NCBI GenBank assembly: GCA_016938675.1
Contig: JAFGUF010000017.1
Location: 1 to 44,567, forward strand
Source of the DNA: Clostridia bacterium
GTDB lineage: Bacteria; Bacillota; Clostridia; Christensenellales; UMGS416
Direction of reading: 5' to 3'
DNA length: 44,567 nt
The position numbers and the translations under genes are program-made. Under the pieces are notes generated by a model. The model saw nothing but the letters and a program-made list of their open reading frames with translations, was not told the origin of the DNA and did not search any database. This document shows, in pieces, positions 1-44,567 of this stretch. Numbering within the stretch: the first letter of the stretch is position 1; each line of letters starts with the position of its first letter.

Positions 1-1
1 A

Positions 2-2479
2 CCGACAGGCGGCACATATGTATATGGCGAGACTGTAACGGTTGCATCATCAGTTACAAAAGCAGGATACACATTCGGCGGCTGGAATGATGGCAGCGCC
101 ACATACGCAGCCGGCGCAAGCTATACAATGCCTGACGCAAATGTAACACTGACAGCAGTGTGGACAGCAGCGACAGACACAGCATATACAGTAGAGCACT
201 ATCAGCAGAATGCAAATGACAGCAATTATACTCTTGCAGATACTGATAATTTAACCGGAACTACAGGCGACAGCGTGACAGCGACTGCTAAGACCTATGC
301 TAACTTCTATGAAAACCTGGTTCATGCAGACAGAGAGGAAAGCGGAACAATCCTGGCTGACGGCACATTGGTGCTGAAGCTATTTTACGACAGAGACAGC
401 TACTTTGTAGGATATGATTCAGACGGCGGAGACACACAGCCGTTCCCGGCCCCTTACCTATATGGACAAACTGTTACAGTCGAAGCAGCGACAGCGAAAA
501 CAGGATATACATTCGATGGCTGGAATGATGGAACAGTGACACGTGCGCCAGGAAGCACATTCACAATGCCTGCCCAGAATGTAACATTAACAGCGCAGTG
601 GACGGCGAATAATTACGATGTAACATATGACGCAGGAGCGGCTGGAACAAATGCGGCAAGTATGCCTGCGCCTAGCAGCCACGCCACAGATTCATTGGTA
701 ATAATATCATCAACCGAGCCGACATGGGAAGACCACGCATTCACTGGCTGGCTGTATAACGGCACTACATATAAAAGAGACGGATTGGATCAGTTCGTAA
801 TGCCTGCAGGTAATGTAACCATGACAGCCCAGTGGGACGACGTTGAATACGGGGTAACCTACGTAGGAAACGGCGCAGACAGCGGAGTGCCAAGTGATTC
901 CAACACATACTTAGTGGGAGTAGATGTACCCGTAGGCACAGCACCTGTAAGAAGCGGATATCAATTCGGAGGCTGGAGCACCGGAGGCGTAACATACGCA
1001 CCGGGAGCCAATGTTCCGATGGTATCAGGCGGGCTGACACTGACAGCAGTATGGAACGAAGAATTCAACGTAACATACGAAGCTCCGGATAATGAAACAG
1101 GAACAGTACCTTCTGATTCAAGCGCGTATATAGAAGGCGACACAGTAGATATACTAAGCGATGAGCCGGCAAGAGCGGGATATACGTTCGACGGCTGGAC
1201 AAAATCAGGAGACACAACAGTATATAAATACGGAACGGCTGAAGACTCATTTTTGATGACGGCAGGTGATGTAACCCTGACAGCCCAGTGGACAGCTATT
1301 GACTACAACGTAACATACGATGACAATGACGGCGACGCATCAACATTGCCGCCGACAGACAGCAATAACTATAACGTAGGCTCAAGCGTAACACTGGCAG
1401 CCGCACCTCCGAGAGACGGCTATACATTCGACGGCTGGAACGACGGCTCATCTACGTACGCAGCAGGAGCAAGCTATACAATGCCTGCAGATGATGTTAC
1501 ATTTACAGCAGAATGGACACTGACAGAATACACAGTAACACTGGATAAGCAATCAGGAACCGGCGGAGCAGACTCCGTTGGCGTAGCCTACAATAATCCG
1601 ATGCCGGAGGCAATGCCGCCAACACGTGACGGATTCGAATTTGACGGATACTATTCAGAGCCAAACGGAGCCGGAACAAAATACTACAATTACGATATGA
1701 GCAGCGCAAACAACTGGGACAAATACGAAGGCGGCACGATATACGCCAACTGGTTACCTGTATCAACGGGCATTGATGTGACACCTGAAACCAGCATAAT
1801 AAATGTGGGCGAGGATGTAACCCTAACCGCGGTGCACACGCCTTCAGGCTCATCACATGACCCTGTGGTATGGGATAGCTCTGATCCGACTATTGCAAGC
1901 GTAGACCCGGCAACGGGAGTAGTCACGGGATTAAAAGTGGGCAGAGTGATAATCACAGCAACAGCCGGCACACTGTCTGACACCGCCATAGTGGAGGTGC
2001 GCTCAGCAGAACCGGACGACCCAACAGCACGCAAGATAGTAGTGGAGGGCGATATATTCTACACAGATGACGAGACGCCTATTCCGGGAATTGAGATGAC
2101 TCTTTATTCAACGCCTATCAGAGGCACCAGCAACGCATCGGGATATTTCTACCTTGGAAATACTACAGAGGGTACGCATACGTTGACGGCTGAGGTAACC
2201 GCGGGCTCCGAGATAGGGCGTATTGTTCCTGTCACATTCACAAGGGGAGCAACGGAATCCTATGTTATCAATTCTGACGGTTCAGTGCATGTAACATTCA
2301 CGGACACCACAGACCGCATATACCTGAGGCTGGAGATACCGAGAGCAACAGGAGTGCTCGGCGTGCGCGATGTACGATTCAGCGGATACGAGGCTACCCC
2401 TGCAGTGAACCCGCCGACAGGTGACGACAGCACATGGTGGGAATCGGCGATGGACTGGATTAAAGAGATATTTGACTGA
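2..2479 (+). CDS. InlB B-repeat (Listeria-Bacteroides repeat) surface protein, 5' end outside window
   Basis: The reading frame is open from base 2 and has no start in the window, so this is the C-terminal 825 residues of a longer protein. It contains about seven InlB B-type repeats of roughly 70 residues, each ending in GY.FDGW...A..MP..NVTLTAQW-like sequence, and one MucBP-like segment near 175-400 (YTVEHYQ...LFYDRD). A Big_2 Ig-like domain follows at about 1760-2008 (WDSSDPTIASVDPATGVVTG), then a carboxypeptidase-regulatory-like beta domain at about 2030-2350. These modules are typical of secreted or wall-bound adhesin-like proteins; no enzymatic domain is seen. The C-terminus has NPPTGDDS followed by a short acidic amphipathic tail. 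It lacks the hydrophobic span and basic residues needed for sortase anchoring, unlike the two related genes downstream. Family assignment is firm; the role as an adhesin or stalk is inferred. Confidence 0.9.
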   Translation, partial: PTGGTYVYGETVTVASSVTKAGYTFGGWNDGSATYAAGASYTMPDANVTLTAVWTAATDTAYTVEHYQQNANDSNYTLADTDNLTGTTGDSVTATAKTYANFYENLVHADREESGTILADGTLVLKLFYDRDSYFVGYDSDGGDTQPFPAPYLYGQTVTVEAATAKTGYTFDGWNDGTVTRAPGSTFTMPAQNVTLTAQWTANNYDVTYDAGAAGTNAASMPAPSSHATDSLVIISSTEPTWEDHAFTGWLYNGTTYKRDGLDQFVMPAGNVTMTAQWDDVEYGVTYVGNGADSGVPSDSNTYLVGVDVPVGTAPVRSGYQFGGWSTGGVTYAPGANVPMVSGGLTLTAVWNEEFNVTYEAPDNETGTVPSDSSAYIEGDTVDILSDEPARAGYTFDGWTKSGDTTVYKYGTAEDSFLMTAGDVTLTAQWTAIDYNVTYDDNDGDASTLPPTDSNNYNVGSSVTLAAAPPRDGYTFDGWNDGSSTYAAGASYTMPADDVTFTAEWTLTEYTVTLDKQSGTGGADSVGVAYNNPMPEAMPPTRDGFEFDGYYSEPNGAGTKYYNYDMSSANNWDKYEGGTIYANWLPVSTGIDVTPETSIINVGEDVTLTAVHTPSGSSHDPVVWDSSDPTIASVDPATGVVTGLKVGRVIITATAGTLSDTAIVEVRSAEPDDPTARKIVVEGDIFYTDDETPIPGIEMTLYSTPIRGTSNASGYFYLGNTTEGTHTLTAEVTAGSEIGRIVPVTFTRGATESYVINSDGSVHVTFTDTTDRIYLRLEIPRATGVLGVRDVRFSGYEATPAVNPPTGDDSTWWESAMDWIKEIFD

Positions 2480-2498
2480 TAAACAATGAATGATTACG

Positions 2499-2527
2499 AA
2501 AGCGGCCTTGAAGAGCCGCTTTTTTTT
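2499..2527 (+). terminator. intrinsic terminator after the InlB-repeat gene
   Basis: A GC-rich stem (AGCGGC at 2501-2506 with GCCGCT at 2515-2520) is followed by a run of T. The same stem sequence recurs in the terminator at 6582-6610, which suggests that the surface-protein genes share a duplicated 3' end. Confidence 0.85.
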
Positions 2528-2646
2528 GCGTGAATCCGGAAGAGTAAAGCAGCAAATTTTTATTAAAATTTTACCGAAGATTGCGACAGAAAGCAGATAA
2601 GAAAGAAACTGAAAAAATATCCATTTATTTAAATAAATGAATTGTA

Positions 2647-2675
2647 TTGTTACGGAATTTATGATAACATATTAT
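2647..2675 (+). promoter_or_regulatory. sigma-A-type promoter for the first GAGIGGG-repeat protein
   Basis: TTGTTA (2647-2652) and TATTAT (2670-2675) are separated by 17 bp, in the 264-bp gap before the gene starting at 2744. The leader is about 60 nt. The hexamers are a reasonable but not strong match. Confidence 0.45.
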
Positions 2676-2743
2676 CGAATTTCCATATATAAAAAGAGAT
2701 GAATAACACTATATCATTATAAATATAGGCAGGTAGACCAGCT

Positions 2744-5700
2744 ATGAAGAAGAAACTTTTTTTCGTCTTTATTTTTTCATTTCTTATTTGCACACTTTTT
2801 TTTGCAGAGGTGGCATTTGCAGCAGATTTTGCTATAACCTCCGGTACAGGAACAGGGTATATTGATCTATCATCCTATTCAGACGGCGATATTCTGCATA
2901 TCCAAACTACGCAAGTTGTTGAGCTGAGAAACGGCGGTAACAAAGATATTCAGATTATATGCGAAGTTTCCGGTGTTAACCTTGTGCTCAATAATGTATC
3001 AATTGCGTCCTCTAATGATGGAATTCGGCTGGAAGGCGCAGCATCAGACAACATTACGCTGCGAGGATCAAATTATATTGAAGCAGGGAACTCTTGCGCA
3101 GGAATAAGGGTAGCGAGTGATAACACGCTACACATTAACGGCACGGGCGCTCTGGACGTATACGGCGACTACTTTGCTCCCGGAATAGGAAACAATCCCG
3201 ATGACAATATTGACAGCGGAAGGATTATAATAGACAGCGGCACAATAAATGCATATGGCGGAGAATACGCAGCGGGCATCGGAAGTGCTGCTGATAACGG
3301 TGACGGATACGTCACAATAAACGGCGGAACTGTAAACGCACACGGCGGAATATACGGAGCGGGCATCGGCGGCGGCGACTGTGCTAGCGGATACGTCACG
3401 ATAACCGGAGGAACTATAACCTCGTACGGCGGCGAATGCGGCGCAGGCATCGGCGGAGGATATGATGGCAACGGCTATGTAGAAATATCAAACAGCACGA
3501 TAAATGCATATGGCGGATTATACGCTGCTGGCATCGGCGGCGGCGACTATGGCAACGGCCAGGTGACGATAAACAGCGGCACAATACACGCTGAAGGAGG
3601 AGAAGCCGCCTCATTTGGCACTGGGGGCACAGGTATCGGCGGCGGCGAAAACGGAGTAGGCAATGTAAGGATAAACAACGGAAATATAACTGCAGTTGGC
3701 AAATACGGCTCAGCAGGCATCGGCAGCGGATCGGGATATGATGCTGAAGGCACAATAGTTTCATATGATGCCCATGTGGATATATACGGCGGCACAATAA
3801 CAGCAACTGGCGGCGAATACGCGGCAGGCATCGGCAGCGGCGACTATTGCGGAAAAGCATTCATAAACATATATGGCGGCACAATAACAGCAGCCGGCGG
3901 CGAATGGGGTGCAGGCATCGGCGGCGGCGGAGACGGCGGCAGCGGAGTTATCAATATACACGGCGGTACGATAACTGCAACCGGCGGCGAATTCGGGGCA
4001 GGTTTGGGCAGCGGAATTGCCGATGATTCATATGGAAACCTTGTTGGTTCGTCGAGTGTCAATATAGAAAACGCCACCATATACGCAACCGGCGGCGACT
4101 GGGCGGCAGGCATCGGCGGCGGATTTGAGGCGGAAGGCTACGTGCAGATAGAAAATTGCAGCGTAGAGGCCACAGCCGGATATTCAGCGGCAGGCATCGG
4201 CGGCGGCGAATGGGCAAACGGATACATAACAATACTTTCAAGTACAATAACAGCAACAGGCGGAGAATTAATATACGTTAGCGGCGTTAATAAAACATTC
4301 AGCGGCGGCGCGGGCATCGGCGGCGGCGAGCTGGGAGACGGCACCGTAACAATAACTGAAAGTAATATAACTGCCATTGCCGGAACAGGCGCGGCAGGCA
4401 TCGGCGGCGGCGACGCCGGAGACGGAGATGTAACAATAACCGGCGGCACAATAACAGCGACCGGCGGCGGATCATATAATGACTTTGGTAACCCGGATGA
4501 GGGCAGATTCTATTTTGGAGGCGCAGGCATTGGCGGCGGCGAAGAGGGAGCGGCCACAGTAATTATAAACAGCGGCATAGTAACAGCAACCGGCGGAGAC
4601 AGCGCGGCGGGCATCGGCAGCGGAATAGGATACTATAATATCAGCAGCGTGCCGGTAACATGCGACGCCACAGTAACGATAAACGGCGGCACAATAACGG
4701 CAACCGGCGGAGACAGCGCGGCAGGCATCGGCGGCGGCGACTTTGGCGGCAGCGGATACATCACAATAACCGGCGGCACGATAACAGCAACCGGCGGCGA
4801 ATGGGCGGCAGGCATCGGCAGCGGCTATGGAGATGATATCGCCGGTAATATAGCGGCCGAAGGGCAGGTAAGCATTGAAAACGCCATCGTTTATGCGCAG
4901 GGCGGCGACTGGGGCGCAGGCATCGGCGGCGGAATCGATGCAAAAGGCACTGTTGATATAGAAAACAGCACAGTTGAGGCCAGAGGGGGATACGGTGCAG
5001 CGGGCATCGGCGGCGGCGACTATGCAGACGGAGATGTAACTATCTACAGCGGAGATATTAAGGCATACGGCGGAAGCGGAGCCGATTATGATGGCAGCTG
5101 GTATGACGGCGGCGCGGGCATCGGCGCAGGTGAAGAGGCAAGCGCTAGTGTAATTATCTACGGCGGCACGATATTGGCAGAAGGCGGCTATGACAGTGCA
5201 GGCATCGGCAGCGGCTCGAAGTCAGATAAAGGATTCGTAAGGATTGATGACGGAACAATATATGCCACAGGGGGATATGACGCGGCTGCAATAGGCGGCG
5301 GAGTACTTTCTACATGTGATATTGATATAAATGGCGGACGCATAGAGACATATACTATTGAAGGCTCTGAAGCAGGCATTGGCTGCGGATATGGCAATTC
5401 ACAAGATTTTACAATTGACATAAGCGGCGGATTGATTATAGCCAGGGGCGGAAGTGAATTTGGCGAATCTGCAGCGGCAATAGGCGGAGGATACGATAGT
5501 ACCGGCACTATAACAATAGCAATGTCCGGCGGACAGATATACGCAATAGGTGCCGGCACTAACTGCGACGATATCGGCGCAGGCAGCAACAACAGCGCCA
5601 CGGTTGATGTAACAATATCCGGTACTTCTTCAGTGTTTGTATTGAATGACAGGGTAGCCTTGGCGGACGGTTATGGGTCTTTCACATATCTTCCGCATGT

Positions 5701-6553
5701 ATATGTAAACAGCGAAACAGTAACATCAAATGAGGCGTACGGATTTACGGAGTTCCCCAATGAATGGAATACACATACCGGATACGGATACCTGGTGCCT
5801 GTCAGCGTATACTTCAACCATAACTGGGACGTAACGCCAACGGTAGACACCGTGGCTGCATACGCGGGTGCTTATCTGGATGAGCCGGCTGCCCCTGTAC
5901 GCGAAGGATATGTATTTAATGGCTGGCATCTGGATACAGCAGGTGAGAACCCGTTCTACTTTGACTCAATGATGGCATACGACGGGCTGACTCTCTATGC
6001 TGACTGGGTAGAGGAAGGAACATTCAGAGGAAATATCTCAGGAACATTGTCCAGCAACTCAGGAAGCCCGATAAACGGCGCAGCCCTTACATTGCAGTCA
6101 AGCCCCGTAACTGTGACTACAAATTCCAGCGGAAGCTTTGCATTCGGAAGCAGTTTCTACATAAACCATACGTTGATTGTAAGAGATGCATCAGGAAATG
6201 TGCTAAAGACCTACCACATGACATTTACTGAAGGCGCAGCTGCCGGATCCACAGTGGATGAAGTTGCAGGTACAATTGATATAGTGTATACCCCGGCTGT
6301 GACGGGAGTTAATATTCCGTTAAGAGTAGACGCTTCAGGATTCACCGCAAATGTCAACGGAGTTATTACATTCACAATGGCAGGCACGGACCCGGCAACA
6401 GGCAGGGCGATAAACCCAAATACAGGTGACAGAGAAATGAAGGGATTTGTGTATGGGGCTATTGCGCTTATGGGAGCTGCAGCCACAGCAGGCATTGCCT
6501 TAAGCAGGAAGAAAAGAAAGCAGGCAGGAAGCGCAAATCAACAGGCAGCGTGA
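2744..6553 (+). CDS. sortase-anchored GAGIGGG-repeat (probable parallel beta-helix) surface protein
   Basis: 1269 residues. A signal peptide (residues 1-27, MKKKLFF...AFA) leads into a divergent N-terminal part and then more than twenty imperfect repeats of about 28-45 residues over roughly residues 130-940. The repeat core is vtInGGTItAtGGe.aAGIGGGd.g.G. Regular short strands and turns of this kind suggest a right-handed parallel beta-helix, as in pectate-lyase-like and Cthe_2159-type carbohydrate-binding proteins; that fold is inference. One InlB B-type repeat follows (VYFNHNW...LYADW), then a carboxypeptidase-regulatory-like domain (NISGTLSSNSGSPINGAALTL). The C-terminus is a sorting signal: NPNTGD, about 20 hydrophobic residues, then RKKRK. 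NPxTG fits the motif used by class B sortases such as that of Clostridioides difficile. No sortase gene is in the window. The paralogue is at 8728-11958. A binding or adhesion role is inferred. Confidence 0.9.
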   Translation: MKKKLFFVFIFSFLICTLFFAEVAFAADFAITSGTGTGYIDLSSYSDGDILHIQTTQVVELRNGGNKDIQIICEVSGVNLVLNNVSIASSNDGIRLEGAASDNITLRGSNYIEAGNSCAGIRVASDNTLHINGTGALDVYGDYFAPGIGNNPDDNIDSGRIIIDSGTINAYGGEYAAGIGSAADNGDGYVTINGGTVNAHGGIYGAGIGGGDCASGYVTITGGTITSYGGECGAGIGGGYDGNGYVEISNSTINAYGGLYAAGIGGGDYGNGQVTINSGTIHAEGGEAASFGTGGTGIGGGENGVGNVRINNGNITAVGKYGSAGIGSGSGYDAEGTIVSYDAHVDIYGGTITATGGEYAAGIGSGDYCGKAFINIYGGTITAAGGEWGAGIGGGGDGGSGVINIHGGTITATGGEFGAGLGSGIADDSYGNLVGSSSVNIENATIYATGGDWAAGIGGGFEAEGYVQIENCSVEATAGYSAAGIGGGEWANGYITILSSTITATGGELIYVSGVNKTFSGGAGIGGGELGDGTVTITESNITAIAGTGAAGIGGGDAGDGDVTITGGTITATGGGSYNDFGNPDEGRFYFGGAGIGGGEEGAATVIINSGIVTATGGDSAAGIGSGIGYYNISSVPVTCDATVTINGGTITATGGDSAAGIGGGDFGGSGYITITGGTITATGGEWAAGIGSGYGDDIAGNIAAEGQVSIENAIVYAQGGDWGAGIGGGIDAKGTVDIENSTVEARGGYGAAGIGGGDYADGDVTIYSGDIKAYGGSGADYDGSWYDGGAGIGAGEEASASVIIYGGTILAEGGYDSAGIGSGSKSDKGFVRIDDGTIYATGGYDAAAIGGGVLSTCDIDINGGRIETYTIEGSEAGIGCGYGNSQDFTIDISGGLIIARGGSEFGESAAAIGGGYDSTGTITIAMSGGQIYAIGAGTNCDDIGAGSNNSATVDVTISGTSSVFVLNDRVALADGYGSFTYLPHVYVNSETVTSNEAYGFTEFPNEWNTHTGYGYLVPVSVYFNHNWDVTPTVDTVAAYAGAYLDEPAAPVREGYVFNGWHLDTAGENPFYFDSMMAYDGLTLYADWVEEGTFRGNISGTLSSNSGSPINGAALTLQSSPVTVTTNSSGSFAFGSSFYINHTLIVRDASGNVLKTYHMTFTEGAAAGSTVDEVAGTIDIVYTPAVTGVNIPLRVDASGFTANVNGVITFTMAGTDPATGRAINPNTGDREMKGFVYGAIALMGAAATAGIALSRKKRKQAGSANQQAA

Positions 6554-6581
6554 CGTGAACTAAAAACATAAATGATATTTT

Positions 6582-6610
6582 AAAAGCGGCCTTGAAGGGC
6601 CGCTTTTTTG
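6582..6610. terminator. probable bidirectional terminator between convergent genes
   Basis: The stem AGCGGCC (6585-6591) / GGCCGCT (6598-6604) has a T run on the plus strand and a shorter T run on the minus strand. It can end the surface-protein gene and the convergent LRR lipoprotein gene. Confidence 0.8.
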
Positions 6611-6660
6611 TGCTTTCTGATAGGATCATTATAATTCATCTTCTATATGGGCAGTTCAAA

Positions 6661-8082
6661 TCAATTTGTATACACCTCATTATCAGCTATAACGGTCTCG
6701 CCGTTGTGCAGCTTTACTGTGCCGGTCATGTTTGTATTGGAGCACTGAAGCAGCGAAAGCCACTTCTTGCCAGCAAGGCAGCTGATGTCGCCGTGGATAC
6801 TGCAGTCGCTAAGATAAAGCTGCTCCAAATAAGAATGAGATGACAGGCAGCTGATGTCACCGGAGGCCGAGGTATTATACAGAGTGATGACTGCAAGGTT
6901 GTACATATACTTAAATGCTATGATATCCCCATATATCTGCGTCTCGTGCAAAACAATGTACTGCAGGTTAATCAGCTCCTTAAGGCTGGAAAGGTCACCT
7001 AAAATTTCATTGCCCGCAAGATTGATAAAAGTGAGCGCAGTGCAGCCGGACAGGGAGGACAAATCGCCCCTGACGCCGGTATAGTCTAGAACCAGCATCT
7101 TCAAGTGATTGCTTTTGCTGAAGCTGAATATATCGCCATACAAATCAAGCCCTGTTAAATTGACATACATAAGGTTCTGATGATTGCTGAAGCAGGATAT
7201 GTCGCCCTGAACAGCTGTATGGATAAGCTGAACTGACTGCAGCGATGTGAGGCCGGAAAGCGCGGAGATATCGCCCTCCACATCGGTATACCGCAGGTCT
7301 ATGTCAATGAGGGATAGAATGCTGGATAGAGCCGATATATCGCCCCCAACAAAGGTGCTCTCCATGAAAAGGGATTTCAGGTTTTCTGCGTTTTTCAGGC
7401 TGGCTATGTCCCCTTCTATGTACATGCGGTCAAGAAAAAGGTTTTCAAGATTCTTCATATTTTCAAAGGCGGACAAGTCGCCGTAAATGTAGCTGTCACT
7501 CAAAAATACATCAACCAGGCTCTCAAGGCCGCTTAAGGATTGGAGCTCGCCCTCCGCCTGCGTGGATGAAAGGTTGAGATACTTAAGATTGCTCATATAC
7601 TTAAAGTACTTTATGTCCCCGTATACTTCAGTGCACCCGAAAAGGTTGAGAGTTTCAAGGCCTGTAAGCTTCTTCAGTGAGCTAATGCTTCCTGTTATGT
7701 TTTCGCATCCGGCAAAATCAATTTCGGTTAGGTTTTCGAGCCCGCGCAGGGCAGAAATGTCGCCGTACACGGTGTCGCTCCATCCGCCGGATGAGCCGTA
7801 AACGGAGAGTTTCTTAAGGTTGGTCAGGCCTTCGAGAAAATCGAGGCTCTCCACATTGTATATCTGCAGCCATGTGGCTGAGTCAAGCTGGCTTTCGTTT
7901 ATGGGATTGGCACCGTCGTAGACCATCGTTTTTTCGGGGATTTCTTCCTTGATAGGCTCAGGAGTGATTTCATCCTCCCTGTATTCATATATGTTTTCGT
8001 TAAATATCTTTCCGTCACTGGTGCAGGACGATAAAAAAGCGGCCGAAACAGCCAGCATAAAAAAGATGAACAGCTTCTTCAT
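6661..8082 (-). CDS. leucine-rich-repeat lipoprotein
   Basis: 473 residues from the chosen ATG at 8082, which has GAGGTG seven bases upstream. A longer reading from 8106 has no such site. The N-terminus (MKKLFIFFMLAVSAAFLSSC) is a lipoprotein signal with lipobox LSSC, so the mature protein should be lipid-anchored outside the membrane. From about residue 75 to the end there are some sixteen tandem leucine-rich repeats of 21-24 residues with the pattern L..L..L.L..T.V.GDIS.L. The GDI turn recurs in nearly every unit. This regular LRR solenoid is a binding scaffold; the ligand is unknown. The gene is convergent with the surface-protein gene and shares its terminator. The LRR assignment is secure; a role in cell-surface interaction is inferred. 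Confidence 0.9.
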   Translation of the reverse strand: MKKLFIFFMLAVSAAFLSSCTSDGKIFNENIYEYREDEITPEPIKEEIPEKTMVYDGANPINESQLDSATWLQIYNVESLDFLEGLTNLKKLSVYGSSGGWSDTVYGDISALRGLENLTEIDFAGCENITGSISSLKKLTGLETLNLFGCTEVYGDIKYFKYMSNLKYLNLSSTQAEGELQSLSGLESLVDVFLSDSYIYGDLSAFENMKNLENLFLDRMYIEGDIASLKNAENLKSLFMESTFVGGDISALSSILSLIDIDLRYTDVEGDISALSGLTSLQSVQLIHTAVQGDISCFSNHQNLMYVNLTGLDLYGDIFSFSKSNHLKMLVLDYTGVRGDLSSLSGCTALTFINLAGNEILGDLSSLKELINLQYIVLHETQIYGDIIAFKYMYNLAVITLYNTSASGDISCLSSHSYLEQLYLSDCSIHGDISCLAGKKWLSLLQCSNTNMTGTVKLHNGETVIADNEVYTN

Positions 8083-8201
8083 AAACACCTCACTGGGATT
8101 ATTCATTCGCTTTTCATTATAGCATAATATGCAAAATATGTTAATTATATATTTTTAAAGCAATAAAATATTTGAAGTTAATTCTATTGAAATTTAAAAT
8201 G

Positions 8202-8408
8202 TCAGCCTATGGAAATAGTGCCTGTCACCACCAGCGCGCCATAGACAATGAAGCCGACGCCTATAACGCCGTATACAATCTTAGCGCCTACGACGCCAAT
8301 GAGGCCAGCCAGCCTGGCGGCGCGTCCGGATTGCATGCCTATATTAAAAATTACAACTCCCACTAGCTCAAAAATGCCGACCAGCAGGAATAACCATCCG
8401 TAAAACAT
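8202..8408 (-). CDS. small two-helix membrane protein, Imm17-like
   Basis: 68 residues, starting at an ATG preceded by AAGGAG with good spacing, and driven by an extended -10 (TGGTATAAT, minus strand, 8443-8451). Two hydrophobic helices flank a short basic, glycine-rich segment (QSGRAARLAGLIG). The second half, GAKIVYGVIGVGFIVYGALV, resembles the Imm17 family of polymorphic-toxin immunity proteins, in which an R..A/G-R.-YG.-G pattern precedes the second helix. That resemblance is from memory and has not been searched. No toxin gene adjoins it, so it would be an orphan. It may instead be an unrelated small membrane protein. Confidence 0.65.
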   Translation of the reverse strand: MFYGWLFLLVGIFELVGVVIFNIGMQSGRAARLAGLIGVVGAKIVYGVIGVGFIVYGALVVTGTISIG

Positions 8409-8727
8409 TTAACAATCTCCTTAATTTTTATCTGCAATATGCATTATACCATAGTTTGCTTAGGTGTATTCATGTTTTTTGAAGAGATAAAGTGTCGTAC
8501 CGGATAAATGCTGATACGGCCTTTTTTTGTTTGGAATTTGTGCACTATAATCCAACCGAATTTCAGCAAAAAAAGCATGAAGATAATTTTGAGGAATATA
8601 TAAAAATATTCCTTATATAGCCATTTATTTCTTGAACTCATAAGGAACATATGTTAAAATTGTCTAAGATAAATCATCCAATTTTACACCAATTTAGTAT
8701 ATATAATAAATAATCTAGGGAGAAATT
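8409..8727. other. 319-bp intergenic region with divergent promoters and a terminator-like hairpin
   Basis: On the minus strand, TGGTATAAT (8443-8451) drives the small membrane protein. On the plus strand, GTCGTA / TACGGC with a 22-base loop and seven T (about 8497-8527) looks like an intrinsic terminator, but no plus-strand gene lies upstream of it. The rest is AT-rich. A 68-codon minus-strand frame at 8444-8650 has no ribosome binding site and overlaps these signals, so it is not called. Confidence 0.5.
8632..8660 (+). promoter_or_regulatory. sigma-A-type promoter for the second GAGIGGG-repeat protein
   Basis: TTGAAC (8632-8637), a 17-bp spacer and TAAAAT (8655-8660), about 65 bp before the start at 8728. 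Confidence 0.55.
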
Positions 8728-11700
8728 ATGAAGAAAAAACTATTTGTTGTTTTCACTTTTGTATTGCTATTGTCAGCTTTGTTTTTTGCGGAGACTGCAT
8801 TAGCAGCAGATTTGACTTTAGACTCAGGGACAGGGACTGGCTATATTGACCTTTCAAGCGCTGCATTTACAACAGGCGATAGGGTATTAATAAACACCAG
8901 TGAAACTGTGGAGCTGCGCAACGGAGGCGGCAAGGCTCTGAGCATTGTATGCATTGTGGATGACTGCAACCTGATTATTCGCGATGTTTTCATTATGTCG
9001 CCGGGTGCAGGCATAGATTTCTCTTTATCGGGATTAGATACCCTGACGATAGAAGGAAACAACACAATATACTCAAATGGTGATTTTCCAGGTATAAGGG
9101 TGGCAAGAGACAATGAACTTCATATAAACGGATCAGGAGTGTTAAGGGTGTACGGCGACGATATGAGTCCTGGTATAGGTAATGACTGTCAGGATGTAGA
9201 TAACAGTGGCCTTATTGTAATAGACGGCGGCACAGTCTACTCATATGGCGGAAACTTCGCTGCCGGGATAGGCAGTGCGTATCAAAAAGGCGTCGGAAAT
9301 GTAAAAATAAACGGCGGAGCAGTATATGCATACGGCGGACAAAACGCCGCAGGATTAGGCGGCGGCGAAGAGGGCACCGGCAACGTGGAAATAACCGGCG
9401 GTACTGTACACGCATATGGCGGAAACGAGGGAGCAGGCATCGGCGGCGGAAAATACGGCGAAAGCGATGTGTTGATTTCCGGCGGCACAGTATATGGGTA
9501 TGGCGGCATTGAAGCGGCAGGCATCGGCGGCGGATTTTGCGGACAAGGTCATGTAGAAATAACAGGCGGCACGGTTAAAGGCTTTGGCGGCGATGACGGA
9601 ACTCATGACACCTATGGCGGCGCTGGCATCGGCGGCGGAAGAAGCGGCCTGGACATAAATGAACTGGAAGTGTCGGGTGATGGCTATGTTACGATATCCG
9701 GCGGAAGTGTTTATGCTGAGGGAGCAAATGGAGCAGCGGGCATAGGCGGCGGAGGTTTTGGAGGATGGAACATCAGCGGGACTGGGGTATACAAGGGCGG
9801 AACAGGCTACATAACTATAAATGAAGTAAACGGGGTATGTGATGTAGAGGCTGTCGGCGGCGACGGCGGCGCAGGAATTGGCGGCGGCTCGTGCGCAATA
9901 GCAACTATCAATATGAACTTAACGACCAGCGAAATAACCGCATATGGCGGATTCGATGGAGCAGGTATAGGATCGGGCTCTCTAAGTGATTTAAGCAGTT
10001 GCTATATTAATATAGAGGGCGGTCAAATAGAAGCCTATGGCGGAGAATGTGGTGCCGGGATCGGCGGTGGATTTGTCGGCGGAGCAATAATACATATAAC
10101 AGATTCTAATGTCATTGCAGTTGGCGGTGACGGCGCTGCAGGCATTGGTGCGGCAATACCATGGGGAATGAAGGAAAGCTATATAATAATAAGCGGTGGT
10201 GATATATACGCAGAAGGCGGCCGGGGATATCTATTCGAAGGCTTTGATGAAGCTGACGGCGGGGCAGGCATCGGGGGCGGATTCAGCAATGTGCAGATAT
10301 CCAACGCAACAGTAGAGGCGATAGGCGGCGCTGGAGGCGGCCTCGGATTTGATGAAATGATATACGGCGGCCCGGGAATAGGCTCGAATATGGATTACTA
10401 CGGTAATGTGACAATATTAGACACTAGCGATATAACAGCAACAGGTGGAGACAGCGCGGCAGGCATCGGAGGAGCGGAAGGAAGCACCTGCCAGATTCGC
10501 ATACAAGACAGCGAAATAGTTGCGACGGGCGGATATAACGGCGCAGGCATAGGAAGCGGCGAAAACGGAAACTGCGAAGTTATAATAGATGGAGGTACAG
10601 TGTCAGCAACCGGCGGCGAAAACGGCGCTGGAATAGGCACCGGCAATGCCGGAGCTACTGGAAGCATATTCATAGACGGAGGCACAATAAGCGCCACTCC
10701 GGGAAAAGATGCGGCAGCCATAGGCGGCGGCTACGCCTCAGAATGCCTTATTGTGATATATGACGGCAACATAGAGACCTTTACAGTTGCAGGCTCCGAG
10801 GCAGGTATAGGAAGCGGATACAATTCCGATAATCTCTTTGACATACAGATTAACGGCGGAGTTATAACAGCACGCGGCGGCCGCGAGACAGGGCAGTCAG
10901 CGGCGGCAATTGGCGGAGGTGCAGGAAGCGCCGTGAATACAATAAATATAAGAGGCGGTGAAATATACGCAATAGGCGGCGATGACGACGCATGCGATGA
11001 CATAGGAGCAGGCCAGAGCGGAACATGCGGCACTGTAACGATTGAAGGAACCGCGGCTGTGTTTATGTTCAATGACAGGGTATGCGAAGACTCAGGCACT
11101 TTGTCGCTTCCGGTACCGCATTTATATAAAGACAGCGAAACGGTGGCATCTAATCAGGCGTGGGGATATACAAACTTCCCGGATGAATGGAATACATTTA
11201 CTGCCTTTGCGTACCTTCCGCCAATACATGTATACTTTGACCATAAATGGGGCACTCCGGCTATAGTAGATACGGTGATTAAGTATGAAGGCGAAGCAAT
11301 AGATGAGCCAGTGCCAGACCCTGCAAGAGCAGGGTATGTATTCAACGGCTGGCATATAGACTTTGGCTGTACCACTCCTTTTGACTTCGCGACCATAAAG
11401 GCAACAGATGGGCTGACAATATACGCCGACTGGGTGGCGGATGGAACATTCAAGGGCAACCTGACAGGTTCATTGACAGATAGCGAAGGCGTGCCAGTGG
11501 ACGGCGCGTACATAACGCTGCAGTCAAGGCCAGTTACAGTGACTACAAACACGGCCGGCGAATTCGCCTACGGAAATGTATACTACATTAATCATACGCT
11601 TATAGTAAATGATAATATAGGAACAGAGCTGAAAAGATACGCGGTTACATTCGCTTCAGGCGCATCAGCAGGCTCCACTGTGGATGAAGTGGCTGGCACA

Positions 11701-11958
11701 ATAAATATAGTCTACACTGCTGCAGTAACGGGAGTAAACATTCCTATTGCAATTGACGCAAGCGGAACGACAACGACTGTATCGGGACCGATTACATTCA
11801 CCTTCGCAGGCACAGACCCTGCAACAGGCAGGGCGATAAACCCAAGGACTGGCGATGACGGAACGGGCATAATGATCTACATTATTAGTGCAGCTATTCT
11901 GGCAGCCGCGGGAGCAGCCTATGTATGGAGAAAAAGGAAGCTAAGCATGCAGCAATAA
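8728..11958 (+). CDS. sortase-anchored GAGIGGG-repeat (probable parallel beta-helix) surface protein, paralogue
   Basis: 1076 residues, with AGGGAG six bases before the ATG. The architecture matches the protein at 2744-6553 throughout. A signal peptide (MKKKLFVVFTFVLLLSALFFAETALA) is followed by SGTGTGYIDLSS and about eighteen GGTv.AyGG..gAGIGGG repeats. Then come one InlB-type repeat (VYFDHKW...IYADW), a carboxypeptidase-regulatory-like domain (TDSEGVPVDGAYITLQS), and the sorting signal NPRTGDDG, a hydrophobic span and WRKRK. The ends of the two paralogues are more alike than the repeat arrays, so the arrays have diverged or changed length since duplication. Composition is richer in GC and glycine codons than neighbouring AT-rich genes. 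Surface location is well supported; the ligand is unknown. Confidence 0.9.
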   Translation: MKKKLFVVFTFVLLLSALFFAETALAADLTLDSGTGTGYIDLSSAAFTTGDRVLINTSETVELRNGGGKALSIVCIVDDCNLIIRDVFIMSPGAGIDFSLSGLDTLTIEGNNTIYSNGDFPGIRVARDNELHINGSGVLRVYGDDMSPGIGNDCQDVDNSGLIVIDGGTVYSYGGNFAAGIGSAYQKGVGNVKINGGAVYAYGGQNAAGLGGGEEGTGNVEITGGTVHAYGGNEGAGIGGGKYGESDVLISGGTVYGYGGIEAAGIGGGFCGQGHVEITGGTVKGFGGDDGTHDTYGGAGIGGGRSGLDINELEVSGDGYVTISGGSVYAEGANGAAGIGGGGFGGWNISGTGVYKGGTGYITINEVNGVCDVEAVGGDGGAGIGGGSCAIATINMNLTTSEITAYGGFDGAGIGSGSLSDLSSCYINIEGGQIEAYGGECGAGIGGGFVGGAIIHITDSNVIAVGGDGAAGIGAAIPWGMKESYIIISGGDIYAEGGRGYLFEGFDEADGGAGIGGGFSNVQISNATVEAIGGAGGGLGFDEMIYGGPGIGSNMDYYGNVTILDTSDITATGGDSAAGIGGAEGSTCQIRIQDSEIVATGGYNGAGIGSGENGNCEVIIDGGTVSATGGENGAGIGTGNAGATGSIFIDGGTISATPGKDAAAIGGGYASECLIVIYDGNIETFTVAGSEAGIGSGYNSDNLFDIQINGGVITARGGRETGQSAAAIGGGAGSAVNTINIRGGEIYAIGGDDDACDDIGAGQSGTCGTVTIEGTAAVFMFNDRVCEDSGTLSLPVPHLYKDSETVASNQAWGYTNFPDEWNTFTAFAYLPPIHVYFDHKWGTPAIVDTVIKYEGEAIDEPVPDPARAGYVFNGWHIDFGCTTPFDFATIKATDGLTIYADWVADGTFKGNLTGSLTDSEGVPVDGAYITLQSRPVTVTTNTAGEFAYGNVYYINHTLIVNDNIGTELKRYAVTFASGASAGSTVDEVAGTINIVYTAAVTGVNIPIAIDASGTTTTVSGPITFTFAGTDPATGRAINPRTGDDGTGIMIYIISAAILAAAGAAYVWRKRKLSMQQ

Positions 11959-11981
11959 AGAAAGCGTTAATGAATATAATG

Positions 11982-12010
11982 AAAGGACGGCTTACTGGTC
12001 GTCCTTTTAA
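11982..12010 (+). terminator. intrinsic terminator
   Basis: The stem AAAGGACG (11982-11989) / CGTCCTTT (12000-12007) is followed by a short T run directly after the surface-protein gene. The rest of the gap to 12130 holds only a GC hairpin without a T tract (about 12040-12060). Confidence 0.8.
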
Positions 12011-12130
12011 AATGCAAAAATTATTTAAATAGTTGCTGCACCTGCCGTTGAAAGAGCGGCAGCTATAGAAAAACTGTGAGATAGATGTTTACTTTTGTGT
12101 ACATTTTGTTGTCCATTTTTTTGCTCCTGT

Positions 12131-12820
12131 TTATCTGGTTATTTTTTTTACGTATCGTCGCCAGTTTCGCATAGCTTCAAGATTTCGTATTTCTTTATCC
12201 CAATATTGAAGAATGCAGTGGATGACTTTAGGACTGTATTTTACCATAATAATATAAGGCTTTTCAAAATAACCTGTAATGCAGCGGTCGCTTTTGATAT
12301 GCTTAGTCGAAAAGTATAAATATCCCCATTGGATTCGCCTTCCTTCCGGGGCTACGCTTATTGCGATTGTTTTTATATTATCCCATTCAAAAAAATGTTC
12401 TACAATTCCCGAAGTGTTTTCCAAACTAACACCTTTACAGTTGATGGTAACCTGCCTGTTTGGTTCAAATAAAGGTGTATTTATTGCAAAGGTTTTCGGC
12501 GCATTGTATGGGGGCAGTGTCTTATAGTAGTATGTGCCTGTAATTTCATTTATGGCTTGGTTATCTATTCTTTTCTGCTTGTACTCTGTATACATTTTAG
12601 CATATATTTTTCCTTGCTTTGCTTTATTCATCCATATAACAAATATAAAAAAGTAAAGAATACAAATAAAGAAAAATGCCAGAAGTACTATATGAAGTAA
12701 ATCTTTTTCTGTGTCTTTATAGTTACCAAAGAAAAATATTATGTAAAATACACCTATGACCATGCATATGCCAAAGAAGAATGATATATATGTAATAGTA
12801 AGGAATTTTTTATTGCTCAC
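12131..12820 (-). CDS. membrane protein with C-terminal PH-like/YLYFS domain, function unknown
   Basis: 229 residues, GTG start with AGGAG seven bases upstream. Two hydrophobic helices (about residues 8-32 and 42-66) are followed by a cytoplasmic part. The C-terminal 75 residues contain FEWDNIKTIAI...WGYLYFS...YIIMVKYSPKVIHCILQYWDKEI. The same pattern recurs in the protein at 13349-13828 (W.EIRCIGI...YLYFS...LLMIICRRAAVKCVLRHWKKKI), so the two share a domain. Similar short membrane proteins occur in Clostridia without known function. The membrane topology and the shared domain are visible; the role is unknown. Confidence 0.8.
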   Translation of the reverse strand: MSNKKFLTITYISFFFGICMVIGVFYIIFFFGNYKDTEKDLLHIVLLAFFFICILYFFIFVIWMNKAKQGKIYAKMYTEYKQKRIDNQAINEITGTYYYKTLPPYNAPKTFAINTPLFEPNRQVTINCKGVSLENTSGIVEHFFEWDNIKTIAISVAPEGRRIQWGYLYFSTKHIKSDRCITGYFEKPYIIMVKYSPKVIHCILQYWDKEIRNLEAMRNWRRYVKKITR

Positions 12821-12882
12821 GCAAAGCTCCTGTCAGAAGTCAAAAATTAATTAGAAAGTGCTTTTAATCAAGTCAGTTTATT

Positions 12883-13263
12883 TTAAGATAATTCAATGCT
12901 TATTATAGTAAATATTGTAATGAAGATGACTAAGCCCATTATAATTTTCTTCATTTTGTCCGCTGCATGTTCTCCAGGTGCTGTTTTAAATAAATGATCT
13001 TTATGCTTAAACTTCAAACTCTTTTTCTTAAAGTATATTGTCCAGTATTCTCGGCCTACTTTATTGGTAACAGACCATATCCAAAACCACACAAAATAGA
13101 TTAGTGATACTAGCGCAATTATGGATAAAATAACAAAGTTTATAGTAATCTTGCTCGATTGAGAAAATGAAAAAGTAAAGAGTGCGGCAAAAAAGGATAT
13201 CAAAAACGAACTTCCCGAAATTACATATAGTGTTGTATACAATTTATATTGTCTTTCATTCAT
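12883..13263 (-). CDS. small three-helix membrane protein, unknown function
   Basis: 126 residues from the ATG at 13263, chosen because GGAG lies nine bases upstream. An in-frame ATG five codons earlier has no convincing site. Hydrophobic helices are at about residues 12-33, 43-66 and 106-126; the stretch between the last two is basic (KKKSLKFKHKDHLFK). It lies between two membrane proteins that share a C-terminal domain, but does not carry that domain itself. No family is recognised. Confidence 0.75.
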   Translation of the reverse strand: MNERQYKLYTTLYVISGSSFLISFFAALFTFSFSQSSKITINFVILSIIALVSLIYFVWFWIWSVTNKVGREYWTIYFKKKSLKFKHKDHLFKTAPGEHAADKMKKIIMGLVIFITIFTIISIELS

Positions 13264-13348
13264 AAGAATTAACTCCATTTTTTATACCTAGAAATTATAT
13301 CACAAATAATGGATATTATGTTAGATAATTTTTTCTATTTATCTAAAT

Positions 13349-13828
13349 TTATTTATAATTAACAATCTTTTTTTTCCAATGCCTCAAAACGCACTTCACT
13401 GCAGCGCGGCGGCAGATAATCATTAAAAGCTCCGGCGTATGACGTGCACGGGAAATATCAAAATATTCATCTTTTTTTTCATTTGAAAAATACAAATACT
13501 CAAAAAGCACCGGCTTATCCTCATATGATTTTGTTATACCTATGCATCTGATTTCACTCCAGGGAAGAAAGTACCTTTGCCGCTTAATGATATTGATGCT
13601 CTCCACGCCTTTATCGGACAGCTCAATTCTTCTGTTGAAATGCCGCAGAATATAGAAAAAAATAAATGCCAGAACGAGAGCGGCGGCATATTTATTATCA
13701 GGGGATTTAAAATCCGTGAAAAAAACACCAAGAAAAAAGAGCGCGAAAAAGAAAAGAAGCGCAGCGAGGCTGCGTGGCCTGTTGAAGAAAAATATTTGCT
13801 TTTTGCTGCTGGATGATTGCGTGCTCAT
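13349..13828 (-). CDS. membrane protein with C-terminal PH-like/YLYFS domain, function unknown
   Basis: 159 residues from the ATG at 13828. A GTG three codons upstream is also possible and neither has a strong ribosome binding site. A polar N-terminus (MSTQSSSSKKQ) is followed by two hydrophobic helices (about residues 20-37 and 46-60). The C-terminal domain W.EIRCIGI...YLYFS...PELLMIICRRAAVKCVLRHWKKKIVN matches that of the protein at 12131-12820. The second helix is followed by RRIELSDKGVESI, the usual first strands of a bacterial PH-like domain; this is inference. It may work with the two neighbours on the same strand. Confidence 0.75.
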   Translation of the reverse strand: MSTQSSSSKKQIFFFNRPRSLAALLFFFALFFLGVFFTDFKSPDNKYAAALVLAFIFFYILRHFNRRIELSDKGVESINIIKRQRYFLPWSEIRCIGITKSYEDKPVLFEYLYFSNEKKDEYFDISRARHTPELLMIICRRAAVKCVLRHWKKKIVNYK

Positions 13829-14048
13829 GGTGTTCACTTTCGTTTATGCAGATTATAATACAGATTATAGCACAGTGACGCGGCGCAGGCAGCAAATAAA
13901 TATGCGGCAGGTAAATATCTATGCTAAAATAGAAAAAAGACGAAAAAAAGCAAATGTTAACTTTACGGGACAGATTGCAAGGCTCACATGGTAGATAAAA
14001 ATTGCGGCGCGCGCTATGATAACATCATCAAATGCAAAGGGGATCAAT

Positions 14049-14786
14049 ATGAAATTCAATGAAAGACTGATTAAATTAAGAAAGCAGATGGGGCTATCTC
14101 AGGAGGAGCTGGGATTCCAGCTGGATGTGACCCGCCAGACAGTATCCAAATGGGAGCTGGGCGAGACGACCCCAGTGATGGACAAACTCGTTGAGATGGC
14201 AGACTTCTTTGGGCTTAGCATTGACGAATTGGTGCGCGATGAATCCCAATATAATAGTGTGAGCAGAACGCGAGGCGGATATGAATACAAAAGCGGCGCA
14301 GAAATTATGGGAGTGCCTGTGATCCATATAAACATAGGCCCCGGCAGAAGGCGCGCAAAGGGCGTTATCGCAATCGGCAACATAGCTACAGGAGTGGTGG
14401 CTGTAGGCGGACTGTCCGTGGGAGTAGTGGCAGTGGGCGGATTCACCATCGGCATTGTGGCCTTTGGCGGGCTGGCACTGGGCATTCTGGCACTGGGTGG
14501 ACTGGCAGGCGGATACATAGCCCTTGGTGGAGTAGCGCTGGGCTATATGGCATTGGGCGGCGTAGCATACGGCACCAACGCAATCGGCGGCGCGGCCATA
14601 GCAAGGGATATCGCATTGGGCGGCTACGCAAAGGGAACTATCGCTATTGGCGACGAAGCACACGGCACAGCAGCATTGCATAGACTGAACCTGACACTTG
14701 AAGAATTCCGAAGTGAAGTGAATATGTATCTGCCGGAAGTTAAAAGCTGGGTATTGCGGCTATTTGAGAGGATTCTTTTTAAGTAG
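14049..14786 (+). CDS. XRE-family regulator with hydrophobic ten-residue tandem-repeat C-terminus
   Basis: 245 residues. The ATG at 14049 follows AAAGGGG at good spacing, and an in-frame ATG eleven codons upstream lacks a site. Residues 1-62 form a standard HTH_3 domain (LRKQMGLSQEELGFQLDVTRQTVSKWELGE). Residues about 100-210 are roughly eleven tandem ten-residue units of the form (V/I)(V/I)A(V/L/I)GG(L/V).(V/L)G, nearly without charge. Such tails occur in Firmicute HTH proteins. They could be membrane-inserted helices or a small beta-solenoid; the strict period of ten favours a solenoid or oligomerising fibre, but this is not settled. The last 40 residues are charged and helical. The tail probably controls localisation or assembly of the repressor. 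It is convergent with the anti-sigma gene. Confidence 0.85.
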   Translation: MKFNERLIKLRKQMGLSQEELGFQLDVTRQTVSKWELGETTPVMDKLVEMADFFGLSIDELVRDESQYNSVSRTRGGYEYKSGAEIMGVPVIHINIGPGRRRAKGVIAIGNIATGVVAVGGLSVGVVAVGGFTIGIVAFGGLALGILALGGLAGGYIALGGVALGYMALGGVAYGTNAIGGAAIARDIALGGYAKGTIAIGDEAHGTAALHRLNLTLEEFRSEVNMYLPEVKSWVLRLFERILFK

Positions 14787-14822
14787 CCTTCAGCACAATG
14801 AGGCTGCGGCATTGGTATATAA

Positions 14823-14850
14823 AAAGCGCTCCATTAGCGGAGCGCTTTGT
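14823..14850. terminator. bidirectional terminator
   Basis: A ten-bp perfect stem (AAAGCGCTCC at 14823-14832 with GGAGCGCTTT at 14839-14848) has an A run before it and a T-rich end after it. It serves the XRE gene and the convergent anti-sigma gene. Confidence 0.85.
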
Positions 14851-14869
14851 TGTAGTGTGAGATGGATTT

Positions 14870-16006
14870 TTATTTAAAAGTAATCGTTATCGGCTCATAT
14901 TCAACTGCTTCACCTGTGTTTGCATCGCCGCAGGAAAAATATATGATCAGCTGCTTAGGGAGCGTTTCATCGGCCGCCAGTTCATATATGCTTTGTATAT
15001 ATGTTGAGCCGTCCTCGGCGACGCCAAAGCCGAAGCTAGCTGTTACGCCTATCGGAGTTCCGTCAGTCGTTTTAATCCTGACAAACATATTTTCATTTTC
15101 GCGCTTGCCCCATGCAGGGTCATCTTTTTTGTATGTGCGCACTTCAATCTTTGTTCCCGTTACGGATTCGATGATGGGCATTACCTCGACTGTGAAATCG
15201 CCTGTGTCGAATATGCTCTGCTCAAGGCTGTAGGTAGATGCGAACTCATCATGTGATGTGTTTACGCAGAAGGGCAGGTAGGCGAAGTGCTCAACTGTGG
15301 CTTTGGGCACGCTGTAGTCATACACGCCGATGGAGAGAACAAACTCCGTTTCATCTGTTATATCCTGGCTCACATCCCTTAGATCAAAGGTGCTGACCTG
15401 CCTGTAAATGTATGGATCATCCCAGTTGTAGTTGTATACCTGCCCGGCAGAGGGCAGAGCAGTGTCGCCAAGCATAAGCTCGCGCATCCTGATAAAGCCT
15501 GCCATGTGGACTTCGGTAAACGCCTCAACGCTCGGCATGGGGCTGCCGTCTGCCTTGCGCACGTTGTAGCCAACAGTCAGCTGCGCGCCGTCGTATAATA
15601 TCTGGTCTTCCAGCCTGAATTCATAGCCATCTACAATAACAGCAGGCACGCTGACATTTTGCTCATCGGACGTAATCAATGCTGCAGTGTCTTCCGGCGC
15701 AGTTTCGCTTTCTGCTGGCTTGACGTCCGGGGCAGGCATAGGCGCTTCGATGATTTCCTGCGCTTCCGGATGGCTATTTGTCAATGCAAGCAGCATATCG
15801 CGGAATGTATTGCCGGATGCCATCGCGGGATTAACTGCCCATGTCACTATGAATAGCGATAGCAGCGCAGCGGCAGCTACGGCGAAGGTATTAACGACGT
15901 TCAAGCGGACTTTGTGCTTTCTGCGCTCAGGCAGAGTATTCAGTGTATTTTTTATTCTTTCGCTTACTACGGGCGGGCAATCGCCTACGAAATCATATTT
16001 ATTCAT
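14870..16006 (-). CDS. anti-sigma factor, DUF4179-like, membrane-spanning
   Basis: 378 residues. The ATG overlaps the last base of the sigma-factor stop codon (TAATG), and AAGGAGG lies inside the end of the sigma gene, so the pair is translationally coupled. Residues 1-35 are cytoplasmic and basic (RIKNTLNTLPERRKHK), as in anti-sigma domains that hold the sigma factor. One membrane helix is at about 38-58. The remaining 300 residues are outside, beginning with an acidic Pro/Glu/Ala linker and then beta-rich domains as in DUF4179-type proteins. The expected role is to sequester the adjacent ECF sigma factor until an envelope signal arrives. The signal is unknown. Partner identity follows from the overlap and is secure. 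Confidence 0.85.
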   Translation of the reverse strand: MNKYDFVGDCPPVVSERIKNTLNTLPERRKHKVRLNVVNTFAVAAAALLSLFIVTWAVNPAMASGNTFRDMLLALTNSHPEAQEIIEAPMPAPDVKPAESETAPEDTAALITSDEQNVSVPAVIVDGYEFRLEDQILYDGAQLTVGYNVRKADGSPMPSVEAFTEVHMAGFIRMRELMLGDTALPSAGQVYNYNWDDPYIYRQVSTFDLRDVSQDITDETEFVLSIGVYDYSVPKATVEHFAYLPFCVNTSHDEFASTYSLEQSIFDTGDFTVEVMPIIESVTGTKIEVRTYKKDDPAWGKRENENMFVRIKTTDGTPIGVTASFGFGVAEDGSTYIQSIYELAADETLPKQLIIYFSCGDANTGEAVEYEPITITFK

Positions 16007-16524
16007 TATTTATCCTCCTTTAGCTCTTCTCGCATTTCGCTGCGCGCTCTCATCAGCTGGGTCTTCACTGTGTTTTCAGAAATTCCGAGCATATCTGCAA
16101 TTTCGTGCAGCTTATACCCCTCTATATAGTGAAGAATGAAGGGAACGCGTTTTTTGATGTCGAGGCTGTACACAGCATTCTGGATTGCGATTTTGTCATC
16201 TGCGTTTGTTTTGTATTCGGCGGCGTTATCCATCAGATCAAGGCTTTCATGCTGCTTAACTTTTGCTATTCTGTAGCATTCCCTTAGAACTATGCGGATC
16301 AGCCAATGCTCGAACAGATGATGGCTGCGCAGCTCAGGCAGATTCAGCCATGCTCTGATCAGCGCTTCCTGGATTGCGTCGGCGCAATCGGCATCGTTTC
16401 GCAGCACTGAGCGGGAGACCCTGTAGAGCCTGTTTTCCATGCCCTTTACCAATTGAGAGAAGGCTTCTTGATCGCCCCTTGCAGCCTTGGCTACGGCGGA
16501 GCTTATGATGCTTTTGCCGGTCAT
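16006..16524 (-). CDS. ECF-type RNA polymerase sigma factor
   Basis: 172 residues from the ATG at 16524. Region 2 (GDQEAFSQLVKGMENRLYRVSRSVL.NDADCADAIQEALIRAWLNL) and region 4 (VPFILHYIEGYKLHEIADMLGISENTVKTQLMRAR) are both complete, as in group IV (ECF) sigma factors. The frame is open 33 codons further upstream to a TTG, but a promoter-like element lies there. The ATG has no Shine-Dalgarno sequence: the nearest one, AGGA, sits nine bases before an in-frame ATT at 16554, so an ATT start giving ten extra residues is possible. It directs transcription of an envelope regulon and probably its own operon. It is co-transcribed with the anti-sigma gene. Confidence 0.9.
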   Translation of the reverse strand: MTGKSIISSAVAKAARGDQEAFSQLVKGMENRLYRVSRSVLRNDADCADAIQEALIRAWLNLPELRSHHLFEHWLIRIVLRECYRIAKVKQHESLDLMDNAAEYKTNADDKIAIQNAVYSLDIKKRVPFILHYIEGYKLHEIADMLGISENTVKTQLMRARSEMREELKEDK

Positions 16525-16593
16525 ATTTTTTTGTACTATTTCTGCACTTTCAATCTTAAGTAATCCTTTCTTTATTTGAATGCACTCACTAAT

Positions 16594-16622
16594 ATGACCC
16601 TGCAGGGGATAAAAAGGTTTCA
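16594..16622 (-). promoter_or_regulatory. candidate ECF-type autoregulated promoter of the sigma/anti-sigma operon
   Basis: On the minus strand TGAAAC (16622-16617) is separated by 17 bases from GGTC (16599-16596). This resembles ECF promoters such as the Bacillus sigma-W/M class (TGAAAC, then CGTM). It lies about 70-100 bp before the sigma-factor ATG, as expected for autoregulation. Confidence 0.45.
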
Positions 16623-16650
16623 AATTATTTGAATAATTTATTATATCATA

Positions 16651-16678
16651 GCAAAAGCGCCCCGATAAGAGGCGCTCG
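16651..16678 (-). terminator. intrinsic terminator after the 374-residue lipoprotein gene
   Basis: The stem AGCGCC / GGCGCT (16671-16676 with 16656-16661 read on the minus strand) is followed by TTTTGC. The T run is short. It separates the lipoprotein gene from the downstream sigma-factor operon. Confidence 0.65.
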
Positions 16679-16700
16679 ATTTACATAATCATATTAATCT

Positions 16701-17825
16701 TTACTCTGCCAGAGCTCCGTAGTAGAGCACATATGATGTCATAGTGCCGTCTTCATCAAAATAGAACGTACATAGATACTGGGGCTCAAACATATAGCTT
16801 TCCCGCAGGTAGGCAATTCCAACCTCTGAAAGCAGGTTTTCATTTTCGAAGCAGGAAAGGGTCAATGTGGTTTCGCTGCCGTAATCATAGGATACGCATG
16901 ATGGCGGAACGGAGGTCTGAATGTCGCTGTCGCCCTCATTCGCCCTGTAGAAGATTGTGTATGCGGAATCAGAATATTCAGCCGAGTTGCAGAAGCTTTC
17001 TACTATCTCGTTGATGTTATTGCCCATGATAAATCCTCTCGGGCCATATAATGAGGAGCTGATATTAGCGGCGGTTAATATGCCGTCTGTGAAGCTGACC
17101 ATGCCAAAATCGTATGTGTAGTCCTCCACGGTCTCGCCGGTTGCGCCCATCACGTAGGATTCAGTGATGAGAGGGGTGATGCCGCCTAAGCTTGCAATGA
17201 ATGTATCTTTATCGGAGCCCAGCATAACGCCGTTTACTATGGCATCCACAGCAGTGAAGGGCATGCTTGCGTTCATCTGCGGATTAATCTGCTGCTGCCA
17301 TTTGCTTTCATCCAGCAGCCATACATTCTGCAGAATGAGAGGTATATCGGCTATGAACTCAGTGTACTCCAGCGCATCCTCAGAATCTGCGCTATAGGGG
17401 AAATCCAGCACGGGCACGCTGTAGAATTTAACATCATCCATCTGCAAAAAGACATCTGCGGACATGTATAGATTATTGGGGTCTACATCGTATGCCGCGC
17501 CGATATGCAGAATCAGCGGGTTTATTGACTGCTCAAGGGCATCCTTTGTGACATGATAGATATATGTTTCATCCTCTATCAATTCATAGGAGGTTCTTCC
17601 AATCCATGCATCGGGAATAGGAACAAAGTATCCGCCGGCCTCATTTGTGATGATTGCAGAATCTGTGAGAGTTCCTTTGGCGGCGGATGATGTATCGGTC
17701 GTCGCTTCCTCGGTAACCTTGGGTACTACGGACGAAGGCACAGGCTCCTGCGACATAATAAAGCATCCGGAAAGTGCCAGTGAAGCTATCAGCATAGCTG
17801 CCAGAACAATAGTAATTTTCTTCAT
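16701..17825 (-). CDS. lipoprotein of unknown function
   Basis: 374 residues, ATG preceded by AAGGAAGAG. The signal peptide ends in a lipobox (LALSGC, Cys21), then a Ser/Thr/Glu-rich linker to about residue 60. The mature part has no catalytic motif I recognise. Two segments, NGVMLGSDKDTFIASLGG and GPRGFIMGNNINEIVESFC, resemble the 'G.s.eeV...lG.p' units of SmpA/BLIP-like lipoprotein domains; this is a weak inference. It has its own promoter (17866-17894) and terminator, so it is monocistronic. Confidence 0.8.
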   Translation of the reverse strand: MKKITIVLAAMLIASLALSGCFIMSQEPVPSSVVPKVTEEATTDTSSAAKGTLTDSAIITNEAGGYFVPIPDAWIGRTSYELIEDETYIYHVTKDALEQSINPLILHIGAAYDVDPNNLYMSADVFLQMDDVKFYSVPVLDFPYSADSEDALEYTEFIADIPLILQNVWLLDESKWQQQINPQMNASMPFTAVDAIVNGVMLGSDKDTFIASLGGITPLITESYVMGATGETVEDYTYDFGMVSFTDGILTAANISSSLYGPRGFIMGNNINEIVESFCNSAEYSDSAYTIFYRANEGDSDIQTSVPPSCVSYDYGSETTLTLSCFENENLLSEVGIAYLRESYMFEPQYLCTFYFDEDGTMTSYVLYYGALAE

Positions 17826-17865
17826 AATATTCTCTTCCTTTATATAAATATATACCTATTATAAT

Positions 17866-17894
17866 ATAATACTATAGCTTGAGAATATTTACAA
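17866..17894 (-). promoter_or_regulatory. sigma-A-type promoter for the lipoprotein gene
   Basis: Minus strand TTGTAA (17894-17889), 17 bp, TATTAT (17871-17866). It lies about 40 bp before the start codon. Confidence 0.5.
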
Positions 17895-17972
17895 TGGATT
17901 CACATACAGGGCAAAAGAATAAAATATCGGGAAGTAAATACCGAACAGAGTAACTGAATAATCGGGATGATA

Positions 17973-17981
17973 TGGTATAAT
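17973..17981 (+). promoter_or_regulatory. extended -10 promoter for the AAA ATPase gene
   Basis: TGGTATAAT lies 24 bp before the ATG. No clear -35 is seen, which is usual for extended -10 elements. Confidence 0.5.
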
Positions 17982-18004
17982 AAAAAGAAAAAGACGAGCA
18001 AGAT

Positions 18005-18745
18005 ATGAGTAACCTGTATATAAAAGAAATTAGGCTGATGAGGGACAATATAGACAACTTTGGGGCATATCCTTTTTCGCTGCCGATCATAAAAAACATG
18101 AACAGCATTGAGCTTAGCAGCCCTGTTACATTCATAATGGGGGATAACGGCAGCGGCAAGTCGACGCTTATTGAGGCGGTGGCCGGCGCATGGGGGCTAA
18201 ACCCGGAGGGCGGAACGAAAAACTTCAGCTTCGCAACCAAGGAGACCCACTCCATGCTATACGAACACATAAGGCTGACAAAGGGAGTGAAAAGGCCGTC
18301 GGACAGCTTTTTTCTGAGAGCGGAGAGCTTCTACAATGTGGCGTCGGAATACGACAGGCTGTATGAAGAAGAGACAGAGATCGGCGCGAAGACTCCCTTT
18401 GGCAGCCGATCGCTGCATATGCAGTCCCACGGGGAGAGCTTTATATCCTTGATGAAAAACAGGCTGTCGGGCAATGGGCTATACATCTTCGATGAGCCGG
18501 AGGCTGCGCTTTCTGCATCGGGGCAGCTGGGTATGCTGCGGATCATGAAGGATCTGGTTGATAAAAACTCGCAGCTGATAATAGCCACGCATTCTGCAAT
18601 ACTGTCGGCTTTTCCCGGCGCTGTGATATATGAAGCAAATGACACGGAGTTCGTCAAAAGGGCGTATGAGGAGACGGACAATTATATGGTGACTAAGTAT
18701 TTTCTTAATAATAAGGAGAGGATATTTAAGGAGCTGTTTGAGTAG
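18005..18745 (+). CDS. AAA-family ATPase (ABC-type ATPase fold, AAA_21-like)
   Basis: 246 residues. The Walker A motif GDNGSGKST is at residues 47-55, the signature region is poor, and the Walker B motif LYIFDEPEAAL lies at about 158-168. The ATHS switch histidine follows (IIATHSAIL). The layout (strand, P-loop, short insert, FDEPE, ATHS) is that of the small chromosomal AAA ATPases related to ABC ATPases but lacking membrane partners. Length is typical of the short class (about 240-270). There is no strong ribosome binding site; the message would have a very short leader. No nuclease partner adjoins it, so this is a stand-alone ATPase of unknown role. Confidence 0.85.
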   Translation: MSNLYIKEIRLMRDNIDNFGAYPFSLPIIKNMNSIELSSPVTFIMGDNGSGKSTLIEAVAGAWGLNPEGGTKNFSFATKETHSMLYEHIRLTKGVKRPSDSFFLRAESFYNVASEYDRLYEEETEIGAKTPFGSRSLHMQSHGESFISLMKNRLSGNGLYIFDEPEAALSASGQLGMLRIMKDLVDKNSQLIIATHSAILSAFPGAVIYEANDTEFVKRAYEETDNYMVTKYFLNNKERIFKELFE

Positions 18746-18796
18746 GGGGGGGAGTTTTATCTCGCTGAAGGTTTCTCAATTATTGAACCTACTATA

Positions 18797-19200
18797 AAAA
18801 CCCCTCCGACATCTGTGGATGCCACCTCCCCTTATTATGGGAGGCAGGGATTGCGCAACAATATATTTAGGACATTATTTTGAGTCACTGCGGCTCCAAG
18901 GAGAGAAAGTAATATAGTCTATTCTACATAAACCTCCCTTGTAAAAGGGAGGGGGACCGCTTGCGGTGGTGGGATTCGCTACCTTTATATTCCTCTAAAA
19001 GAATAGACATTTTCGCCTGCGAGGGAAACCTCTCAGTCTCACTACGTTCGACAGCTCTCCTACAAGGAGAGCCTGACTAATAATAAAAGTAGATTGAAAT
19101 TCTCAGCCTCTCCTTGTAGGAGACGGCAAGCATGTCTGCAGAGCAGACTGCGATGGGCGAAAGAGTGACGTAAGCCGGCACCCGAAGGTGACGGAGAGGT
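18797..19200. repeat. mosaic interspersed repeat region R1
   Basis: This fills the 535-bp gap after the ATPase gene. Modules shared with R3 are A (18800-18901, CCCCTCCGACATCTG...GGCTC), D (18955-18978, GACCGCTTGCGGTGGTGGG), E (19027-19073, CCTCTCAGTC, hairpin, CAGCTCTCCTACAAGGAGAG) and C (19123-19177, CGGCAAGCATGTCTGC...GTGACGTAAGCCG). A second, inverted E-like end (19101-19125) and a closing GGAGAGGTTT follow. In this copy module C lacks one arm of the hairpin that is intact in R3. There is no coding potential; a GTG at 19188 in frame with the next gene lies inside the repeat. Confidence 0.8.
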
Positions 19201-19280
19201 TTTATCCCCCCTTGCAAATAGCGCCTATTTATATTACTATTAGTACAGATAAAAAATGCACACAGAAGGCGGTAGAGCGC

Positions 19281-19799
19281 ATGAAAACAGCAATTGTATC
19301 CTACTCATTTACAGGCAGAAACGACCGCGTGGCGGAAATAATAAGCGAAAAACTGCAAATAGAACACATAAAAATAACCGAGAAAAAACAGCGCACAATA
19401 ATGACTGCGGCGTGGGATGTGATGCTGGGAAGGAAGCCAAAGGTTGCGCCCTCACCTGATGTAATAGACCAATATGACTTAGTTATATTCATGTCGCCCG
19501 TATGGATGGGCACGGCGGCCTCGCCTCTGCACAGGTACCTTATTCGAGTGAAGAAGACAAAAAAGGACTACGCCTACATCGCATTGAGCGGCGGCGGAAC
19601 AGAGAAGAACCCAACGCTCAAAAAGAACGTGATGCAATGGGCGAAGCACGAGCCGAAGGCATTCCTAGACATGCATGTGTCCGATCTCTTTTCGGATAAA
19701 GAAATATCAAATGATGAAATTCAGCGCTATCAGATGGCCGAGGAAGAATATTTGGTTTTCGCGGACAGGGCGATAACGGAAATAGAGAAAATATTATAA
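19281..19799 (+). CDS. flavodoxin-family protein
   Basis: 172 residues from the ATG at 19281. Extension upstream would run into the repeat region, and only a weak AAGG site is present. The N-terminus MKTAIVSYSFTGRNDRVAEIIS matches the FMN phosphate-binding loop of flavodoxins (S/T-x-T/S-G-x-T-x-x-hydrophobic). YDLVIFMSPVWMGTAASPLHRYL is the second FMN-contact loop, and IALSGGGTEKNP the third. The role is probably as a flavin-dependent electron carrier or oxidoreductase in the cytoplasm; the partner is unknown. It stands alone between repeats and has its own terminator. Confidence 0.85.
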   Translation: MKTAIVSYSFTGRNDRVAEIISEKLQIEHIKITEKKQRTIMTAAWDVMLGRKPKVAPSPDVIDQYDLVIFMSPVWMGTAASPLHRYLIRVKKTKKDYAYIALSGGGTEKNPTLKKNVMQWAKHEPKAFLDMHVSDLFSDKEISNDEIQRYQMAEEEYLVFADRAITEIEKIL

Positions 19800-19806
19800 A
19801 ATATAT

Positions 19807-19838
19807 AAACTCCTGCAGAAAGCGTGCGGGAGTTTTTT
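19807..19838 (+). terminator. intrinsic terminator after the flavodoxin-like gene
   Basis: An 11-bp stem (AAACTCCTGCA at 19807-19817 with its complement ending at 19835, one G-U pair) runs into TTTTTT. Confidence 0.85.
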
Positions 19839-19850
19839 ATATATTTTCTA

Positions 19851-19948
19851 CATCCCCTTGAAAGCAAAGCGGTATCGTATAGATGCCGCGATGAACGAAA
19901 GCAGTTTTGAAAAAACTGCGAAAGTTAGCTTTCTTTCCTCCTTTGGCA
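19851..19948. repeat. interspersed repeat module F, copy 1 (R2)
   Basis: About 98 bp closely matching 34499-34594 base for base. The core hairpin is GCAGTTTT-GAA-AAAACTGC, flanked by GAAAGC and GCTTTCTTTC arms. It fills part of the 310-bp gap 19800-20109; the remainder holds the terminator of the previous gene and TATAAT (20022-20027) with AAGGAG for the next gene. Confidence 0.7.
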
Positions 19949-20109
19949 AAGTATCTATAAGAATTTCTGATATTAAAATTATTTATGAAAAAAAGTGCAA
20001 CGACTATGTGATTAATATCGTTATAATAGGGAGTAGTAAATTTGCGATGATTAGCTAGCTATAAAATCACAAAATATGTCTGCTTAAATCAATAAAGGAG
20101 TAAGCTAAT

Positions 20110-20961
20110 ATGAAAAAGTTAACATCAAGGACCAAAAAGTTTATCATAAGTGCAATTTTAGTACATGCGATAGTTATTATAAGTGCATTAATACTGATTA
20201 CTACAAATACTATTAATTTTTATAGTAAAGGAATGCTTCTATATACAGGAACATTAATTCTATTGATGATAATATCTGCAGTATTTATTAGGAAAAGGAT
20301 TAAGGATAATCATAAAGTTATTTCTGAAAAGGATATAGATTTGGAAAGATATGAAGAGGCAAATGATATGCTTACATTCGAAGTTATCAACAAGAAAGAA
20401 AAAAAGCATATCATTAACTCAATTGCAGAGTGGTTAGATATAGAAAAAAAAGGTAATAAGACAAGCCAATTGGATATAAAGGGAAAAGTAAAAACTAATT
20501 TAGCTGATCTAGGATATAATAAGCTCAATAAAAATCTTCTCAGGTTTTTATTGAGTTCATTATTTTTTGCAATTTTGCTATGTGTATATCAAATTGAACA
20601 ATTTATTGTCCGTACCGATTATTATAGTTTCTTTGATGTAAATTTAGCGCCATCAACTATTTTTTATTTTTTTGCTTTAGCTTTTTTCTGGACATATTTA
20701 TATATATATTTATATCAAAAAGGGAAAATGCTATTAGCAAACTGTCTTCCTTTGGTGTCTGTTGCTGTACATTTGTTAATGGTAGCACTAATAAACCGTT
20801 TTAATTTTGATAATCCAATTTTAAATTATATTATAGGTGGGCAATTTGGTTATATAAAAAATTTTCTACGCTTAATTATAGTTATTGCTTTTATAGTAAT
20901 TAACTATTTAATTCAAAAATTGGTGAGAAAGAAAATGGTGAAGGCTAATGTAGAAGTCTAA
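20110..20961 (+). CDS. multi-pass membrane protein, unknown function
   Basis: 283 residues, AAAGGAG nine bases upstream of the ATG. There are two hydrophobic helices at the N-terminus (about residues 10-31 and 41-60) and a charged cytoplasmic domain (about 62-140, rich in Lys/Glu/Asp). Four further helices follow at about 145-163, 183-204, 211-230 and 247-268. No family motif is recognised. The coding sequence is much more AT-rich than the flavodoxin and YibE/F genes around it, suggesting recent acquisition. Confidence 0.75.
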   Translation: MKKLTSRTKKFIISAILVHAIVIISALILITTNTINFYSKGMLLYTGTLILLMIISAVFIRKRIKDNHKVISEKDIDLERYEEANDMLTFEVINKKEKKHIINSIAEWLDIEKKGNKTSQLDIKGKVKTNLADLGYNKLNKNLLRFLLSSLFFAILLCVYQIEQFIVRTDYYSFFDVNLAPSTIFYFFALAFFWTYLYIYLYQKGKMLLANCLPLVSVAVHLLMVALINRFNFDNPILNYIIGGQFGYIKNFLRLIIVIAFIVINYLIQKLVRKKMVKANVEV

Positions 20962-21063
20962 TAACACTAAAAAATATTAAATCGTAAATTTAGATAAATT
21001 AGTGCAAACGGATGAAGAATTATATAATGATTACTTCAAGTTCCATTATTATTAAAACAATTG

Positions 21064-21092
21064 CAAAAGCCGCCCGAATAAACGGACGGCTT
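21064..21092 (-). terminator. intrinsic terminator of the YibE/F gene
   Basis: On the minus strand AGCCGTCCG (21091-21083) pairs with CGGGCGGCT (21076-21068), with one G-U pair, followed by a T run. Confidence 0.8.
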
Positions 21093-21115
21093 AATAGTAC
21101 ATTTTTATTTATTCT

Positions 21116-22309
21116 TTACTCTTCCTCAACGGTTTCAATTGCCTCAACTACCGCAGTCTTTTGCTTTTTCTTAAGGTGCAGCAGCGATGTAACAAGCGCC
21201 GTCATAGGAACTGTGCACACAAGGCCGATGCTGCCTGCTATGGCGCGGAGGAATTCCGAGGAGAAAAGCTCCCAGCTTAGGGTGTACTGTATCTGCGTGG
21301 AATTGACATAGACCAGCACAATAATCGGCAAAGACGAGCCGACGTAGGCCAGTATCAGAGTATTTGTCATTGTGCCCATGATGTCGCCGCCTATTTTCAT
21401 TCCGCTTTTTAGTATCTCTTTGGATGTTATGTCGCCCTTCCTGTGCTCAACTATTTCCTCAAGCGATGAGGCTATGGAGACGGCAACGTCCATGGTAGCT
21501 CCCAGCGCGCCAATGATTATTGCGGCGAACATAAGGCCGTTCATATCCAGCTTATGGTGATAATAGAGCACGTTGGCGAAGGTATCGGTGAGGCCTGTCA
21601 TGCTCATTAATTTCTGCATGATGAAGGCAAGCAGCCCGGCGATCAGGAATCCCATCGTCGCTCCGATTATTGCGGAGGCTGCCTTTATCCTGAAGCCGCA
21701 TACAATCAGCAGCGTGATTACCGTGACTATAACTGATGTTAAAATCGCCAGCAGCATGATGTTGTAGCCATCTAAAAGCAGGGGGATAAACACGAAGAAT
21801 ATTACTGCGCAGGTTATAATCAGCGCTACCAGTGAACGCAGCCCCTTGAACCCGCTGAATACCAGAAGCACCAGCGCAAAAAGTATGCCGAAAGCTATTA
21901 TGTAGGGCACGCGCGCGTACTCCACGAAGTCGCCTATCACAGCGCCGTTTTCCAGTGAGGGGTATAAGTATACCGTGTCGCCCTCGCTTATGGTTTTCGT
22001 CATGTAGCTATTGGTGCTGTCTATTATCTGGCGGCAGGATATTTCCTTGTCGGATATATTCGAGTCGATTATTCGGGCGGTGAATTCAATTGTCTCTATT
22101 ACCTGTTCTGTGCCGAAGTAGTCATTCACCTCCACGCCCGCGCTGATTACCTCCACAACCTTTGCCTTAACCACCCTTTGGTCGGTGTTGGTTGCGACGA
22201 ATTCCTCAAGCGTTACGGGAGAAAATAGGGTGACGCCCTTGCAGGAGGAAAGCAGCAGAGCCGCGAGTATTACAACTAATATTATTAAAGTTGATTTATT
22301 TGCTTTCAT
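21116..22309 (-). CDS. YibE/F-like multi-pass membrane protein
   Basis: 397 residues from the ATG at 22309, preceded by AAGGAAGAG. The reading frame extends further upstream without a start signal. The protein begins with a hydrophobic segment ending LLLSSC, which could act as a lipobox. An extracytoplasmic beta-rich domain (about residues 30-130) contains EVIETIEF..RI and EGDTVYLYPSLENGAVIGDFVEYAR. About seven membrane helices follow, with the conserved IIIGALGATMDVAVSIASSLEEIVEH and GGDIMGTMTNTLILAYVGSSLPI. Those two stretches are diagnostic of the YibE/F family (PF07907), whose transport substrate is not established. It is monocistronic with its own terminator. Confidence 0.9.
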   Translation of the reverse strand: MKANKSTLIILVVILAALLLSSCKGVTLFSPVTLEEFVATNTDQRVVKAKVVEVISAGVEVNDYFGTEQVIETIEFTARIIDSNISDKEISCRQIIDSTNSYMTKTISEGDTVYLYPSLENGAVIGDFVEYARVPYIIAFGILFALVLLVFSGFKGLRSLVALIITCAVIFFVFIPLLLDGYNIMLLAILTSVIVTVITLLIVCGFRIKAASAIIGATMGFLIAGLLAFIMQKLMSMTGLTDTFANVLYYHHKLDMNGLMFAAIIIGALGATMDVAVSIASSLEEIVEHRKGDITSKEILKSGMKIGGDIMGTMTNTLILAYVGSSLPIIVLVYVNSTQIQYTLSWELFSSEFLRAIAGSIGLVCTVPMTALVTSLLHLKKKQKTAVVEAIETVEEE

Positions 22310-22539
22310 ATAATGCACTCTTCCTTTATTTATATGCCTTATTAAATGATAGCACAGGCGCGGGGAATGTACAAGGTGGGGGGCTTTTGCACTGCAAGGT
22401 TCTTGCCCGAAAAACAAACAATTTTATTAAGAGCTATAGACTTGATTATACATTTTAATAGGTTTAAAAGCATTTTAGTGAAAGTAAAATAAGAAAAGTT
22501 ACCTAGGATTCTTGCTTCCTTATTCATTACTGAACGCTA

Positions 22540-22689
22540 TTATGATTTACCAAATGATTCCATTATTTCGTCGTTAGTTCTCTCTCCGGAGAATACATTT
22601 TTAACTTCATATTTAATTTGGACATTGTTATTGATTTTTTTCATAGTAAGTGAATAGAGTATTTCACTAAATATTAGCTTTATAGTCAT
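22540..22689 (-). CDS. 49-residue ORF overlapping the TM-GAF gene (ATGA overlap)
   Basis: The ATG at 22689 overlaps the TGA of the gene upstream in an ATGA arrangement, so translation by coupling is likely. The sequence starts MTIKLIFSEILYSLTMKK and then reads INNNVQIKYEVKNVFSG, ending ERTNDEIMESFGKS. The second half looks like one beta-hairpin plus an amphipathic helix. It resembles short Firmicute proteins of the form 'V.y.v.nvF.G..t..ei' that accompany mobile or accessory genes, a recollection not tested here. The frame is AT-rich like its partner. There is no separate ribosome binding site; an internal ATG at codon 16 is an alternative start. Confidence 0.55.
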   Translation of the reverse strand: MTIKLIFSEILYSLTMKKINNNVQIKYEVKNVFSGERTNDEIMESFGKS

Positions 22690-23678
22690 GATACTTGTTT
22701 TCCTTTTCTTTTACCTTGTGTTTTATTTAAACTTTTATAATATTTATTGCAACTGGTTAAGAAGAAATATAGGATTTGAGCAAAATCTTGCATAATCATT
22801 ATTTCGAGTGTTTTGTTACTACGTCTGAAAGTATGTGTTGATTTTGAATCTACGCACAAAAACCCTATTATATTGCAAATTTTTGTTTTATCTTCGAATT
22901 CGCCGGTTCTCTCGTTTATTGATTGGGAAGAATAGGAACATACAGGAACTACAATTGTAGACTTATATTCTCTCTTATAGTAATCAGATGGGTTGTTATA
23001 ATCATTTCGCTTCTCATATTGCGGCAAATTAGTCGAATGGAAATAAGTATCTTCTGTATGGCGAAAAAAGATTTTTTCAAAATCAGTATTTTGAGATAAT
23101 AGGCTTTTATTCTTCGCAATTTTTCTAACTTTTTTTGATTCCTTATCTCTAGCGAATACTGTTACAAAGGCATCCTTATCTCTATAAGGATATTCAGGGA
23201 ATTCGTTTTTGATTTCTGTTTTTGTAGTTTTCAAAATCTGTATATATGATGAGTGTATATTCTTTTTCTTACCAGTAGAGATAATAAAAACATCGACTAA
23301 ATTATCGCATAAGACATTTAATACTTGCTTGATTTTATTATCTATTGAATTTGCGGTTAAGTTACCTTCGTTTCTATCAAGATAGTATAGAGTATCCATA
23401 GCTTTTTTATTGAATGTACTAATATGGTTTACAAAAGCTTTTTGCCGTGCTACGCTGACGACTCTAATTTTAATTGCTATACCTATAACTGTTAATCCTA
23501 CAAGAAGTAAACCGACTATAAGAAGAACTGTTATGAGTTTTGTGTTATCTGAGTTTAAAATTTGGTATAAGGCACAAATATCAACAAATAAAGATAAAAG
23601 GCCAGCGCCGCCAAGTATAGCGTCCAGCAATTGATAAGTTGCTATAGGCGCGTTGCTTAAGTCGCGTGATTTATTCAT
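22686..23678 (-). CDS. membrane protein with C-terminal GAF-like domain
   Basis: 330 residues, AGGGAG just upstream of the ATG. Two membrane helices (about residues 20-38 and 48-70) anchor a cytoplasmic part. Residues about 100-310 contain FARDKESKKVRKIAKN, then YKSTIVVPVCSYSS and IIGFLCVDSKSTHTF, followed by a helix of hydrophobic residues. The 'I.vPv......iiG.l.vDs...-F' arrangement is the closing half of a GAF-type ligand-binding domain; the assignment is by pattern only. It is probably a membrane-anchored sensor. The gene overlaps the 49-residue ORF by four bases and has no kinase or cyclase output domain, so any output may run through that small partner. It is AT-rich and looks acquired. 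Confidence 0.75.
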   Translation of the reverse strand: MNKSRDLSNAPIATYQLLDAILGGAGLLSLFVDICALYQILNSDNTKLITVLLIVGLLLVGLTVIGIAIKIRVVSVARQKAFVNHISTFNKKAMDTLYYLDRNEGNLTANSIDNKIKQVLNVLCDNLVDVFIISTGKKKNIHSSYIQILKTTKTEIKNEFPEYPYRDKDAFVTVFARDKESKKVRKIAKNKSLLSQNTDFEKIFFRHTEDTYFHSTNLPQYEKRNDYNNPSDYYKREYKSTIVVPVCSYSSQSINERTGEFEDKTKICNIIGFLCVDSKSTHTFRRSNKTLEIMIMQDFAQILYFFLTSCNKYYKSLNKTQGKRKGKQVS

Positions 23679-23814
23679 ATGTCTCCCTCTTCAATGGCTT
23701 TCCTATATAGTATCATTTTGTTGTTAAAAAAAATGTCGAATAATGATCCGAATAGAGCATATTTAGGTCAATTTACAAAAAATACATATTATCTATAAAT
23801 TAACAGATATACAA

Positions 23815-23840
23815 AAAGAGCACCCATAAAGGTGCTCTTT
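23815..23840. terminator. terminator of xylA
   Basis: The perfect stem AAAGAGCACC (23815-23824) / GGTGCTCTTT (23831-23840) is followed by T on both strands. It serves xylA on the minus strand. Confidence 0.85.
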
Positions 23841-23907
23841 TCTGCTTGAAGAAGGAGGAATCTTCTCTTTGCACGTTAAATAAGCGTAAACGCTTAAGAT
23901 ATTTTAA

Positions 23908-25221
23908 TTATCCAAAGATAATTGAATTGACTATGCCTTCCAGGTATTCCTGTGCGCCTGACTCATTGGTTGTGACTTCGCCCAGGTCAAGAGCGTACTT
24001 TTCAAGCTCAGCAAATGTCGCTGTGCCGTCAACTATCTTCTTGCCGATGCCTGAATTATAGCTTGAGTAGCGCTGGTCAACGAAGGAATCCAGCCTGCCG
24101 TCTTCAATGATCTTAGCCGCTATTTTGTATGCCAATGCCATTGTGTCCATGCCTGTTATATAGCCGCGGAATAGATCCTTCGCGTCTGTTGAGGCGCGGC
24201 GCAGCTTTGCGTCGAAGTTGGTGCCGCCTTTAGGATATCCGCCAGCTTTGATAAGCTCGTACATTGCCAGTGCCATGTCATATACGTTAGTTGGGAAGTT
24301 GTCTGTATCCCAGCCGTTGAATACTTCGCCCTGGTTGGCGTCGATGGAGCCCAGCATGCCGGCCTCTCTGGCTACGCGGAGTTCGTGTGCGAAGCTATGG
24401 CCTGCCAGTGTGGCGTGGTTGGCCTCAACGTTCAATTTGAAGTCTTTTTCAAGGCCGTGCTTATTTAGGAAGCCTATAACTGTTGCGCAGTCATAGTCGT
24501 ATTGGTGAGTCATTGGCTCCATTGGCTTTGGCTCGATGTAGAAATCGCCTGTAAAGCCGATTGAGCGTCCGTAGTCGCGGGCCATCTTGAGCATTCTGCC
24601 GAGATTGTCAAGCTCGAAGCCCATTTTTGTATTCAGCAGTGTTGCGTAGCCTTCGCGTCCGCCCCAGAATACATAGCCAGCTCCGCCCAGGCGTGTGGTT
24701 ATTTCGATGGCTTTCTTTATCTGTGCTGCTGCGAATGCAAAAACGTCAGCGTTGCAGGAAGTGGCTGCGCCGTGCATGAACCTTGGGTTTGAAAATGCGT
24801 TTGTTGTGCCCCAAAGCAGCTTCTTATTGTATTTTTTCATGAGAACTTCAATGTAATCAACGATTTCATCAAGCCTCTTGTTTGTTTCTTCCAGTGTGTC
24901 TGCCTCAGGCGCGATGTCTCTGTCGTGGAAGCAGAAATACTCGATGCCAAGCTTGTCCATGAATTCGAATCCGGCTTCTGCCTTTGCCTTTGCGTGTGCC
25001 ATAGGGTCAGTTTCGCCGAATGATTTGTCCTGTGTTGCTCCGCCGAAAATGTCAACGCCCTGGCCTGTGAGAGTGTGCCAGTAGCTCATTGCGAACTTAA
25101 GGTTGTCCTTCATTGATTTGCCGTTTACTACTTCTTCGGGATTATAGAACTTGAATGATAAATCATCTCCGCCTTTTCCCTTGTACTCAATTTTGCCTAT
25201 GCCTTTGAAATATTCGCTCAT
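23908..25221 (-). CDS. xylA: xylose isomerase
   Basis: 437 residues, the usual length of the class II (longer) xylose isomerases. AAGGAG lies eight bases before the ATG. The enzyme converts D-xylose to D-xylulose in the cytoplasm using two divalent metals. The catalytic base is in FHDRD (His99-Asp102). Further metal and substrate residues are seen in [26 protein letters not shown] and DANQGE. Nothing is missing or truncated. No xylulokinase or transporter adjoins it, so the rest of the pathway is elsewhere. The promoter and palindrome at 25261-25321 indicate repression by a regulator, probably LacI-family. Confidence 0.97.
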
Positions 25222-25260
25222 AATATGCTCCTTCTGTGAATTTTAATTGAAATATTTGTA

Positions 25261-25276
25261 CTGTGCACGTGCACAG
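25261..25276. promoter_or_regulatory. perfect 16-bp palindrome, probable xylA operator
   Basis: CTGTGCACGTGCACAG is its own reverse complement, with a central CG as in LacI/PurR-family operators. It lies about 40 bp before the xylA ATG and about 10 bp downstream of the predicted transcription start, where bound repressor would block elongation. Confidence 0.65.
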
Positions 25277-25292
25277 GATTGTTATCAAATAT

Positions 25293-25321
25293 ATTTTATC
25301 ACTTATTTTTGTATGGCGCAA
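25293..25321 (-). promoter_or_regulatory. sigma-A-type promoter of xylA
   Basis: Minus strand TTGCGC (25321-25316), 17 bp, TAAAAT (25298-25293). The operator-like palindrome lies directly downstream. Confidence 0.5.
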
Positions 25322-25500
25322 GGGGACAAATATAACATAGACTAGCAAATTATTGATATAGCAGCATGCATTTGCGGCTGTTGTATAGTATTTTGATTTA
25401 CGGCAGACCGCGAAAAAGGGTGATTATCTAAATAAATTACGAAAAATGCATTACATTGTTACACTATTGCGATTAAATATTGTTAATCAGTAACGAAAAC

Positions 25501-25529
25501 TGGACACGACGTAACAAGTGTGTTATAAT
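25501..25529 (+). promoter_or_regulatory. strong sigma-A-type promoter for the 179-residue lipoprotein gene
   Basis: TGGACA (25501-25506), 17 bp, TATAAT (25524-25529). The leader contains a hairpin made from CCTCAAT and ATTGAGG (25552-25575). The rest of the 393-bp gap 25222-25614 holds the xylA control region and AT-rich sequence with no other gene visible. Confidence 0.7.
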
Positions 25530-25614
25530 TCTGTAATAGATATAGAAAAACCTCAATTAGTTTGTAATATTGAGGGGAAGAGTTCATTTAGTAAAAATAG
25601 ATAAGGAGTACCAA

Positions 25615-26154
25615 ATGAAAAAGGTAGTAATGATTATGCTGCTGGCTACCTTGCTAATGGCAGGGTGCAGCAAAGCAAGCGAGCCGACACCAATCATAAT
25701 CTATGTAACACCCGAGCCCACCGCCGAGCCAGCACCTGCGCCCGAAGCGGTAGACTTGGAGGTACCGCTGACTTTTGACGAGCTTAGCGATGTAAGCGAT
25801 TGGGAATGGACAGAAGAGTATGGATACTTTATAGTAGATAACGAAAGATGGGATTCGCTGACAGTGTGGTATGATCCTTTTGAGAAGTCATGCAGCATTT
25901 CGCACCCATATAGCAGCCTGTCGGATGAGCATCTCGTCAATGGTGACAAGGTTATGCCCATTAACAGGTGCTACATCAACGAAAACGGAAATATGTTTAT
26001 TCCGTTTGTATTTACAGATCTTAAGCATCCTGAATACGTAGACGACGGCGACGGAGTATACTGGCTGCTTTATAAGAACTTCAACGGAGTGACTAATCTA
26101 GAATACCATCCGCCGGCATCAAATGTGTCGGTTGAAAATCAAAGCATGCCATAA
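25615..26154 (+). CDS. small lipoprotein, unknown function
   Basis: 179 residues. The ATG at 25615 has GGAG six bases upstream and opens a clear lipoprotein signal (MKKVVMIMLLATLLMAGC, lipobox LMAGC). A Pro/Glu/Ala/Thr linker (about residues 24-48) spans the wall. The globular part (about 50-179) is rich in acidic and aromatic residues (DWEWTEEYGYF, LTVWYDPFEK, YVDDGDGVYWLLYKN). No catalytic motif is recognised. It is transcribed alone between its own promoter and terminator. Confidence 0.85.
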   Translation: MKKVVMIMLLATLLMAGCSKASEPTPIIIYVTPEPTAEPAPAPEAVDLEVPLTFDELSDVSDWEWTEEYGYFIVDNERWDSLTVWYDPFEKSCSISHPYSSLSDEHLVNGDKVMPINRCYINENGNMFIPFVFTDLKHPEYVDDGDGVYWLLYKNFNGVTNLEYHPPASNVSVENQSMP

Positions 26155-26180
26155 GAGAAATTATATATTATTTAGCTTTG

Positions 26181-26201
26181 CGCCCTTAGGGGCGTTTTTT
26201 T
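26181..26201 (+). terminator. intrinsic terminator after the lipoprotein gene
   Basis: Stem CGCCC (26181-26185) / GGGCG (26190-26194), then seven T. Confidence 0.8.
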
Positions 26202-26214
26202 GTTTTTTTCTGGA

Positions 26215-26623
26215 GGCTTGCGCTTTCTTTCCCCCTTTGGCAAGAATAATATCTGCCGTAGGCAGGTATTAATTGAATTTAAATAAATAAAACCCCTCCG
26301 ACATCTGCGGATGCCACCTCCCCTGATTATTGGAGGCAGGGATTGCGCAATAATATAGTCAGGAGATTATTCTGAGTCGCCGCGGCTCTAGGGACACCGT
26401 AATTCAGTCTACTATACACAGACCTCCCTTGTTAAAGGGACGGCAAGCATGTCTGCGAGGCAGACTGCGATGGGCGATAGTCACTTTGAAAAAGTGACGT
26501 AAGCCGAGACCGCTTGCGGTGGTGGGATTCGTTGTTTTGGCATTTGCCTTGATGATTAGATTTTTCGTCGGCGGGGGAAACCTCTCAGTCGGCTTCGCCG
26601 CCAGCTCTCCTACAAGGAGAGCC
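26215..26623. repeat. mosaic interspersed repeat region R3
   Basis: This fills most of the 556-bp gap 26155-26710. It begins with the 3' part of module F (26225-26268, GCTTTCTTTCCCCCTTTGGC and AATAATAT.TGCCG.AGGCAGG). It continues with modules A (26291-26393), C (26440-26506), D (26508-26531) and E (26581-26623). Module C here keeps an intact hairpin, GTCACTTT-GAA-AAAGTGAC, absent from the R1 copy. Module E carries the hairpin GGC-TTC-GCC, different from that in R1. The order of modules differs from R1. Confidence 0.8.
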
Positions 26624-26710
26624 TAAGCGTAATATATGATATTTGAGTGGTGAGAAATAAATGTAAATTTCTATGATATAATTGAAATATATAGCAAGGA
26701 GAAATGTAAT

Positions 26711-27715
26711 ATGTATGATACATTAATATACGGTAATGGCCTAACTATTGCGGTAACTAATACTCTATGGGATATAGCAAAAGAAAACTATTTTACGAAA
26801 TATATAAGTTTCAATAATTTCATTGAAGACTTTATTATAATGCCTGTACATAAAAGGCTTTATAGAGATTTTATGAGAACCTTTAATTCTAATACAAATT
26901 CATATGAAAAAGTGCACGTTAATGACAAAAGAATACTAGAGGCCCACATAGATGATATTAAAAAACTCGGATTTGAAAGATGGGTAAGTAGTTTTATATG
27001 GGATAAGGATATTATGACTGATGAAGAAAAAGCAGATATCAAACTTTTTGTATATGCACTTTCAAATTACTGGTATCATATACTCTCAAAAGAAATCTTA
27101 TCACAAAAACCAGTAAAACAAAAACTACAGGAGTGCGCAATTAAAGTTAAAAGTAATGTCAATGACTCGATATTTACTCTTAATTTTGATACTTTGCTAG
27201 ATGAGTGGCTTAAACCACAACATTTACATGGGAGATTTGTGACGCCGTACGAAAGCGGTAAACAACTTGTTCTTTTTGAAAAAGATGAAGATGGTTTTGA
27301 ATATCCATTTTTATATGGCAGTAATGGAATCGAAAAAAACAGTAGATTAAGTATAATAAATGAAAGAAAACTAAAACAAGACAATCCATATGATATTGAT
27401 TTCTTTTTTGGGGATATGAATAATATAAATTACGGTCATATATTATTATACGGAGTGTCGCTTGGGCGTTCATACATTTTGTCTGATGAATTTCTAGAGA
27501 ATTATCCAAAAAACAAAAGTAATTATATTATATATAGCGTTGATGGTCATTTATTATTAAAGTTGGACTTGCTTTATAAAAATAAGTGCATTGAGAAGAT
27601 TACAATATCATACTATACTGAAGAAGATTTAGCATACTATAAATCTATATTAGCAAATACTGATTTTAAAGATATAGTATACTATAAACATACCTCTGAA
27701 ATATTTCAATTTTAG
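26711..27715 (+). CDS. AbiH/SIR2-like protein, probable phage-defence effector
   Basis: 334 residues, AAGGAG nine bases upstream, extended -10 TGATATAAT at 26674-26682. The N-terminus DTLIYGNGLTIAV has the nucleotide-binding GNG loop of the AbiH and SIR2-like families. Residues about 155-175 read FTLNFDTLLDEWL..QHLHGRF, matching their T-FN-D...HGR/S motif. ILLYGVSLGRSYILSDEFL near residue 245 matches the later G.S...D strand. SIR2-like defence proteins cleave NAD+ and stop growth after infection; AbiH acts by abortive infection. Whether this one is catalytic is unknown: the histidine in HGR is present. It stands alone, is AT-rich, and lies directly beside a repeat region, consistent with acquisition. 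The superfamily is fairly sure, the function inferred. Confidence 0.75.
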   Translation: MYDTLIYGNGLTIAVTNTLWDIAKENYFTKYISFNNFIEDFIIMPVHKRLYRDFMRTFNSNTNSYEKVHVNDKRILEAHIDDIKKLGFERWVSSFIWDKDIMTDEEKADIKLFVYALSNYWYHILSKEILSQKPVKQKLQECAIKVKSNVNDSIFTLNFDTLLDEWLKPQHLHGRFVTPYESGKQLVLFEKDEDGFEYPFLYGSNGIEKNSRLSIINERKLKQDNPYDIDFFFGDMNNINYGHILLYGVSLGRSYILSDEFLENYPKNKSNYIIYSVDGHLLLKLDLLYKNKCIEKITISYYTEEDLAYYKSILANTDFKDIVYYKHTSEIFQF

Positions 27716-27774
27716 TTGGGATTTTTAAGGGATGAAACCCCTTAAGCGGGGTTTGGGGCAGAGCAATCGAATAC

Positions 27775-28956
27775 TTAACCTTCTTCCTTATCATCCTCCC
27801 ACTCAAGCAGCCGCCTCTCCCCTTGGAGCGCACGGATATCATCAACCGCCTGTACAATCTCCACCGTACCCATATATTCACCTGATGCACTGCGCAGGGC
27901 AATATACTTAATATATATCATCTCTCCCGCCACATTCAGCCAGAAGGAAGCATCATCCTTTTCACCGGACTTAAAGGCCGCAAGGATTTTCTCCACTATA
28001 TGCACACTCTTTGGCGGATGGCAGTTGCGCACGTCACGGCCAATGGCTGCCTTCGAGCGCGGAAATATTCTCTTTTCGGGCGAGGAGAAATACGTTAATT
28101 TATCATCAGCATTGACAAAGGAAATATCCATCGGCAGCGCGTTAAGCAAAAGCTCAAGCTCATCCAGCTTAAGCTGGCCGGTGTCTGAATTAAATAGCCC
28201 GGCGACGGCCTTCGCTGCTTGCGAATTATTAAGCCCTGCGGGGCTTTCCGGAGGGGCTATAAAGCAGAAGGAATAATCAAAGCTCTGCATGTGCATGCTG
28301 TAGAATGCCTCATTAGTAAGAAAATTGACAGAGGAGGGAAACAGTATAAGCTCCTGTTTATTTACAAGCCCGTAGAGAATGAAATACAGGCGGGATACAT
28401 TGAGCTTTAAAAATTCCTCGCTTCCCTCCATATCCCATTCAGACTCGATTTTCTTGATCAGCCCGCGCTCCTCATCGTGCAGCGCCCAAAGAATTTTGAG
28501 CCCGTTGAATCTTTTGTCGCCCTTTTCGAGCATGGGGAAGAAGACGTTTTCAAGCTTAAGAAGGTGCTGATTGTACTTTTTGACTTTGTCTAGAAAAGCC
28601 CGCAGCATTTGGTTGCCCACAAGAGGTTTTTCCTTCATCACTTTCTTGAATGACTCCAGTATCTTAACGAGCCCCTTGTTTTCATCATCCAGATATTTGA
28701 GGAACGGTATGGTGATTGGCTCTGCAAGTTTGTGCTGCGAGAGCGACTCGTAGAAAACGTTAATCAGCTTGTCTACATTCGGCAGGATATCGTCAATTTT
28801 GAGGCCCATATTCAGCTGCTCATTTTGGATGAACATGAGCTCAGCTGGTGTGATTGATTTGATCTCCTTAAGATATTTATTATAGAGCATGATGCCATTT
28901 TCATGGCGGTACATGCCCTGGCAGTAGGCTATTAAATTTTCCAGCTTTTTATCCAT
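27775..28956 (-). CDS. DUF438/hemerythrin-like/PAS protein
   Basis: 393 residues, GGGAGG eight bases before the ATG. The N-terminal 70 residues (LENLIAYCQGM...ITPAELMFIQNEQLNMGLKIDDILPNVDKL) fit DUF438. A helical hemerythrin-like domain follows at about 75-200. It keeps NQHLLKLENVFFPMLEKG and LHDEERGLIKKIE, but the first His pair normally found before the ENK.L helix is replaced (ITIPFLKYLDDENKGL). A PAS domain closes the protein (about 275-385, DISFVNADDKLTYFSS...GRDVRNCHPPKSVHIVEKIL). The family is linked to sensing of redox or iron/NO-type signals. The lost His makes diiron binding doubtful here. It has its own extended -10 (TGGTATAAT, 28989-28997, minus strand). Confidence 0.85.
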   Translation of the reverse strand: MDKKLENLIAYCQGMYRHENGIMLYNKYLKEIKSITPAELMFIQNEQLNMGLKIDDILPNVDKLINVFYESLSQHKLAEPITIPFLKYLDDENKGLVKILESFKKVMKEKPLVGNQMLRAFLDKVKKYNQHLLKLENVFFPMLEKGDKRFNGLKILWALHDEERGLIKKIESEWDMEGSEEFLKLNVSRLYFILYGLVNKQELILFPSSVNFLTNEAFYSMHMQSFDYSFCFIAPPESPAGLNNSQAAKAVAGLFNSDTGQLKLDELELLLNALPMDISFVNADDKLTYFSSPEKRIFPRSKAAIGRDVRNCHPPKSVHIVEKILAAFKSGEKDDASFWLNVAGEMIYIKYIALRSASGEYMGTVEIVQAVDDIRALQGERRLLEWEDDKEEG

Positions 28957-29057
28957 AGTGAGCCTCCCGTTTGTTTGATTTTTATATTATTATACCATAT
29001 TAGCTGAGTGCAAAAGTGATGCAAATATCACAAAAATAATAAGGCACAATTTTAGTT

Positions 29058-29076
29058 AAATGTGATATAATGGAAA
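29058..29076 (+). promoter_or_regulatory. extended -10 promoter inside a 19-bp sequence repeated at 31201-31219
   Basis: AAATGTGATATAATGGAAA contains TGATATAAT. The same 19 bases occur before the DivIVA-motif gene. It precedes the 110-residue membrane protein. Confidence 0.55.
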
Positions 29077-29106
29077 GAAATGTTTTTAAACCGGATAGGA
29101 GAGACA

Positions 29107-29439
29107 ATGAAGTTTTTTTCTAAATTATTATTGGCGTTAGGGATTTTGCTGATTTTTTTAAGCCTTGCACTGGCAGTAACTTCGAAATCATATATGAATA
29201 CGTATTTTGAATTCAAAGATGAGATTTTAATGAATGATTTCTATGATGGCATAACCGATGAAGAGATAGAGGCGCGGTATGAAGCGCATTTGGTAAACGA
29301 ACCGAAAAGCGACACATCAACCGTAATAGCTATACTGTTAAGTGGAATCGGCTTTATTGCGGCGGCTTTTGGAATTTTATATCTGGACAGGGCGTTCAAG
29401 CGCAATGAGAAGGGCGAGTACGCCGAGGAAACACATTAA
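29107..29439 (+). CDS. small two-helix membrane protein, unknown function
   Basis: 110 residues from the ATG at 29107, which follows AGGAGAGACA. An ATG nine codons upstream has no site. Helices are at about residues 4-26 and 73-93, with an acidic loop between (DEEIEARYEAHLVNEPKSD). No family is recognised. A strong terminator follows. Confidence 0.75.
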   Translation: MKFFSKLLLALGILLIFLSLALAVTSKSYMNTYFEFKDEILMNDFYDGITDEEIEARYEAHLVNEPKSDTSTVIAILLSGIGFIAAAFGILYLDRAFKRNEKGEYAEETH

Positions 29440-29453
29440 CTATGATTACAAGA

Positions 29454-29478
29454 AGGGCGCGGTGCGCTCTTTTTTTTT
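29454..29478 (+). terminator. intrinsic terminator
   Basis: AGGGCGC (29454-29460) / GCGCTCT (29464-29470) with one G-U pair, then eight T. Confidence 0.85.
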
Positions 29479-29493
29479 GTGCAACTGGATTAT

Positions 29494-30462
29494 TCAGCTG
29501 AAATCACCTGACAGAAGTTTTTTAACTATTTTTCTATGCATTAAGATGCTGATGTAGAAAAGAATAAATAAATATATCGCAGCGCTCACAAATGATAGCG
29601 GGCTTATAAAGCGAATAGAAAATATGCCGTATACGCAAAGAAATGCATATGCTCCCATAGTAAGAACCCTGATAATAAATACTATATTGGCGTGCTTCCG
29701 GGCATTTTCAAGGCTAATGCTGGAGTCTTTAACGTACACTAAAAGAAACAGCAAAAAGATGCCTTCTGAGAGCATATTAAAAATTGCTGCAATAGAATAC
29801 TCTCTTATTGGAATAAGATGCGGGCCGCTTTTAAGCGACAGGACAACAAGCAGCAGAAATGATCCATAGATTACTCCGCGTATATTGAACCAATAATAAG
29901 AGCTGTAAATGCGCTGTGGAGAATTGCTGAACCTGCGCACTATTTCGGTGGCCTGATCAGGAGTAAAAACCAGGAAGGAGGAAAACTCATCTGACAGCTG
30001 CGCATTTGTAGTATCTGATAGTTTTTTAAAAAATTCCTGATACTTTTTCAGGTTTGTGACAGGTTCAATTAAATAGAAAGATAAATCCTTGGCTTCGTCT
30101 TTTTGGTTATTTGATTTCTTATAATTGATAGTAATCATAAGTTTTTCAAAATCCAGTGAAAGCCCTGTAATGTCTTCATACTTAATTTTGGAACGGGCTA
30201 GGAAATTTGGAAAAATGAACTCTGTATCGTTTAGGCTGATTTTATAGAAAAAGATTCTATATTTTTTGCCTAAAAAGAACAGGCCAATAAAAAATACAGA
30301 AAGAACTACTAATGCAAGCTTAATGAAATTAACGTAAACACTTGCGTTATAGAATATCCATAAGGCCGAAGCATAGAACAGCAGATACAAAAGTAACAAC
30401 ACTAAGATTGCTCTGAAAATATGTGAAAATACAAAAAATTCTTTATGATTTAATTTGCTCAT
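29494..30462 (-). CDS. multi-pass membrane protein with an internal PH-like domain
   Basis: 322 residues. Two helices (about residues 15-33 and 43-63) are followed by a soluble segment at about 70-180 (FFYKISLNDTEFIFPNF..RSKIKYEDITGLSLDFEKLMITINY), which has the strand pattern of bacterial PH-like domains; this is inference. Four more helices follow, at about 192-209, 222-242, 257-277 and 284-306. The gene starts inside the last 20 bases of the gene upstream (30443-31129), so the two are co-transcribed and probably act together. No catalytic motif is seen. Confidence 0.8.
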   Translation of the reverse strand: MSKLNHKEFFVFSHIFRAILVLLLLYLLFYASALWIFYNASVYVNFIKLALVVLSVFFIGLFFLGKKYRIFFYKISLNDTEFIFPNFLARSKIKYEDITGLSLDFEKLMITINYKKSNNQKDEAKDLSFYLIEPVTNLKKYQEFFKKLSDTTNAQLSDEFSSFLVFTPDQATEIVRRFSNSPQRIYSSYYWFNIRGVIYGSFLLLVVLSLKSGPHLIPIREYSIAAIFNMLSEGIFLLFLLVYVKDSSISLENARKHANIVFIIRVLTMGAYAFLCVYGIFSIRFISPLSFVSAAIYLFILFYISILMHRKIVKKLLSGDFS

Positions 30463-31129
30463 CTACAGTCCCCTCAAAATATGTCTCGAAAAAAACCTTA
30501 TTAAATGCGCCGATAAATGCGCCGTCCACTTCGATGTACACAGTAAAGTCATTTAAGGAGTCAGGATATACCCTGAACCATGTAGTCGTTTCAAAATATG
30601 AATCAACATCTGAGTTTGCATAATTGTAAAAAGTGTCGGGATAAGCAGACAAGCTCTCCCACGTTGAATTATCGTCATATATTTTTACCTGTATGTTGTT
30701 TGGTGTAACTGCTGACAGCACGAGGCTGCCATTATGCGGCTTAATATAGATATACATTGAAAAATCTGTATCATTACTTTCAATGATGACTCTATTCTCT
30801 TGAAAGAATCGTATACTGTACTCATTGTACTTACCGGTTTCATCAATATAGAAAACTCTTTGAAAGTCAAAATCCTTTTTGTAATAGCCTCTGTAGAACA
30901 CATAGTTCTCAGACGCAATATAAGCTCCGGGACTGTCCTTATACTTTAATGATATAAAGGTTTCCGGCGGCATGTCTTTATATACATACATATCAATACT
31001 AACGAATATCACAATCAGAATCGCTAGGAACAAGGCTGACAATAGCAGCGGCCTGCCTACCAGTTGGAAAGCCAATGCTTTGTTGACGGCTCGTGTTGTG
31101 GAGTATGTATTTTTTGATTTATATTTCAT
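30443..31129 (-). CDS. single-pass membrane protein with extracytoplasmic domain, unknown function
   Basis: 228 residues from the ATG at 31129, which has GGAGACAGA just before it. The frame extends upstream without a site. There is a short basic cytoplasmic N-terminus, one membrane helix at about residues 27-47, and a 180-residue outside domain rich in Tyr, Asp and Ser (YVFYRGYYKKDFDFQRVFYIDETGKY, TTWFRVYPDSLNDFTVYIEVDG). It is the first gene of a two-gene operon with the overlapping membrane protein downstream. No known family is recognised. Confidence 0.75.
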   Translation of the reverse strand: MKYKSKNTYSTTRAVNKALAFQLVGRPLLLSALFLAILIVIFVSIDMYVYKDMPPETFISLKYKDSPGAYIASENYVFYRGYYKKDFDFQRVFYIDETGKYNEYSIRFFQENRVIIESNDTDFSMYIYIKPHNGSLVLSAVTPNNIQVKIYDDNSTWESLSAYPDTFYNYANSDVDSYFETTTWFRVYPDSLNDFTVYIEVDGAFIGAFNKVFFETYFEGTVDEQIKS

Positions 31130-31200
31130 TCTGTCTCCAATAATAAATATAGAAAATATTATATCATAAAATATTCCATTTACATATCTTATTTTAAATA

Positions 31201-31219
31201 AAATGTGATATAATGGAAA
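31201..31219 (+). promoter_or_regulatory. extended -10 promoter of the DivIVA-motif gene
   Basis: AAATGTGATATAATGGAAA, identical over 19 bp to 29058-29076. The TATAAT (31209-31214) overlaps an in-frame ATG at 31213, which rules that ATG out as a start. Confidence 0.6.
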
Positions 31220-31245
31220 CAAAAAATACTAAGGATGGCAACCAA

Positions 31246-31557
31246 ATGAGCAACATTATTAATGAAGAGAGCTATGCGGACATGGCAGCCCAAATAATAA
31301 ATACAGTAAAAGACAGCCGATTTACCCAAGGATTCTGGGGATATGATACTCTTGAAGCGGATAAATTTCTGGACGAAATTATAGCTAGCATTGAGGGCAG
31401 CTTAAACGGCGGTGTGCCTATATCAGGCAGGGAAATAAGAAACATGAAATGCAAAAAGGGATTCCGTGGGTATGATGTAAATGAACTGGATACTTTTATG
31501 GAAAGCTTGGGCAATGCAATGGACAGGCTTGAACAAATTAGGGATAAGGGGTTTTAG
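31246..31557 (+). CDS. small protein with two DivIVA-type motifs
   Basis: 103 residues from the ATG at 31246 (AAGGA ten bases upstream). Two copies of the DivIVA N-terminal signature are present: FTQGFWGYDTLEADKFLDEI (about residues 26-45) and KKGFRGYDVNELDTFMESL (about 71-89). In DivIVA/GpsB proteins this F..GYD..EVD.FL segment forms the membrane-curvature-binding turn and is followed by a long coiled coil. Here there is no long coiled coil, only the two heads with a short linker. This suggests an adaptor that binds where DivIVA does, or a small stand-alone variant. It is soluble and monocistronic. Confidence 0.8.
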   Translation: MSNIINEESYADMAAQIINTVKDSRFTQGFWGYDTLEADKFLDEIIASIEGSLNGGVPISGREIRNMKCKKGFRGYDVNELDTFMESLGNAMDRLEQIRDKGF

Positions 31558-31662
31558 GGGCAGGTGAGAAAAGATAAAATCTATTAGCCTCGCTATGTGT
31601 GCCAGTCAAGCAGTATCCTAAGATGTCGCAGCTCTTGTGTTTCGTTTGCGAGCGAAGAACCA

Positions 31663-31810
31663 CCTCTCAGACAAAATTCTTTATGAATTTTGCCAGCTCC
31701 CCTTAAAAGGGGAGCCTTGCAGTTGGATAAACCTATTTTCCGATAAGTCTCCCCTTCATAAGGGGAGATGCCGAGGGAATCGAGGCAGAGAGGTCGGGAA
31801 GCAGAGGTCT
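31663..31810. repeat. interspersed repeat region R4 (E-type)
   Basis: Module E at 31663-31716 reads CCTCTCAGA, hairpin CAAAATTC-TTTA-TGAATTTTG, then CCAGCTCCCCTTAAAAGGGGAGCC. A second hairpin (CTCCCCTTCATAAGGGGAG, 31750-31768) and AGAGAGGTCGG follow. The flanks match R1, R3 and R6 while the inner stem is unique to this copy. It may also terminate the MFS gene. It fills most of the gap 31558-31822. Confidence 0.7.
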
Positions 31811-31822
31811 TTTTTAGTGCAT

Positions 31823-33091
31823 TTAACATTTCTCCTTTCCTCTCTCCCTCAAAATAACCACAGTACTAAAAAGCATAAGCACGCCTCCTGCTGCAATAAG
31901 AATCAATGGCGAAATGATATCAAGCAGCAGCCCGGAAACAATAAAGGCCGCGGGCTGCACTATTTTGCTGACGCTGATGCCGATGCTCATTACCCTGCCG
32001 CGGTAATCCTCCGGCACGGTCTTTTGCAGGCGGTATATAATTGGGATATCAACCAGCGATATAATTACGCCAAAGGCCGCCATCACAACAACATAGTATA
32101 CAAAGTATGCGCTTTCGCCCAGATGAGCAGGCAGCAAAAATGGAAGCCCTATGAGACCGATGCACACAGAAAGTGCTATCCCCGTCAAGCGCATGATCGA
32201 CTGGTGCGGCACTTTCTCAATTATTTTCTTAACGAAGAGCGCGCCGAATATTATGCCCAGCGGGAACATCGACTCGATTATGCCAAAACTTTTTGTGCTT
32301 AGTCCAAGCACATTATTGATGATATAAGGCATTGGCACGGAGACAGAAAGGCTTAGGAAGAAATTTATCGCTACAAGAATGCCGATAATTCTTTTTATTT
32401 CGCAGCTTTCTAATATAAACTTAAGTCCGCCTTTGATATCTGCAAGAAAGCTGACTTTTTCCTTGCGCAGTACGTTGGCGTTTTCGGAATTCACATTAAA
32501 ATTGATAAATACCTCAAGCAGCGCCGAAGCAAAAAACGAAAGTGCGTTAATCACCATAAAGAGCCTTAAATCAACCAGCGCGAAAATCATTCCGCCCAAT
32601 ATAGGCGCGAGGATAGAGGATGATGAGTCTATGATTCGTCCGGCGGAATTAAGGCCTATCAATTTATCCTCAGATACCAGCCTCGGCATAGCGGAGGATA
32701 AACTGGTGCTGAAAACCGTGGTTAAAGTGGTGGATATAAAAGTGCTGGCGTAGATAATCGGCAGGCTCATGCCGCCGCGCGAAGCGACGAAAAAGAGCGA
32801 GAGAAACAATATTCCGTTAAGTATGTCCATTGAAATAATGGTTTTTTTCTTGTCGAGCTTATCGGCGATAACGCCTGAAAACGGCCCGAAAATGACAACG
32901 GGAAGTATGCTGAAAGCAAGCGTCATTGCAAAGCTTAATCCGGAGCCTGTCTCCCGGAGAACATAGAGCCCGATAGCAAAGGCATAGATTGCTGTGCCGA
33001 AAACGGAGATAAACTTGCCTGCGGAAAAGAGCAGGAAATTGGCTGTGCTTCCCCTTGATGAATTAACTTTTTGTGTGATTATATTAGTCAT
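31823..33091 (-). CDS. MFS exporter, multidrug/macrolide-efflux type
   Basis: 422 residues, AGGAGG seven bases before the ATG. Twelve hydrophobic helices fit the major facilitator fold. FGPFSGVIADKLDKKKTIISMD is the loop 2-3 motif G.-.aDr.dRr typical of the MefA/EntS-like proton-antiport branch, and the later PEDYRGRVMSIGISVSKIVQPAAFIVSG is also characteristic of that branch. It should export a drug or endogenous small molecule. The upstream gene encodes a MerR-methyltransferase fusion on the same strand, and the 96-bp gap carries a 19-bp-spacer promoter, so control by that protein is likely. The substrate is unknown. Confidence 0.9.
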   Translation of the reverse strand: MTNIITQKVNSSRGSTANFLLFSAGKFISVFGTAIYAFAIGLYVLRETGSGLSFAMTLAFSILPVVIFGPFSGVIADKLDKKKTIISMDILNGILFLSLFFVASRGGMSLPIIYASTFISTTLTTVFSTSLSSAMPRLVSEDKLIGLNSAGRIIDSSSSILAPILGGMIFALVDLRLFMVINALSFFASALLEVFINFNVNSENANVLRKEKVSFLADIKGGLKFILESCEIKRIIGILVAINFFLSLSVSVPMPYIINNVLGLSTKSFGIIESMFPLGIIFGALFVKKIIEKVPHQSIMRLTGIALSVCIGLIGLPFLLPAHLGESAYFVYYVVVMAAFGVIISLVDIPIIYRLQKTVPEDYRGRVMSIGISVSKIVQPAAFIVSGLLLDIISPLILIAAGGVLMLFSTVVILRERGKEKC

Positions 33092-33109
33092 AATGCGCCT
33101 CCTACAAAT

Positions 33110-33140
33110 AGTATAGAAGGCGGTGCTGACCCGACGTCAA
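33110..33140 (-). promoter_or_regulatory. MerR-type promoter (19-bp spacer) before the MFS gene
   Basis: On the minus strand TTGACG (33140-33135) and TATACT (33115-33110) are separated by 19 bp. The spacer holds an imperfect dyad (CGG, seven bases, CCG). Lengthened spacers with a dyad are the hallmark of promoters activated by MerR-family proteins through DNA distortion. Confidence 0.6.
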
Positions 33141-33187
33141 GAGCGCGGATGTATAGAATTATTACTAGGTGGAGCTAAAAGATGGGG

Positions 33188-34408
33188 TTAACCCTGCCTT
33201 TTGCCGAAGAACTGATAGCTGAAGACTTTTTCGCCCTCGACAAAGTAATCCTCATAACGGCCGCCGGAGGTGAGATAATCCGAGGTGGACTCATTTATTG
33301 TTTTGTAGCCTAAGTCTGCTATGTTCTTTTTAATATTTTTCAGCACAAAGTTTTTGCGGTTAGCTTCATCTATCTGACCGTTGGGGCTGAAATTCTTAAA
33401 GACGATATAGCTGCCTGCAAGATAGGCTGTGCGCTTGGCCATGGGGTCGATAGCGCTCAAAAGGAACTCCGTATTATCGAATGAAAAATTGCTGGTGCCT
33501 GAAAAATCAAAGATGATATCGGCGGATTCATCGGGAAGAGGAGTGTCGCGGAAGTCGCCGCATACGAAGAGTACATTCTTTGCGATGCCTGTCTTTTCCA
33601 GCATGGCTTTCAAAAAAAGGTGCCTGTTGATATCGTAATCCACGGCCAGGTATACGCTGGAATCGGGGAGGGCGCTGTAGAGATTTCTCAATAGGAAACC
33701 CATGCCGCTGCCAAGCTCCAAAATAACTTTGCCCTCAAGCAGGCTCATATCGAAAATATTGCTAAAATACTCTATACTTTTATACACCTTGTCCAGGTAT
33801 TCGCCGTCGGTATTTTTGATGTAGTCGGCGATGAAATCCTCGCTGAATTTATCGCTTATTGCTGATGCGGGCGAGGTGAAGATGATGCCGTTTTCTATTT
33901 TATATTCATTGCCGCATGTGCATTTCAATGTGCCTGATAATATTCTGTTTTCTTCGATTTTGCCGCTTGATAATACCAGCGCGCTGCCGCATTTGCGGCA
34001 CTTAATTATATTGAGAGCCGAGACATCAACACCTAAGGTAACAGTGCCCTTAGCTTCGTATTGGTTAAGCTTTTTCATTTCTTCTGTGAGGGCTGTTTTC
34101 ATTGATGACAGTTCATCTATCTGCCGTGAAATCTGCCCCAGTCGGGAAGAGTAGAGCGAGCGGAAATACTCCTGCTGCTGGTAGTCCGTGAAGCGCCCCA
34201 GCGAACGGAAGAGGAAGATTGTCTTAATCTCGCTTAGTGAAAAGCCCATGCTCTTTAGGGCGAATATCTCCGTGAGGCTTTGCTGGCAGCTTTCGCCGAA
34301 GTCGTACTGGCCGCCCGTTTTGCGCACGATAAGAAGGCCTAAGTCCATGTAGTGCCTTATGGTATCTATGCTGGTGTTGTTTTTTTTCGCGAATTCGCCG
34401 ATTTTCAT
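33188..34408 (-). CDS. MerR-family regulator fused to zinc ribbon and SAM methyltransferase
   Basis: 406 residues, AGGA eight bases upstream. Residues 1-70 are a MerR winged helix (MKIGEFAKKNNTSIDTIRHYMDLGLL...IFALKSMGFSLSEIK), followed by a helix to about 118 that normally forms the dimer coil. A zinc-ribbon/Trm112-like segment is next (CRKCG...CTCGNEYKIENGIIF, about 136-177). A class I methyltransferase completes it (motif I VILELGSGMGFLL, about 228-240; YLAVDYD; VCGDFRDTPLPDESADIIFDF). The zinc ribbon before the methyltransferase recalls RlmA-type rRNA methyltransferases. The fusion could make a sensor that changes binding on SAM or substrate, or an enzyme with its own regulator. The MFS exporter follows directly. 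Domain calls are firm; substrate and signal are unknown. Confidence 0.9.
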   Translation of the reverse strand: MKIGEFAKKNNTSIDTIRHYMDLGLLIVRKTGGQYDFGESCQQSLTEIFALKSMGFSLSEIKTIFLFRSLGRFTDYQQQEYFRSLYSSRLGQISRQIDELSSMKTALTEEMKKLNQYEAKGTVTLGVDVSALNIIKCRKCGSALVLSSGKIEENRILSGTLKCTCGNEYKIENGIIFTSPASAISDKFSEDFIADYIKNTDGEYLDKVYKSIEYFSNIFDMSLLEGKVILELGSGMGFLLRNLYSALPDSSVYLAVDYDINRHLFLKAMLEKTGIAKNVLFVCGDFRDTPLPDESADIIFDFSGTSNFSFDNTEFLLSAIDPMAKRTAYLAGSYIVFKNFSPNGQIDEANRKNFVLKNIKKNIADLGYKTINESTSDYLTSGGRYEDYFVEGEKVFSYQFFGKRQG

Positions 34409-34438
34409 GTATTTGTCCTGCCTAGATTGGATAGGTTA

Positions 34439-34467
34439 ATATTAGCAGAAAAATCGGGGGTTGGCAA
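34439..34467 (-). promoter_or_regulatory. promoter of the MerR-methyltransferase gene
   Basis: Minus strand TTGCCA (34467-34462), 17 bp, TAATAT (34444-34439), about 30 bp before the start. Confidence 0.5.
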
Positions 34468-34498
34468 TGGAGGGGAGGGAATGACTGATATACGACTT

Positions 34499-34728
34499 CC
34501 CTCCTGAAAGCCAGGCGGTATCTTATAGATGTCGCAATGAACGAAAGCAGTTTTGAAAAACTGCGAAAGTAAGCTTTCTTTCTCCCTTTGGCAGGAATAA
34601 TATACGCCGGAGGTGGGTATTGACGAAGTTAGCTTTACCACCTATGGCCTTTAATATCTGCCTAAGGCAGGTATTAACTCAATGATATAGGCAGAAATCT
34701 ATTTTGAGTCGCCTCGGCTTCGGAGAAA
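34499..34728. repeat. mosaic interspersed repeat region R5 (module F plus fragments)
   Basis: Module F (34499-34594) matches 19851-19948, with the hairpin GCAGTTTT-GAA-AAACTGC. It is followed by AATAATAT.CGCCG.AGG as in R3, a second TGCCTAAGGCA hairpin and the end of module A (34702-34727, TTTTGAGTCGCCTCGGCT). It lies in the 428-bp gap 34409-34836, whose remainder carries promoters for the genes on either side. Confidence 0.7.
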
Positions 34729-34782
34729 ATGGAGACTATCACTAAAAATATATTAATTCATGTGGCAGAACATATCCATAGA

Positions 34783-34791
34783 TGGTATAAT
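34783..34791 (+). promoter_or_regulatory. extended -10 promoter for the coiled-coil lipoprotein operon
   Basis: TGGTATAAT, 45 bp before the ATG at 34837. The -35 is weak. Confidence 0.5.
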
Positions 34792-34836
34792 ATAGCATTG
34801 AACGGCTCGGTTACACAAATCAAACTGGAGGTTAAG

Positions 34837-35571
34837 ATGAAGAAAACTCTACTGATACTCATGATTATTGGGGTACTGATTGCAATGGCATCATGCGGTA
34901 ATCCCGCGCAGGAGCTCGAAGATGAGCTATCTCAATTGAAAGCAAAACTCGATGAGACTGAGGATATAAAGGTTGAGCTGGAGGGCGAAAAAGAGCAGCT
35001 GATTACTGGCATATCGAGGCTGGAGTGCGACGCTGAATCCGCGGACAGAAATCTGGGCTTCAGCGAGTACACCATGAAGATAAACGCATCAGACTTCATA
35101 GAGAAATACAAAATACTATGCGCCGACTACACCCAGATAAAATCGCTGTACACTGCTCCGCAGCTAAAGGAGAATTTTGATTTCACGACTGAGACTATCG
35201 GCACTACAACAAAGTATTCCCTGATAGTATTTGCAGATGAATCAAAAAGTGACAATATTGAAATGGTGATAAAAGCGAATGGCGATGCTATATACGAAGC
35301 AATCATAAATTATAGAAACATTTCATCTGAAGCAAGCTACGAAGAAAACTTGTCTCAGCTGACAACTGCGGCAACTATGATGATGTACGCGCTTTATATG
35401 GCCTGCTACGATATGGACGTTGTTACAGAACAGATAGAGTATGCCGACTATGTTATGAAGAACTCAGGAGTTTTTTATGACGGAAACATGTGGCTTTATA
35501 CAAGCGGCGATGAAAACTACCAAAAGATAGTCTGCTTGGCCGTCGGACCGCAGGAAGAGCAGGGGGAATGA
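34837..35571 (+). CDS. coiled-coil lipoprotein, first of a tandem pair
   Basis: 244 residues. The ATG at 34837 follows GGAGG at six bases; the frame upstream to 34729 enters a repeat and is not used. The lipoprotein signal ends IAMASC. Residues about 24-62 form a Glu/Leu/Lys heptad coiled coil (QELEDELSQLKAKLDETEDIK). The remaining 180 residues are a mixed alpha/beta domain without recognised motif. The next gene encodes a protein of the same size and plan, so they may pair through the coiled coils. Function unknown. Confidence 0.8.
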   Translation: MKKTLLILMIIGVLIAMASCGNPAQELEDELSQLKAKLDETEDIKVELEGEKEQLITGISRLECDAESADRNLGFSEYTMKINASDFIEKYKILCADYTQIKSLYTAPQLKENFDFTTETIGTTTKYSLIVFADESKSDNIEMVIKANGDAIYEAIINYRNISSEASYEENLSQLTTAATMMMYALYMACYDMDVVTEQIEYADYVMKNSGVFYDGNMWLYTSGDENYQKIVCLAVGPQEEQGE

Positions 35572-35573
35572 TT

Positions 35574-36314
35574 ATGAGAAAAATTATAGTATTTGTTTTA
35601 TGTATTACGACTGTGGCGGCACTCTTTACGGGATGTATAGACAAGCAGTTGGTTGAAGACCTGGAAAATGATATAGAGGATATGCAGGATGAACTGAACG
35701 ATATAGAAAATGAGAACGAAAGCCTTACCGAGGAAATAGCTGAACTAAATAAAAGGGCTGATGGCGAAAAAGAAAAAATACAAAAATGGGATATACTGCA
35801 GACAGAAAGAAGCGATGGCGAAGGGCTTGATACACTGGATATCACTTTTCCGGAACTTTACGCACAGATGGCATATTTTAATAAAGTAAATGACATGTCG
35901 GAATACGATTCGCCACTAGTGTACTTTGACGGCGATACTGTATATTACGATTTTGATATATCTAATAACAGCGATCCGGAGTGTGATGGATACTTGATTG
36001 AGGTTCTTACTGACAGAGAAAGTGGAATGGTAACTGAAATACGGGTATTTATGTTTAAGGACGTGAGCAGTCGAACTGAGGGTGATTCCTATGACTTATA
36101 TTACTATCACATAACATTGAATGTAGTCTGCTCATATCTGATGGCGAAGCAGTCGCCTTTTGAAGTCGGCGATGAAATCATAAATCAGGCTTTTACTATG
36201 GTAGATGACTGGCTAACATATATGTATTTATATGGCGATTATAATATAGATATTTATAAGGCATTCAGCGAGGACGAATATGAAGTGAGGATTATAACTC
36301 CGATGGAAAGTTGA
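35574..36314 (+). CDS. coiled-coil lipoprotein, second of a tandem pair
   Basis: 246 residues from the ATG at 35574, with GGGGGA six bases upstream. An ATG at 35568 overlaps the previous stop (ATGA) but has its site too close, though coupling is possible either way. The signal peptide ends LFTGC. A very acidic coiled coil spans about residues 24-65 (VEDLENDIEDMQDELNDIEN). The rest is a globular domain similar in size to its neighbour's, with sparse resemblance. The two genes form one operon closed by the terminator at 36349-36379. Confidence 0.8.
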   Translation: MRKIIVFVLCITTVAALFTGCIDKQLVEDLENDIEDMQDELNDIENENESLTEEIAELNKRADGEKEKIQKWDILQTERSDGEGLDTLDITFPELYAQMAYFNKVNDMSEYDSPLVYFDGDTVYYDFDISNNSDPECDGYLIEVLTDRESGMVTEIRVFMFKDVSSRTEGDSYDLYYYHITLNVVCSYLMAKQSPFEVGDEIINQAFTMVDDWLTYMYLYGDYNIDIYKAFSEDEYEVRIITPMES

Positions 36315-36348
36315 CACCATAAGTGAAACATATATTTATGCAACCAGA

Positions 36349-36379
36349 GGGACATTCCGGAGGTGGAATGCCCCTTTTA
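36349..36379 (+). terminator. intrinsic terminator after the lipoprotein pair
   Basis: GGG-A-CATTCC (36349-36358) pairs with GGAATG-C-CCC (36365-36374) with one mismatch, then TTTTA. Confidence 0.75.
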
Positions 36380-36387
36380 TGCAGCTG

Positions 36388-37554
36388 TTATTTCATCACC
36401 ACCCTCACAACCTTCCCCTTCCCAAACCTCAGCACAACCCCACCCCTCAAATCCACACGCAAATTAACATCCGTCACAACCTCATCGCCCAGCCGTACCC
36501 CTTTTCCCTGAATATGCCTGCGCGCCTCGGAATTGGAGGAAGCAAAGCCGGCAAATTTAAGCAGCGTTATGATATCCGCCTCAGCCTCGGGAAAAGTGAG
36601 CGTGTCTATATCATCGGGCAGCGCGCCGCTCGCTAATTTTATGTAGCGTTCCTTGGCCTTATGGCATAGCTGCGCATCGTGGTACATCTCAGTAATCATT
36701 TCAGCGTATGCAAAGTGCGCCTTGCGAATATCGTCGGAGACTATGCGCCTGGCCTCGTCCCTTTCGATGTCGGTGGTTAATACAAAGTAATCCAAGAGCA
36801 GCTCATCGGGCACCTTCATGCACTTTTCAAACATAATGTCTGCGCTCTCTGAAATGCCGATGTAGTTATCTAAAGATTTGCTCATCTTCTCCTTCCCATC
36901 AAGCCCGATAAGCAGAGGGAAGGTCATAACGACCTGCGGCTGCTGACTATAGTGGGACTGCAGCGTGCGCCCCACAAGCAGGTTGAATGTCTGGTCGGTG
37001 CCGCCTATTTCGATGTCCGCGTTTAGTGCAACCGAATCATAGCCCTGAACTAAGGGGTATAGAAGCTCGTGCAGGCTGATGGGCGTACCTTCAGCGTAAC
37101 GGGTCTTAAAATCGTCGCGCTCCATAATGCGGGCAAGGGTATACTTGGAGGCGAGGCTTATTACCTCGTCAAAGCTTAGTTTGTTTAGCCAGGCGGAATT
37201 ATACTCGATGCGGGTTTTTGCAGGGTCTAAGATTTTTGTTACCTGCTCGAAGTAGGACTGCCCGGCGATACGAGTCTGCTCCAGGGTGAGGGCAGGGCGG
37301 GTCTTTGATTTGCCGGTGGGGTCGCCGATCATTCCAGTGAAGTCGCCGATCACGAAGACCACCTCGTGGCCTAAATCCTGAAACAGTTTCAGCTTGCGCA
37401 GGACGACCGTGTGCCCTAGGTGCAGGTCCGGGCGGCTTGGGTCTGCGCCCAGCTTGATGATGAGTTTTTTGCCGGAAGATAGCTTTTCCTCCAGTGATTC
37501 AATGGTGTGCACGCTGACCGCGCCTTTGATTATTTGTGCTGTTAAGTTTTGCAT
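36388..37554 (-). CDS. tyrS: tyrosyl-tRNA synthetase
   Basis: 388 residues from the ATG at 37554 (GGAGGG four bases upstream); the frame runs 16 codons further but without a site. It charges tRNA-Tyr in the cytoplasm. Class I motifs are HLGH (residues 45-48, the HIGH motif) and KMSKS (223-227). A tyrosine-binding pocket is formed around GGTDQTFNLL and LVQGYDS. A complete S4 RNA-binding domain ends the protein (about 325-388, FAGFASSNSEARRHIQGKGVRLG). It belongs to the TyrZ-like group by its ADPSRPDLHLGH start. Expression is controlled by the attenuator at 37584-37725. Confidence 0.96.
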   Translation of the reverse strand: MQNLTAQIIKGAVSVHTIESLEEKLSSGKKLIIKLGADPSRPDLHLGHTVVLRKLKLFQDLGHEVVFVIGDFTGMIGDPTGKSKTRPALTLEQTRIAGQSYFEQVTKILDPAKTRIEYNSAWLNKLSFDEVISLASKYTLARIMERDDFKTRYAEGTPISLHELLYPLVQGYDSVALNADIEIGGTDQTFNLLVGRTLQSHYSQQPQVVMTFPLLIGLDGKEKMSKSLDNYIGISESADIMFEKCMKVPDELLLDYFVLTTDIERDEARRIVSDDIRKAHFAYAEMITEMYHDAQLCHKAKERYIKLASGALPDDIDTLTFPEAEADIITLLKFAGFASSNSEARRHIQGKGVRLGDEVVTDVNLRVDLRGGVVLRFGKGKVVRVVMK

Positions 37555-37583
37555 TATGCCCTCCATAAAGTTTTTTTGTAAAT

Positions 37584-37616
37584 AAAAAAGCCCGAAACTC
37601 ATGTGAGCTTCAGGCT
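37584..37616 (-). terminator. attenuator terminator in the tyrS leader
   Basis: On the minus strand AGCCTGAAGCTC (37616-37605), loop ACAT, GAGTTTCGGGCT (37600-37589), then six T: a 12-bp stem with two G-U pairs. It lies 30 bp before the tyrS start, so it must be read through for tyrS to be expressed. Its 5' arm GAAGCTC can instead pair with GAGCTTT at 37665-37659, upstream in the leader. Confidence 0.85.
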
Positions 37617-37644
37617 GTGATTTCGCGGTTTGTATCTTATAAAA

Positions 37645-37725
37645 TCATTGCATTACTAAAAGCTCGAACGTATGTGATTTCGAGTAGTAGTAATAATATG
37701 CTGTTGTTGATATGAAATAAATCAT
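37645..37725 (-). CDS. tyrS leader peptide with five consecutive Tyr codons
   Basis: 26 codons, ATG at 37725, TGA at 37647-37645. The peptide begins MIYFISTTA, then five tyrosines (codons 10-14, TAT TAT TAC TAC TAC), then SKSHTFELLVMQ. AAGG lies seven bases before the ATG. It sits between the tyrS promoter and the attenuator terminator. The Tyr run ends exactly where the first hairpin arm begins (CTCGAA, 37684-37679), which pairs with TTCGAG (37668-37663). A ribosome stalled on Tyr codons would cover the first arm and free the second to form the antiterminator. The ORF and codons are read directly; regulation is inferred from the design. Confidence 0.85.
   Translation of the reverse strand: MIYFISTTAYYYYYSKSHTFELLVMQ
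37659..37684 (-). promoter_or_regulatory. attenuator segments 1 and 2 (protector/antiterminator arms) of the tyrS leader
   Basis: Segment 1 CTCGAA (37684-37679) pairs with segment 2 TTCGAG (37668-37663) across a ten-base loop. Alternatively segment 2 GAGCTTT (37665-37659) pairs with GAAGCTC (37611-37605), the 5' arm of the terminator. The two pairings exclude each other, as do antiterminator and terminator. Confidence 0.75.
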
Positions 37726-37750
37726 TTGCGAGCCTTTTTAGGTTTTTGTC

Positions 37751-37779
37751 ATTATATACTAATTTTTTAAGGAGCGCAA
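37751..37779 (-). promoter_or_regulatory. promoter of the tyrS leader
   Basis: Minus strand TTGCGC (37779-37774), 17 bp, TATAAT (37756-37751). The predicted start near 37744 gives a leader of about 190 nt. Confidence 0.65.
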
Positions 37780-37786
37780 GGGGCAG

Positions 37787-38362
37787 CTAGGCAATCGCGG
37801 AGGATATTTTGTTCACCACAAGGAATTGGATTGCATAGAGCATAGTTAGATAGAGCTTTTGGCTTTCTGCGTCATCTGCGTGAATGTCAAAATCTATGTG
37901 ATTTAAAAGGCTTACTTTGCCCTGCCGTAAGAGTTTGATAATACCCAGGTTTATTTTCTCAGTTTTTTTGTGGTCTTTTTCTATCAGCGCTTCTACATTA
38001 TCCGGGTGCGGCTTGATTTCGGCTATTAGCGCGCCGTTCTTTTCAAAGGACCTTTGCATAAAATAGAAATGGTAGTTTCCATCCGGAGCTTCAATGGATA
38101 CATTATAGCCGGCGAAGAAATTATCTGCTATTTGCAGCTTTGCAGCCTCCGTAGTATCTTTGAATATGGTCAATTCAGTATTGCGCCCGGAGGTAGTGTC
38201 ATCTATCAAATATATGGGGTATCCGTTGTTATCATACACAGCGATTTTAGAGCCTAAAGAATGTGCTTTGTCTTCAAACTCCAAAATTACATTATTGTCC
38301 TGGTCTAAAAAGAAGATATTGATGATGTCGTCCAGGGATTTGCTCTCTCTGTGTATTCTCAT
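37787..38362 (-). CDS. tubby-C-terminal/LURP-one-like protein
   Basis: 191 residues, AGGATTAGTAT before the ATG. It is almost all beta strands with a repeating pattern (LEFEDKAHSLGSKIAVYDNNGYPIYLIDD, FAGYNVSIEAPDGNYHFYFMQRSFEKNGALIAEIKP). This fits the twelve-stranded barrel of tubby-like/LURP-one-related (LOR) proteins, where successive hairpins wrap a central helix. The C-terminal helix LYLTMLYAIQFLV is hydrophobic, as in that fold. The assignment is by pattern and not secure. The gene ends just before the tyrS promoter. Confidence 0.6.
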   Translation of the reverse strand: MRIHRESKSLDDIINIFFLDQDNNVILEFEDKAHSLGSKIAVYDNNGYPIYLIDDTTSGRNTELTIFKDTTEAAKLQIADNFFAGYNVSIEAPDGNYHFYFMQRSFEKNGALIAEIKPHPDNVEALIEKDHKKTEKINLGIIKLLRQGKVSLLNHIDFDIHADDAESQKLYLTMLYAIQFLVVNKISSAIA

Positions 38363-38564
38363 ATACTAATCCTATTAATTTTATCGCATTATATCCACGT
38401 ATTTTTATAATAAAAAAGATGTATAATAATAATATTTAATGAGTAAAAGGGCTAATTTATGCAGTAATAGCTTAATAAAGAAGATGAATTTCGGTTTAAT
38501 AGCATATTATCAACGATTAATTATCGTTCTGAAGCCCGCTGCCATAAAAATATTCCAATTAATC

Positions 38565-38593
38565 TTGATAATAGCATTTATTAGCCGTATTAT
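38565..38593 (+). promoter_or_regulatory. promoter of sbcDC
   Basis: TTGATA (38565-38570), 17 bp, TATTAT (38588-38593), about 70 bp before sbcD. The rest of the gap 38363-38661 is AT-rich with no convincing gene. Confidence 0.5.
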
Positions 38594-38661
38594 TATAATA
38601 GGGCGGAATATACTTCAATTTGTGACGCGGAAAAGAAAAACGAAGGGCAGAGAGGAAGATT

Positions 38662-39822
38662 ATGAAAATACTACATACAGCCGACTGGCATCTGGGCAAA
38701 ATTGTCCATGAGCACAGCATGCTAAATGACCAGAAGCATGCGCTCCGCGAGCTGATAAAAATAATAGACACTGAAAAGCCCGACGTGATGATAATAGCGG
38801 GCGATATATACGACCGGTCGCAGCCCTCAATTGAGGCAGTTGAGCTGCTGGATGATACGCTGACTGAAATTATTATGCAGAAAAAATGCCCTGTGATTAT
38901 GATATCCGGAAACCACGATAGCCCAGTAAGGATAGGCTTCGCGGGAAGGATACTAAGGGAGAACGGGCTATTCATTGCAGGGGAAGTATCTGAGTATATA
39001 AAGCCGATAATTTTAAATGACGAGCACGGGGCAGTATGCTTCTATGCAGTACCCTTTGCAGAGCACGCCGCTGTGCGCGAAGCATACACAGATGAAAGCA
39101 TAAAAAGCCAGAGCGATGCCATACAGAAAATAACGGAAGCAATCTACAAAAAGATGGATAAAGGCGCACGAAACGTATGCATAGCCCACTCCTACATCGG
39201 CAGCATGGAAGGCATGGAAGAAAGCGACAGCGAGCGCCAGATATCAGTGGGCGGCACGGAGATAGTGGACGCAGCCTATTTCGATCAATTCAACTATACG
39301 GCACTTGGGCACCTGCACAAGGCTCAGAAGGCATTGAAGGACAACATACGGTATTCAGGCTCACTGCTTAAATATTCATTTTCAGAAAGCAGGCATATTA
39401 AGTCTGTAACGATTGCGGACATTGACGCCGAAGGCAATTCATCAATTGAGCAGATACCCATCGAGCCCTTGCACGACATGCGGGAGATAAAGGGAAAGCT
39501 TAAGGACTTAATAAGCGAAAAAGTATATAAGCTGGCAGACACCAGTGACTACATAAAGGCCATATTGACAGACGAAGGCGAGCTATTGGAGCCCATGTAC
39601 GCTCTGCGCTCAGTTTACCCAAATATACTGCGGATGGAAAGGCAGAAAAATGCTAAGGCTGAGGATTCAATGATAGCCAGCGCAGGGGAATACGCAAAGA
39701 AGCCGCCGATTGATATTGCAGGGGAATTCTATGAAGATGTGACGGGAGAAAAAATAGGCAAAAGCAGGAAAGCAATCATTGAAAGCGTGCTGACCGATAT
39801 TATGAAAGGGGAAAGACAATGA
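38662..39822 (+). CDS. sbcD: nuclease subunit SbcD
   Basis: 386 residues, GAGGAAGATT before the ATG. It is the Mre11-type phosphoesterase of the SbcCD complex, which opens hairpins and processes double-strand ends. Metal-binding motifs are ADWHLG (residues 7-12), IIAGDIYDR (about 44-52), ISGNHDSP (about 80-88), IAHSY and LGHLHKAQ. The C-terminal part lacks catalytic motifs and would contact SbcC. The stop codon overlaps the sbcC start (ATGA), so the two subunits are translationally coupled. Confidence 0.95.
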   Translation: MKILHTADWHLGKIVHEHSMLNDQKHALRELIKIIDTEKPDVMIIAGDIYDRSQPSIEAVELLDDTLTEIIMQKKCPVIMISGNHDSPVRIGFAGRILRENGLFIAGEVSEYIKPIILNDEHGAVCFYAVPFAEHAAVREAYTDESIKSQSDAIQKITEAIYKKMDKGARNVCIAHSYIGSMEGMEESDSERQISVGGTEIVDAAYFDQFNYTALGHLHKAQKALKDNIRYSGSLLKYSFSESRHIKSVTIADIDAEGNSSIEQIPIEPLHDMREIKGKLKDLISEKVYKLADTSDYIKAILTDEGELLEPMYALRSVYPNILRMERQKNAKAEDSMIASAGEYAKKPPIDIAGEFYEDVTGEKIGKSRKAIIESVLTDIMKGERQ

Positions 39823-42800
39823 GGCCATTGAAACTGAAAATGACGGCCTTTGGGCCATACAGCGGCACACAGGAAATCGACTTTACGCTGCTTAATAAGA
39901 ACGCCCTTTTCCTGATAACCGGCCCGACAGGATCCGGCAAAACCAGCATATTTGATGCCATATGCTTCGCGCTGTATGGCAGAGCCAGCGGAGACGACCG
40001 CGCATCAAAAGGGCTTCGCAGTGACTTCGCAAAAGCCGACACCCTAACAGAAGCAGAGCTAACATTTGAGCTCAAGGGCAATGAGTACTATATCCGCCGC
40101 GTTCCGGAGCAGGAAAGGCCTGCATCAAGAGGCAAGGGCACGACAACGCAGAAAGCGGACGCTGAGCTAAAAGCAGGCGGCAAGATATACACAGGGATAC
40201 ACGATGTAAACGACAAGATAACAGAGATCATGGGCATCGATGCCGAGCAATTCCGCCAGATAATGATGATACCGCAGGGGGAATTTAGAAAGCTATTAAC
40301 AGCCGACAGCCGTGACCGCGAGAAAATACTCAAAAAACTATTCAACACCAGAATATTTGAACAGATGCAGGAGGAGATAAAAAACCGGGCGAAGTCTCTG
40401 CGCGACAAAAGGCAGAGCCTTAATGAGATGCGCAGGCGTGAGACGGAGAAAATACAATCCGTCGGCAGCGAGGAACTGAAAAAAGAAATCGAGGCGGAAT
40501 ACATAAACTCCGCCAAAGTAATAGCCATAACCAAGGGCATAATTGCAGAACGCGGCAAAGAAGCAGACAGACTGAATAGGGAAATAAAGACGATTACAGC
40601 AGACAGAGACAAACTGATAGAAAAAATGCAGCGCAGCAAGACGGGCAACGAGCTGCTAGGCGACCTGAAAAAAGCTCTCGAAGCAAGAAGCGCACACGAA
40701 GCGGAGAAAGAAAGCATTGAGCAATGCAGAAAGATGGCGCAGCAGGGCGAGCAGGCAAAGGCCATTGAGCCATACGAGGAGAACTATTTAAGGGCGCAGG
40801 ACAACCTAAAAAAGGCAAAGGACAGCCTGGAGATAATCCAAACAGAAATTGAAAAAGAGCAGCAGGAGCTTATCAGCCTGAAAAAGGAGCTGAACAAATA
40901 CCAGTCCGATGAGCACAAGGAATACATAAACACCATCAATTCAAAGATGCTGGAAGCGAAAAGCTTTCTGCCCAAGGTGGAGGCCATAAAGGAGACGCAG
41001 AATAAGATAGATGCGGCGGGCAGGGAGATACAGAAGCTTTCCGGCGAGATAGAATTCCTGAAAGAGAAGATCGAAAAGCAGGAGCGCACAAAAGAAACTT
41101 TGAACGAAAAAATGGAGGCTGCAGATAAAGCGTCAGCGGAACTAAAAGAGCATGAAAAGCAAAGAGACAGCCTGAATGAGACATTCAGCAGATATAAAAA
41201 GCTGGGCGAGAAACTGGAGGAGGAAAGCACCGCCAAGGATGAGATGGCGAGACACAAAAAGGAAACGGCGGAGCTGAAAACCCGGCTTGACGAAAAGGAA
41301 ATAAAGCTGAAGGAAACAAAGCTGGGATATCATAAGAATCAGGCGTATCTGCTGGCGAGAGACTTAAGCGACGGTGATGAATGCCCGGTGTGCGGCTCAA
41401 AGGATCACCCCCGCCTTGCGCAGCCATACAAAAACCCCGTAAGCAAGGATGAGCTTGACACCGAGGAAAGCGAATTCGCAGGGCTGCAGAAAGCCCACAG
41501 CGACAGCCTGAATAAATTCAATGTGGCGGAGGAAAGATACGACAATTTAGGCCGCGCAATAGTGGACATAGTGATAGAGTTGAAGGACGCAATCGACCCT
41601 GAATTCATGGAGTTTGATATATCAGAGCGGGCGGCATACATAAGGCAACAGGCGGAGCAGGCAAACAGCGCACTCAATAGTGTGACGCAACTGATCAAGG
41701 AAAAGACTGAATTCATAGGCGAGGCACAAGGCACAAAGCAGCAGGCGCAGGAGCTATCAGAGAGCATAAAGCAAAACGGCGAAAAGCTAAAGGAGATGGA
41801 AAAGAAAGAAAACGAGCTGCGGATAGAAAACGCGCGGCTGTCATCATCACTGGAAGCGATATATAAGGATGTGCCCCAAAAGGTGCGCACCAAGGAGGCT
41901 CTGGAGGCGGCGGTGGAGAGGCTGAAAGCAATGATAAGCCAGGCAGAGGAAGCAGCGGAATCGGCGCAGCACAAATTCAGCGAAAAGACAGCGGAGATTG
42001 CGCACCAGACTGGCGCGAAAATCGAGCTGGAAGAGGAGATAAAAAGGAAAGACGAGGCAGAGCAGCAAGCGCAGAAGGAGCTGCATGCAAAAATAGACGA
42101 ATCGGTATTTGACGGCGAAGATGCATACCAGAGCGCAAAAACCCATGCGCGCAAGGCGGAAGAATACAAAAAAAGATGCGCTGAGTATGAGGAGAAATCA
42201 ACTCGTATAAAGGCATTGATTGAAGGACTGGAAGAAAAAACTGCGGGAATCCGGTATGAAAACACCACGCAGATGGAGAGTGACATAGAAGAAAAACGAC
42301 AGAAAACAGATGAGCTGAATAAAGCCCTGAGCGAGACAATATCCGCTGCGGAAAGCAACAAGGCGAGCATAGCCGAGATAGAAAAGCTGAGCGGTGAGAT
42401 AGAAAAAATAGAGGATGAATACTTGTTGGTGGGCGAGCTGGCCGACGTGACAAACGGCAGCAACCCAAGGCAGATATCACTGGAAAGATATGTGCTGGCA
42501 GCATACCTCAATGATATATTAATGGCTGCGAACAGGCGGCTGAATGCCATGACATCCGGGCGCTTCCAGCTGGGCATTACGGCGGAACTGGAGAGGCGCA
42601 ACAAGCAGAGCGGGCTGGATTTGGAGGTAATGGACAGCCACACTGGCAAGGCAAGAAACGTGAAATCATTATCCGGCGGTGAGAGCTTCTTGGCGTCTTT
42701 ATCCATGGCGCTTGGTTTATCCGACGTGGTGCAGAGCTACGCGGGGGGCATACAGCTGGACACGATGTTTATAGATGAGGGATTCGGCACTCTTGATGCG

Positions 42801-42959
42801 GAGACATTGGACTGCGCGATTGAGACATTGATTGAATTAAAGCATGCGGGCAGGACGATAGGCATAATATCGCATGTGGCGGAGCTAAAGGAGCGCATTG
42901 ATATACGGCTGGAGGTTACGGGGTCTGCGAGCGGGAGCAGTGCGGAGTTTGTGGTTTAA
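39819..42959 (+). CDS. sbcC: ATPase/coiled-coil subunit SbcC
   Basis: 1046 residues. It is the Rad50-type partner of SbcD: ATP binding drives DNA clamping and nuclease access. Walker A GPTGSGKT is at residues 35-42 and the Q-loop region is IMMIPQGEFRKLL. Two long coiled coils (about 170-510 and 545-850) flank a zinc hook CPVC at about 522-525 (DECPVCGSKDHP). The signature is LSGGESFLASLSMALGLSD and Walker B DTMFIDEGFGTLD near the C-terminus. Long antisense frames here (one 433 codons) are shadows of the coiled-coil codon bias. Confidence 0.96.
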   Translation: MRPLKLKMTAFGPYSGTQEIDFTLLNKNALFLITGPTGSGKTSIFDAICFALYGRASGDDRASKGLRSDFAKADTLTEAELTFELKGNEYYIRRVPEQERPASRGKGTTTQKADAELKAGGKIYTGIHDVNDKITEIMGIDAEQFRQIMMIPQGEFRKLLTADSRDREKILKKLFNTRIFEQMQEEIKNRAKSLRDKRQSLNEMRRRETEKIQSVGSEELKKEIEAEYINSAKVIAITKGIIAERGKEADRLNREIKTITADRDKLIEKMQRSKTGNELLGDLKKALEARSAHEAEKESIEQCRKMAQQGEQAKAIEPYEENYLRAQDNLKKAKDSLEIIQTEIEKEQQELISLKKELNKYQSDEHKEYINTINSKMLEAKSFLPKVEAIKETQNKIDAAGREIQKLSGEIEFLKEKIEKQERTKETLNEKMEAADKASAELKEHEKQRDSLNETFSRYKKLGEKLEEESTAKDEMARHKKETAELKTRLDEKEIKLKETKLGYHKNQAYLLARDLSDGDECPVCGSKDHPRLAQPYKNPVSKDELDTEESEFAGLQKAHSDSLNKFNVAEERYDNLGRAIVDIVIELKDAIDPEFMEFDISERAAYIRQQAEQANSALNSVTQLIKEKTEFIGEAQGTKQQAQELSESIKQNGEKLKEMEKKENELRIENARLSSSLEAIYKDVPQKVRTKEALEAAVERLKAMISQAEEAAESAQHKFSEKTAEIAHQTGAKIELEEEIKRKDEAEQQAQKELHAKIDESVFDGEDAYQSAKTHARKAEEYKKRCAEYEEKSTRIKALIEGLEEKTAGIRYENTTQMESDIEEKRQKTDELNKALSETISAAESNKASIAEIEKLSGEIEKIEDEYLLVGELADVTNGSNPRQISLERYVLAAYLNDILMAANRRLNAMTSGRFQLGITAELERRNKQSGLDLEVMDSHTGKARNVKSLSGGESFLASLSMALGLSDVVQSYAGGIQLDTMFIDEGFGTLDAETLDCAIETLIELKHAGRTIGIISHVAELKERIDIRLEVTGSASGSSAEFVV

Positions 42960-42970
42960 TATTTTTGCAC

Positions 42971-43013
42971 CCTTCAGTCTCGCTTCGCGAGCCAGCTCCC
43001 CTCAAGGGGAGCC
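42971..43013. repeat. minimal E-type repeat R6
   Basis: CCTTCAGTC, hairpin TCGC-TTC-GCGA, then CCAGCTCCCCTCAAGGGGAGCC. It has the same flanks as 19027-19073, 26581-26623 and 31663-31716, with a different inner stem. It directly follows the sbcC stop and may act as its terminator. Confidence 0.65.
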
Positions 43014-43147
43014 TAGGTGTTTTTATAGATTATTTTAGTGATAAAGTTCTTTTTGAGGAAGAGTAAAGGATACTGCTTCGTCTAATAGATTACATAAGAG
43101 GGTGAATCCTTTTAAATTAAGATAGAAATATATGTAAGGAGAAAACA

Positions 43148-44567
43148 ATGTCTGATTTTTATGAAAAAGTAAAAGATATTTATGAGGATGATTTACTAGA
43201 CAGGCCAGCGTTTGCGGAAGCGCTATATAATCTTATTTCCAAACGTAAACCAATTTTGATTGAAGAATATGAAGAAGATTCGGATGGAGAAAGAAAAACT
43301 CCCTCGCTTGTTATTGCACTGGACTCATCTTGGGGTTCTGGAAAAACTCATTTCCTAAATTACTTTGAAAAAACATTAAGGAAATTGAATAAAACAGACG
43401 AAACTAACTTTTATGTAGTTCGCTATAATGCTTGGCTAAATGATGATTTTGATGAACCGCTATTAAGTATTCTGCACAGCATCATTAAAGAACAGCAGCA
43501 CCATGAAGACAGAAGTCAAGAACTAATACAGAAAGGCGTAACACTTTTTAAAGAAACTGTTTTGCCGATAGCGCTTGATATAATTAAAAATAAGACTGGT
43601 TTTGATGCACACAGAGCATATGACATTATGCAAAAAACAAACAGGACTGAGAAATTTTATACCTTTGAAAAATATGAAGAGGCATTAGGAAAAAAGAAAA
43701 AACTTAAGATGGCAATGGAAAAATTTTCTGAAGATAAAAAGGTTGTTGTACTTATTGATGAACTGGACAGATGTCGCCCAACTTATGCGATTGAATTACT
43801 TGAAACAATAAAGCACTATCTTAATGTTAAAAACTATGTGTTTGTTTTTGCTTTGGATAAAGATCAGTTGTCACACTCGATAAAAACGCTATATGGAACG
43901 GGTATGGATTCAAGTGGATATTTGCGGAGATTTTTTGATTATGTACTTAATTTTCCGGTGCCGTGCATGAAAAACTTTTGTACATACTCCTTGAGTGCAA
44001 TTGATATGGAACCAAAAAAGAAACAGGAATTAATATATGATATAGAAAAACTTGCTAACGCTTTAGAATTAAGTTGTAGGGATATGAAAATTATACTGAA
44101 TAATTTTATTATACTTTGGGAAACAATACTAGATTCAGAAACTGTAAATCATTATATTATGGAGGCATATATATTTATTATATCACTTAAATACAAGTTT
44201 CCAAAGGAATATAAAGGCATGCTAGACGGGACTTCCTTTTACAGGCAAAAAGACGAAGAAAGAGAAAAATTTTATAAAAATATTAGAGGCATTAATACAG
44301 AACTCGATAAATTAATTAATATTATTAAAAGTTCCAAAATATTAGCAATGAGTGAAAAAGCAGGGATATCACAAAGAGATTTTGTGGTAGGTGTTGATGA
44401 TAATTATTGTGTCAATTCAGCTAAATATTCTTTTGAAAGAAAACAAAAACTAAAATATGAAAAAGAGCTATTTGCTTATTTTATTGATAATAAAAATCTA
44501 CGTTTCCCTGAATTTGGAGAGATTATTTTGCCGGTATCAAATTTAGCTAAATTACTATTGATTGAAT
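43148..44567 (+). CDS. KAP-family P-loop NTPase, 3' end outside window
   Basis: The ATG at 43148 follows AAGGAG at six bases; the frame is open for 473 codons to the window edge. Residues 57-70 read IALDSSWGSGKTHF (Walker A at 63-67). KVVVLIDELDRCRPTYAIELLETIKHYL at about 198-225 is the Walker B with the ID.LDR signature of KAP NTPases, and FVFALDKDQL follows it as in that family. The usual membrane insert is not seen; the region before Walker B is soluble and charged. KAP proteins occur at membranes, often in mobile or defence loci. The gene is AT-rich compared with sbcC next to it. The missing C-terminus might carry further domains. Confidence 0.85.
   Translation, partial: MSDFYEKVKDIYEDDLLDRPAFAEALYNLISKRKPILIEEYEEDSDGERKTPSLVIALDSSWGSGKTHFLNYFEKTLRKLNKTDETNFYVVRYNAWLNDDFDEPLLSILHSIIKEQQHHEDRSQELIQKGVTLFKETVLPIALDIIKNKTGFDAHRAYDIMQKTNRTEKFYTFEKYEEALGKKKKLKMAMEKFSEDKKVVVLIDELDRCRPTYAIELLETIKHYLNVKNYVFVFALDKDQLSHSIKTLYGTGMDSSGYLRRFFDYVLNFPVPCMKNFCTYSLSAIDMEPKKKQELIYDIEKLANALELSCRDMKIILNNFIILWETILDSETVNHYIMEAYIFIISLKYKFPKEYKGMLDGTSFYRQKDEEREKFYKNIRGINTELDKLINIIKSSKILAMSEKAGISQRDFVVGVDDNYCVNSAKYSFERKQKLKYEKELFAYFIDNKNLRFPEFGEIILPVSNLAKLLLIE

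Follow-up and report, generated by a model that had tools for sequence, protein, structure and literature searches.

What controls the tyrosyl-tRNA synthetase (TyrRS) gene in the 44,567-nt stretch of DNA analysed here, which we refer to as the window? A first-pass annotation had called this gene tyrS and read the leader in front of it, the window leader, as a trp-type attenuator. The encoded protein is indeed a TyrRS, with a TIGR00234 score of 329.5 bits against a cut-off of 113.8, but it is not a plain TyrS. It carries the signatures HLGH and KMSKS, its closest solved structure is 1h3e, which we take to be the Thermus enzyme, and it is a second TyrRS of the Thermus (KMSKS) type. The genome of the window, G000, also encodes another TyrRS (G000:C21:72441-73559), which is 31% identical to the window enzyme, has KMGKT and is of the type of 2ts1, presumably the TyrRS of Bacillus stearothermophilus. 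By the usual nomenclature, we assume that the window gene would be called TyrZ-like. Enzymes of the window type are scattered. With the own genome counted throughout, they were found in 3 of 61 relatives at E <= 1e-60, in 4 of 396 genomes of the order at 1e-90 and, at 1e-115, in 10 of 391 genomes of the class and 13 of 398 genomes of the phylum, and most of the phylum-wide matches are only about 50% identical to the window enzyme.

According to the first-pass annotation, the gene is preceded by a promoter, a 26-codon ORF with its own ribosome-binding site and five consecutive Tyr codons, the complementary stretches CTCGAA/TTCGAG (segments 1:2) and GAGCTTT/GAAGCTC (2:3), and a 12-bp terminator (3:4). 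All of these are present in the sequence as stated, with the reservation that the ribosome-binding site of the ORF is weak. In the order of transcription, the features are as follows; the promoter elements and the ribosome-binding sites were read from the sequence.

37774..37779, minus strand: -35 element TTGCGC, with a 17-nt spacer to the -10 element
37751..37756, minus strand: -10 element TATAAT
37733..37737, minus strand: AAAGG, a weak ribosome-binding site in front of the leader ORF
37645..37725, minus strand: leader peptide ORF of 26 codons, MIYFISTTAYYYYYSKSHTFELLVMQ, stop codon TGA, with Tyr-rich counterparts at five other loci
37684..37698, minus strand: five consecutive Tyr codons TAT TAT TAC TAC TAC, codons 10-14 of the ORF
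37679..37693, minus strand: segment 1, TTACTACTACTCGAA, which pairs with segment 2 and would be covered by a ribosome that stalls in the Tyr run
37654..37668, minus strand: segment 2, TTCGAGCTTTTAGTA, partner of segment 1 or segment 3
37605..37616, minus strand: segment 3, the 5' arm of the terminator, AGCCTGAAGCTC
37589..37600, minus strand: segment 4, the 3' arm of the terminator
37583..37588, minus strand: T-run of the terminator
37559..37564, minus strand: tyrS ribosome-binding site GGAGGG
36388..37554, minus strand: tyrS, ATG at 37554, TyrRS of the Thermus (KMSKS) type with 388 amino acids (TIGR00234 E 3.3e-98; KMSKS; best solved relative 1h3e)

The promoter is not listed in a consensus promoter scan, since TTGCGC matches only three of six positions. 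Segment 1 takes in the Tyr codons (TTACTACTACTCGA), and a run of five TAY codons occurs once in the 44,567 bases of the window and in none of 100 dinucleotide shuffles. The terminator, a 12-bp hairpin (37616-37589) followed by the T-run, is picked up by a terminator scan, in which the region has two terminator-like sites versus 1.7 in shuffles and hence no excess. The 191-nt window leader folds with -39.1 kcal/mol (z = -4.04), and none of 200 shuffles folded as well. Rfam gave no match in the whole window at the gathering score and, in the leader region at E up to 10, only three weak, unrelated non-T-box matches far below their cut-offs. At the six leaders described below, there was no covariance-model match to the amino-acid leader-peptide families of Rfam release 15. 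A known Rfam leader family was therefore rejected as the identity of the window leader. Elsewhere in the window, an ORF of 191 amino acids without a Pfam or NCBIfam match at E 0.001 lies immediately upstream of the tyrS promoter (37787-38362, minus strand), and a single chain encoded at 33188-34408 (minus strand) combines an N-terminal MerR regulator with a C-terminal methyltransferase domain.

Is this arrangement peculiar to the window? In a tree of 101 TyrRS rows, calculated without L112 and L115, 18 Bacillota sequences formed one clade (100/100), which is sister to Bacteroidota/Ignavibacteriota-type sequences. The identical records L099 and L019, and L107 and L022, were each counted once, and the identical proteins L110 and L111, which come from two genomes, were counted twice. 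Promoter-like hexamers, a Tyr-rich ORF, a terminator and tyrS are found together in six of the 18 sampled clade members, including L105, which was counted although the scan described below missed it. The leader genomes belong to five families by label (f1 twice, f59, f55, f71 and f66). Apart from the window, the leader peptides are:

L016: MKNNTLQTYNTSLYYAYYYSMGAFTVVS
L019, Acetivibrio sp. MSJd-27: MNDILLKVIYYYLPVYPNRPGLLRPFSRG
L022, Clostridiales Rs511_bin13: MKKRSLESNGSRAYVYAYSYYYGSGLGSPLPYGTGCFM
L102: MAVNRQHSSNMYYYNYYYLNRLGLLLS
L105: MNQFLLVMIRAYQSESVSYYYGDRLGLLLQK

All values for the six leaders are given in the order window, L016, L019, L022, L102 and L105. The main cluster contains 5, 5, 4, 6, 6 and 3 Tyr codons, respectively. 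At each of the six loci, a short ORF with start and stop codon lies between the promoter and the gene, with no evident ribosome-binding site in L022, and the terminator hairpins with their T-runs have energies of -14.2 to -20.7 kcal/mol. The L022 leader ATG is located 9 nt behind the -10 element of a TTGACA-17-TATCAT promoter without an evident Shine-Dalgarno sequence, and its mRNA may therefore be leaderless. No new loci came from the families or orders of G534, G428, G421 and G417 (11, 1, 9 and 3 genomes, respectively) or from the class of G787 (29 genomes).

Based on these features, the leader is very probably a trp-type, ribosome-mediated transcription attenuator specific for tyrosine, that is, for Tyr-tRNA. 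This reading, which the first-pass annotation had put forward, gains support from the related loci, from foldings with a masked ribosome and from the absence of a T-box. We infer that the leader ORF is translated and that the position of the ribosome would decide between the alternative pairings. With ample Tyr-tRNA, the ribosome would clear the Tyr codons, reach the stop codon and cover segment 2, so that the 3:4 terminator could form and tyrS would be switched off. If charged tRNA-Tyr runs low, the ribosome would instead stall in the Tyr run and cover segment 1, leaving segment 2 free. Free segment 2 would then catch segment 3 on its way out of the polymerase; the terminator would come too late and tyrS would be read. 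In the absence of translation, 1:2 could form, to be followed by the terminator. The gene is a second TyrRS, and the device would therefore supply a reserve enzyme when the other TyrRS or tyrosine falls short.

The geometry of the leaders and their foldings in silico bear on these steps as follows. In the six leaders, 20-31 nt separate the stop codon from the terminator, and a ribosome at the stop codon can therefore occupy segment 2 without blocking the terminator. For the foldings, the ribosome was assumed to mask -15 to +13 relative to the first base of the codon in the A site. With a ribosome stalled at the middle Tyr codon and a transcript reaching just past segment 3, the probability of 2:3 was 0.86, 0.74, 0.90, 0.87, 0.77 and 0.91. 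Folding with a ribosome over the Tyr codons had been suggested as a check, and for this position it speaks for the switch in all six leaders (0.74-0.91) once segment 3 has been made. A stall at the first Tyr codon gave 0.33, 0.69, 0.90, 0.89, 0.99 and 0.92. For the last Tyr codon, however, the values were 0.88, 0.00, 0.20, 0.05, 0.00 and 0.44, and outside the window the pairing thus ranges from 0.00 to 0.44 only. Without a ribosome, 1:2 formed with probabilities of 0.65, 0.35, 0.27, 0.63, 0.76 and 0.72, and this pairing is weak in L016, where its energy is -4.3 kcal/mol, and in L019. The probability of 3:4 was 0.79-0.92 in the six leaders, either without a ribosome or with a ribosome at the stop codon. 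In the full transcript at equilibrium, 3:4 wins in every state; hence the predicted switch must be kinetic, with 2:3 captured in time.

Is the complementarity of segments 2 and 3 more than expected? Compared with shuffled spacers, the 2:3 duplex for the mid-Tyr stall had p values of 0.018, 0.198, 0.046, 0.140, 0.004 and 0.006, which combine to a Fisher p of 2.6e-5, L016 (0.198) and L022 (0.140) being weak. For the last-Tyr stall, p was 0.012, 0.461, 0.904, 0.172, 0.303 and 0.325, which is not significant overall (Fisher 0.095). When partners were exchanged among the six leaders, the matched set was the best of 720 permutations for 1:2 and likewise for 3:4. For 2:3, 36 of the 720 permutations equalled the matched set, as did 9 of 24 among the four similar leaders. 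A plain DNA alignment of the four leaders with a shared segment 2 puts the terminator arms out of register, and their 2:3 pairs were therefore tabulated by hand. In this table, from which one bulged base of L019 was left out, 36 of 36 cells pair and both-sided changes are seen at three of nine pairs. The first-pass annotation had named Tyr codons kept in related leaders, together with compensating stem changes, as evidence that would support it; the Tyr run, the ORF and the hairpins are kept in 6 of the 18 clade members, but compensating changes in 2:3 are modest.

A ribosome on the leader might also respond to something other than a low charging of tRNA-Tyr: it could be arrested by the nascent peptide, by an inhibitor or by tRNA mischarged with D-Tyr. 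The Tyr codons do come in runs, and the gene encodes a second TyrRS; the second TyrRS of B. subtilis, TyrZ, is described as a protection against D-Tyr (PMC9437257). In addition, the leader peptides, which are dissimilar beyond their Tyr runs, have one exception, as the stretch RLGLLL behind the run is common to L102 and L105, with a weaker likeness in L019 and L022. However, RLGLLL is absent from the window and L016, and it is encoded by segment 2, so that the likeness is explained by RNA pairing rather than by nascent-peptide arrest. Spaced arrangements such as YVYAYSYYY and YYYLPVY would also suit the counting of Tyr-tRNA better than a single arrest motif, and we regard such another signal as improbable. 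One might further speculate that a T-box on the second TyrRS gave way to the leader because translation would tell usable Tyr-tRNA from Tyr-tRNA that is merely charged; the leader would then be a sensor of aminoacyl-tRNA quality. With D-Tyr or some other misloaded residue attached, tRNA-Tyr has its 3' end occupied and would look charged to a T-box, whereas a ribosome would be slowed in the Tyr run by one such residue after another, and a more selective TyrRS would be induced. We consider this extension improbable.

Still less probable is a constitutive terminator behind a Tyr-rich ORF that arose by chance in an A+T-rich leader. Four of the six leaders have a G+C content of 33-41%, at which TAT and TAC are common, and the T-box loci L020 and L023 have Tyr-containing ORFs further down. 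The Tyr runs are, however, also found in L105 (45% G+C) and L022 (54% G+C), and the 2:3 complementarity for the mid-Tyr stall exceeds that of shuffles. We also scanned the 360 nt before each match start for an ORF of 15-45 codons with at least three Tyr in five codons and a terminator-like hairpin with a T-run within 60 nt. With these criteria, which like the segment boundaries were fixed only after the leaders had been seen, 7 of 106 regions matched, or 5 of 104 distinct regions without two duplicate records, as opposed to none of 10,300 shuffled regions. The five matches all fall in one TyrRS clade and recover five of the six leaders; L105 was missed because its stem is bulged. A terminator-like hairpin was present in 13 of the 104 distinct upstream regions. 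L112 and L115 had neither a scan match nor a T-box core, and none of 200 further shuffles made for these two regions matched.

It is very hard to uphold that the leader is a degenerate T-box with direct binding of uncharged tRNA-Tyr: Firmicute tyrS is classically under T-box control (PMC3315439, PMC1262725), four clade members have T-box matches and the window leader contains ACCGCG, yet a covariance search found no T-box in the window region at E up to 10 or at the six leaders up to 0.1, the same kind of search detects L098, L104, L017, L020 and L023, and the leader ORF would be left unexplained. The absence of a T-box core, as claimed in the first-pass annotation, is borne out at the window locus, and a covariance-model hit, which it had named as contrary evidence, was found at none of the six leaders. 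The ACCGCG motif, for which it had left chance or descent open, reads as chance, and a T-box remnant was rejected as the identity of the leader, as it gave no covariance-model match. The genome of the window has 12 T-box (RF00230) matches at E <= 0.001, five of them over the gathering score. For ten of these (L008 and L014 were left out), the downstream ORFs were identified as valS, leuA, metG, thrS, pheS, glyS, ileS, trpB, cysE and trpS. T-box matches thus precede seven other synthetase genes; the matches before valS and trpS are over the Rfam cut-off, and those before metG, thrS, pheS, glyS and ileS are below it, with E values of 2.2e-11 or better.

How are tyrosine leaders and T-boxes distributed over the TyrRS clade? 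A T-box match precedes 4 of the 18 members (L098, L104, L020 and L023), at E 8e-14 or better and below the Rfam cut-off, and eight members (L018, L021, L100, L101, L103, L106, L108 and L109) have neither a leader with terminator nor a T-box. The six leaders fall in a 12-member subclade (91/84, open fork) together with one T-box locus, L098, and five of the eight others. L103 was scored without a leader because its contig ends inside an intron. At this locus (L103/L120, G596:C24), a group II intron (RF00029, 47.5 bits) with a reverse-transcriptase-like ORF lies just before the tyrS ribosome-binding site, at the position of the attenuator terminator in the congener L102, and may have been inserted behind the terminator. 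At L106 (G476), a Tyr-rich ORF, MYMYRNYAPIDCYIIDSYINADRG, ends beside the tyrS start and no terminator was seen. This is possibly a translational version of the control; foldings with a masked ribosome did not consistently open the tyrS ribosome-binding site. In L020 and L023, the stretch between the T-box terminator and tyrS holds a short ORF that contains some Tyr codons (e.g. MAKGLKNNLIQWLLYDYLYLVKK) and is preceded by a good ribosome-binding site. In L018, a THF riboswitch match (1970-2065, 75.4 bits) lies about 1 kb away from a tyrS of the window type that lacks a leader.

The other TyrRS type is present in all six leader genomes (G000, G002, G417, G421, G428 and G534) among the 22 genomes asked, in G428 in two contig pieces. 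Only the window type was found in 4 of the 22, namely G343, which has a T-box, and G555, G575 and G1123, which have neither T-box nor leader. For the other type, we read the regions upstream of the gene in 12 of these genomes, and additionally in G000 as L002. The scan found a leader in none of the 12, and among the regions read, a T-box core by pattern was seen only in G787. In this genome, the window-type tyrS (L108) has a terminator-like hairpin and no Tyr ORF, and the other TyrRS (L132) has the T-box-like core. Relatives that keep the hairpins without the Tyr ORF, which the first-pass annotation had named as evidence against attenuation, were encountered at this one locus, L108, only. A common operon as an explanation for the second TyrRS was dismissed, as none was seen by eye in six neighbourhoods (five leader loci and L106), judged on the first residues of the ORFs and without a family search. 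By its motif, an ORF present in both L139 and L140 resembles an aldo/keto reductase; it is not adjacent to tyrS.

Judged by its sequence features, the window leader belongs with the trp-type leader-peptide attenuators. The pheST attenuator of E. coli, mentioned in PMC11802643 and PMC1262725, concerns Phe, Proteobacteria and a two-subunit enzyme. It resembles the proposed window attenuator in that a synthetase operon is under leader-peptide control by the cognate aromatic amino acid. Classical attenuators have also been predicted before the synthetase genes leuS and trpS of Streptomyces (PMC1262725), but for Leu and Trp and in Actinobacteria. For the Firmicutes, the view in 2005 was that classical attenuation controlled none of their synthetases (PMC1262725). 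Five years later, in 2010, bacilli were described to have His leader peptides before hisS* and hisZ, and an exchange with T-boxes was proposed (PMC2965389); His leaders in further Firmicutes are described in PMC9413887. The hisS*/hisZ leader resembles the window leader in that a Firmicute synthetase paralogue is preceded by an attenuator and a leader ORF in which cognate codons form a run; there, the other copy has a T-box (PMC2965389). The hisS*/hisZ leader differs in that it concerns histidine, bacilli and the hisS family instead of tyrosine and a Thermus-type TyrRS, and the two are likened by features, not by sequence. The AroR leader of Corynebacterium glutamicum likewise has a Tyr codon in its leader peptide (Phe-Tyr-Phe); however, it controls the aroF operon and is reported to be unaffected by Tyr availability (PMC11802643). 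A Tyr leader before a TyrRS gene was absent from the matches listed in open-access full text, and the accessible part of PMC8262941 contains nothing on one.

We have discussed above that T-boxes are the classical alternative. Williams-Wagner is said to have described a T-box of B. subtilis tyrZ in 2015. The T-box before tyrS of Enterococcus durans (PMC3315439) serves the same purpose as that proposed for the window leader, namely to let transcription of a TyrRS gene proceed past a terminator when Tyr-tRNA runs short, but the sensor of these tyrS and tyrZ T-boxes is a tRNA-binding RNA, whereas in the window leader it would be the translating ribosome.

Taken together, what appears to be new is a tyrosine leader of a known attenuator type in front of a TyrRS gene. 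The gene behind it encodes a second TyrRS, of the Thermus type, which points to an inducible enzyme kept for reserve or quality control. As leader peptides and T-boxes both occur within one TyrRS clade, their exchange could be traced on a tree. If our reading is true, it adds tyrosine to the amino acids that are sensed by ribosome-mediated attenuation of a synthetase gene.
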